From NCBI GenBank assembly GCA_943787435.1, contig CALSMK010000017.1, positions 1 to 36,958 of the forward strand: DNA of 36,958 bases, read 5' to 3'. A model generated the notes under the pieces. It saw nothing but the letters and a program-made list of their open reading frames with translations. It did not search any database and was not told where the DNA came from. Each line of letters begins with the position of its first letter. Positions within the stretch are counted from its first letter, which is position 1. A program made the translations under genes and the position numbers. This DNA is from an uncultured Flavobacteriales bacterium (GTDB lineage: Bacteria; Bacteroidota; Bacteroidia; Flavobacteriales_D; Sanyastnellaceae). Positions 1 to 36,958 of this stretch are shown piece by piece.

Positions 1-1278
1 GCCACCGAGTTTTTCTTGGGCTTCGTAGAGGTCGACTGTGGCGCCGCGCTTGGCGAGTTCGAGTGCGGTGGACATGCCCGCTGGGCCGCCACCCACAACG
101 GCATAGCGGCCTTCAAGACCTTGTGGGGCGGCCTTGGTGAATTCTGTTTCGCGGCCAGCGCGCGGATTCACCACGCAGCCCGCCACTTGGCCCTTGAAGG
201 TGCGGTCGAGGCACGCCTGGTTGCATGCGATGCAGGTGTTGATCTCGCCCTCTCTGCCTTCGATGGCCTTGGCCATGATGTCGCCGTCGGCCAGCCAAGG
301 GCGGGCCATGGAGACGAGGTCGGCACAGCCGTCGGCCAGCACCTGCTCGGCCACCTCAGGCATGTTGATGCGGTTGGTGGTGACCAGCGGCAGGTCCACC
401 TGCCCCATGAGCTTTTTGGTGACCCAAGCGAATCCGGCGCGCGGCACCATGGCGGCGATCGTGGGGATGCGCGCCTCGTGCCAACCGATGCCCGTGTTGA
501 TGATGTCGGCACCAGCGGCCTCAATGATTTGGGCCTGTTCCACCACCTCGCCCCAGCCATTGCCCTCTTCTACGAGATCGAGCATGCTCAGGCGGTACAT
601 GATGGCGAAGTCTGGCCCGCAGGCCTGGCGGATGCGCGACACAATCTCCTCCGGAAACCGCACGCGGTTGGCGAAATCACCTCCCCAAGCGTCGGTCCTG
701 TGGTTCGTTTTCCGCACTAGGAATTGGTTGATGAGGTAGCCTTCGGAGCCCATGACTTCGACGCCGTCATAGCCGGCTTCGCGGGCCAGCACCGCACAGC
801 GCACGTAGGCCTGGATGGTCCGCTCCACACCTCGACCACTGAGGGCCCATGGGCTGAATTTGCTGATGGGCGCTTTGCCCTTGGAGGGCGCGACACAGAA
901 TGGGTGATAGCTGTACCGCCCGCCGTGCAGAATCTGCAGGGCAATGCGGCCTTCGGCTGCATGCACAGCATCGGTCACCTCCCGGTGCTTGGCGCTCTGG
1001 CTGGAACGCATAAGGGCTGCTCCATGGGGAGCGAGCTTGCCTGCGCGGTTGGGGCTGATGCCGCCTGTGACGATGAGCCCAGCGCCACCCTCGGCCCGCT
1101 CGGCATAGAACTTCGCGAGCTTGGTGAAGCCGCCCTGTTCTTCCTCGAGCCCCATGTGCATGGAGCCCATGATGGAGCGGTTGGGCATGGTCATGCCTGC
1201 CACCTCCAGCGGCTGCAACAAATGGGGGTACTTCGGATGTCGGGGTGCAGTTCCGGTCATGCCTCCAAGTTCGGACAT
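1..1278 (-). CDS. fadH: 2,4-dienoyl-CoA reductase-like NADH:flavin oxidoreductase (3' end outside window)
   Basis: About 426 N-terminal residues are visible; the gene runs off the left edge. Old-yellow-enzyme fold first: the N-terminal YPHLLQPLEVAGMTMPNR is the usual start of this family, followed by ILHGGRY and an active-site stretch GYDGVEVMGSEGYLINQF. Around residues 340-365 comes the iron-sulfur motif CIACNQAC, then 11 residues and a fourth Cys (C-x2-C-x3-C-x11-C), the 4Fe-4S signature of FadH/trimethylamine-dehydrogenase-type enzymes. Then a FAD/NAD(P) Rossmann motif GGGPAGMSTALELAKRG begins. FadH reduces 2,4-dienoyl-CoA during beta-oxidation of unsaturated fatty acids; related enzymes of the family act on other enones, so substrate is inferred. 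I chose the ATG at 1278, 29 nt after the stop of the preceding gene; an ATG at 1260 is an alternative. The reading frame is intact over the visible part. A decayed second copy of its 5' end lies at 3481-3660. Confidence 0.9.
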   Translation of the reverse strand, partial: MSELGGMTGTAPRHPKYPHLLQPLEVAGMTMPNRSIMGSMHMGLEEEQGGFTKLAKFYAERAEGGAGLIVTGGISPNRAGKLAPHGAALMRSSQSAKHREVTDAVHAAEGRIALQILHGGRYSYHPFCVAPSKGKAPISKFSPWALSGRGVERTIQAYVRCAVLAREAGYDGVEVMGSEGYLINQFLVRKTNHRTDAWGGDFANRVRFPEEIVSRIRQACGPDFAIMYRLSMLDLVEEGNGWGEVVEQAQIIEAAGADIINTGIGWHEARIPTIAAMVPRAGFAWVTKKLMGQVDLPLVTTNRINMPEVAEQVLADGCADLVSMARPWLADGDIMAKAIEGREGEINTCIACNQACLDRTFKGQVAGCVVNPRAGRETEFTKAAPQGLEGRYAVVGGGPAGMSTALELAKRGATVDLYEAQEKLGG

Positions 1279-1307
1279 CTCATGGAACTCCCCGCAGGCA
1301 CTTGGTT

Positions 1308-1598
1308 TCAATCCGGGGCGCAAGCTTCGCCAAACATCCCGAGCAATTCCAAGATGTCTTCGACGCCCACAATGCCATCGCCCGTCACGTCCTCGGAGCA
1401 AGACGCGTTTTCCAAAACACACTGCTGCAAGGCCACCGACCATGCGGTTCCTTCCCCACACAGTCCATGGTAAGTGCACGAGCCATCGTCGGTGACCGCC
1501 TGAGGGTTGTAATTGTCGGCAATCGACACGGTACAACCCTGTTCATTTGAGTCCAATGCCGACCAATCCACGTCACGCGTGACGGAAAAAAAGGCCAT
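1308..1598 (-). CDS. C-terminal piece of FG-GAP/ASPIC-UnbV protein copy A (after frameshift)
   Basis: This frame continues copy A beyond a frameshift at the run of seven A (seven T on the coding strand) at 1586-1592. Its sequence, from VDWSALDSNEQGCTVSIADN to the end, aligns residue by residue with the last ~90 residues of intact copy B. It holds a Cys-rich motif of the type NYNPxAxxDDGSCxY and a final dockerin-like segment DVTGDGIVGVEDILELLGMF ending in a Cys four residues from the C-terminus. The ATG that opens this frame is an internal Met-like artefact and probably not a real start. With six T instead of seven, the two pieces fuse into one protein of about 688 residues. Confidence 0.7.
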   Translation of the reverse strand: MAFFSVTRDVDWSALDSNEQGCTVSIADNYNPQAVTDDGSCTYHGLCGEGTAWSVALQQCVLENASCSEDVTGDGIVGVEDILELLGMFGEACAPD

Positions 1599-3375
1599 TC
1601 AACCAGGACCACTCAAAAGATGTCTCCTGACCGTTCAGCACCACCACCACTGTGCTGTCCACGGGCTGTCCATTCATGGTGAGACTGGTCCATTTGGGCG
1701 GAGCAGAAAGCAACAATTCGACAGAGTCCCCCGACAAAGTTTGCCCCAAAGAAATGCCGATGTCTTCTTGTTGCTCTACGAATTGATAGGCACTGTCTGC
1801 CACCAAATCATAGACCACGGTGCGGTCACCGTTGGGCCAAAACAGCTCGAGTGAGTCGGCCGTTTGCGCCGTACCAAGACCGAAGAATTGAGTCGCGCTG
1901 TGCTGAACGTACAAATCCTCTCCGGCACGAAGCGTGCGCATTTGAAGGTGGCCTCCCGCATGGAGCACCATCCGCGTTCCGATGGCCTCTGAGTTGGACC
2001 ACGAGCCGCACACTCCAACCGTGAGTGCATGGTGGTCCGCTTGTTCTGTCCCGGACTGATTGGTCCAAAATTCCGCAAATTGTCCAGGGCCCACACCCAC
2101 CACATCGGGGCGCAAATCCCCGTCGAGGTCGCCTCGGGCAATGGTGTAGAGCAACACATTGCTTCCTTCCCAATCCTCCAGCATGTCCACAAAGGGGGTA
2201 TTCTCCCCCAAACCTGCGCCAGGATGCTGGAACAAGTAATTGTCGTCGAATTCTGGGTAGGTCGATCCTGCGATAACAAACGGCGAAGTAGAGACCATCA
2301 GATCCTCCCACCCATCCGAATTGTAATCCACCCACATACTCCCCCAAGCCCAACGCTGGGTGTTCAACCCCAATTCTGCCGAACGCTCGTCGAACGACCC
2401 AGAATCGTTGCGGTCAAAAAAAGCCCCCGTCAGCTGTTCAGACTCGTAGTTCGGATCGTCTGTGTCTTGGTTCGACACGAACAGCTCCTCCTCTCCGTCA
2501 GCGTCGGGATCTCCTATGGTCAAGCACATCGACGACATCGAAACATCCAGTCCCAAGGCCGCACCGGATTCAGTGAATGTGCCATCTCCATTGTTCATGT
2601 AGGCCTGATTGACAATGGCGTCACCGGCCGAGCACCACTCTACTCCATAATCGTTAATGACCACCAAGTCCAAGAGCAAGTCATCATTCAAATGCAACCA
2701 AGCCCCTTGGAAAGAAGGCTGCATCCCACTTGCAATTCCCGCCGATTGGGAAACGTCCTCAAACAGGTTGTCCCCTTGATGCAAGAGCACGTTTTCGGAA
2801 AGCCATGTGTTCTGACATGGAAGCGCATAAACCGGCACCATGGCGTCCAATTTCCCATCCAAGTCCATGTCAGCAAAAGACATCCCCGTGCATGCCCGAT
2901 TTTGCAATACATCCCATCCCCATTCCGAGGTTCGGTTCACGTACCCATCGTTCTCCTTGATCCAGATTTGTCCCGCAGACAATTGCCCTGTCCCTGTGGT
3001 GTAAGACAAGACCATTGCTGCTGTGTGCACAAAATCTCGGTCTCCGTCGTTGTCTATGTCCAACCACATCATGGAGGTTGGACGACCCGTCCCCTTGACA
3101 ATGCCCAAGTCAACTTCGGTCCAGCCCTCTGGTCCACCTTGGTAAAATTTAAACTGACCTCCGGGATCTGTCATGGTTAAATCATCCCACCCATCTTGGT
3201 TGAAATCCACCAAACTCATCCCCTCGCCCGTAAAGTCCGTGTATGCCTCGAGCAACGGATTGGGCTCAGTGAAGGACCATTGAGCCGATGAAGCAACCGA
3301 CTGCCCCACAAAAAATAGGAGTGTAGCAAAGCCGCGCAAAAGAGACTGCCTTCTTCTGATTTCGCCCAACTTCAT
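1573..3375 (-). CDS. Secreted FG-GAP (VCBS) repeat protein with ASPIC/UnbV domain, copy A, frameshifted near 3' end
   Basis: A Sec signal peptide (residues 1-31, ending SSAQ) is followed by about seven FG-GAP/VCBS blades with Ca-binding D-x-[DN]-x-D-G-x-x-D loops, for example VDFNQDGWDDL, LDIDNDGDRDF, ADMDLDGKLDA, GDPDADGEEEL and VDYNSDGWEDL; these build a beta-propeller. Then an ASPIC/UnbV domain follows (AIGTRMVLHAGG to LFWPNGDRTVVYDLVADSAY). The chain ends early at NGLFFRHA because of an extra T in a T7 run at 1586-1592; the rest is encoded in the next frame down to 1308. The product is expected on the cell surface or secreted; its ligand is unknown. It is a tandem paralogue of 3672-5726. 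Start at 3375 is supported by a -7-like box 4 nt upstream that is also conserved before copy B. A run of 15 G lies just upstream of the promoter. Confidence 0.85.
   Translation of the reverse strand: MKLGEIRRRQSLLRGFATLLFFVGQSVASSAQWSFTEPNPLLEAYTDFTGEGMSLVDFNQDGWDDLTMTDPGGQFKFYQGGPEGWTEVDLGIVKGTGRPTSMMWLDIDNDGDRDFVHTAAMVLSYTTGTGQLSAGQIWIKENDGYVNRTSEWGWDVLQNRACTGMSFADMDLDGKLDAMVPVYALPCQNTWLSENVLLHQGDNLFEDVSQSAGIASGMQPSFQGAWLHLNDDLLLDLVVINDYGVEWCSAGDAIVNQAYMNNGDGTFTESGAALGLDVSMSSMCLTIGDPDADGEEELFVSNQDTDDPNYESEQLTGAFFDRNDSGSFDERSAELGLNTQRWAWGSMWVDYNSDGWEDLMVSTSPFVIAGSTYPEFDDNYLFQHPGAGLGENTPFVDMLEDWEGSNVLLYTIARGDLDGDLRPDVVGVGPGQFAEFWTNQSGTEQADHHALTVGVCGSWSNSEAIGTRMVLHAGGHLQMRTLRAGEDLYVQHSATQFFGLGTAQTADSLELFWPNGDRTVVYDLVADSAYQFVEQQEDIGISLGQTLSGDSVELLLSAPPKWTSLTMNGQPVDSTVVVVLNGQETSFEWSWLNGLFFRHA
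1814..1913 (-). repeat. Near-identical 100-bp tract shared with 4177-4276
   Basis: Over these 100 bases copy A and copy B of the FG-GAP/ASPIC-UnbV genes differ at one position (gta versus gca inside the Val/Ala codon of FGLGTAQ/FGLGAAQ). The flanking coding sequence differs far more, roughly one base in five by eye. The tract encodes the core of the ASPIC/UnbV domain (DRTVVYD back to DLYVQHS). The sharp edges suggest a recent gene-conversion patch between the tandem genes. Confidence 0.7.
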
Positions 3376-3379
3376 GCTT

Positions 3380-3387
3380 TAAAAATA
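3380..3387 (-). promoter_or_regulatory. -7-like box of copy A
   Basis: The coding-strand octamer TATTTTTA lies 4 nt before the ATG at 3375. It differs from the Bacteroidota -7 consensus TAnnTTTG only at the last base. The longer block ATAATGTGTAYTTTTA is conserved before copy B at 5732-5739, although the sequence on both sides has diverged, which supports a regulatory role. Confidence 0.5.
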
Positions 3388-3400
3388 CACATTATAAACC

Positions 3401-3415
3401 GGGGGGGGGGGGGGG
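3401..3415. repeat. Homopolymer of 15 G (C15 on the coding strand of copy A)
   Basis: Fifteen consecutive G on the plus strand sit 25 nt upstream of the start of copy A and 13 nt upstream of its -7-like box, roughly where a -33 element would lie. Copy B has no such tract in the aligned position; it has a short mixed C-rich spacer there. Tracts of this length slip readily during replication, so it is a candidate for promoter phase variation. The exact length in an assembly is uncertain. Confidence 0.85.
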
Positions 3416-3421
3416 ATTTCG

Positions 3422-3490
3422 TCAGTCCAACTCCAGAAACCAGTCGGCAAACTCTTTTGCACGCGAACGAGAGGGCAAAATCTGGGCCAC
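3422..3490 (-). pseudogene. Remnant of the 3' end of the large exported protein gene
   Basis: Read on the minus strand this encodes LPSRSRAKEFADWFLELD and a stop codon at 3422-3424. It aligns with LPSRSRRNEFVDRFPEFD and the stop of the gene at 5766-6743. Only about 20 codons survive, fused upstream to fadH-derived sequence at a short shared stretch (AGATTTTGCC / AGATTCTGCC). It marks the downstream edge of one unit of the tandem duplication. Confidence 0.8.
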
Positions 3491-3660
3491 AGGCATGTCA
3501 GATGCGAGAAACCACCTCCTTCGGAACCCGCCATGATGGACCGGCTGGGAGCGGTCATGCCTGCCACTTCAAGCGGCTACAACAAATGAGGATTCTTCGG
3601 TTGTCGGGGCGCAGTTCCGGCCATGCTCCCAAGTTCGGACAACCCGTGGAACTCCTCGCG
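3481..3660 (-). pseudogene. Decayed, internally deleted copy of the fadH 5' region
   Basis: The minus strand matches the start of fadH (coordinates about 1310 down to 1170), then jumps to sequence matching fadH at about 660 to 610; about 510 bp are missing between. The start codon is changed to TTG (3640-3642), and an in-frame TAG at 3577-3579 replaces the Gln codon of HLLQPLEV. Still recognisable are PHLL-stop-PLEVAGMTAPSR and SIMAGS. The piece follows copy B exactly as intact fadH follows copy A, so it is the fadH duplicate, now dead. Confidence 0.85.
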
Positions 3661-3671
3661 GTCACTTGGTT

Positions 3672-5726
3672 TCAATCTGGAACACAAGCTTCGCCAAACA
3701 TCCCGAGCAATTCCAAGATGTCTTCGACGCCAACAATGCCGTCGCCCGTTACGTCTTCCGCGCAGGAAGCATTTTCTAATACGCATTGCTGAAGTGCAAT
3801 CGACCATGTCGTGCCCTCTCCGCACAGTCCCGCATAGGTGCACGAACCATCGTCTGATTCGGCCAATGGGTTGTAGTTGTCTGCAATGGAGATGGTGCAC
3901 CCCACTTGGGAAATCCCAAAAGCAGCCCAATCCACCTCCCTGTTCACCACAAACAGCCCATTCAACCATGACCATTCAAAGGACGTGGCCTGCCCAACTG
4001 GCACCACCACCGAAGCGGTGTCCAAAGGCTGTCCATTCCACGTCAGGTTGGTCCATTTGGGCGGAGCGGTCAGGAACAGCTCGATGGAGTCTCCCGACAA
4101 AAGCTCTCCTACAGAAATCGAAATGCTCTCCTGTTTTTCTACGAACCGATAGGCACTGTCTGCAGCCAGATCATACACCACGGTGCGGTCACCGTTGGGC
4201 CAAAACAGCTCGAGTGAGTCGGCCGTTTGCGCCGCACCAAGACCGAAGAATTGAGTCGCGCTGTGCTGAACGTACAGGTCTTCACCTGCCCGAAGCGTTC
4301 GCATCTGAGGGTGGCCTCCCGCATGAAGCACCATCCGCGTTCCAATGGCTTCTGAATTGGAGAATGTACCGCACACCCCCACCGTCATCCCATGATGATC
4401 AGGTTGGTCGGCTCCAGACTGGTTGGTCCAAAACTCCGCGAATTGTCCAGGCCCCACACCCACCACATCGGGCCGCAAGTCGCCGTTGATGTCTCCTCGG
4501 GCCATGGTGTAGAGCAGCGCGTTGCCTCCCTCCCAATCGCCAAGCGATTCCACAAAAGGTGCATTGCCACCCAAGCCGGCACCGGGGTGCTGAAACAAAT
4601 AATTGTCATCAAACTCGGGGTATTCAGCCGCTCCAAAAATGAATGGAGAGGTAGAAATCATGAGGTCTTCCCAGCCATCAGAATTGTAGTCCACCCACAT
4701 GCCTCCCCATGACCAACGTTCAGTGTTCAATCCAACTTCAGCGGAGCGCTCCTCATACCAACCCGTGTCATTGCGGTCGAAATAGGCTCCTGTGAGCTGG
4801 TCGTGGGGATAGTCGTTGCCGGTGTCTTGATTGGAAACATAGAACTCCTCCTCTCCGTCTCCATCTGGATCTCCAATGGTGATGCTCATGGCCGACATCG
4901 AAACGTCCAACCCCAATTCTGCTCCTGATTCTGTGAAGGTGCCATCCCCATTGTTGGTGTAGGCAAAATTGTAGGTGTCACAATAGATCTCGATGCCTGC
5001 GTCGTTGATGACGAGCAAGTCCAAGAGGGAGTCGCCGTTGAGGTGCAACCAAGTTCCTTGAAATGAAGGCTGAAAGCCATTGGCCAAGCCCGAAGTCTGG
5101 GAAATATCTGAGAACGTGGTTCCCTCATGAGAAAACAAGGCGTTTTCTGTAGCCCAAATCCCTTGGCAAGGCAAAGAATAAATCGGCACCATGAGATCCA
5201 AGTCACCGTCTACATCCATGTCCGCAAACGCCATTCCAGAGCAGAAGCGGTTCTCCAGCACATCGAATCCCCATTCCAAGGTGCGGTCCACATAGCCTTC
5301 CTCCTCGCAGATCCACACTTGACTCTTGGACACCTCGCCCGCCCCAAAAAACAGCGAAAACTCCATGGAAGCCGTGTGCACAAAGTCCCTGTCTCCATCA
5401 TTGTCGATGTCCAGCCACATCAACGACATTGGGACACCGCTGGAACGGGTGATGCCCAAATCAACCAACGTGAAGCCCCCTGGACCTCCTTCATAAAAAC
5501 GAAGATCTCCCGATGGATTCGTGAGGGTCAAGTCGTCCCAACCATCTTGGTTGAAGTCCACAAAACTGATGCCTTCACCCACGAATTCTGTGTAGGCTTC
5601 AAGCATGGGATTGGGATCGGTCGAAGACCATTGAGCCCAAACGCTCAGCGGCAGAACCAGACACAAAAAGAGCAGGGCCAAACCTTGATTGACCCGCCTA
5701 TTGAACATGGTTAAGCGCCTCCCCAT
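3672..5726 (-). CDS. Secreted FG-GAP (VCBS) repeat protein with ASPIC/UnbV domain, copy B (intact)
   Basis: 684 residues. A signal peptide (GLALLFLCLVLPLSVWAQ) is followed by about seven FG-GAP blades with Ca-binding loops (VDFNQDGWDDL, LDIDNDGDRDF, ADMDVDGDLDL, GDPDGDGEEEF, VDYNSDGWEDL, GDINGDLRPDV). An ASPIC/UnbV domain follows at roughly residues 450-530 (AIGTRMVLHAGG; LFWPNGDRTVVYD). A Cys-rich tail (GCTISIADNYNPLAESDDG) ends in a dockerin-like segment DVTGDGIVGVEDILELLGMF and a final GEACVPD. There is no canonical T9SS type A or B sorting domain; the dockerin-like end may serve for export or anchoring (inference). A longer reading from 5744 is possible, but that ATG lies inside the conserved promoter block; alignment with copy A favours the ATG at 5726, and 5708 is a third option. 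Likely a surface protein; ligand unknown. Confidence 0.88.
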   Translation of the reverse strand: MGRRLTMFNRRVNQGLALLFLCLVLPLSVWAQWSSTDPNPMLEAYTEFVGEGISFVDFNQDGWDDLTLTNPSGDLRFYEGGPGGFTLVDLGITRSSGVPMSLMWLDIDNDGDRDFVHTASMEFSLFFGAGEVSKSQVWICEEEGYVDRTLEWGFDVLENRFCSGMAFADMDVDGDLDLMVPIYSLPCQGIWATENALFSHEGTTFSDISQTSGLANGFQPSFQGTWLHLNGDSLLDLLVINDAGIEIYCDTYNFAYTNNGDGTFTESGAELGLDVSMSAMSITIGDPDGDGEEEFYVSNQDTGNDYPHDQLTGAYFDRNDTGWYEERSAEVGLNTERWSWGGMWVDYNSDGWEDLMISTSPFIFGAAEYPEFDDNYLFQHPGAGLGGNAPFVESLGDWEGGNALLYTMARGDINGDLRPDVVGVGPGQFAEFWTNQSGADQPDHHGMTVGVCGTFSNSEAIGTRMVLHAGGHPQMRTLRAGEDLYVQHSATQFFGLGAAQTADSLELFWPNGDRTVVYDLAADSAYRFVEKQESISISVGELLSGDSIELFLTAPPKWTNLTWNGQPLDTASVVVPVGQATSFEWSWLNGLFVVNREVDWAAFGISQVGCTISIADNYNPLAESDDGSCTYAGLCGEGTTWSIALQQCVLENASCAEDVTGDGIVGVEDILELLGMFGEACVPD

Positions 5727-5731
5727 GCGCG

Positions 5732-5739
5732 TAAAAGTA
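5732..5739 (-). promoter_or_regulatory. -7-like box of copy B
   Basis: The coding-strand octamer TACTTTTA lies 5 nt upstream of the ATG at 5726 and matches TAnnTTTG except for the last base. It is in the same position and context as the box before copy A. It argues that 5726, not 5744, is the translation start. Confidence 0.5.
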
Positions 5740-5765
5740 CACATTATGGGGCTGGCGCGATTGGT

Positions 5766-6743
5766 TTAGTCAAACTCTGGAAACCGGTCTACAAATTCGT
5801 TTCTGCGCGAACGAGAGGGCAGAATCTGATAAATGAAGCGTTGGTCACCCTCTTTGATTCTGCGCTTGTCGTCCTTGAGTTCTGTGATGAGATCGATGAA
5901 GGCTTGGTCCTTGGAAGTGACATTCATAACCCCATTGCGGTATTCAAAATGGTACCAATTTTCTTCATCGAGGTGCAGATACATGCGCAAAATCCCTGTT
6001 CCCGCTATGCCCCACTCGATTCGGCCAGGTATGCGCCTGAACACCGGCTGCTTGTCCATGGACACAATGCCAATGCCGTTTTCACCGCTGATGAAGGATT
6101 CTTCACTCGCATCCCAAGACAGGTCCAACCCGGTCATCAGCATCCTGTGCTGAATGCTCGCGGGGGTCTTTTTGAAGGCCCCCATCAAGGTCATGCCGCC
6201 CAAAACCTCATCGGCACCTTCCAAGCCCAACCACTCTCGAAGGGCTGGCTCGAACGTGGTTTGGGTCACATCCAATGGAATGGCCGTGGGCCAAGCCAAG
6301 ATTCTTTCGGCCAATGCCTTCCAAATGTTGTCGTCGAAGGGAAAATCCATGCCCACAGTGAGCGCCGCTTCCATCCCGGTTCCCGTGGGGAACACCTTCA
6401 CTGAACCGGCTGTGCGCTGGGTGAGCAATCCATAATCCACGGGCAGCTGGACCGGCCCCGAGCCCGTGACTTCACATTGGCCTGCGACCAATTCTATCAG
6501 GGTGCCTGGCAAATTGGGCTGGAGCATCTTTTCGGGGGTGCCCGCCTGGTATTTCCCCTCGCGTTTGTCGTACCGCAATTCACCCGCTGCGGCCAAAATT
6601 GGATACTCATCGTGGCTTCGAACCTCATCGACAAAAGCGCCGTAAGGGCCGCCGCCAGGCTCATCCACATCTCTCAAGTAAGCCCCAATTCCCAGGTGCT
6701 CCATCAAGGGAGTCCTCATGGCTGAGTCGATGGGAATGCGCAC
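5766..6743 (-). CDS. C-terminal part of large uncharacterised exported protein (other frame)
   Basis: 325 codons opening with GTG, in the -1 frame relative to the gene at 6716-10264 and overlapping its end by 28 bp. The upstream chain reads VIDPK and this frame continues DVRIPIDSAMRTPLMEHLG, so one protein of about 1,500 residues is the likely original product. The break coincides with CCCAAAG (6746-6752, minus strand); one extra C would restore the frame, and so would a -1 slip on this heptamer. The sequence ends with a basic stretch SRSRRNEF before the stop. No catalytic motif is recognised. A relic of its last 20 codons lies at 3422-3490. Whether the GTG is ever used as an independent start cannot be told. 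Confidence 0.7.
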   Translation of the reverse strand: MRIPIDSAMRTPLMEHLGIGAYLRDVDEPGGGPYGAFVDEVRSHDEYPILAAAGELRYDKREGKYQAGTPEKMLQPNLPGTLIELVAGQCEVTGSGPVQLPVDYGLLTQRTAGSVKVFPTGTGMEAALTVGMDFPFDDNIWKALAERILAWPTAIPLDVTQTTFEPALREWLGLEGADEVLGGMTLMGAFKKTPASIQHRMLMTGLDLSWDASEESFISGENGIGIVSMDKQPVFRRIPGRIEWGIAGTGILRMYLHLDEENWYHFEYRNGVMNVTSKDQAFIDLITELKDDKRRIKEGDQRFIYQILPSRSRRNEFVDRFPEFD

Positions 6744-9700
6744 ATCTTTGGGTCAATCACTGCCTCAAACAGCAATTGTTGTTGGTCCGTCTCAGGACAT
6801 GCCGCTTCCAACGAAACCGCCCCGTCAAAATTCAAATGCTGCCGTGCCGCCGCCAGGTGAACCGCTCCAGAAAACCCGAAAAATGGACTCAACCCAAAAC
6901 CATCTTGGACAGGAATGGTCCCCTGCCCAATGGTCTCGCCGCTCGTGTCTACCTCCACCTGCTGTAGCCGAATGAGCTGCTCCAAACCATTTTCATCCTT
7001 GTAGAAGACACTGGCCGTGGCCTCGTAGTCAAAACGGCCAAGGATGTTCACATCGGCATCGAACAATCGGTGGTGACGGGAGACCACATTGGCTACAATC
7101 ACCGCCCGGGACAATTGATCCATTTGGGCCCTTTTCCGGACCACCACTTGACCACTGTCGGGCTCCACAAAGGCGTCGGCTGTGCGAATGAACTTCACAC
7201 TTTCACAGCGAATCACCGATTCGGAGACGTCGTAGATGGCCTTGGGCGCCAAGAAATTCAAGCTGTCTTGATCACCCCGAGTAGAGTAGAAGTTGGACTT
7301 GGACACCGCGTCATCTGTATCGATCACAAAGTCGGTCATGGGCTCTCGTCCAGAGCTCATTTCCAATTTGTCTTTGTCCATGAACCATTTGAACTCGTCC
7401 ATGTAGCACAGGTATTGATTCGCCGGCAGCTCAATCATGGTTTCGCCGTCGTTGCTCGCGAATTCACCAATGCGCGAATCAAAATCAATGACACAATGGA
7501 CATTGTCGGTTTTGAAGGCCAGGGCACCTTCCACCATTTGATCCAATTGAAATCCAGCCGTGTCTGCCATGATTCGACGACGGTCGTACTCAAACAAGTC
7601 CGAGGAGAGCGAGGCCCCTTGGAAACGCATGCTCCCCTTTCCTGTCATGCCTTTCTTTCCAAGTGTCAATCCCCCAGTCAACTCACTTTCTCCCTCAAAA
7701 AACCGCAGAGGAACATCTTGGGTGGTGGCCGAAATCTGCTTTTGTCGGGGCTCAAACAGAACGAAAACGTTTTCTCCTTGCACCTCAGGAACTGGCGGCG
7801 GTCCTGCTGACTCAGCGTTGGAAAAAACTTGAGCCAGCCCTTTTGTGCTGTCGGGAAGCAACACAAATCGATCACTTTCGGCATGGGCCGTTTCAAAGGC
7901 CAATCGCCCGCCCCCTTGCAATCCTCCTCCGTTCAAAGTCAGGTCCTGGTCAAAGGTTCCTGCCCCCCCATAAACGCTGTATCCACCTGCTGGTGTTGAA
8001 GTTTGGAACCCAAAGTAATCGTCATCCATCACCCTCAACTGTTCATTCAGCGGAGGCAGCAAATCCCCCGACTCCAATGTTCCATCAAACATCAATTCGC
8101 GGCGGCCCAATGCGTCGAGGCTGTCCAAGGTGAAGGGCTCCACCACAAACCGAAAACGTTCGCGCTCATATGCTCCATTTTCTATGGCAGCATTGTCCCA
8201 AAAAACATAGCTGGGCTGATCGGTGACCAACACCGGGTACTCCGGATACAATTCACTCAGCCTTCCCGACCGGTTGATGGGAACATCCACCCTCAAAACG
8301 CCTTGAACGTTGGACATTTCGTTGCGCACCCTTTTTCGTTTGGGACGTCCTCGAGCATCGCGCTCCTCCTCGTTCACCTTGAATTTGCAGCGCTCAACAG
8401 CGTTCAATTCGATGGAGAAAGAGGCATAATCAAACTCGTAATCAGAGCCGTCAAACTGAAGGTTCCCTGCCCGAACACCTCCGCCAAATTGAAAATCTCG
8501 GTCCTCACCAATGACCACGCGTCCATTTCGAGGCTCAATCACCACGCCCCTGTCTTTGGACACGTCCACGCGTGAAACCCCGTCCAAGGTCAGTTGCAGA
8601 TTGAGCAAACTGATTTCTCCGTGGGCTACACCTGCAGCTTCGGAGCGAAAGAACAGGACGTCATGGTCGCGCCTCCCCGCAGCACTGGCCAGGTGAGCAA
8701 ACAATTTTTCGGTTGCCGTGGCGACGCGCAAATCAAGGTCCATTTCGAGGTAGCCTTCATGGGCGAGTCGGATCATCATGGCCCTGGTCTTCTCTTCACT
8801 TAACCTGAAGCTAGAAGCCAATTGAAGGCTTGTGAACGTGCTGTCACCTGCACCCCTCACGTGGTTGAGAACCCTCACCAAAGGGTGCACCGGGTCTATG
8901 CCTTGCATGGTCTGAAACATGCGCTTGTCGAAAAAATCCTCGCTGAACAAGGTGGCCGTGGAGCGACTGGCACCTGGGGGGCCCTCCAATCGAAGCCGGG
9001 TTTCGTTCATCTTCCAAGACACGACCGAACAATCCACCGAAACACCATGGTGACTGTCTTTGAACGGCTGTGGGCCCAAACCTTCGTCGGACCGAACCAA
9101 AGACAGGCGCTGGGCCGCCAAGTTGAAGCGCAAATTCAATTCCGGGTGATGGAGGCTGTCTTCACCCAACCGAACCACGGCGCGGACCCCCACTCCACTG
9201 AATTGATCCGATTTTAAGATGAACAACTTGGACTTGCACTGGACGAGCACGGTGTCCCCTCTTCGAAAATCCAATGTAGCGGGCATTTCTTCGCTGCCCT
9301 TGCCTTGCAACTCTGCACCACGAACCGTCAAGCCTCCCTGGAAGTCCACACCTGGAACAATGTCGGGCATGCTCAAACGGTTGACATAGGTATCAAATCT
9401 GGGGTAGCGAGAGGCCTCAGAGGCCAACCCGGTTTTTTCGTCGCGCTTTCTGGCCCGCGCTTTATCGGTCAATTGGCCCACCAGAGGATCTGGAAACAAT
9501 TCTGTGGTGAACCGCGCTGAGTCCACCGTTAAGCTGGGGGACTTCAGCCGGATCGAGAAGGCATCAAAATCTGCGAAATTCTGTGCAGGGTCCCAGCCAG
9601 AACGTCCCCAATCCACACGGCCACTTCGGCCGTAAAACCGCCCTTCAGACACGTCGTATTCTCCACCGGTGCGCTTGACTTGTAGCGTATCTCCTTTGGC

Positions 9701-10264
9701 CAATCCCATCAAAGTTCCCGTCGGGCCCAGAAAAATTCTGGGCGCTCCTTTCTCAGGAAGGGAAATCGCCATGGGCCCTTCAAAACGCCATGTCACACTG
9801 CCCGATTGATAGAAAACACCGTCCAACAAAAACTCCTTGCCCGAGGCCAGCAAGGGAGAAAAGTCAGAAGCCGTCTTTCTTTTTTCTAAGGAGCGCTCAA
9901 CGGCTGCATCCCATGCCGCAAAAGGCACCCGGAGAGAATCACCCGACAATGCTGCTTGTACGCTTCGCGCATAGCCGAATTTTTCGGGAAACGCCCCAAG
10001 GTTTCGTTCCTTCATTTGAGCCAACCTCTGGATGAACACAGAGGTGATCGCGGTATCCGACTTCGGATTCAGCATCAAAGGCTTGAGCTTCCTGTCCAAG
10101 AAGCGAGCCGCATCCTTGTCAAAAGGCTCCACAGCCTTGGACAGCTCATCCACTGCTTTTTCCAAGGCCACCAAATCGAGCTCCATGTTTTGACACACCG
10201 CAGGAAATGCGGAACACAGAAACAAAGCCGCAAGGGCCGTCAGACGGATGCAATTCTTCTTCAT
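6716..10264 (-). CDS. Large uncharacterised exported protein, N-terminal ~1,180 residues
   Basis: Starts with a signal peptide (MKKNCIRLTALAALFLCSAF, cleavage near AVCQ); a longer reading from 10402 would bury it, so I place the start at 10264. From memory it resembles a widespread Bacteroidota family of ~1,500-residue proteins of unknown function, with conserved-looking stretches such as RYPRFDTYVNRLSMPDIVPG, LRLVRSDEG-like segments and repeated beta-rich FxFGGxVxAGxxxF units (QFGGGVRAGNLQFDGSDYEF). A helical segment near residues 500-570 (LASSFRLSEEKTRAMMIRLA, followed by HEGYLEMDL) resembles a winged-helix fold, odd for an exported protein. The frame breaks at 6746-6752 and the rest is at 5766-6743. 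Likely periplasmic or outer-surface; function unknown. It is transcribed away from 10323 and stands upstream of the duplicated FG-GAP genes on the same strand. Confidence 0.8.
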   Translation of the reverse strand: MKKNCIRLTALAALFLCSAFPAVCQNMELDLVALEKAVDELSKAVEPFDKDAARFLDRKLKPLMLNPKSDTAITSVFIQRLAQMKERNLGAFPEKFGYARSVQAALSGDSLRVPFAAWDAAVERSLEKRKTASDFSPLLASGKEFLLDGVFYQSGSVTWRFEGPMAISLPEKGAPRIFLGPTGTLMGLAKGDTLQVKRTGGEYDVSEGRFYGRSGRVDWGRSGWDPAQNFADFDAFSIRLKSPSLTVDSARFTTELFPDPLVGQLTDKARARKRDEKTGLASEASRYPRFDTYVNRLSMPDIVPGVDFQGGLTVRGAELQGKGSEEMPATLDFRRGDTVLVQCKSKLFILKSDQFSGVGVRAVVRLGEDSLHHPELNLRFNLAAQRLSLVRSDEGLGPQPFKDSHHGVSVDCSVVSWKMNETRLRLEGPPGASRSTATLFSEDFFDKRMFQTMQGIDPVHPLVRVLNHVRGAGDSTFTSLQLASSFRLSEEKTRAMMIRLAHEGYLEMDLDLRVATATEKLFAHLASAAGRRDHDVLFFRSEAAGVAHGEISLLNLQLTLDGVSRVDVSKDRGVVIEPRNGRVVIGEDRDFQFGGGVRAGNLQFDGSDYEFDYASFSIELNAVERCKFKVNEEERDARGRPKRKRVRNEMSNVQGVLRVDVPINRSGRLSELYPEYPVLVTDQPSYVFWDNAAIENGAYERERFRFVVEPFTLDSLDALGRRELMFDGTLESGDLLPPLNEQLRVMDDDYFGFQTSTPAGGYSVYGGAGTFDQDLTLNGGGLQGGGRLAFETAHAESDRFVLLPDSTKGLAQVFSNAESAGPPPVPEVQGENVFVLFEPRQKQISATTQDVPLRFFEGESELTGGLTLGKKGMTGKGSMRFQGASLSSDLFEYDRRRIMADTAGFQLDQMVEGALAFKTDNVHCVIDFDSRIGEFASNDGETMIELPANQYLCYMDEFKWFMDKDKLEMSSGREPMTDFVIDTDDAVSKSNFYSTRGDQDSLNFLAPKAIYDVSESVIRCESVKFIRTADAFVEPDSGQVVVRKRAQMDQLSRAVIVANVVSRHHRLFDADVNILGRFDYEATASVFYKDENGLEQLIRLQQVEVDTSGETIGQGTIPVQDGFGLSPFFGFSGAVHLAAARQHLNFDGAVSLEAACPETDQQQLLFEAVIDPKMCAFPSTQP

Positions 10265-10322
10265 GGAACTCAAGCCGAAAAATAAACGTCCCGAAAGCGC
10301 TCGCGGTATCTTGCAGCCTTCG

Positions 10323-12215
10323 ATGTTCCAACTGTTTCGCACAATCCAGTCCCGGCCCCAGTTGGTGCCCAGGTGGGTCATCTTCCTGATTGACCTGTCC
10401 ATGGGGGTTGTGGCATTGGGCTTGGCCTATGCTGTGCGCTTTGAATTTGCCCCTCCAGCCCATGAGCTCGAGGCAGCCCGACAGTTTTTGCCTGGCTATC
10501 TCATCGCACGCAGTTTGTCCATGTTGGTTTTTCGCACTTACGCTGGAATCATCAGGTTCAGCGGTAGCCGAGACGCCAGAAGGGTCCTGTTGGCCTTGGC
10601 TTTTGGCTCCTCCCTTTTCATTGCCATGGACATTGCCGCAGGCAGCATGGGGATGACCTACCCCATTCCACTGAGCGTAGCCGCCATTGAACTTCTGGCG
10701 TCCTCGGTGCTCCTGATCGGATTCCGAATCGCAGTCCGATCGATCTATGAACGCTTCCAGACGTCGCGCCCCACCCCTGTGGTCATTTTCGGAGCGGGCG
10801 AGGCTGGCATCATCACCAAGCAAGCGGTTGAACGTCCAAGCTCAGACCCCATGAAGGTCATTGCGTTCCTCGACGATGACCCATCCAAGCACGGCAAAAG
10901 AATCGATGGCGCGCCCATCCATCCCGCCAATGACGCTTCTCGCATTTTGGGCAGCCAGAATGCCAAGCGGCTCATTGTCTCCATCCAAAACTTAGACCCC
11001 GCGCGAAAGGCCAAAGTGGTGGACGCTGCACTCAATGTCGGATTGCGCGTCATGGACGTGCCCCCTGCCCAACGATGGATCCAAGGCGAATTGAGTGCAG
11101 GACAATTGAGAGATGCTCGAATCGAAGATCTGCTGGGTCGACCCGTCATTGAACTGGACGCCACAGCCATTGCTGAACAAGTAAAAAACGCCCGAATTGT
11201 GGTGACGGGAGGTGCGGGATCCATCGGCTCTGAATTGGTCATGCAGTCCTTGGAACGGGGAGCCGCTGAAGTTCTCGCCCTGGACACTGCAGAAACCCCT
11301 CTGCACGATTTGGGACTCATGGCCCGAACCCGACTTGGAGACAAGGCTTCCCGACTGATCACCAGAATCACAGACGTTCGGGACGCTTCTGGAATCCAAT
11401 CCACTTTGGCAGAATTCAAACCCGACTTGGTCTATCACGCTGCCGCTTACAAGCATGTCCCCGTGATGGAGTCTCAACCAGAAGAGGCTTGGCACACCAA
11501 TGTCATCGGCACCACCTGCACCTTGAATGCCGCAAAAAAGGCAGGCGTCAGCACCTTTGTTTTGGTGAGCACAGACAAAGCCGTCAATCCCTCGAGCGTG
11601 ATGGGGGCATCCAAGAGAATGGCCGAACTCGCTGTCCGAAGTTTTGGAGAAGACGGCCCCATGAAGTGCGTCATTACCCGGTTTGGCAATGTGCTCGACA
11701 GCAATGGAAGCGTCATCCCTTTGTTCAAACGACAAATTCAAGCCGGTGGTCCCATCACCCTGACCCACCCCGAAGTCACCCGTTATTTCATGACCATCCC
11801 CGAAGCGGTGCAATTGGTGATGGAAGCTGCTGCCACGAGCGCTGGGGATGATATTTTTGTGTTCGATATGGGCGAAAGGGTCCGGATTGCAGACTTGGCC
11901 AACCGGATGATTCGGCTGGCGGGCATGGTGGAAAACCAAGACATTGACATTGACATCGTTGGGCTGCGTCCTGGCGAAAAACTCCACGAAGAGCTGATGA
12001 GTGGCCAAGAAAACTTGCTCCCCACGCATCACCCCAAAATCTTGCGGGCAGCCAGAGCTGATGTGGACAGAGAGGCCGTAAGGTCAACCATCAACACCAG
12101 CCTTGAAGCCTTGCCCACCATGGGCTGGAAAGCCCAAGAAGTCCGGGAGGCCTTTTCTCGACACTTGCCAGAATACCACCCTGCTGAATCCTCCATCCAA
12201 ACCACGGACCAATGA
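10323..12215 (+). CDS. Nucleoside-diphosphate-sugar 4,6-dehydratase/epimerase, WbpM/PglF/CapD type
   Basis: 630 residues. The N-terminal membrane region includes RWVIFLIDLSMGVVALGLAY and further hydrophobic helices. A first Rossmann-like domain follows at ~153 (VVIFGAGEAG, then FLDDDPSKHG), then the catalytic SDR domain at ~292 (VVTGGAGSIGSELV). Other family marks are YHAAAYKHVPVMESQPEEA, the VSTDKAVNP loop (~415) and the catalytic M-x3-K in VMGASKR (~425), where Met replaces the usual Tyr as in WbpM/PglF. These membrane enzymes convert UDP-GlcNAc or related sugars to 4-keto-6-deoxy sugars for surface polysaccharide or glycoprotein glycans. I use the ATG at 10323 because the longer frame from 10248 overlaps the divergent gene and adds no family sequence. 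It overlaps the next gene by 4 bp (ATGA). Confidence 0.93.
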   Translation: MFQLFRTIQSRPQLVPRWVIFLIDLSMGVVALGLAYAVRFEFAPPAHELEAARQFLPGYLIARSLSMLVFRTYAGIIRFSGSRDARRVLLALAFGSSLFIAMDIAAGSMGMTYPIPLSVAAIELLASSVLLIGFRIAVRSIYERFQTSRPTPVVIFGAGEAGIITKQAVERPSSDPMKVIAFLDDDPSKHGKRIDGAPIHPANDASRILGSQNAKRLIVSIQNLDPARKAKVVDAALNVGLRVMDVPPAQRWIQGELSAGQLRDARIEDLLGRPVIELDATAIAEQVKNARIVVTGGAGSIGSELVMQSLERGAAEVLALDTAETPLHDLGLMARTRLGDKASRLITRITDVRDASGIQSTLAEFKPDLVYHAAAYKHVPVMESQPEEAWHTNVIGTTCTLNAAKKAGVSTFVLVSTDKAVNPSSVMGASKRMAELAVRSFGEDGPMKCVITRFGNVLDSNGSVIPLFKRQIQAGGPITLTHPEVTRYFMTIPEAVQLVMEAAATSAGDDIFVFDMGERVRIADLANRMIRLAGMVENQDIDIDIVGLRPGEKLHEELMSGQENLLPTHHPKILRAARADVDREAVRSTINTSLEALPTMGWKAQEVREAFSRHLPEYHPAESSIQTTDQ

Positions 12216-12610
12216 GCCTTGACCATCCCACAGAAGAGCGCTTGCTCCACGATCTCCGCGGCTATTTCGGATACGCCGATGACCAAGTCGAATTCATTTG
12301 GTCCGACACGGAAGGGGTTCACGAAGTGGCCTTGTTTACATACAATCCCCGACACACCCACCGGTTTCTCTTTCACAAATCATCAGGCTCCACCCGCATT
12401 CAGGCGTTGCAGTCTTTGCTGGACTACATCCAAACCCACCGCGACCGCGAATTGAGCTACACCATTCAATGGCGCGTGGCTGGAGAGCTGGAGTTCCACA
12501 CCAGCTATTTCAGTGCAGGCAACATCCTGATGGCTTTGGACAAGTTCTTCGCCGGCCGCGACCCCCACACCGTTCAGGTATTCAGTGTGATGCTCAACCC
12601 CATGAGCTGA
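12212..12610 (+). CDS. Conserved hypothetical protein, 132 residues
   Basis: A small soluble protein without signal peptide or membrane helix. It overlaps the dehydratase gene by ATGA, so it is probably translationally coupled to it. Visible features are an acidic, aromatic N-terminus (LLHDLRGYFGYADDQVEFIW) and a C-terminal stretch YTIQWRVAGELEFHTSYFSA followed by NILMALDKFFAGRD. I have the impression of similar small proteins in other Flavobacteriales, but recognise no named domain. Function unknown; the overlap is a hint of co-expression, not of a shared pathway. Confidence 0.8.
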   Translation: MSLDHPTEERLLHDLRGYFGYADDQVEFIWSDTEGVHEVALFTYNPRHTHRFLFHKSSGSTRIQALQSLLDYIQTHRDRELSYTIQWRVAGELEFHTSYFSAGNILMALDKFFAGRDPHTVQVFSVMLNPMS

Positions 12611-12614
12611 CCCG

Positions 12615-13244
12615 GTGAGAGACTCGTTCCCCACATTGCTCGGGCCTGGTGAAGGCCTTTTCAAGGCCAAGGGAAGCAAATTCCATGGGTATGCATTCCC
12701 GTTGCCCTTTGACGATGAAGCGGCATCGGAAGTGGCTGTGGAGCAACGTCTTCAAGAAGTGCGCAAGGCCCACCATGCCGCACGGCATGTCTGTTTTGCT
12801 TGGCAATTTGGTCCAGACCGATTTCGTGCAGCCGACGATGGTGAGCCATCGGGCAGCGCTGGCGCCCCCATCCATGGGGTGCTGAGGTCCCATGACCTGC
12901 ACTGGACGCTCATCGCCGTGGTCCGCTACTTTGGAGGCACCAAGCTGGGGGTCGGCGGACTGATCGAAGCCTACCGCGCCGCGGGAAGAGAAGCCGTGGA
13001 GGACGCTGGCACAGAAACATCGGTGCTCAAAACCCACTTGACCTTTGGCTATGCACCTGACCTCACACGTCATGTCATGCAGGCCATCCAAATCCAAGGT
13101 GCTGACATCCTCAAAGAAGGCTATTCTAGCCAATGCCTACTGGACGTCGCCGTTGCCGCCGGCAGCGCAGAAACTTTGACTGAAACCCTATTGAACATCC
13201 ATGGTGTTCAACTCGTTAAACCCAAGAACCCAACATCCCCATGA
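12615..13244 (+). CDS. YigZ/IMPACT family protein (UPF0029)
   Basis: 209 residues from a GTG start 4 nt after the preceding stop. The family pattern is clear: FKAKGSKFHGYAFP near the N-terminus, HHAARHVCFAW, the signature DDGEPSGSAGAPI, and VVRYFGGTKLGVGGLIEAYR. The C-terminal part corresponds to the ferredoxin-like DUF1949-type domain. IMPACT proteins bind nucleic acid or translation factors; in bacteria the role is poorly known. It sits in a tight plus-strand cluster and overlaps the next gene by 4 bp. Confidence 0.93.
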   Translation: MRDSFPTLLGPGEGLFKAKGSKFHGYAFPLPFDDEAASEVAVEQRLQEVRKAHHAARHVCFAWQFGPDRFRAADDGEPSGSAGAPIHGVLRSHDLHWTLIAVVRYFGGTKLGVGGLIEAYRAAGREAVEDAGTETSVLKTHLTFGYAPDLTRHVMQAIQIQGADILKEGYSSQCLLDVAVAAGSAETLTETLLNIHGVQLVKPKNPTSP

Positions 13245-14326
13245 TTGTGCGCCTTTTCTTCTCGATTTTGCTCTGTTGCAGCTTGCTGTTTTCTGCAAAT
13301 GCCCAACTGACTTTTGACCACAACGGCACCGAGCGGACCTACTATATGGATGCACCCGACCCCATTCCTCCCGGGGCACCACTTGTTTTCGTGCTTCACG
13401 GATACGGCAGCAGCGCAGGGTTGATTCGGGCCTACAGCAACTGGGGCGATTTGGCCATCAGCGAAGGATTTGTCGCTGTCTTCCCCCAAGGAACTGAAGA
13501 CGGCGGTGGAACCCCCCATTGGAATGCCAACCTCGGCATCAGCACCACCAACGACCATGGATTTCTAGTGGCCCTCGCACAACACCTGCAAGAGTCCAAT
13601 GAATTGAGTCCGGAATGCACATACTCCTGCGGCATGTCCAATGGTGGTTATATGAGTTACTCTCTCGCTTGCGAACACCCCGATGTTTTTCGTGCCATTG
13701 GCTCGGTCACCGGTGCCATGAGCGCCGCAGACTTTGGATGCGTCCCGGGTGAAGTGGTCCCCATTGTGCACCTGCATGGAACATCAGACAACACCGTTTC
13801 CTATGACAACGGCGTGGGTTTTGGGAACTGGGGAAATGCCGGCGTACCCGACATCATCGAACATTGGACGGGATTGATGGGCACAACCACCCTTGAAGAA
13901 AGCACCCTTGCAAATGCGGAATTGGTGGACGACACCTCCGTTGACCTCTTGCGCTATGCCGGGTCACCTGGCGGACAGGAATTCCACCACTACCGCGTCA
14001 ACGGCGGCGGTCACGATTGGTTTGGAGCTTGGGGAAGCCAAGACGTGAACTCCACCCAAGTCATGTGGGACTTCTTCTCGGCCCAATGCTCGGGCGGGGT
14101 CACTGAGATTGAGGAATCCACAGCACCCGAATCCTGGTTGGTGCGTCAAGAAAACGGATTCTTGGTGCGTCGCAACGCCCAAGTCCACATTTTCGATGTC
14201 AGCGGCCGCGTCTTGGCCTCAAAGCGCATGACCCATGGCGAACTCTGGAACCCTGCCGTGCAGCAGATTCACATCATTCAAGCCCGCGATGAAGGCGGCG
14301 AGGTGCAGGTGCTCAAAGGACATTGA
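13241..14326 (+). CDS. Secreted alpha/beta-hydrolase, PHB-depolymerase/feruloyl-esterase (LpqC-like) with T9SS-type tail
   Basis: 361 residues. The signal peptide is residues 1-22 (ending SANAQ). The hydrolase core shows the oxyanion region VFVLHGYGSSAG, the nucleophile elbow GMSNGG (~130), the acid in HGTSDNTV (~180) and the His in GGGHDWFG (~256), a complete Ser-Asp-His triad. The last ~75 residues after QCSGGV have the beta-rich pattern of a T9SS type A sorting domain (VHIFDVSGRVLASKRM). Likely an extracellular esterase on polyesters or acylated polysaccharides; substrate not determined. It overlaps the yigZ-like gene by 4 bp and ends the cluster. Confidence 0.88.
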   Translation: MIVRLFFSILLCCSLLFSANAQLTFDHNGTERTYYMDAPDPIPPGAPLVFVLHGYGSSAGLIRAYSNWGDLAISEGFVAVFPQGTEDGGGTPHWNANLGISTTNDHGFLVALAQHLQESNELSPECTYSCGMSNGGYMSYSLACEHPDVFRAIGSVTGAMSAADFGCVPGEVVPIVHLHGTSDNTVSYDNGVGFGNWGNAGVPDIIEHWTGLMGTTTLEESTLANAELVDDTSVDLLRYAGSPGGQEFHHYRVNGGGHDWFGAWGSQDVNSTQVMWDFFSAQCSGGVTEIEESTAPESWLVRQENGFLVRRNAQVHIFDVSGRVLASKRMTHGELWNPAVQQIHIIQARDEGGEVQVLKGH

Positions 14327-14416
14327 ATCCAAGTCTCGTTCAGCTTTCTCCCTCAACCTGTCACCCACTAAGGGGCAACTCCTGTTTCAACTCAATTGTG
14401 GTGTTGTCTGCCTTTT

Positions 14417-14429
14417 GGGCCAATGGCCC
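14417..14429. terminator. Weak hairpin between convergent genes
   Basis: GGGCC-AAT-GGCCC forms a 5-bp stem in the 124-bp gap between the esterase gene (+) and the methyltransferase gene (-). On the minus strand it is followed by AAAAGG rather than a T run, and on the plus strand by TTCG. It could slow polymerase on either strand, but it is not a classical intrinsic terminator. Nothing else is seen in the gap. Confidence 0.3.
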
Positions 14430-14450
14430 TTCGTGGCAAACGCCAAGCAC

Positions 14451-15230
14451 TCAAGAAGGCTTGCGAACCACATGCAGGTAACGCTCTGACCCGAGGGCAC
14501 AGCGTTCAAAACGTTCAGGCCCGTAAAGTTCTCTCAGGTCCAGTTCCTCCACTTCAAATCCTGCAGCGCGATAGCGATCGGCATAATCCATGCCGTACAA
14601 ACGGACGTGATCCCGCTGCCAGTACAAGCGTTCACGCTCTGCCGGATCGGTCACATTCGGATCCTCCAAGGTCTCGGACAAGCTGCGGTCCAATGGCACC
14701 TGAAAGATTCCCCAACCTCCGGGCTTCATCACACGGAAGTACTCCCCCATGACTTTCCGGTCATCCTCCACATGCTCCATGAGGTGGTTGCCCATGATGA
14801 TGTCGAAGTGGTTGTCTGCGTACGGAATGTCATGGACGTCAAAGTGAACATCTGCCCACGGTGAAACCAGGTCTGCACGGGTGATTTCCAGTCCTTCCGC
14901 CCGATTGAAACGCTTCAGAAAACAGTACTCCGGAGCGAGATGCAGCATTTTCCTGTCTGGCCCTCCGTCCATCAAATTGCTGTATTCCGTCAAGTAGATC
15001 CAAACCGCACGGTGGCGCTCTAAACTCAGAGTGTCAGGGGCCAACGCATTGGGGCGGCTGCGGTCTGCCCGGCCATAGGAAAGCAACTTACGGTACATCC
15101 TCCCATTGATGGGGTCCTCGAATTTCTGACCCCGGTAAAAGGGTGATACCATCTGAAGGGCCAAGTGAGCAAAGCGTTGAAGCAAATGCCTGGGCACAAA
15201 ACGGGTGATGAAAGAAATCAAGGCACGCAT
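14451..15230 (-). CDS. SAM-dependent methyltransferase (Methyltransf_11-like)
   Basis: 259 residues from the ATG at 15230, which lies 7 nt after a perfect -7 box; the frame extends to 15266 but that start would precede the promoter. The class I pattern is DVHDIPYADNHFDIIMGNHL then MEHVEDDRKVMGEYFRVMKP and GGWGIFQVPLD. Motif I is unusual: KMLHLAPEYCFLKRF takes the place of the glycine-rich GxGxG loop. A short basic N-terminal helix (ALISFITRFVPRHLLQRF) precedes the domain. Substrate unknown. It stands alone on the minus strand after recF and DUF721, with its own promoter. Confidence 0.88.
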   Translation of the reverse strand: MRALISFITRFVPRHLLQRFAHLALQMVSPFYRGQKFEDPINGRMYRKLLSYGRADRSRPNALAPDTLSLERHRAVWIYLTEYSNLMDGGPDRKMLHLAPEYCFLKRFNRAEGLEITRADLVSPWADVHFDVHDIPYADNHFDIIMGNHLMEHVEDDRKVMGEYFRVMKPGGWGIFQVPLDRSLSETLEDPNVTDPAERERLYWQRDHVRLYGMDYADRYRAAGFEVEELDLRELYGPERFERCALGSERYLHVVRKPS

Positions 15231-15237
15231 GGGATTG

Positions 15238-15245
15238 CAAAGATA
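15238..15245 (-). promoter_or_regulatory. Perfect TAnnTTTG box before the methyltransferase
   Basis: The coding strand reads TATCTTTG, an exact match to the Bacteroidota -7 consensus, with 7 nt to the ATG at 15230. By the calibration from the SRP RNA gene, transcription would begin within one or two bases of the start codon. Confidence 0.6.
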
Positions 15246-15282
15246 GCCCCCGTGGCCAAGGGGCAATCAGCCGGCCATGAAT

Positions 15283-15615
15283 TCAGCGAATGATGACCTC
15301 CCGAACCAGATCTCGGCCAAGGTGCCCATTGAGCAAGGTCCGAATGCGGGAACGCGCCATCATGAATTCCTCTTTCATGGGAGCTGAATCCAATTCGATG
15401 GTCATCACCCCGCCTTTGACTTTCAAGTAACGCGTTTTTCGGGCCACAGCTTCACCCATGACCTCGCGCCATGCAGCTTCTGCTCGTGCATCGTCCAATT
15501 TGGCCCCGTGGCCGCTCAGCCTCAGCCACTCGCTCAGCGCATCGCCCAGAGAGACCGCCTCACCCTTTCCAGTGTTTCGTCCCCTTCCACGTCTGGTTCT
15601 GCCTCCTCGATTCAT
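15283..15615 (-). CDS. DUF721 (DciA-like) protein
   Basis: 110 residues. A basic Gly/Arg-rich N-terminus (MNRGGRTRRGRGRNTGKG) is followed by the DUF721 core: LGDALSEWLRLSG, AWREVMGEAVARKTRYLKVK, GGVMTIELDSAPMKEEFM and a C-terminal VREVIIR. DUF721 proteins are related to DciA, the helicase loader of many bacteria that lack DnaC. It overlaps the stop of recF by 4 bp (ATGA), so the two are co-translated; recF-DUF721 adjacency is common, which fits a role in replication or repair. Confidence 0.88.
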   Translation of the reverse strand: MNRGGRTRRGRGRNTGKGEAVSLGDALSEWLRLSGHGAKLDDARAEAAWREVMGEAVARKTRYLKVKGGVMTIELDSAPMKEEFMMARSRIRTLLNGHLGRDLVREVIIR

Positions 15616-16754
15616 GGCGCCTCCAGTTCAGGGGCCACATCCATAGATGTCATGCCTTGGCCATCCACCCACCAAGAAGAAAACGGAACGTCACTCGCCT
15701 TCAACAACTCTGGAATCCGCTCGCGGTGAGTGTCTGAAATGAACACTTGACCGAATCGAGCCTTTCCAAGCGTCTCCATCAAAGCCCCAGCCCGGTGCGC
15801 ATCGATCTTATCGAAAATGTCATCTAGAAGCAAAATTGGCCGCCGCCCCACGCGTTTGGCCAAGTGCTCCACCTGGGCCAACCTGAGCGCAAGCAAAAAC
15901 GTCTTCTGCTGGCCTTGGCTTCCGAATCGCTTAAGAGGATGGTCTCCAATTCTGAAATCAATGTCGTCTTTATGGATGCCCACAGTGGACCTTCGCAGCC
16001 GTCGGTCGTTGTCTCTGGCTTCCATCAAAGCTTCACCGAAACTGTCCTTTTCGACGCGGGTCAGTCTTGACAGCCTCACTTCTTCTTTGCCCCTGCACAG
16101 CCCCGCATGGATCTGTTGGAACTCTGGCTCAAACTCCTCCAAAAACCGACTTCTTTCCTCGCCAATGGCCTCCGCGAGGGGAACCATCCTTTCGTCCCAA
16201 GGGGCCAGCTGATCTTCGTCCCAAGTTCGGTTTTCCGCGAAATACCGGAGCAAATTGTTGCGCTGCTGCACCAAATGATGGTACTGAATCAGCCGATCCA
16301 AATATGGCCGGTCATATTGGCTGATGACCATGTCCATCCACTTTCGTCGGACTTCGCTGCCTTCCAACACCAACACAGAATCGGCCGGCGCAATCATGAC
16401 CACTGGATACCGGCCCACGTGATCGGCCAATTTGTCGTAGGCCTTTCCATTGCGCTTCAACCGTTTCTTCTGCGCCTTGGCCACTGCACAAGCCACTTTG
16501 TCCAGCTCCTCGCCGTGTTCGTTGGTCAGAGAAAATGTACCCTCCACCAAAAACGCCTCGCGGCCATGTCGAATGTTTTGCGAGTCGATGGGGTTGAAGT
16601 ATCCCTTTGCATTGCCGAGATAATGGATGGCATCCAACACATTCGTTTTGCCCGTTCCATTGTCCCCAAGGAAGCAATTCACCTGCGGGCACAGATCCAA
16701 TTCCACCTCTTCATGGTTCTTGAAATCCAGCAATTGCAACCGTGTGAGGCGCAT
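15612..16754 (-). CDS. recF: DNA replication and repair protein RecF
   Basis: 380 residues from the ATG at 16754; upstream codons to 16868 add no family sequence. It starts MRLTRLQLLDFKNHEEVELD as expected. Walker A is GDNGTGKTN (30-38), the ABC signature region is RFGSQGQQK, and Walker B is ILLLDDIFDKID. RecF is an SMC-like ATPase that loads RecA with RecO/RecR at single-strand gaps. Length is normal for the family and the frame is intact. It is divergent from the TPR gene at 16901 and followed by DUF721. Confidence 0.96.
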   Translation of the reverse strand: MRLTRLQLLDFKNHEEVELDLCPQVNCFLGDNGTGKTNVLDAIHYLGNAKGYFNPIDSQNIRHGREAFLVEGTFSLTNEHGEELDKVACAVAKAQKKRLKRNGKAYDKLADHVGRYPVVMIAPADSVLVLEGSEVRRKWMDMVISQYDRPYLDRLIQYHHLVQQRNNLLRYFAENRTWDEDQLAPWDERMVPLAEAIGEERSRFLEEFEPEFQQIHAGLCRGKEEVRLSRLTRVEKDSFGEALMEARDNDRRLRRSTVGIHKDDIDFRIGDHPLKRFGSQGQQKTFLLALRLAQVEHLAKRVGRRPILLLDDIFDKIDAHRAGALMETLGKARFGQVFISDTHRERIPELLKASDVPFSSWWVDGQGMTSMDVAPELEAP

Positions 16755-16790
16755 GCTTGTGGGGAAGGTTTCGGACTCGTTCACTTTGGC

Positions 16791-16798
16791 TATTTTTG
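16791..16798 (+). promoter_or_regulatory. TAnnTTTG box in the recF/TPR divergent gap
   Basis: TATTTTTG matches the -7 consensus exactly and is followed by CC. It lies about 100 nt upstream of the TPR gene, so a leader of ~95 nt would result, unlike the short gaps at other genes here. It may be the promoter of the TPR-ribH-glycosyltransferase cluster. Confidence 0.4.
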
Positions 16799-16900
16799 CC
16801 GTCTGCAAAAGTGGGCTTTTGTCCGCAGATGCAATGCGAAGGGTTTTCAACGTTGAATCCCGGACCACATCAACGAACGTAAACAGGATACCATTTCTCC

Positions 16901-17581
16901 ATGGCCGAAGAGAACAACCAAGGCGCTTCAGTTCAAGAATTGACCGGCAAGACCGAGCAGTTCATTGAAAACAACAGCCGCAATCTAGTCATCGCCATTG
17001 CAGCGGTGGCACTCGTCATTGTCGCCATTGTTGGCTATGGCAAATTCATCGTGGAGCCTGCTGAGCTCGCCGCGAATGAAGATGCATGGCGCGCAGAACA
17101 GTACTTCATGATGGACAGTGCTGACTTGGCCCTCAACGGAGACGGACTCTACGCTGGACTTTTGGAAATTTCCGAAGACCACGGCGGAACCAAAGCTGCT
17201 GCCCGTGCCGGATATGAAATGGGCGTGATTCTTCGCGGTCAAGGCGACTACGTGGGCGCTATCGAAGCCTTCTCCGGAGCGAGTTTGGCAGATGACATTC
17301 TTTCAGCCATTGCCGACATCAACATTGGCGACTGCGAAGTGGAACTGGGCAACTACGATGCTGCTCAAAGCGCCTTCAACAGTGCCATTGGCAAGTCCTC
17401 CAGCTCACTGGGTGAAGATTACCTCACCCCCATTGCCCTCTACAAAGGCGCTCTGGTGGACTTGGAGTTGGGAGACGAGGGTGCTGCCAAGAGGAAGCTT
17501 TCTCGCATCGCCACGGATTACCCTACATCCAATCTTCAACTCACCGCTGAAGGTTTGGCGGCTTCGATCGCCGCGCGCTGA
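16901..17581 (+). CDS. Membrane-anchored tetratricopeptide-repeat protein
   Basis: 226 residues. The N-terminal ~27 residues are cytoplasmic; a single membrane helix follows (LVIAIAAVALVIVAIVGYG). The rest is a helical TPR domain outside the membrane with repeats such as GGTKAAARAGYEMGVILRGQ, GDYVGAIEAFSGA and LGNYDAAQSAFNSA. It resembles YfgM-like proteins with a TPR_21-type domain, which attend envelope protein folding; this role is inferred. It is 6 bp upstream of ribH, an arrangement common in Flavobacteriia as I recall it. Confidence 0.85.
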   Translation: MAEENNQGASVQELTGKTEQFIENNSRNLVIAIAAVALVIVAIVGYGKFIVEPAELAANEDAWRAEQYFMMDSADLALNGDGLYAGLLEISEDHGGTKAAARAGYEMGVILRGQGDYVGAIEAFSGASLADDILSAIADINIGDCEVELGNYDAAQSAFNSAIGKSSSSLGEDYLTPIALYKGALVDLELGDEGAAKRKLSRIATDYPTSNLQLTAEGLAASIAAR

Positions 17582-17587
17582 TTCTTC

Positions 17588-18100
17588 ATGGCCACCGAGG
17601 GTCACGACCTTTCCTCCTTTGATCAGGAGGCATTGAGAGATTGTCAAGGACTGCGCATAGGCCTTGCGGTCTCCAAATGGAACCCCGAAATCACACACTC
17701 TCTTCGCGATGGTGCCCTGAAGGTGCTCCAAGCAGCGGGTGTTGCAGATGTCATCGTGCATGATGTTCCAGGAAGCTTTGAACTCCCACTTGGCTGTCAA
17801 TGGCTGTTCAAGCATGCCCAATGCGACGCGGCCATTGCCATTGGCAGTGTGATCCGTGGAGAGACCGCCCACTTTGATTTTGTCTGTCAGTCCGCAGCAT
17901 CAGGCGTCTTGCGCGCAGGTATGGACGCAGACCGCCCCGCTGTTTTTTGTGTCTTGACTGACGACAACATCGACCAAAGCCGCGCCAGATCAGGTGGCGT
18001 TCATGGCAACAAAGGCACGGAAGCGGCCGTGGCCGCCCTGGAAATGGCCAAGCTCCGAAGAAAGCTGAATGCCCAGGACAACTGGGGAATCGGCATCTGA
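17588..18100 (+). CDS. ribH: 6,7-dimethyl-8-ribityllumazine synthase
   Basis: 170 residues. It joins 5-amino-6-ribitylaminouracil with 3,4-dihydroxy-2-butanone-4-phosphate in riboflavin synthesis. Family marks: LRIGLAVSKWNPEITHSLRD, the VPGSFELP loop, and AIGSVIRGETAHFDFVCQSA with the catalytic His. FCVLTDDNIDQSRARS and GNKGTEAAVAALEMA complete the fold. Length is normal. The short N-terminal extension before LRIGLAV is typical. No other rib genes are in the window. Confidence 0.96.
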   Translation: MATEGHDLSSFDQEALRDCQGLRIGLAVSKWNPEITHSLRDGALKVLQAAGVADVIVHDVPGSFELPLGCQWLFKHAQCDAAIAIGSVIRGETAHFDFVCQSAASGVLRAGMDADRPAVFCVLTDDNIDQSRARSGGVHGNKGTEAAVAALEMAKLRRKLNAQDNWGIGI

Positions 18101-18108
18101 CTTCCTCC

Positions 18109-19620
18109 ATGCAGCGGCATCCCCTTCTGGCACCCCTGTTCGCCGGCTTGATTTTGCGCCTCGTCGCCACTCAATTCAGCACAGGTTACCTGATGCACGA
18201 CGACCACTTTGTGGTCGTTGAAGCGGCATCTAGCTGGGTAGACGGTGAAGACTACAACAACTGGTTGCCCTGGAATCAATCAGGAACGCCGGAAGCCAAG
18301 CCCGCCAACTTCACCTACGTGGGGTCTCAATTTCTGGTGTTCTCTGCGTTGGAGTGGATGGGGATCGACAACCCAGAGTCGCAAATGCTTTGGGTCCGTC
18401 TGCTCCATGGTTTGTTTGGGTGCCTGATCATCATTTTGGGTTACTTGCTGTCCAAGGCACTCTCTCCGGGACAACCCAAGACAGCCGTGCACGTCGCATG
18501 GATGCTGGCAGCCGGGGGCCTCTGGCCATTGCTGAGCGTGCATCAATTGGTAGAAATGGTGAGCATACCGCCTTTGATGCTCGCCTTTTGGATGCTGGCC
18601 AAACAAAGGGATTTGGGTTGGAAAGAAATCCTGTTTGCCGGCATCGGCATTGGGATTGCCACAGGCCTGAGGTATCAATGTGGCATCATTGGTTTGGCAT
18701 TGGCTCCAGTGCTCATTCTGGAGGGGAAATGGCGGGAACTTTTGGGAATCGGGACCACCGCGTTGGTCACTTTTTTTGTCGCCCAAGGTCCCGACCTCTT
18801 TGTGTGGGGTGAGCCGTTTGTCCAACTCAGAGGTTACATCGAATACAACCAAACCCATGCCGGGAATTACCCAAAGGGTCCATGGTACCAGTACATCTTG
18901 ACCTTGCTTGGTTTGCTGATCCCTCCGGGCAGCATCATGCTGCTGTGGGGAGCGTTCCACAGGGGGAAGTCCGCGCCCGTTGTTTGGTGGCGCGTCCTCG
19001 TTCCCGTGGCCGCGTTTCTGGTGTTTCACAGTGCATTCATCAACAAGCAAGAACGATTCATTTTGCCCATTGTCCCTGCCCTCGTTGCGTTGGGTGCTGT
19101 GGGCTGGCAAACTTGGAAAGACCAAAGCCAATGGTGGTCGCGAAGACCCCGCATTCACACCTCCCTGTGGGGTGTTTTTTGGGGCCTCAATTTGTTGGTC
19201 TTGCCCTTCACCTTGACCTATGAAGCCAAGAAAAGCCGCGTATCTGCCATGTCCTTTTTGCATGACAACAACGCCCACCACTTCGCCATGATTCAAGTCG
19301 ACAGTGGCGCGATGCCCCCTCAATTCTATTCTGGAAGCTGGGGGTCGTACCACACTGACAACCGGAGAGATGGGCAAGGCGATGACCCTTTAAAAGTGGC
19401 AGCCAAGTGGTGCGCCCATCCTCCCGAATTTTTGCTGTTTCAAGGCCATCAACACTTGGGCGAAGCCGTTCAAGCCTACAAGACTGCCATGCCCGACATC
19501 CGATATGTCACCACCATCCAAGCGGGACGCATTGACCGTTGGCTCAGTCAGCTCAACCCCATCAACTCCTCTGAGCGCATCATGATTTACGCTGTGGAGG
19601 ACGCCCTTCCATGTCCGTAA
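18109..19620 (+). CDS. GT-C fold membrane glycosyltransferase, GT22/mannosyltransferase-like
   Basis: 503 residues with about ten hydrophobic segments, for example LIIILGYLLSKAL and PLMLAFWMLA. The first extracytoplasmic loop has MHDDHFVVVEAASSW, the acidic Asp-Asp motif of GT-C enzymes. A later loop has FINKQERFILPIVPALVALG, which resembles the HKEERF motif of the GT22 (ALG9/PIG-B) family. Such enzymes transfer sugars from polyprenyl-phosphate donors; acceptor unknown. It starts 8 nt after ribH and its stop overlaps the next start. Confidence 0.82.
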   Translation: MQRHPLLAPLFAGLILRLVATQFSTGYLMHDDHFVVVEAASSWVDGEDYNNWLPWNQSGTPEAKPANFTYVGSQFLVFSALEWMGIDNPESQMLWVRLLHGLFGCLIIILGYLLSKALSPGQPKTAVHVAWMLAAGGLWPLLSVHQLVEMVSIPPLMLAFWMLAKQRDLGWKEILFAGIGIGIATGLRYQCGIIGLALAPVLILEGKWRELLGIGTTALVTFFVAQGPDLFVWGEPFVQLRGYIEYNQTHAGNYPKGPWYQYILTLLGLLIPPGSIMLLWGAFHRGKSAPVVWWRVLVPVAAFLVFHSAFINKQERFILPIVPALVALGAVGWQTWKDQSQWWSRRPRIHTSLWGVFWGLNLLVLPFTLTYEAKKSRVSAMSFLHDNNAHHFAMIQVDSGAMPPQFYSGSWGSYHTDNRRDGQGDDPLKVAAKWCAHPPEFLLFQGHQHLGEAVQAYKTAMPDIRYVTTIQAGRIDRWLSQLNPINSSERIMIYAVEDALPCP

Positions 19621-20294
19621 TGCCCAAGCACTTCTCCTCCCAGTTCCATTCTTTTTTTCAAGGTCTTGAAGCCCACAATGACCGCGAGTGGTATGCCGAG
19701 CATAAAAAAGACTACGAGAACCATGTGCGCGACCCCTTCAAGGCCTTTGTGACAGAGTTGATCGCAGCATGCGCAGAAAACGAACCTGGCTTCGAGGAGC
19801 TCGCCCCCAAGCACTGCATTTTTCGAATCCATCGCGATACGCGATTCTCCAAAGACAAAACCCCATACAAGCTTCACGCTTCAGCAGGGATTGCCCCTGG
19901 CGGGAAAAAATCGGGGGATCCCGGCCTTTACTTCCATGCAGATGCCCACAAGGTGATGATTGGAGGTGGAGCCTATTGGGTCGAGAAAGAAGACCTGTAC
20001 TTCTTGCGGGAAAAAATCGCCGCCGACCCCATGGCGTTCAACGCGCTGATGGAAGACCGGGAGTTTTCAGGGCACTACGGAACCGTTTTGGGAGAGCGAA
20101 ATGTTCGACTCCCCAAAGAATTTCAGGCGGCAGCCGAGGTCTGTCCGCACATCTTGAACAAGCAATTCTTCTACATGGCTGAATTGCCGGCCAAAGCGCT
20201 TCTTCAAGACAACCTTCTCGAAATAGTCATGGCCCATTTCAAAGCCGCAGCCCCCATGCGGGCATTCCTCCGCTCCGGTTTACAGGCGGGATGA
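19611..20294 (+). CDS. DUF2461 family protein (TIGR02453)
   Basis: 227 residues. The family pattern is clear: FFQGLEAHNDREWYAEHKKD near the N-terminus, then FRIHRDTRFSKDKTPYKLHA, GLYFHADAHKVMIGGG and later KEFQAAAEVCPHILNKQFFY. The function is unknown, although the family is very widespread. Two starts are possible: ATG 19611 (10-bp overlap with the glycosyltransferase) or ATG 19620 in the TAATG junction. The second matches where the family sequence begins (MPKHFSSQF). Confidence 0.9.
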   Translation: MSVMPKHFSSQFHSFFQGLEAHNDREWYAEHKKDYENHVRDPFKAFVTELIAACAENEPGFEELAPKHCIFRIHRDTRFSKDKTPYKLHASAGIAPGGKKSGDPGLYFHADAHKVMIGGGAYWVEKEDLYFLREKIAADPMAFNALMEDREFSGHYGTVLGERNVRLPKEFQAAAEVCPHILNKQFFYMAELPAKALLQDNLLEIVMAHFKAAAPMRAFLRSGLQAG

Positions 20295-20299
20295 TGGAC

Positions 20300-20307
20300 T
20301 AACTTGC
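20300..20307 (+). promoter_or_regulatory. Possible -7 box before the M1 peptidase
   Basis: TAACTTGC lies 8 nt before the ATG at 20316. It resembles the TAnnTTTGC box seen elsewhere in the window, with one T fewer. It could give the peptidase gene its own promoter inside the plus-strand cluster. Confidence 0.35.
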
Positions 20308-20315
20308 ACACCGCC

Positions 20316-22184
20316 ATGAAAGGACTGAAATCAATCTTGCGTAGCGCCGCAGCGCCCATTTTTCTTCTCGTTCCCTCTCTCCTGTCCGCCCAATATCCAG
20401 GCTGGCAACAAGAGGTGGACTACACCATGGACATCTCCGTGGATGCCCCTCAGCATCAATACGCAGGTGTCATGGACCTCGTCTACACCAACCACAGCCC
20501 GGACCGCCTGGAACGAATTCCTTTTCATCTGTTCTTCAATGCCTTTCAGCCCGGAAGCATGATGGACGTGCGGAGCCGCAACATTGCAGACCCCGATCGA
20601 CGGGTCGGCGACCGCATTGGCAACTTGCCCGAAGACGAATGGGGTTGGATCAAAGTTCACACTGCAGAAGTGGGCAAAACAACGGCCAACTTCACCACCG
20701 ATGGCACCATTGGTTGGTTGGATTTGCCAAAAGCACTCGCCCCCGGAAAAAAAGTTCGAATCCACCTCGAATGGGACGCTCAAGTGCCTCGGCAGGTGCG
20801 CCGCTCCGGATGGATGAATGCCCAAGGCGTAGAGCTGAGCATGACCCAATGGTACCCCAAGGCCTGCGAGTACGACCATCACGGTTGGCACACCAATCCA
20901 TACGTGGGGCGAGAGTTTCACGGGATTTGGGGAGACTTCGATGTCACCATTCATTTGGATGCCGCTTACATGGTTGGAGGAACTGGCGTGTTGAAGAACC
21001 CCAGCGAATGCGGACATGGATACGCGGACGTAGAGGCGCCTGCTGAGGGAGATTTGCACTGGCATTTTGAGGCCGAAAACGTCCACGATTTTGCCTGGGC
21101 CGCCGACCCCGATTTCGTGCACACCATCCGCCAAGTGGACAATGGCCCCACCCTTCACTTCATTCACCAAAACGACACGAGCTACGGCGCTTGGGATGAG
21201 CTCCCAGCCATCACAGAGCGCGCCATGGTCTATTACTCTGAGAATGTGGGCGAATATCCTTGGCCACAGTACACCGTCATTGAAGGCGGTGATGGCGGCA
21301 TGGAATATCCGATGTGCACCTTGATCCGTGGCAACCGCAACCTGCGAAGCTTGGTCGGAGTGACAGCCCACGAAATGGCCCATGCTTGGTTCCAAGGTTT
21401 GTTGGCCACCAACGAAAGCCTCCACGAGTGGATGGACGAAGGCTTCACCTCCTGGATTGAATCCGAGTTCCTGGCCGAAGAGTTCAATGAATCCCGGGAA
21501 CAGCCCCACTATTGGGCCTATGGTGGGTATTTGAATCTGGTCAGAGACGGAGGAGAAGAACCCCTCGCCACACACGCCGATCACTACGTCACCAACCGCG
21601 CTTACGGCACGGGAGCCTACAGCAAAGGAGAAGTGTTGTTGAACCAGCTCGGCGCCATCATTGGCGAAGACGCACGCAACGCGGGCGTCAAGCGGTACTT
21701 CAAAGAATGGTCGTTTAAGCACCCCGGCCCCGTGGACTTCAAGCGGGTGATGGAGAGGGAAAGTGGCCTTGAACTGGACACCTATTTCCAGTACATGCTG
21801 AATTCCACGCACCACGTCGACGTCGCCTTGACCTCTGTCCGCATCACCAGCGACAGCACCTTCATTGAGTTGGAAAGAATCGGGACCCTCCCACTCCCTG
21901 TGGATGTGAGAATCACCACAGCCGACGGCACCACCATGGATCACCACATTCCCCAGGTGGTCACCCAAGGCCACCGCCCATTGAAAGACGGCGAATCGCT
22001 TCAAAAAGCGTGGCCTTGGACCCACCCCACTTACACCCTCGCTTTGCCCATCTCCGCGCCAGGCTGCACCGTTGAAGTGGACCCCAAGCGATTGACCGCA
22101 GATGCCGACCGCACCAACAACACGGCGGCATTTACCCAAGGCCTGATCCAAGAATGGAATTCCGGCGGTTCAAAGCGCCCCTAA
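20316..22184 (+). CDS. M1 family zinc aminopeptidase, exported
   Basis: 622 residues from the ATG at 20316; the frame can also open at TTG 20304. The signal peptide ends near LLSAQYPG. The N-terminal beta domain is followed by the catalytic domain with VTAHEMAHAWFQG (His at ~352) and, 18 residues on, the third zinc ligand in EWMDEGFTSW. GGDGGMEYPM takes the place of the GxMEN exopeptidase motif, and TGAYSKGEV carries the catalytic Tyr. It lacks a T9SS tail, so it is probably periplasmic. It resembles the longer Bacteroidota M1 peptidases with MTQWYPK. Substrates are peptides; specificity unknown. It ends 3 nt before bioY. Confidence 0.92.
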   Translation: MKGLKSILRSAAAPIFLLVPSLLSAQYPGWQQEVDYTMDISVDAPQHQYAGVMDLVYTNHSPDRLERIPFHLFFNAFQPGSMMDVRSRNIADPDRRVGDRIGNLPEDEWGWIKVHTAEVGKTTANFTTDGTIGWLDLPKALAPGKKVRIHLEWDAQVPRQVRRSGWMNAQGVELSMTQWYPKACEYDHHGWHTNPYVGREFHGIWGDFDVTIHLDAAYMVGGTGVLKNPSECGHGYADVEAPAEGDLHWHFEAENVHDFAWAADPDFVHTIRQVDNGPTLHFIHQNDTSYGAWDELPAITERAMVYYSENVGEYPWPQYTVIEGGDGGMEYPMCTLIRGNRNLRSLVGVTAHEMAHAWFQGLLATNESLHEWMDEGFTSWIESEFLAEEFNESREQPHYWAYGGYLNLVRDGGEEPLATHADHYVTNRAYGTGAYSKGEVLLNQLGAIIGEDARNAGVKRYFKEWSFKHPGPVDFKRVMERESGLELDTYFQYMLNSTHHVDVALTSVRITSDSTFIELERIGTLPLPVDVRITTADGTTMDHHIPQVVTQGHRPLKDGESLQKAWPWTHPTYTLALPISAPGCTVEVDPKRLTADADRTNNTAAFTQGLIQEWNSGGSKRP

Positions 22185-22187
22185 AGC

Positions 22188-22748
22188 ATGCTCGAATCCC
22201 AATTCGAATTGCGCGGATGGCGCTGGCCCGTCACCAGTCTGGCCGTCTTGGCCTGCTTGTGCGCATTGGGTCCCATCGTCTTTGATCTCGAACAAGGACT
22301 CCCGCTTAGCCTGCAATCCTTGCTGGTGTGCTGGCTGCCCCTGATGTTGGGCTGGAGGGCTGGAGTCACAGGTGTTCTGGGGTATTTGGTCCTTGGTTTT
22401 TCCGGACTGCCTGTTTTTGCGGGCTACAGAGGAGGAATGGACATCCTGATGGGACCGACTGCGGGTTATTTGCTCGGAATGCCTGTCGCAGCATTGGCCT
22501 TGGGCGCCATGGCCAAAGCCACGCCCGAAAACGCAACGGACCGCGAGCGCTACCTGCGGATTGGAGCTGGAATGCTCATTGGACATGCCGTCATTCTAAC
22601 ATTGGGCATTCCCATTCAAATGAAGTTCATTCCTGAATTGGATGTGGTGTCGTTGCTCAAAGGGCTGATGAAGCCGGCACTTCTGAAATCGGCCCTGGGA
22701 TTGCTCTTGTCGGTTTTGGTGATGCGGTTGAGCGAGATGCGGGCTTAA
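22188..22748 (+). CDS. bioY: Biotin transporter BioY (ECF S-component)
   Basis: 186 residues with about six hydrophobic segments. The BioY pattern is visible: LPLSLQSLLVCWLPLMLGWR, YLVLGFSGLPVFAGYRGGMD and GPTAGYLLGMPVAALALG. BioY binds biotin in the inner membrane and works alone or with the EcfAA'T energising module; no Ecf genes are in the window. It lies between two M1 peptidase genes. The window also holds a biotin-dependent carboxylase gene (34478-36010), a plausible consumer of the vitamin. Confidence 0.9.
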   Translation: MLESQFELRGWRWPVTSLAVLACLCALGPIVFDLEQGLPLSLQSLLVCWLPLMLGWRAGVTGVLGYLVLGFSGLPVFAGYRGGMDILMGPTAGYLLGMPVAALALGAMAKATPENATDRERYLRIGAGMLIGHAVILTLGIPIQMKFIPELDVVSLLKGLMKPALLKSALGLLLSVLVMRLSEMRA

Positions 22749-22752
22749 TTTG
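22745..22752 (+). promoter_or_regulatory. Possible -7 box before the M1 lipoprotein gene
   Basis: TTAATTTG overlaps the bioY stop codon and is followed by CCCGC and the ATG at 22758, a 5-nt gap. It differs from TAnnTTTG at one base. Position and spacing match the other near-start boxes in the window. Confidence 0.4.
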
Positions 22753-22757
22753 CCCGC

Positions 22758-24671
22758 ATGAACCTGAACCACATTTCGGCCCAGACCACAGCTCTCCTGC
22801 TCTTTGGCACTGCACTCTTGTGCGGCTGTGGAAACACTGGAGAAAGTTCCTCTGCCTCAGAAAACAGCGCGCCCAGCGCCAAGGCTCAACGCATTGCTGC
22901 CATGAAACAAGTCACCGACCACCACAGCTTCGCCCGTCCTGAAGAAGCGCGCATCACCCACCTCTCTTGGGATGCCAATGTCGATTTTGACACGCGGACC
23001 ATCTCTGGCTGCGCCACCTATGACATTGAGACGTCGAACGATGCGGAACGCATCATTTTGGACACCCATGAACTGACCATTGAAGGGGTCACCGTAGATG
23101 GTCAACCTGCCACATTTGCACTCGGTGAGGCCCAAGAGCACTTGGGGCGCCCCCTCACAGTGGACCTCACTCCTGGCGCCAGACAGGTTTCCGTCTGCTA
23201 TGTCTCCGATCCAGGTGCAGACGCTCTGCTATGGGTAGAAGCCCAAGGCGATCAGGCCCCCTTCTTGTTTACCCAGAGTCAAGCCATTTTGGCCCGGACC
23301 TGGATTCCGGTCCAAGATTCACCCGGCATTCGCTTCACCTATGAAGCCAACGTTCGTGTTCCTCAGGGGCTCATGGCATTGATGAGTGCGGAGAACCCCA
23401 CAGCGATCGACCCCGACGGGCGCTACTCCTTCCGGATGACCCAGCCCATTCCCGCATATTTGCTGGCCTTGGCGGCAGGAGAAGTGGAATACCGGTCAGT
23501 GGGCGAGCGCTGCGCCGTCTATGCTGTGCCCGGCCTCATCGAAGAAGCCGCCTATGAATTCGGCGAAATGGAGGATCTCCTCCTCGCCGCCGAGGGGCTG
23601 TATGGCACCTATGCTTGGGAGCGCTACGACCTCCTCATCCTGCCTGCCGCCTTCCCATTTGGAGGCATGGAAAACCCGAGGCTGACGTTTGCCACGCCCA
23701 CCATCATTGCAGGCGACCGCTCATTGGTGGCCCTGGTGGCCCACGAATTGGCACACAGCTGGAGTGGCAATCTCGTCACCAACGCCACATGGGATGACTT
23801 TTGGTTGAACGAAGGGTTCACGGTCTATTTCGAGCAGCGCATCATGGAGGCTGTTTATGGACGAGAAATCAGCGAAATGCTGGCCACTTTGAGCTATCAA
23901 GGATTGGTCGACGAGGTGGATGCCATTCAAGATTTGAACCCAGACGACACCCACCTGAAACTGCACCTGCAAGGAAGAAACCCCGACGACGGCATGACGG
24001 CTATCGCCTATGACAAAGGGTACTTCTTCATTCGCCTGATGGAAGAGACCGTGGGCCGAGAGCGCTTTGATGCCTGGCTCTCCGACTACTTCGCCACCTA
24101 CGCCTTCAAGGGAATGGATACGGAGCGGTTCGTGGACTACTTGAAGACCACGCTGCTTTCGGATCCCACCACATTGGCCGCGGTCAACTTGGACGCTTGG
24201 ATCTACGGTCCCGGACTGCCTCCCAATTGTCCCACCGTATCCAGCCCCCGCATTCAAAATGTGGATGCGGCTCTGGCTGCCTGGGAAGCTGGAGAAACCA
24301 GCACCGCTGATTTGCCTTGGAACGACTGGGTGTACCAAGAGCGCTACCGGTTCCTGTCCAACCTCGCCGATGACACCTCTGTGGAGCGCATGACCGAGCT
24401 CGACAATGCCTGGGAAATTGGAGCCACAGGAAACAACGAAATCCTCTTTGCCTGGATGGAACAAGCTGTGCGCAGTGGATACCAACCCGCCTATCCCCGG
24501 TTGGAATCGTTTCTGATTGAAGTGGGCCGACGCAAATTCCTGACGCCCCTGTACCGCGCCATGAAAGAGACCGATCAAATGGACATGGCCTTGGCCATTT
24601 ACAAGCAAGCCCGACCCGGTTACCACGCCGTTGCCACAGGGACCATGGATGAACTGTTGGCTTGGAATTGA
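22758..24671 (+). CDS. M1 family aminopeptidase lipoprotein, leukotriene-A4-hydrolase-like
   Basis: 637 residues. The N-terminus has a lipoprotein signal (LLLFGTALLCGC, lipobox LCGC), so the protein is likely lipid-anchored. The catalytic domain carries FGGMENPRLTFATP (the GGMEN exopeptidase motif), VAHELAHSWSGNLVTN (His at ~329) and, 18 residues on, WLNEGFTVYFE with the third zinc ligand. IAYDKGYFFIRL carries the catalytic Tyr. The C-terminal helical part (ARPGYHAVATGTMDELL) is like LTA4H. It is unlike the M1 protein at 20316: the two differ in length, anchoring and the GxMEN motif. A strong terminator follows. Confidence 0.93.
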   Translation: MNLNHISAQTTALLLFGTALLCGCGNTGESSSASENSAPSAKAQRIAAMKQVTDHHSFARPEEARITHLSWDANVDFDTRTISGCATYDIETSNDAERIILDTHELTIEGVTVDGQPATFALGEAQEHLGRPLTVDLTPGARQVSVCYVSDPGADALLWVEAQGDQAPFLFTQSQAILARTWIPVQDSPGIRFTYEANVRVPQGLMALMSAENPTAIDPDGRYSFRMTQPIPAYLLALAAGEVEYRSVGERCAVYAVPGLIEEAAYEFGEMEDLLLAAEGLYGTYAWERYDLLILPAAFPFGGMENPRLTFATPTIIAGDRSLVALVAHELAHSWSGNLVTNATWDDFWLNEGFTVYFEQRIMEAVYGREISEMLATLSYQGLVDEVDAIQDLNPDDTHLKLHLQGRNPDDGMTAIAYDKGYFFIRLMEETVGRERFDAWLSDYFATYAFKGMDTERFVDYLKTTLLSDPTTLAAVNLDAWIYGPGLPPNCPTVSSPRIQNVDAALAAWEAGETSTADLPWNDWVYQERYRFLSNLADDTSVERMTELDNAWEIGATGNNEILFAWMEQAVRSGYQPAYPRLESFLIEVGRRKFLTPLYRAMKETDQMDMALAIYKQARPGYHAVATGTMDELLAWN

Positions 24672-24683
24672 AGCCCAACTTTA

Positions 24684-24729
24684 ACCCATAAAAAAGGCCG
24701 CCTTTGAAGGGCGGCCTTTTTTTATGGGT
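24684..24729. terminator. Bidirectional intrinsic terminator
   Basis: A near-perfect inverted repeat: ACCCAT, six A, GGCCGCC on the left and GGCGGCC, seven T, ATGGGT on the right, with a TTTGAAG loop. The GC-rich core flanked by A and T runs makes a classical hairpin plus T-tract on both strands. It serves the M1 lipoprotein gene (+) and the T9SS giant (-), which converge on it. Confidence 0.9.
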
Positions 24730-24738
24730 GGGTTCACA

Positions 24739-27735
24739 TCAACGGTTTAACGTGATGTAACCCTTGATTTCTCGTTTCTCGTTGGTGGACTCGGAGTACA
24801 GGACCACTCGGTATGAATACACCCCATCCTGAGCGTAATACCACTGACTGGGGTCCACATCCTCAAATTCAGCTTGTCCAGCCCAGCCTTCGTCCAAATC
24901 CTCCGTGCGGAAGACTTCCTTGCCCCATCGGTTGAACACCGACAATTCAAATCGGTCGGGATCAATGTCCGTGCCATAGACCCTCCACAGGTCGTTAAAC
25001 CCATCGTTGTTTGGGGTAAAACTGTTGGGAATGAACACGTTGAAAAAGTCAAAGATTTCAATGTTTCGGGTGACTTGACTTTCACACCCATTGGTGTCAA
25101 CCACAGCCAATGTGACCGGATAAATGCCCCCTTGTCCCATGGGGAATGTGAACGTGGGGTTGGGCTCGAAACTGATGGCTTCTGGCTGCCCCAAAATGAA
25201 CGTCCATGCCCAATCCACCACATTGGGTGAGACACTGCTGGTGAAGTCAATGCGCGTCTCAGGTGCAGTCGTGGGCTGAGGACCCGCATCAAACCCAACA
25301 CCTGGTGGAGTGAACACCTGAATGTAATTGTCGGCTATGGTGGCATTCACGCACCCCGTAGTAGTGATCACAGAGAGCGAGATGTCATAAACTCCGGGAT
25401 CGTCAAAAATGTGGATGGGCGCACCTTCGGCGCTCTGACCTCCATCCCCAAAGTCCCAAGCCTGGCTTTGCACAAATGCCGATGGAATGCTGTGGGCGAA
25501 CGGGATGGCTTCGGGGACACATCCACGGGTTGTGTCCGCAGTGATGAACAGGTTGTAAGGTTGCTCCACTTCCACTTCCATGCAAGCTGTAACCGTTGGC
25601 GTGGTGCATGCTTCGGAAATCGTGACACAAAACTCACCTGTCACCGGAGGCACAAAACCGACCTCCGACTCTTCTCCTGCTGCAAAAGTGACGGCCTCAT
25701 AGGAGAAGTCAAAGCTGTATCCGTTGCCTTCTCCTCCTGACACGTCAATCGCAGAAAGAAGCACTTCATCGCCCAAGCAAATCAAATCGTCGGCCTGAAT
25801 GCCCACCGTGAATGCATCGTAAATGCCCACAGTCACCGAGCCGGGCTGGGTGATGCACCCAGCAGCGTCCACACCCTGCACGTCATATGTCGTGGTCCCT
25901 GAGGGGCTCACGAGCAAAGAAGCTCCGACTCCGACCGGGTCACCCAACGAAGTCCAGTTAAATCCATAGGGACCACCGGTTGCAGCTGTAGCAGTGAGCA
26001 CAGCTGTTCCATCGATGCAAATTTGCACGTCATCACTCACTTCGATGGCCGGTGGTTCTGGGTCGGCCAAGTCGTATTCTGAAGTGTACGAACAGCCTGT
26101 GTCGTCGGACACTTCCAAGGTGTATGACCCCGCTTCCAGATTGTCAAAAACCAACAGACCACCACCAAAACTCTCCGTTTCAATGGGTCCTGTCGCGTCA
26201 CTCAAAACCACTTGCCATGGTCCGTCTGCAGCGGGTTCCGAAATGTTGATTTCAATGCTGCCATCGGTGATCAAACACGTGGGATCACTATAGTCTGTGG
26301 TGTACTCGAAGCCGGGAACCACCAACACCGTGTCTGTGGTCGCGCAATTGTCCAAACCAATGGGCTCTACAAATGCCACATATTCAGTGGGTGTACCATC
26401 GAATTCATTCACTGTAGGCTGTGAGCTGTTCGGGTTGGTCAAGTTGTCGGCAGGCTCCCAATTCCAGACGAACCCACAAGCATCAAGGCCACAACCCACA
26501 CACCAGCTGACTTCTTCATAGAATGCGCTGGCATCACAACTCACACTTCCATCGGAGGTGAACAAGACCGTGAGGCAACCCTCTGCATTTGTCGCCGTGA
26601 CCGAAGTCTCTGGATAGTCTCCTGTCAAATCCGCCAACTGGGGCGACCCTGTATCTGGACCATCAAACACCTGAATGTGATCAAAGAAGCCCTCGATGGC
26701 TCCATCATAAAACAGGATGTTCATCAAGGTGCCATCGCCGGGGACATCTGGACAATAGGTCCACGTGGTGTTCTCGTTGTTCCCGTAGCAATAGGTCGTT
26801 GTCCCTTGGCTGCCCCCGCATGGTGAAGGCCCTCCCCCAACAAAAGCGCCTTGCAACTGAACAGGGTCTCCACAAAAAACCTGGTCGGGTCCAGCCGTGA
26901 TGCTGTTCTCAGGTCCCTCTACAACCTCAATGGTGAGCGTGGTGTCGAACGTGCAATTGAAGTTGTTGGTGACCGTGAAGACGTAATCGTAGAAACCAGG
27001 GTCATCCAACACGATGTCGCAGTAGTTCGCATCAAAATCCTGATCGATGATGCCAGGCCCTGTCCAAAAAGAACTGTCTGCATCCAAACCAATGGTGGGT
27101 GTGAATGTGGTCACGCCTGGAATCAACGCTGGGTTGAGGTTGAGTCCCCACTCAAAAATGTAGCCATTGTCAATGGCCAGATTGTCCAAAACAGAGAAAC
27201 TCCATGTTCCATTCAAAGGGCAACCCTCAAAATCGCAGAGGTCACCTTCCGGTGTGTAGATGCCAGGGTTGGCGATGTTGTTGTTCTCCGCATTCCCCGC
27301 ATTGTCGTTGTATGTGGTTTGCGTCCAATTGGCGTTGTCGTTGATGTTGGTGGCAATGTCCGCGTTTGGCGACCAGCCGTAGTCATACCCCGTTCCTGGT
27401 GTATTAGAGCCGTCATCCACCGCTTCTCCAAGAAAACAACCTCCCCCACCATTGGGGAAACTCATAAGCGACACCGTGGTGCCATCGGGGCAGGTGATGC
27501 TCATGTCCAAGTCGCCCATGTAGCTGTGCTCCATGTTGACCGTGACAGAGAGCAAATCGTCACAGCTTTCCAATGTCGCTCCGTCTTCAAAAAAGTCGAA
27601 ATTCAGCTCACTGGTGTAGCTAAAGCCAGCACCGTCGGCCAAATACGTCTCTCCTGCCACCACCTGCGGCGGCAGGGCCGTCCAGGTCACGCTTTTGCAC
27701 GGGGTTGCCATCCACAAAAGCAGGGCTGCCCGCAC
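24739..27735 (-). CDS. Giant T9SS type B surface protein, main part (P-domain, CUB, PKD, sorting domain)
   Basis: The 5' end of this frame is an artefact: the real chain enters from 27620-28558 by a frameshift at four T (27693-27696), after which SVTWTALPPQVVAGETY continues in this frame. It holds a proprotein-convertase P-like domain (MEHSYMGDLDMSITCPDG; NGTWSFSVLDNLAIDNGYIF), a CUB-like domain (FYDGAIEGFFDHIQVFDGPD), Ig-like repeats and PKD domains (SQAWDFGDGGQSAEG; PNVVDWAWTFILG). The last ~95 residues are a T9SS type B sorting (gliding-motility CTD) domain: FIPNSFTPNNDGFNDLWRVY, NRWGKEVFRTEDL and a C-terminal KGYITLNR. The mature protein should be exported across the outer membrane and attached to the surface; adhesion is a guess. 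Confidence 0.85.
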   Translation of the reverse strand: MRAALLLWMATPCKSVTWTALPPQVVAGETYLADGAGFSYTSELNFDFFEDGATLESCDDLLSVTVNMEHSYMGDLDMSITCPDGTTVSLMSFPNGGGGCFLGEAVDDGSNTPGTGYDYGWSPNADIATNINDNANWTQTTYNDNAGNAENNNIANPGIYTPEGDLCDFEGCPLNGTWSFSVLDNLAIDNGYIFEWGLNLNPALIPGVTTFTPTIGLDADSSFWTGPGIIDQDFDANYCDIVLDDPGFYDYVFTVTNNFNCTFDTTLTIEVVEGPENSITAGPDQVFCGDPVQLQGAFVGGGPSPCGGSQGTTTYCYGNNENTTWTYCPDVPGDGTLMNILFYDGAIEGFFDHIQVFDGPDTGSPQLADLTGDYPETSVTATNAEGCLTVLFTSDGSVSCDASAFYEEVSWCVGCGLDACGFVWNWEPADNLTNPNSSQPTVNEFDGTPTEYVAFVEPIGLDNCATTDTVLVVPGFEYTTDYSDPTCLITDGSIEINISEPAADGPWQVVLSDATGPIETESFGGGLLVFDNLEAGSYTLEVSDDTGCSYTSEYDLADPEPPAIEVSDDVQICIDGTAVLTATAATGGPYGFNWTSLGDPVGVGASLLVSPSGTTTYDVQGVDAAGCITQPGSVTVGIYDAFTVGIQADDLICLGDEVLLSAIDVSGGEGNGYSFDFSYEAVTFAAGEESEVGFVPPVTGEFCVTISEACTTPTVTACMEVEVEQPYNLFITADTTRGCVPEAIPFAHSIPSAFVQSQAWDFGDGGQSAEGAPIHIFDDPGVYDISLSVITTTGCVNATIADNYIQVFTPPGVGFDAGPQPTTAPETRIDFTSSVSPNVVDWAWTFILGQPEAISFEPNPTFTFPMGQGGIYPVTLAVVDTNGCESQVTRNIEIFDFFNVFIPNSFTPNNDGFNDLWRVYGTDIDPDRFELSVFNRWGKEVFRTEDLDEGWAGQAEFEDVDPSQWYYAQDGVYSYRVVLYSESTNEKREIKGYITLNR

Positions 27736-28558
27736 ACACTGGCGTGCTCTGAACGCTGTTGAATAAAGGAATCGTGCTTACCAAAACCTGCAAAGGCTGC
27801 AGGTTCAATGACACGCAGCCATTGTTGTCGACCACGGCGAGATTCACAATGTATTCACCAGGCTCGTCAAAGCTGTGGGTCACATTTCCTGCAGAATTGA
27901 GCGTGTCAATGGTGCCGTCGTCGAAGTTCCAGATCCAGTCATCCAAGTTGAAGCCGGCTTCTGCGAATGAGCCTGCGTCACCAAAGGTGATTTCCTCGTT
28001 CAAACAGACACCAATCGACAAAGAGTCAGGGTTGGGCAAAGGCGGATCGACAATGGAACTGGCCGAAGTCGGAGTGGCACAAGGTGTGGTACAAGCAATG
28101 TTGGCCTCCCAACCTGGAGATGTGGTGTTGGCCGGCCCATTGTCTTGAAAGACGAAGGTCAAGCAACCCGTGGGATTGTTGATGGTGGCGGTCACAGGAA
28201 GCCCTTGAAGTGCATTGCCCGTGTAGTTTCCCATGCCAGGTGATCCTGCATCTGGGCCGTCATAAATGAAGAGGTAATCGCTGTTATTGGGATTGGGGTT
28301 GGTCTGAAGACCAAAAGCCACAAAGCTCACAGAAACCGCATCACCAGGATTGTCAGGACAAAGCGTGTAGGTGAAGTTCTCATCTGGATATGGATTGCCG
28401 GTGCCATCCGCTCCATTGCCGGCGTCCACAAAGGTTCCCGTGCAAGTCTCAACCGTCTCGTTCCCCATGATGAAGAACTGGGCATTGGATTGCAATGCCC
28501 ACCCCGTAAGGACAGTCGTCAGTAGAAAACAGCGTTTCAGGTTACAGAACATTTTCAT
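27620..28558 (-). CDS. N-terminal part of the T9SS type B surface protein (before frameshift)
   Basis: A signal peptide (CFLLTTVLTGWALQSNAQ) is followed by a CUB-like domain (TYTLCPDNPGDAVSVSF; YLFIYDGPDAGSPGMGNYTG; GCLTFVFQDNG) and a PKD domain (DDWIWNFDDGTIDTLNSAGN; SFDEPGEYIVNLAVVDNNGC). It then reads PAFVDGNPVQ and leaves the true frame at the A4 run (27693-27696 on the plus strand as T4); three A would join it to the frame of 24739-27735, giving about 1,275 residues. Codons after the break (KRDLDGPAAAGGG...) are spurious. Starts at 28558 or 28552 are both possible; a TTG at 28570 falls inside the -7-like box CACCTTTG. Confidence 0.8.
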   Translation of the reverse strand: MKMFCNLKRCFLLTTVLTGWALQSNAQFFIMGNETVETCTGTFVDAGNGADGTGNPYPDENFTYTLCPDNPGDAVSVSFVAFGLQTNPNPNNSDYLFIYDGPDAGSPGMGNYTGNALQGLPVTATINNPTGCLTFVFQDNGPANTTSPGWEANIACTTPCATPTSASSIVDPPLPNPDSLSIGVCLNEEITFGDAGSFAEAGFNLDDWIWNFDDGTIDTLNSAGNVTHSFDEPGEYIVNLAVVDNNGCVSLNLQPLQVLVSTIPLFNSVQSTPVCAGSPAFVDGNPVQKRDLDGPAAAGGGRRDVFGRRCWL

Positions 28559-28654
28559 TCGATAAGGCAAAGGTGGAACTCAAAGGGCAATACAACCGTT
28601 GCATAGGAACAAATTGTTGCAAGGATTCTCACCATTGAATGCGCAAGAAGGGAC

Positions 28655-29956
28655 TCATTCGATGACCAAAACATCTGAAAAGTAGGAAGGACCGCTCTTT
28701 CCTTGAATCACCGCAGTCCAGTTGAAAGTTTCCCCAGCACTGGCCATCTGTCCATTGGGAAGCATTCCATCCCAAGCCTTAGGGATCGAGGTTTCATGAA
28801 CAATCCGCCCTTCGCCGTCTTCGACCCTGAACACAAAAGGAGAATCTTCCCTCATCAATTTCCTGGGCAAAAATGTGTCATACCTCCCATCCCCATTCGG
28901 GCTAAAACGAGCTGAACCTCCCAGTCCAAAGCGATTTCCAACTTCGATGGAATGCTGTGCCACAGACTGACAACCATGAGCAGAACTCGCCACCAATTGC
29001 ACGACATGCTCACCGACTTTGGCCAGTTCAAGAGACACCGACTCTCCTTCCAATGTCGTCCCCCCATCTACAACCCAAGTGGTGGACGTCGCTTCCCTGC
29101 TTCTGTCCCGAATGGAGACCACAGGCAAATCCTCCGCAGTGGCAGGGACCTCCCACGTGAATTCAGCTTCGGGAATGGGATGAATGGTGACCATGTTCTC
29201 GATGGTCCGGGTCCGGATCAATCCGTCGCTGATTCGGGTCACGCTCAACGTAATGTCATACGTGCCCGGCGCCATGAACGTGTGATTCGGGGCAGCCTTA
29301 CTGCTGAATTGACCATCGCCAAAATTCCACAGGACACGGATGTCTTTCATGGGGTTCCCCATTCGAAATCCAATTTCGGCTCCGACACAACTCGCCGAAA
29401 TGTCGGCTCCAAATGCAGCGGCCCTGTCTTCAGGTAAGCTGGCCCAATCTGATGGAATGTCCTCCAAAAATTCGGGTTCAACGGCTTCCTCCTCAGCCTC
29501 AGCACGATTGACCTCCACCGCCAATGGATCCTTGTCGACCCGAGGGTTTGAGCCTTCCAACTCTGTGGCCACAGGGCTTTCAGAAGATGACTCCATGGGA
29601 TTGTCTCCAAGCATGGAGAGGTCGCCTTCCATTTCTGAAGCCAATGTCTTTCCCTCTTCACGAACGATCTGCTCCGTTTCTGCCTTGGCGGCGGCCTCAT
29701 CGACAGCCGTTGTTTCTGAAGGCTGAGAAAACCAAATGGCCCCTCCAATCAGCGCCGCTCCGGCGGCAGGACCAATGATCCATCTCCAAGAAGCGGCAGC
29801 AGCGCTGCCGGCTGCGCCACCTGCCATGGCAGATTGAATGGTTGCCCAGCTCGGGGCAGCCAAACCCGGGGCCCTTTCCAAGGATGAACGAATTCCTCCT
29901 TCAAAACTGCCCCCCGCAGCTCCTTTTTTCTCTTCTTCGTTTTGTTCTTCGCTCAC
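28655..29956 (-). CDS. Membrane PKD-domain protein with sorting-domain-like C-terminus, probable anti-sigma factor
   Basis: 433 residues, GTG start overlapping the sigma factor stop (GTGA). The first ~57 residues are predicted cytoplasmic, with IRSSLERAPGLAAPSWATIQ, a pattern I associate with Bacteroidota sigma-linked membrane proteins. One membrane helix follows (WRWIIGPAAGAALIGGAIWF), then a Glu-rich linker, then a PKD domain (VLWNFGDGQFSSKAAPNHTF; MAPGTYDITLSV), a second beta domain, and a C-terminus (ARFSPNGDGRYDTFLP; AWDGMLPNGQMASAGETFNW) that resembles a T9SS type B sorting domain. There is no signal peptide, so this tail would stay in the periplasm, tethered. An anti-sigma role is inferred from overlap with the sigma gene and topology. 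A T9SS giant lies downstream on the same strand. Confidence 0.75.
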   Translation of the reverse strand: MSEEQNEEEKKGAAGGSFEGGIRSSLERAPGLAAPSWATIQSAMAGGAAGSAAAASWRWIIGPAAGAALIGGAIWFSQPSETTAVDEAAAKAETEQIVREEGKTLASEMEGDLSMLGDNPMESSSESPVATELEGSNPRVDKDPLAVEVNRAEAEEEAVEPEFLEDIPSDWASLPEDRAAAFGADISASCVGAEIGFRMGNPMKDIRVLWNFGDGQFSSKAAPNHTFMAPGTYDITLSVTRISDGLIRTRTIENMVTIHPIPEAEFTWEVPATAEDLPVVSIRDRSREATSTTWVVDGGTTLEGESVSLELAKVGEHVVQLVASSAHGCQSVAQHSIEVGNRFGLGGSARFSPNGDGRYDTFLPRKLMREDSPFVFRVEDGEGRIVHETSIPKAWDGMLPNGQMASAGETFNWTAVIQGKSGPSYFSDVLVIE

Positions 29957-30576
29957 TTCTCTCTCAGCTTTCGCCTCAACAGCTCCCGCAAATTGCGGCG
30001 TGCCTTGGCGTAGTTTGATTTGGACGTCCCTTCAGAAATTTCCAATTGACCGGAAATTTCACGGTGGGCATATCCTTCGATGGCATAGAGGTTGAAAACC
30101 GCCCGGTACATGGGGCTCAACTCTTCCATGGCTTCCAAAATGTCGGCCTGACCAAGGCCGGCCCACTCCGGACCATCGTCATCGTCGGAAACCGCTGTTT
30201 CCGCAAACACATCCAACATCTCCTCGTTCTCACCCACCCAATGCAGGTGCTTGTTGGCTCGAAGCGAATCAATGGCCAAATTGACCATGATCCTCCTCAT
30301 CCACCCCTCAAAGGACCCTTTGAAAGTGAAACCGCCAATGTTGCGGAACACCTTGATGAATCCATCCTGCAGCACGTCCAAAGCCTCCTGCTCGCCGGGG
30401 ATGTAACGGCGAATCGCCAGCAGCATCTTGGAAGCAAATGCCTCATATATATGCTGTTGACCCCGTTGATCTCCTGCTTGCGCGGACCGCACCCAACTTC
30501 GCAGCAGGTCCGGATTCGGAAGCGTAGACTTAGGGTTGACGAATCGATTCACAGATGGTTGCCCCGCAAGGGTCAT
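29953..30576 (-). CDS. ECF-type RNA polymerase sigma factor
   Basis: 207 residues from the ATG at 30576; a longer frame runs to 30720 but would cover the divergent promoter region and adds no family sequence. Region 2 reads YEAFASKMLLAIRRYIPGEQ then EALDVLQDGFIKVFRNIGGF and WMRRIMVNLAIDSLR. Region 4 reads LSPMYRAVFNLYAIEGYAHR then EISGQLEISEGTSKSNYAKA. An acidic linker (DDDDGPEW) joins them. It overlaps the membrane PKD gene, the usual arrangement of an ECF sigma and its regulator. Targets are unknown; the T9SS gene downstream is the obvious candidate. Confidence 0.92.
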   Translation of the reverse strand: MTLAGQPSVNRFVNPKSTLPNPDLLRSWVRSAQAGDQRGQQHIYEAFASKMLLAIRRYIPGEQEALDVLQDGFIKVFRNIGGFTFKGSFEGWMRRIMVNLAIDSLRANKHLHWVGENEEMLDVFAETAVSDDDDGPEWAGLGQADILEAMEELSPMYRAVFNLYAIEGYAHREISGQLEISEGTSKSNYAKARRNLRELLRRKLREK

Positions 30577-30583
30577 GCATTCA

Positions 30584-30591
30584 CAAATCGA
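30584..30591 (-). promoter_or_regulatory. Possible -7 box of the sigma factor gene
   Basis: The coding strand reads TCGATTTG, one mismatch from TAnnTTTG, with 7 nt to the ATG at 30576. Position and spacing match the other near-start boxes. Confidence 0.35.
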
Positions 30592-30656
30592 GTGAAAGAT
30601 GTGCGGTGAGGAGCCAATATCGATAGTCAAACTGAAATTCAAACAGCATTGCCCTT

Positions 30657-30664
30657 TAGTTTCG
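30657..30664 (+). promoter_or_regulatory. Possible -7 box of mnmA
   Basis: TAGTTTCG, one mismatch from TAnnTTTG, is followed by CACC and the ATG at 30669. It would again give a leaderless or nearly leaderless mRNA. Confidence 0.4.
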
Positions 30665-30668
30665 CACC

Positions 30669-31820
30669 ATGCGTGTAGTGGTAGGTCTTTCCGGCGGCGT
30701 CGACAGCAGCGTCGCAGCATGGCTTTTGCAGCAAGAAGGCCATGAAGTAATCGGCCTGTTCATGCGCAACTGGGTGGATGACAGTGTGACCATCGACAAT
30801 GCCTGTCCTTGGGTTGACGACGCCAATGACGCCCTCCTTGTGGCCCAGCATCTCGGCATTCCTTTCCAAGTGATTGACCTGTCAGAGGCCTACAAGGAGC
30901 GAATTGTGGAGCACATGTTTGCCGAATATGCAGCCGGCCGCACCCCCAATCCAGATGTGCTGTGCAACCGCGAAATCAAGTTCGATTTGTTTCGATCCGC
31001 GGCCATGCAGCTGGGTGCCGATGCCGTGGCCACAGGGCATTATTGCCGAAAAAAAACCACAACGCTCGGTCAGCATCGCCTTTTGGCAGGACGAGACGGC
31101 AACAAGGACCAGAGCTATTTTTTGTGTCAAATTGACCAAGATCAACTTGGGGATGCCTTGTTCCCTGTTGGAGAACTGGAAAAGCCTGAGGTGCGAAGAA
31201 TCGCAAGGGAATCTGGCCTTCCTACGGCAGACAAAAAAGACTCTCAAGGCCTTTGCTTTGTGGGCAAAGTCAAATTGCCGGAGTTCCTACAGCAACAATT
31301 GTCGGTTGAGCATGGCCCCATCATAGAAGTTCCAGCTCATGCCGTAAAAACCGGAGCGCATGCCTGGTCTCCCTTGTCTTTCGACTTAGAAGAAGTCAGG
31401 GAAGTGGGCACGCACCCAGGCGCTCATTTCTTTACCATTGGTCAGCGGAAGGGCCTGCATTTGGGCGGCAGAAAAGAGCCCATGTTTGTGATTGGCAAGG
31501 ACATGTCCAGAAACGCCCTTTTTGTCGGGGAATCCGACAAGCACCCTGGCCTCATGCGAAAAGGCCTGTCCATGTCTCCTGGTGATGTGCACTGGCTAAG
31601 GCCAGATTTGGCACCTGCATTTGGGGAGCCCATGCGCGTGTTGGCCCGATTCAGATACCGACAACCCCTTCAGCTCGCCACCCTTGTTTTGGGGGACGAT
31701 GGTCATGTGTCCACGTTGGAGTTCGATGAGCCTCAGAGCGGAATCGCCTCGGGGCAATTTGCCGCTTGGCATGACCTACTGACTGGAGAAGAGGTTCTGG
31801 GCAGCGGAGTCATTGCTTGA
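30669..31820 (+). CDS. mnmA: tRNA-specific 2-thiouridylase MnmA
   Basis: 383 residues. MnmA thiolates U34 of tRNA Lys, Glu and Gln. The PP-loop [18 protein letters not shown] binds ATP. The two catalytic Cys are in [12 protein letters not shown] (~98) and [11 protein letters not shown] (~195). [18 protein letters not shown] and KDSQGLCF are typical, as is the end [19 protein letters not shown]. Frame and length are intact. It is divergent from the sigma factor gene and convergent with the GT2 gene 21 bp away, with no clear terminator between. Confidence 0.97.
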
Positions 31821-31841
31821 CCGCCTCTTCCCATTGATTTC

Positions 31842-32861
31842 TCAAACCTGATCTTTCAGGAGATAGTGATTGCGCGCTGGCGAATTCCGGGTGACCATTT
31901 CCCCAAGGAAGCCCGCGAGGAAAAGCTGGAGTCCCATCACCATAAACACCAAGGCCAAATAGAACGCACTGATGTCGGCAATGTTCTTGGCTTCGATGCC
32001 CGATGTCATGGCCCATACTTTGTAGCCTCCTATTGCGCCTAGCAACCCAAACCCGAGACAAAACATCAGGGTTCCTGCCACACCAAACAGGTGCATGGGT
32101 TTGTTTCCAAAACGCCCGATGAACGCAATGGTGAGCAAATCCAAGAATCCATTGACAAAACGCTCCAAGCCAAACTTGGTGGTTCCATACTTTCTGGCCC
32201 GGTGTTGAACCACTTGCTCTCCAATCTTCGAAAAGCCCGCTTGCTTGGCGAGCACAGGGATATAACGGTGCATTTCGCCATTGACTTCAACAGCCCTCAC
32301 CACTTCCCTGCGATAAGCCTTCAAACCGCAATTGAAGTCATGCAGCTGAATGCCACTGACACGTCGGGTGGCCCAGTTGTACAGCTTGGTCGGCACGGTT
32401 TTCGTCAAGGGGTCAAAGCGCTTTTGCTTCCATCCACTGACCAAATCCAAACCATCCTCAACAATGCGACGCTCCAATTCAGGAATCTCATCAGGGCTGT
32501 CCTGAAGATCAGCGTCCATGGTGATCACCACTTTTCCCTTGACCAGACGAAAGCCTGAATGCAAAGCCGCACTTTTTCCTTGATTCCTCGCGAAGCTGAT
32601 GCCCCGAACCCGATCTCCATATTTCTGCTTTAAACCTTGGATCACCGACCAAGAGCCATCCGTTGACCCATCATCGACGAACACCACCTCGTGGTCGCGG
32701 TCAGCCAGAACTTTCTCAATCCAATCCATGAGTTCGGGCAAGCTCTCCTCCTCATTGAAAAGAGGAACGACAATGCTCAAATCCAATTCTGGACGCAAAG
32801 GACTGGTCAGTGATTGTGTATCCAAAGTGATGCTTTTCGTGTTCAAAGAAGACGGCTGCAA
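31842..32861 (-). CDS. GT2 family glycosyltransferase, polyprenyl-phosphate (DPM1/GtrB-like)
   Basis: Up to 339 residues. The GT-A domain reads LSIVVPLFNEEESLPELMDW, VVFVDDGSTDGSW, FARNQGKSAALHSGF and TMDADLQDSPDEIPEL (DxD). Two C-terminal membrane segments follow (LFGVAGTLMFCLGFGLLGAI; YLALVFMVMGLQLFLAGFLG). These enzymes charge undecaprenyl phosphate with a sugar for use outside the membrane, which would suit the GT-C enzyme at 18109, although they are far apart. There is no ATG before the domain; TTG at 32861 is used here, and a later TTG nearer LDLSIVVP is possible. It lies 21 bp after DUF4199 and is in the same frame as that gene. Confidence 0.88.
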   Translation of the reverse strand: MQPSSLNTKSITLDTQSLTSPLRPELDLSIVVPLFNEEESLPELMDWIEKVLADRDHEVVFVDDGSTDGSWSVIQGLKQKYGDRVRGISFARNQGKSAALHSGFRLVKGKVVITMDADLQDSPDEIPELERRIVEDGLDLVSGWKQKRFDPLTKTVPTKLYNWATRRVSGIQLHDFNCGLKAYRREVVRAVEVNGEMHRYIPVLAKQAGFSKIGEQVVQHRARKYGTTKFGLERFVNGFLDLLTIAFIGRFGNKPMHLFGVAGTLMFCLGFGLLGAIGGYKVWAMTSGIEAKNIADISAFYLALVFMVMGLQLFLAGFLGEMVTRNSPARNHYLLKDQV

Positions 32862-32882
32862 GATAACCCAGAGGAGTAGCCC

Positions 32883-33440
32883 TCAATGAGAATTGCGCTG
32901 AAGAATCGCCGAAACCACCAAGGCCACCAAAGCGACCCAAACTAAACTCAGCATTCCGTCGCGGAGCTGACCCAGTGGAGTTAAAGTCCATTCTGCCTCC
33001 TCTCTAAACATCGTCAACAGTTTCATTTCATCGCGGTCACCACCCACAGTATCGACCCCAAGCAATTCGAAGGCCTCCATGGACTTATCGACGACCAAGT
33101 CCGCATACGGCACCTTTAGGTCTGGCCTCATTACACTGAACAACAATAGATTAAACACGTTGTAGCCCAACCTGGCCAGCCAGCCCGAAAACAAGGCCAA
33201 TCCAAAGGCCCTTCCAAATTGCAACTGTCCCTCATCACCGCGGACCGTCAGTAAAACCATGACCATCACTGCCACCACCACCATGAGAACAAAAGGAGTT
33301 GCCCAAGCGCCAAGCAGCCAATCAAACTGGACGAGGTAGGCCAAGAAGTACCCAATCAAAATCATAAACGCTCCCGCCACGGCATGCCCCAACAAGGCAT
33401 CGGGGACCCTTTTTCCGGGATTTATTTTGTGTGCGCTCAT
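32883..33440 (-). CDS. DUF4199-like membrane protein
   Basis: 185 residues from the ATG at 33440 (a longer frame to 33533 would run into the SRP RNA gene). It has four hydrophobic segments: ALLGHAVAGAFMILIGYFLA, PFVLMVVVAVMVMVLLTV, GRAFGLALFSGWLARLGYNV and LSLVWVALVALVVSAIL. An Asp/Glu-rich loop lies between helices 3 and 4. Layout and position just before a GT2 glycosyltransferase fit DUF4199 of Bacteroidota. Function unknown. Confidence 0.72.
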   Translation of the reverse strand: MSAHKINPGKRVPDALLGHAVAGAFMILIGYFLAYLVQFDWLLGAWATPFVLMVVVAVMVMVLLTVRGDEGQLQFGRAFGLALFSGWLARLGYNVFNLLLFSVMRPDLKVPYADLVVDKSMEAFELLGVDTVGGDRDEMKLLTMFREEAEWTLTPLGQLRDGMLSLVWVALVALVVSAILQRNSH

Positions 33441-33490
33441 GAATTTGGACAATGTAACACTTGCAGAATACACTTGACCTTCTCCTGTCC

Positions 33491-33498
33491 TACCTTTG
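33491..33498 (+). promoter_or_regulatory. ffs: TAnnTTTG box of the SRP RNA gene
   Basis: TACCTTTG is an exact -7 consensus match, 5 nt before the predicted 5' end of the SRP RNA. Because the RNA end is fixed independently by base pairing with its 3' end, this site calibrates the box-to-start distance for the other genes in the window. Confidence 0.7.
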
Positions 33499-33503
33499 AC
33501 GCG

Positions 33504-33610
33504 GAGGGCAAGTCTCCCACGACCAGCTCCCACTCAATCCCCCAGGGCCGGAAGGCAGCAAGGGTAGGTGGTCGTAGCGGTGCGATGGGAATCGCTTGCC
33601 CTCTCTTTTT
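33504..33610 (+). ncRNA. ffs: Signal recognition particle 4.5S RNA
   Basis: The conserved apical loop is present: CCCAGGGCCGGAAGGCAGCA then AGGGTAGGTGG, the SRP domain IV with its symmetric GGAAG / AGCA internal loop, which binds Ffh. The 5' GAGGGCAAG (33504-33512) pairs with 3' CTTGCCCTC (33595-33603), closing a ~100-nt hairpin of the short bacterial type. A T-rich tail (TCTTTTT) follows and should terminate transcription. The partner Ffh gene is not in the window. Confidence 0.93.
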
Positions 33611-33615
33611 GCCCC

Positions 33616-34410
33616 ATGTCTTCATCCTTTCTCGCTCAGCCCAAGGTCGTTCTGGTCACCGGTGCCACCACTGGAATCGGCGCGGCCATTGTTAAAGTTC
33701 TCGCAGCCAAAGGTCATCGGGTATGGGGAACGGGACGCAGGGTCGAAACCCGGTCTCCCCTACCGGGTCAACCTGGCACCATTGCCTTGGACGTCACCAA
33801 GCCGGACACCATTCAACGCGCTTTAGACCACATCGTCACAGAAGAGGGGCGGCTTGATGCATTGGTCAACAATGCGGGCATTGGCATGATGGGAGCCATG
33901 GGAGACACCACTGAAGCGGAACTGCTCTCTGTTTACCAGACCAACGTGGTTGGGCTACACAGCGTGAGCCGTTTATCCATCCCTCATTTGATCACATCAC
34001 AAGGTCATTTGATGCATGTGGGCAGTGTGGCAGGCGTGGTTGGATTGCCCTTCAGAGGGGTTTACTGTTCTTCAAAAGCAGCGGTTGAGCTTCTGGCTGA
34101 AGCCCAAAGCATGGAACTGGCCAGACACCACGTTAAAGTGACCGTACTTAGGCCCGGAGACTTCAAAACGGCCATCAACAACAACCGACTCAAAGTAGCG
34201 CAACCGGACGCCTCCACTTACCCTGGATTTGAGGACGTCTGTTCCGCCGTCAATTCGGAAGTGGCACATGCAAAGGACCCGGATGACATGGGGAAAGCCG
34301 TCCTTCGGATTCTGGAGCAAAGCCGTCCCCCCTCTTTACGTGACAGTCGCTCCTCCCCTGCAACGCTTGGCCATTTTGCTGAAGCGAAGCCTTCCTGCAC
34401 GGGTGTTTGA
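33616..34410 (+). CDS. Short-chain dehydrogenase/reductase, C-terminus frameshifted
   Basis: Classical SDR: VVLVTGATTGIGAAIVKVLA, GRLDALVNNAGIGMMGAMG, a Ser in HVGSVAGVVG and the catalytic GVYCSSKAAVELLAEAQSME (Y-x3-K). The true C-terminus appears to be in the next frame: after EQSRPP the frame LYVTVAPPLQRLAILLKRSL and ARRYPL (stop 34441) fits the family, while the frame ending at 34410 (LRDSRSSPATLG) does not. The switch point is six C at 34327-34332; five C would restore it. Start at ATG 33616, just after the SRP RNA tail. NAD(P)-dependent; substrate unknown. Confidence 0.88.
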   Translation: MSSSFLAQPKVVLVTGATTGIGAAIVKVLAAKGHRVWGTGRRVETRSPLPGQPGTIALDVTKPDTIQRALDHIVTEEGRLDALVNNAGIGMMGAMGDTTEAELLSVYQTNVVGLHSVSRLSIPHLITSQGHLMHVGSVAGVVGLPFRGVYCSSKAAVELLAEAQSMELARHHVKVTVLRPGDFKTAINNNRLKVAQPDASTYPGFEDVCSAVNSEVAHAKDPDDMGKAVLRILEQSRPPSLRDSRSSPATLGHFAEAKPSCTGV

Positions 34411-34462
34411 GCGGTTGATCGCAAGACGCTACCCCCTATAAGCCTGAGATAAGGCTTGTCTT

Positions 34463-34476
34463 CCCCAACTTTGGGG
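34463..34476 (+). promoter_or_regulatory. Palindrome with embedded -7-like box before the biotin carboxylase
   Basis: CCCCAA-CT-TTGGGG is a perfect 6-bp inverted repeat ending one base before the ATG at 34478. It contains CAACTTTG (34466-34473), one mismatch from TAnnTTTG, 4 nt upstream of the start. If the box is a promoter, the dyad covers it and could be an operator; a small RNA hairpin is the alternative. Confidence 0.4.
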
Positions 34477-34477
34477 C

Positions 34478-35353
34478 ATGATCGGAACCTCTCCATCCGC
34501 AGAAGCATCACGCTCCATCCGCAAAGTTCTGGTCGCCAACCGCGGTGAAATTGCCCTTCGAATCATGCGCACGCTACGCAGCATGGGCATTTCAAGCGTG
34601 GCCGTGTATTCCGATGTGGACGCCAACATGCCCTTTGCCCGTTACGCAGATGAGGCTGTCCTGATCGGACCTGCTACGGCCTCCGAGAGTTACCTCATTC
34701 CCGACCGCATTTTGGACGCAGCTCGCTCCGTCGGAGCCGATGCAATCCACCCCGGCTACGGTTTTTTGAGTGAAAATGCAGCCTTCGCCGAAGCTGTAGA
34801 ATTGGCCGGAATGGCCTTCATCGGCCCCCGACCTAACAGCATCAGAACCATGGGCGACAAGCTCTCAGCCAAAGAAGCTGTGGCCTTGCAAAATGTGCCC
34901 CTCGTCCCGGGTTCTGACGGAGAAGTCACCAACTTGGATGATGCAGAAAACCTCGCCAAAACCATTGGGTTTCCCATCATGGTCAAGGCCAGCGCCGGGG
35001 GTGGTGGAAAGGGCATGCGCGTGGTTCATGACCCCGCTCGCCTCCGGGAAGAGACTGAAAGGGCCATGAGCGAAGCCCAAAGTGCCTTTGGCAATGGGCT
35101 GTGTTCTTGGAAAGGTTTGTCACTCAGCCACGACACATTGAAATCCAAGTGCTCTGCGACGCCCATGGCAACGGTGTCCATTTGTTTGAGCGGGAATGCA
35201 GCATCCAACGTCGACATCAGAAAGTCGTGGAAGAAGCACCCAGCGCATTGCTTGGACCTGCTCTTGAGACCGAATGGGCCGTTGCGCCTTGGATTGTGCC
35301 AAAGCATGCGGTTACGTTGGTGCCGGAACTGTAGAATTCTTGGTCGATGCTGA
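34478..35353 (+). CDS. accC: Biotin carboxylase, N-terminal part (frame correct to 35100)
   Basis: The frame begins with the biotin carboxylase domain: [58 protein letters not shown] and the Gly-rich ATP-grasp loop [20 protein letters not shown]. At 35096-35098 one G is missing from GGGG; from there the true frame is +1 ([37 protein letters not shown]) and the residues in this frame to 35353 are spurious. A further A is missing at 35273-35274. Enzymes of this type carboxylate biotin for acetyl-, propionyl- or similar acyl-CoA carboxylases. No carboxyltransferase or BCCP gene follows here. Either a fresh pseudogene or a sequencing artefact. Confidence 0.85.
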
Positions 35354-35738
35354 CCGCAACTTCTATTTCCTGGAAATGAACACAAGGTTGCAAGTGGAAC
35401 ACCCTGTGACCGAAATGATCACCGGTGTCGATTTGGTGGAAGAACAGGTGCGGATTGCGCGGGGAGAAAAACTGAGGCTGCACCAAGAAGACCTGCACAT
35501 TCAAGGACACGCCATCGAATTGAGGGTGTATGCCGAAGATGTGCCTTCAGGGTTCCTCCCCTCCACAGGAACTTTGGCCGTCCACATTGCGCCAGAAGGC
35601 CCCGGAATTCGGGTGGATTCTGGTGTAGAACAAGGCGATGAAATTTCCATTCATTACGACCCCATGATTGCCAAATTGTGCGCCCATGGCATGGACAGGA
35701 ATCAAGCCATTGAGCGGCTGCGGACGCGCCATCGATGA
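35274..35738 (+). CDS. accC: Biotin carboxylase, middle part
   Basis: After the second indel this frame carries [55 protein letters not shown] and [20 protein letters not shown], the C-terminal half of the ATP-grasp and the BC C-domain. It goes out of frame near 35724, where one extra base (CGG-A-CGC) interrupts the expected LRRAIDEYH. The opening ATG is internal and probably not a start. Confidence 0.8.
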
Positions 35739-36010
35739 GTACCACCATTCACGGGGTGGAGACCACCCTGGACTTCGGGCGATTCGTCTTGGATCACGAG
35801 GCGTTTGTCTCTGGCAACTTCGACACTGGCTTTGTGGGAACCCATTTCGATGCTTCACGCTTCGGTGCCTACCTCAATCAGCGCAAAGAAGGACAAAACT
35901 GGGCGGCCGCATCTGCTGCTTTGAAGGTTGAAAACAGCACGGGTCAAATCGCCACCTCATCCTCCGGGACTTCTGAAGGATCCCGTTGGAAGAGGCGGCA
36001 TTTGGATTGA
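35735..36010 (+). CDS. accC: Biotin carboxylase, C-terminal part
   Basis: After another extra base (C at 35745-35746) the chain continues IHGVETTLDFGRFVLDHEAF and VSGNFDTGFVGTHFDASRFG, the usual end of the biotin carboxylase C-domain, and stops after SEGSRWKRRHLD. With all four indels repaired, the gene at 34478-36010 would encode about 510 residues, a normal length for a stand-alone carboxylase subunit. Confidence 0.78.
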   Translation: MSTTIHGVETTLDFGRFVLDHEAFVSGNFDTGFVGTHFDASRFGAYLNQRKEGQNWAAASAALKVENSTGQIATSSSGTSEGSRWKRRHLD

Positions 36011-36062
36011 CTGCTTGACGAAAGACGCAACTTTTTGACGGACTTTTCGTTAATGACGCGCG

Positions 36063-36680
36063 ATGTCACGCCTGTTTCCATTGATCTCAACTTTGATTTT
36101 CGCCCTTGTTGCGGGAACCAATCCCATGTGGTCTCAAACTCAAGCGCCGGACAGCATACCTCCGATGGTGCTGTTGAATGAAGCGGTCGTTGCTCCTGCG
36201 CCCAGTATACCGGACGGACATTCATGCCAACCGGGAACACGTCGGTTCAGTCGATTGGAGAAAAGGGTGCTCAAAGTCTGGCCCTATGCTGCATTTGCTG
36301 GGCTTGCCATGGATTCTCTGGAAGCCGAATTGGCCAACACCCCCTCTAAAAAACAACGGAAAGCCCTGATTTCCGATCGCGAAGACGCTTTGAAAGATCG
36401 ATTCGAGGGGGAGTTGCGCCGCCTCACCATTCGCGAAGGAATCATCTTGATTCGCCTGATTGACCGTCAAGCCAACCAAACCACGTTTGGCGTTGTTCAG
36501 GAACTCAAAGGCAGACTCAGCGCCTTCATGTGGCAGGGATTGGCCCGGCTGTTTGGTCACGATTTGAAGAGCGAATATGATCCAACAGGAGAAGATGCCG
36601 CCATCGAGTACATCATTCATCTCCATGGATTGGAAGATGCGAAGGCCGAAGCACCTCCCATCGCGAGGGCCCTTCGCTGA
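36063..36680 (+). CDS. DUF4294 family protein
   Basis: 205 residues. The signal peptide (LISTLIFALVAGTNPMWSQ) predicts export. The family core is RRFSRLEKRVLKVWPYAAFA, LANTPSKKQRKALI, GELRRLTIREGIILIRLIDR and LKGRLSAFMWQGLARLFG, ending near LKSEYDPTGED. DUF4294 is a Bacteroidota family of unknown function, usually an exported, strongly basic helical protein. It stands before the exonuclease gene with 63 bp between. Confidence 0.85.
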   Translation: MSRLFPLISTLIFALVAGTNPMWSQTQAPDSIPPMVLLNEAVVAPAPSIPDGHSCQPGTRRFSRLEKRVLKVWPYAAFAGLAMDSLEAELANTPSKKQRKALISDREDALKDRFEGELRRLTIREGIILIRLIDRQANQTTFGVVQELKGRLSAFMWQGLARLFGHDLKSEYDPTGEDAAIEYIIHLHGLEDAKAEAPPIARALR

Positions 36681-36729
36681 GGCATTCATTCCGGTCCACA
36701 AACGCCATCATCTCCCCATCTGTCCGCGT

Positions 36730-36737
36730 TACCTTTG
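36730..36737 (+). promoter_or_regulatory. TAnnTTTG box before the exonuclease
   Basis: TACCTTTG matches the -7 consensus exactly and is followed by CGGTGC and the ATG at 36744 (6-nt gap). The octamer is identical to that of the SRP RNA gene. The mRNA should start at or within a base or two of the ATG. Confidence 0.6.
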
Positions 36738-36743
36738 CGGTGC

Positions 36744-36958
36744 ATGGAAAAGGCGTTCATCCTATATGACTTAGAGGCAACGTGCTGGAGAACCAGCCGG
36801 CCCAAGCGGGTGGAAATCATTGAGGTTGGCGCTGTAAAGGTCAACGAACAACTGGAAGTGGTCAGTGAGTTTTGCGCCTTCGTGAGGCCCATGATGCACC
36901 CTGTCATCAGCAAATTTTGCACCTCCCTCACTTCCATCCGTCAATCCGATGTTGACGG
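36744..36958 (+). CDS. 3'-5' exonuclease, DEDDh family, KapD-like (3' end outside window)
   Basis: About 71 residues are visible. YDLEATCW holds the first metal-binding D-x-E of the DnaQ/RNase T superfamily, followed by VEIIEVGAVKVNEQL and FCAFVRPMMHPVISKFCTSL and TSIRQSDVD. The pattern fits the KapD/ERI-1-like group of ~180-residue exonucleases that trim RNA or DNA. The gene runs off the right edge, so the remaining catalytic residues cannot be seen. Confidence 0.85.
   Translation, partial: MEKAFILYDLEATCWRTSRPKRVEIIEVGAVKVNEQLEVVSEFCAFVRPMMHPVISKFCTSLTSIRQSDVD

Follow-up and report, generated by a model that had tools for sequence, protein, structure and literature searches.

Gene order and the repeated unit

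The window analyzed here, by which we mean the whole stretch of 36,958 nt, corresponds to contig C17 in a draft genome of 2.12 Mb and 34 contigs (78.5% complete) from an uncultured Flavobacteriales bacterium. All genes of the locus lie on the minus strand, in the order large gene, first FG-GAP gene (copy A), spacer, second FG-GAP gene (copy B) and fadH. The large gene (5766..10402), which forms the flank upstream of the repeat described below, has no match in Pfam or NCBIfam at E ≤ 0.01; it is present as two overlapping ORFs (6716-10402 and 5766-6743) with a frameshift near 6716-6743, and is in a single frame in the congener G016, the closest relative identified. Copy A (3672..5744, 690 aa) is open over all 690 codons and matches the Pfam families FG-GAP_3 (1.2e-24) and UnbV_ASPIC (1.6e-11); FG-GAP repeats and the UnbV_ASPIC domain are found above gathering scores in both copies. 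The predicted structure of A is beta-rich, with a mean pLDDT of 54 and a pTM of 0.49, which is too low in confidence to be used, and it is from the hydrophobic N-terminus and the domain type that the FG-GAP protein is predicted to be secreted. Copy B (1308..3375) consists of the ORFs 1573-3375 and 1308-1598, its frame being broken by a +1 frameshift at a run of seven Ts (1586-1592) where G016 has six. The fadH gene (1..1278), encoding an OYE-family oxidoreductase (Pfam Oxidored_FMN, 8.9e-77), runs past the window edge, and the protein, incomplete there, scores 295 bits against NCBIfam TIGR03997, under the cut-off of 793. The initial annotation held that these neighbors had been lost in the course of a duplication. 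This cannot be maintained, since fadH is open over 1-1278 and the large gene is complete but for one frameshift.

The unit composed of the large-gene 3′ end, the FG-GAP/ASPIC-UnbV gene and the start of fadH is indeed present twice, as that annotation had proposed: 1718 of 2306 columns (74.5%) are identical between 1150-3500 and 3514-5850. The spacer (3422-3642) likewise joins the final 21 codons of the large gene to the 5′ end of fadH. In the direction of transcription, it begins with the first 37 codons of fadH (3531..3642, minus strand), carrying a TTG start and an in-frame TAG. These are followed by an inner piece of fadH (3484..3530, minus strand), which matches 613-660 of the window's own fadH, and then by the last 21 codons of the large gene including the stop codon (3422..3484, minus strand). 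The large-gene relic reads QILPSRSRAKEFADWFLELD, its native counterpart reads QILPSRSRRNEFVDRFPEFD, and 50 of the 63 nt are identical. The local alignment scores of the large-gene relic, the fadH relic start and the inner fadH piece were 62, 132 and 39, whereas the maxima among 1000 dinucleotide shuffles of each piece were 24, 33 and 29, so that each match lies above all of its shuffles. The inner fadH piece gives the weakest of the three matches, yet it is in the expected position.

Comparison with nine fadH sequences placed the internal deletion in the fadH relic at 503-511 bp (about 505-510), in agreement with the ~510 bp first estimated, and the in-frame TAG was also as described. The TTG start, in contrast, had been interpreted as a decayed ATG, but it is the usual state, being found in five of the six congeners checked (G016, G008, G011, G010 and G014; ATG in G003). 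In the large-gene relic, four of the 16 residues that are invariant in the native gene and nine congeners have changed when G009 is set aside, and three of 13 when it is counted.

The two relics meet at 3474..3484 (minus strand), where the sequence CAGAyTTTGCC is common to fadH and the large gene. In G016 the corresponding sequences are CAGACTTTGCC in fadH and CAGATTTTGCC in the large gene, with 10 of 11 nt alike, whereas in the window the two genes in their present form agree at only 8 of 11. The locus thus contains a direct repeat with a joint fusing both ends of the unit, as is characteristic of tandem segmental duplication, and to judge by its sequence the joint presents the usual picture of duplication at short homology. 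In an engineered E. coli system, 9 bp of microhomology at the borders is reported to suffice for tandem duplication (PMC11111574). The joint itself (query: 3380-3690 of the window) was not found in any of the 16 other genomes of the genus; seven of them matched the query, each in the fadH part, and nine gave no match. In G016 the inner-fadH part and the large-gene part were matched as well, each at a place of its own. A tract of 15 Gs (3401..3415, no strand assigned) lies between the large-gene relic and copy B; it is the sole homopolymer of at least 10 in the window and 539,207 sampled bases of the same genome.

Relationship of the two copies to congeneric genes

We also surveyed the same interval in the 16 congeners. 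One FG-GAP gene with both flanks was found in eight (G016, G003, G011, G008, G013, G010, G001 and G006), in line with the single copy expected of relatives. In G014 and G009 the large gene and fadH lie close together with no FG-GAP gene between them, and the FG-GAP gene of G012 is on a short contig without fadH; the count assigns no state to G002, G004, G005, G007 and G015. An extra coding stretch lies between the FG-GAP gene and fadH in G003, G008 and G010, and a similar stretch replaces the FG-GAP gene in G014. Across 114 genomes of the family, the gene was detected at E ≤ 1e-100 in 10, the source genome included, all belonging to one genus, and among these 10 only the source genome has two copies. 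A literature search found no description of this locus.

In the protein tree, calculated with residues 1-597 of B, the topology (A,(B,G016)) received a bootstrap support of 100, and a constraint making A and B sisters was rejected (delta lnL 62.5, AU p = 3e-7). In other words, the copies are not each other's closest relatives, although plain tandem duplicates would be. The initial annotation had described a stepwise duplication; the segmental tandem duplication and its two relics stand, but A and B have not diverged from each other since, B being sister to the G016 gene.

The divergence of the copies, which had been suggested as a check, gives the same picture. The synonymous difference (pS, Nei-Gojobori) is 0.65 between A and B (dS 1.53), 0.65 between A and G016 and 0.28 between B and G016. 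For the FG-GAP gene, pS is 0.65-0.83 in all 36 of 36 species pairs, with copy A representing the source genome. The large gene has a pS to G016 of 0.78-0.82, and the 15 native window ORFs to the right of the repeat have values of 0.64-0.82. Among 46 control ORFs on other contigs the median is 0.71, with five below 0.45 (on C13 and C1) and one at or below 0.28; these controls were taken from 8 of 23 other-contig stretches, hits to L102 or of <60% identity were dropped, L127, which hit L102 alone, was left out, and shadow ORFs (e.g. window 10748-11431, 0.60) and repeated-domain hits were removed. Given pS values to G016 of 0.65 for A and 0.28 for B against these gene-pair, window and control values, A is an ordinary ortholog and B is anomalous; by its divergence and its position, A is also the resident gene. 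The grouping of copy B with another species, set against the genome's background divergence, is that of a xenolog. Since G016-like tracts also occur on C13 and C1, closeness to the G016 lineage is not confined to the end of C17. The high-identity tract on C13 was considered as a possible rRNA operon and rejected, since L133 8500-12500 gave no match to Rfam at gathering scores.

Copy B differs from G016 by 10-12% at the nucleotide level, and G016 is the nearest of the congeners with the gene; it is the nearest sampled kin of the donor and not the donor. The similarity is heterogeneous. Positions 2389-2644 of B are only 78% identical to G016, and 3292-3484, comprising the start of B, the G15 tract and the large-gene relic, are 73.5% identical. 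The closeness of fadH to G016 (pS 0.31) was dropped as evidence of import: fadH is slow throughout the genus (pS 0.20-0.64 in 10 genomes, G009 aside), and therefore only the closeness of B counts. We relied on pS because a two-state segmentation also called 7,460 of 55,400 control bases G016-like, which may include conserved as well as exchanged genes. G016 was compared stretch by stretch, as a search with one 18-kb stretch returned only three matches, of which one was long (2 kb).

The claim that both FG-GAP copies had been kept holds for A, which is open, but the frame of B is broken as assembled. Over the 90 codons compared past the break, the amino-acid identity of B to G016 is 100%, and the frameshift is therefore likely to be a sequencing error or a very recent change. 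This full match and the dN/dS of ~0.2 between B and G016 (0.072/0.35) argue that constraint acted on copy B until recently. The selection for the surface protein that had also been suggested is only weakly indicated by the same ratio, with the frame of B broken in the assembly.

Age of the joint and tracts of exchange

If the large-gene relic were as old as the A-B split, an identity to the native gene of ~52% would be expected, against the 50 of 63 nt observed (binomial P 6e-6); the 52% is a hand estimate that places half of the A-B dS on the relic branch and assumes neutral drift without later conversion repair. Because the relic is too little diverged for the distance between A and B, the duplication would be younger than the alleles it holds, and B would have been imported. 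We infer that the duplication is fairly recent. On these grounds we regard a tandem duplication whose downstream copy was later exchanged for a G016-like allele as the probable history of the locus.

The tail of the relic bears on the order of these two steps. At 15 sites the native large gene and that of G016 differ. Of the first 13, seven are native, two are G016-like and four match neither, while the last two, together with CGAAA after the stop codon, are G016-like. The segment GCCCTCTCGTTCGCG in the 5′ part of the relic is identical to the native gene and has five differences in G016; over all 63 nt, 50 are identical to the native gene and 47 to G016. Since the tail is native-like in its 5′ part and G016-like at its end, this suggests that the large gene contributing to the joint was the resident one, and that a later replacement by foreign DNA covered B and the sequence upstream of it as far as roughly the stop codon. 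It counts against this reading that the native/foreign switch comprises 15 sites, four of them matching neither.

A G016-like tract (3531..3749, minus strand), delimited by segmentation, site pattern and identities, covers the 3′ tip of copy A, the intergenic sequence and the start of the fadH relic. It is 91% identical to G016 versus 74% upstream (Fisher p = 5e-7, from two low-divergence segments that overlap by 12 nt), and has more sites in common with G016 than with B. Another exchange has probably reached the 3′ tip of A; the fadH share of the tract is weak evidence, fadH being slow.

These two observations also bear on a simpler scheme, in which DNA from a G016-like species was inserted in one step by homology-facilitated illegitimate recombination, pairing by homology at fadH and by a short homology at the opposite end. 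The repeat and B would then have arisen together, and the resident gene would never have been duplicated. The scheme requires fewer events, there is short homology at the joint, and similarity to G016 changes from about 74% to about 90% near it. However, the large-gene relic resembles the native gene in its 5′ part, and additional switches would be needed to account for the G016-like fadH relic and tip of A. We therefore consider a one-step insertion doubtful, and prefer duplication followed by replacement.

Further evidence of exchange comes from the interior of the genes. A tract of 105 nt in copy A (4170..4274, minus strand) is nearly identical to its counterpart in copy B (1807..1911, minus strand), with only two differences (98% versus 70% identity elsewhere), a level reached in 0 of 2000 codon-column permutations. 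Conservation among congeners is 63% there versus 60% elsewhere, so in this respect the tract hardly stands out. Each copy differs little from G016 in it (8 and 6 differences), and conversion is therefore likely to have run from B to A. To judge from this pattern, sequence has passed between A and B, and the simplest setting for this is a single cell.

Such an exchange is difficult to reconcile with an assembly chimera, in which contigs of two species would have been joined at 3484-3530. It is true that the draft genome is in 34 contigs and that copy B is no more than 3.4 kb away from the end of its contig, a position that also counts against duplication and replacement. In addition, the end of contig C7 overlaps window 1-2059 at only 92.6% identity with many small indels, and several C7 genes are frame-broken. 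Nevertheless, only ~11 nt of common sequence are present at the joint, both pieces meeting there are decayed (4 of 16 residues in the large-gene relic; a stop and a deletion in that of fadH), the conversion tract implies that both copies were in one cell, and similar G016-like tracts lie on other contigs. An assembly chimera is therefore unlikely, with a small chance at best. The match at C7:81372-82096, in register with G016 and overlapping window 1-2059, was considered as a third FG-GAP copy and set aside, being read as an overlapping contig end of poor quality or variant sequence; that the C7 end is a true third variant copy, with the 3′ part of the FG-GAP gene and fadH, keeps a slight likelihood. 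An old duplication in one lineage, with divergence of A and B and later loss of A in G016, which is the scheme of the initial annotation with differential loss added, would yield the same topology (A,(B,G016)), but it is disfavored and highly improbable, because the B-G016 pS of 0.28 against 0.64-0.82 for native ORFs means that even then B would have to have been transferred, the divergence of the large-gene relic is far too small, and the A-G016 divergence is as expected of orthologs.

Proposed history and comparison with known systems

Under duplication followed by replacement, a resident locus of large gene, FG-GAP gene and fadH would have been tandemly duplicated, with the joint at the short common CAGAyTTTGCC, at about codon 213 of fadH and in the tail of the large gene. 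This would have produced the order large gene, A, fadH′ and, beyond the joint, large′, A′, fadH. The truncated fadH′ and large′ may then have decayed by the stop codon, the deletion of ~505-510 bp and the changes at invariant residues. A G016-like sister species would have supplied DNA that, by homologous recombination, turned A′ into the foreign allele B, the replaced stretch taking in the upstream region of B and ~17 nt at the end of large′. Copy A would have been affected by smaller exchanges, at its 3′ tip with fadH′ and in the 105-bp tract common with B. One cell would thereby have come to carry two divergent alleles of a single FG-GAP-repeat protein predicted to be secreted. Of this history, the sequence itself shows the repeat with its relics, the short homology where they meet, the grouping of B with G016 and the tract common to A and B; which step came first, which way DNA was transferred and that it entered by homologous recombination are what we infer.

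More speculatively, the interval between the large gene and fadH could be an exchange slot for surface proteins in the genus, holding an FG-GAP gene, an FG-GAP gene and another secreted protein, or the other protein only, with alleles swapped via the conserved fadH side. Two alleles would here be trading tracts, and the variable G/C run before one copy would be a possible expression switch. We give this combined proposal little chance.

When two related genes stand in tandem in one genome, the usual reading is that they duplicated and then diverged. In the present case, the remnants lying between the copies point to a pair younger than the difference that separates its two members, and this difference would therefore have been imported. 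Such relics can serve as a clock able to separate true paralogs from swapped-in alleles, and they warn that the divergence of a tandem pair should not be taken as the age of the pair. The findings further suggest that species of a single uncultured marine genus exchange DNA at a locus for a predicted surface protein. Each element is already known; it is the clean record of both steps at one spot that is noteworthy.

Among known systems, short-homology tandem duplication by illegitimate recombination in bacteria likewise leaves a single joint with the 3′ part of one flank, the 5′ part of the other and a short repeat, but the downstream copy here would be a foreign allele and not a copy of the upstream one. 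For this reason, we would not file the gene pair as plain duplicates, and would instead keep the duplication of the slot and propose a later replacement of one copy. In homology-facilitated illegitimate recombination, foreign DNA is integrated through homology on one side and short homology on the other. The present locus would resemble it in these respects and differs in that the large-gene relic has a native look in its 5′ part, and therefore the joint probably predates the foreign DNA. Xenologs, or pseudoparalogs, are members by which a gene family grows through transfer instead of duplication. Rap-Phr is reported as such a case (PMC5199041). As with xenologs in general, the genome analyzed here has two divergent members, one of which probably comes from another lineage; unlike them, it has the foreign member next to the resident one in a duplicated slot, with relics that mark the joint.

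A repeated C-terminal domain

The product of copy A, one of the two tandem FG-GAP/ASPIC-UnbV genes, ends in a domain of about 75 residues (window 3672-3910, residues ~612-690) with the pattern ADNYNPxAxxDDGSCTY...LCGEGT...LQQCV...DVTGDGxVGVxDILELLGxFG. Pfam and NCBIfam searches at E<=0.01 gave no match for this domain, and a search of its own genome found it, whole or partial, at 26 places beyond the window and the end of contig C7 (E<=0.001). We regard it as a candidate domain of this lineage for C-terminal sorting or anchoring.

Homopolymer and overlapping contig end

Fifteen consecutive G residues (C when read along the coding strand) occupy window 3401-3415, with the start of copy B lying 25 nt downstream. 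This tract is the sole homopolymer of at least 10 nt in the window and the 539 kb of the genome sampled. It may be either an expression switch or an artefact. The end of C7 (stretch L086, 6061-8098) overlaps the window start at 92.6% identity with numerous small indels, a mismatch that could reflect either a strain variant or a poor consensus.

Divergence from congeners

Two other contigs carry tracts unusually close to G016, the nearest relative: C13 (L133, 2734-3542 and 9442-11979) and C1 (L093, 11639-12037). Their synonymous divergence (pS) from G016 is 0.19-0.41, while the remainder of both contigs is diverged, which suggests further exchange with the G016 lineage, or strong constraint. 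Across the genus, synonymous divergence of fadH is low in most species pairs (minimum 0.20, G011-G014), although that of its neighbour, the large gene, is near saturation; fadH may be either strongly constrained or often exchanged.

Interval between the large gene and fadH

This interval is variable among congeners. Three carry an extra coding stretch between the FG-GAP gene and fadH, and in the congener G014 a similar stretch occupies the FG-GAP position (stretches L079, 8.5-9.6 kb; L081, 6.3-8.1 kb; L082, 0.7-1.8 kb; L169, 0.7-1.7 kb). The start of the extra stretch is probably dockerin-like, and its end probably resembles Fibrobacter major paralogous domains.
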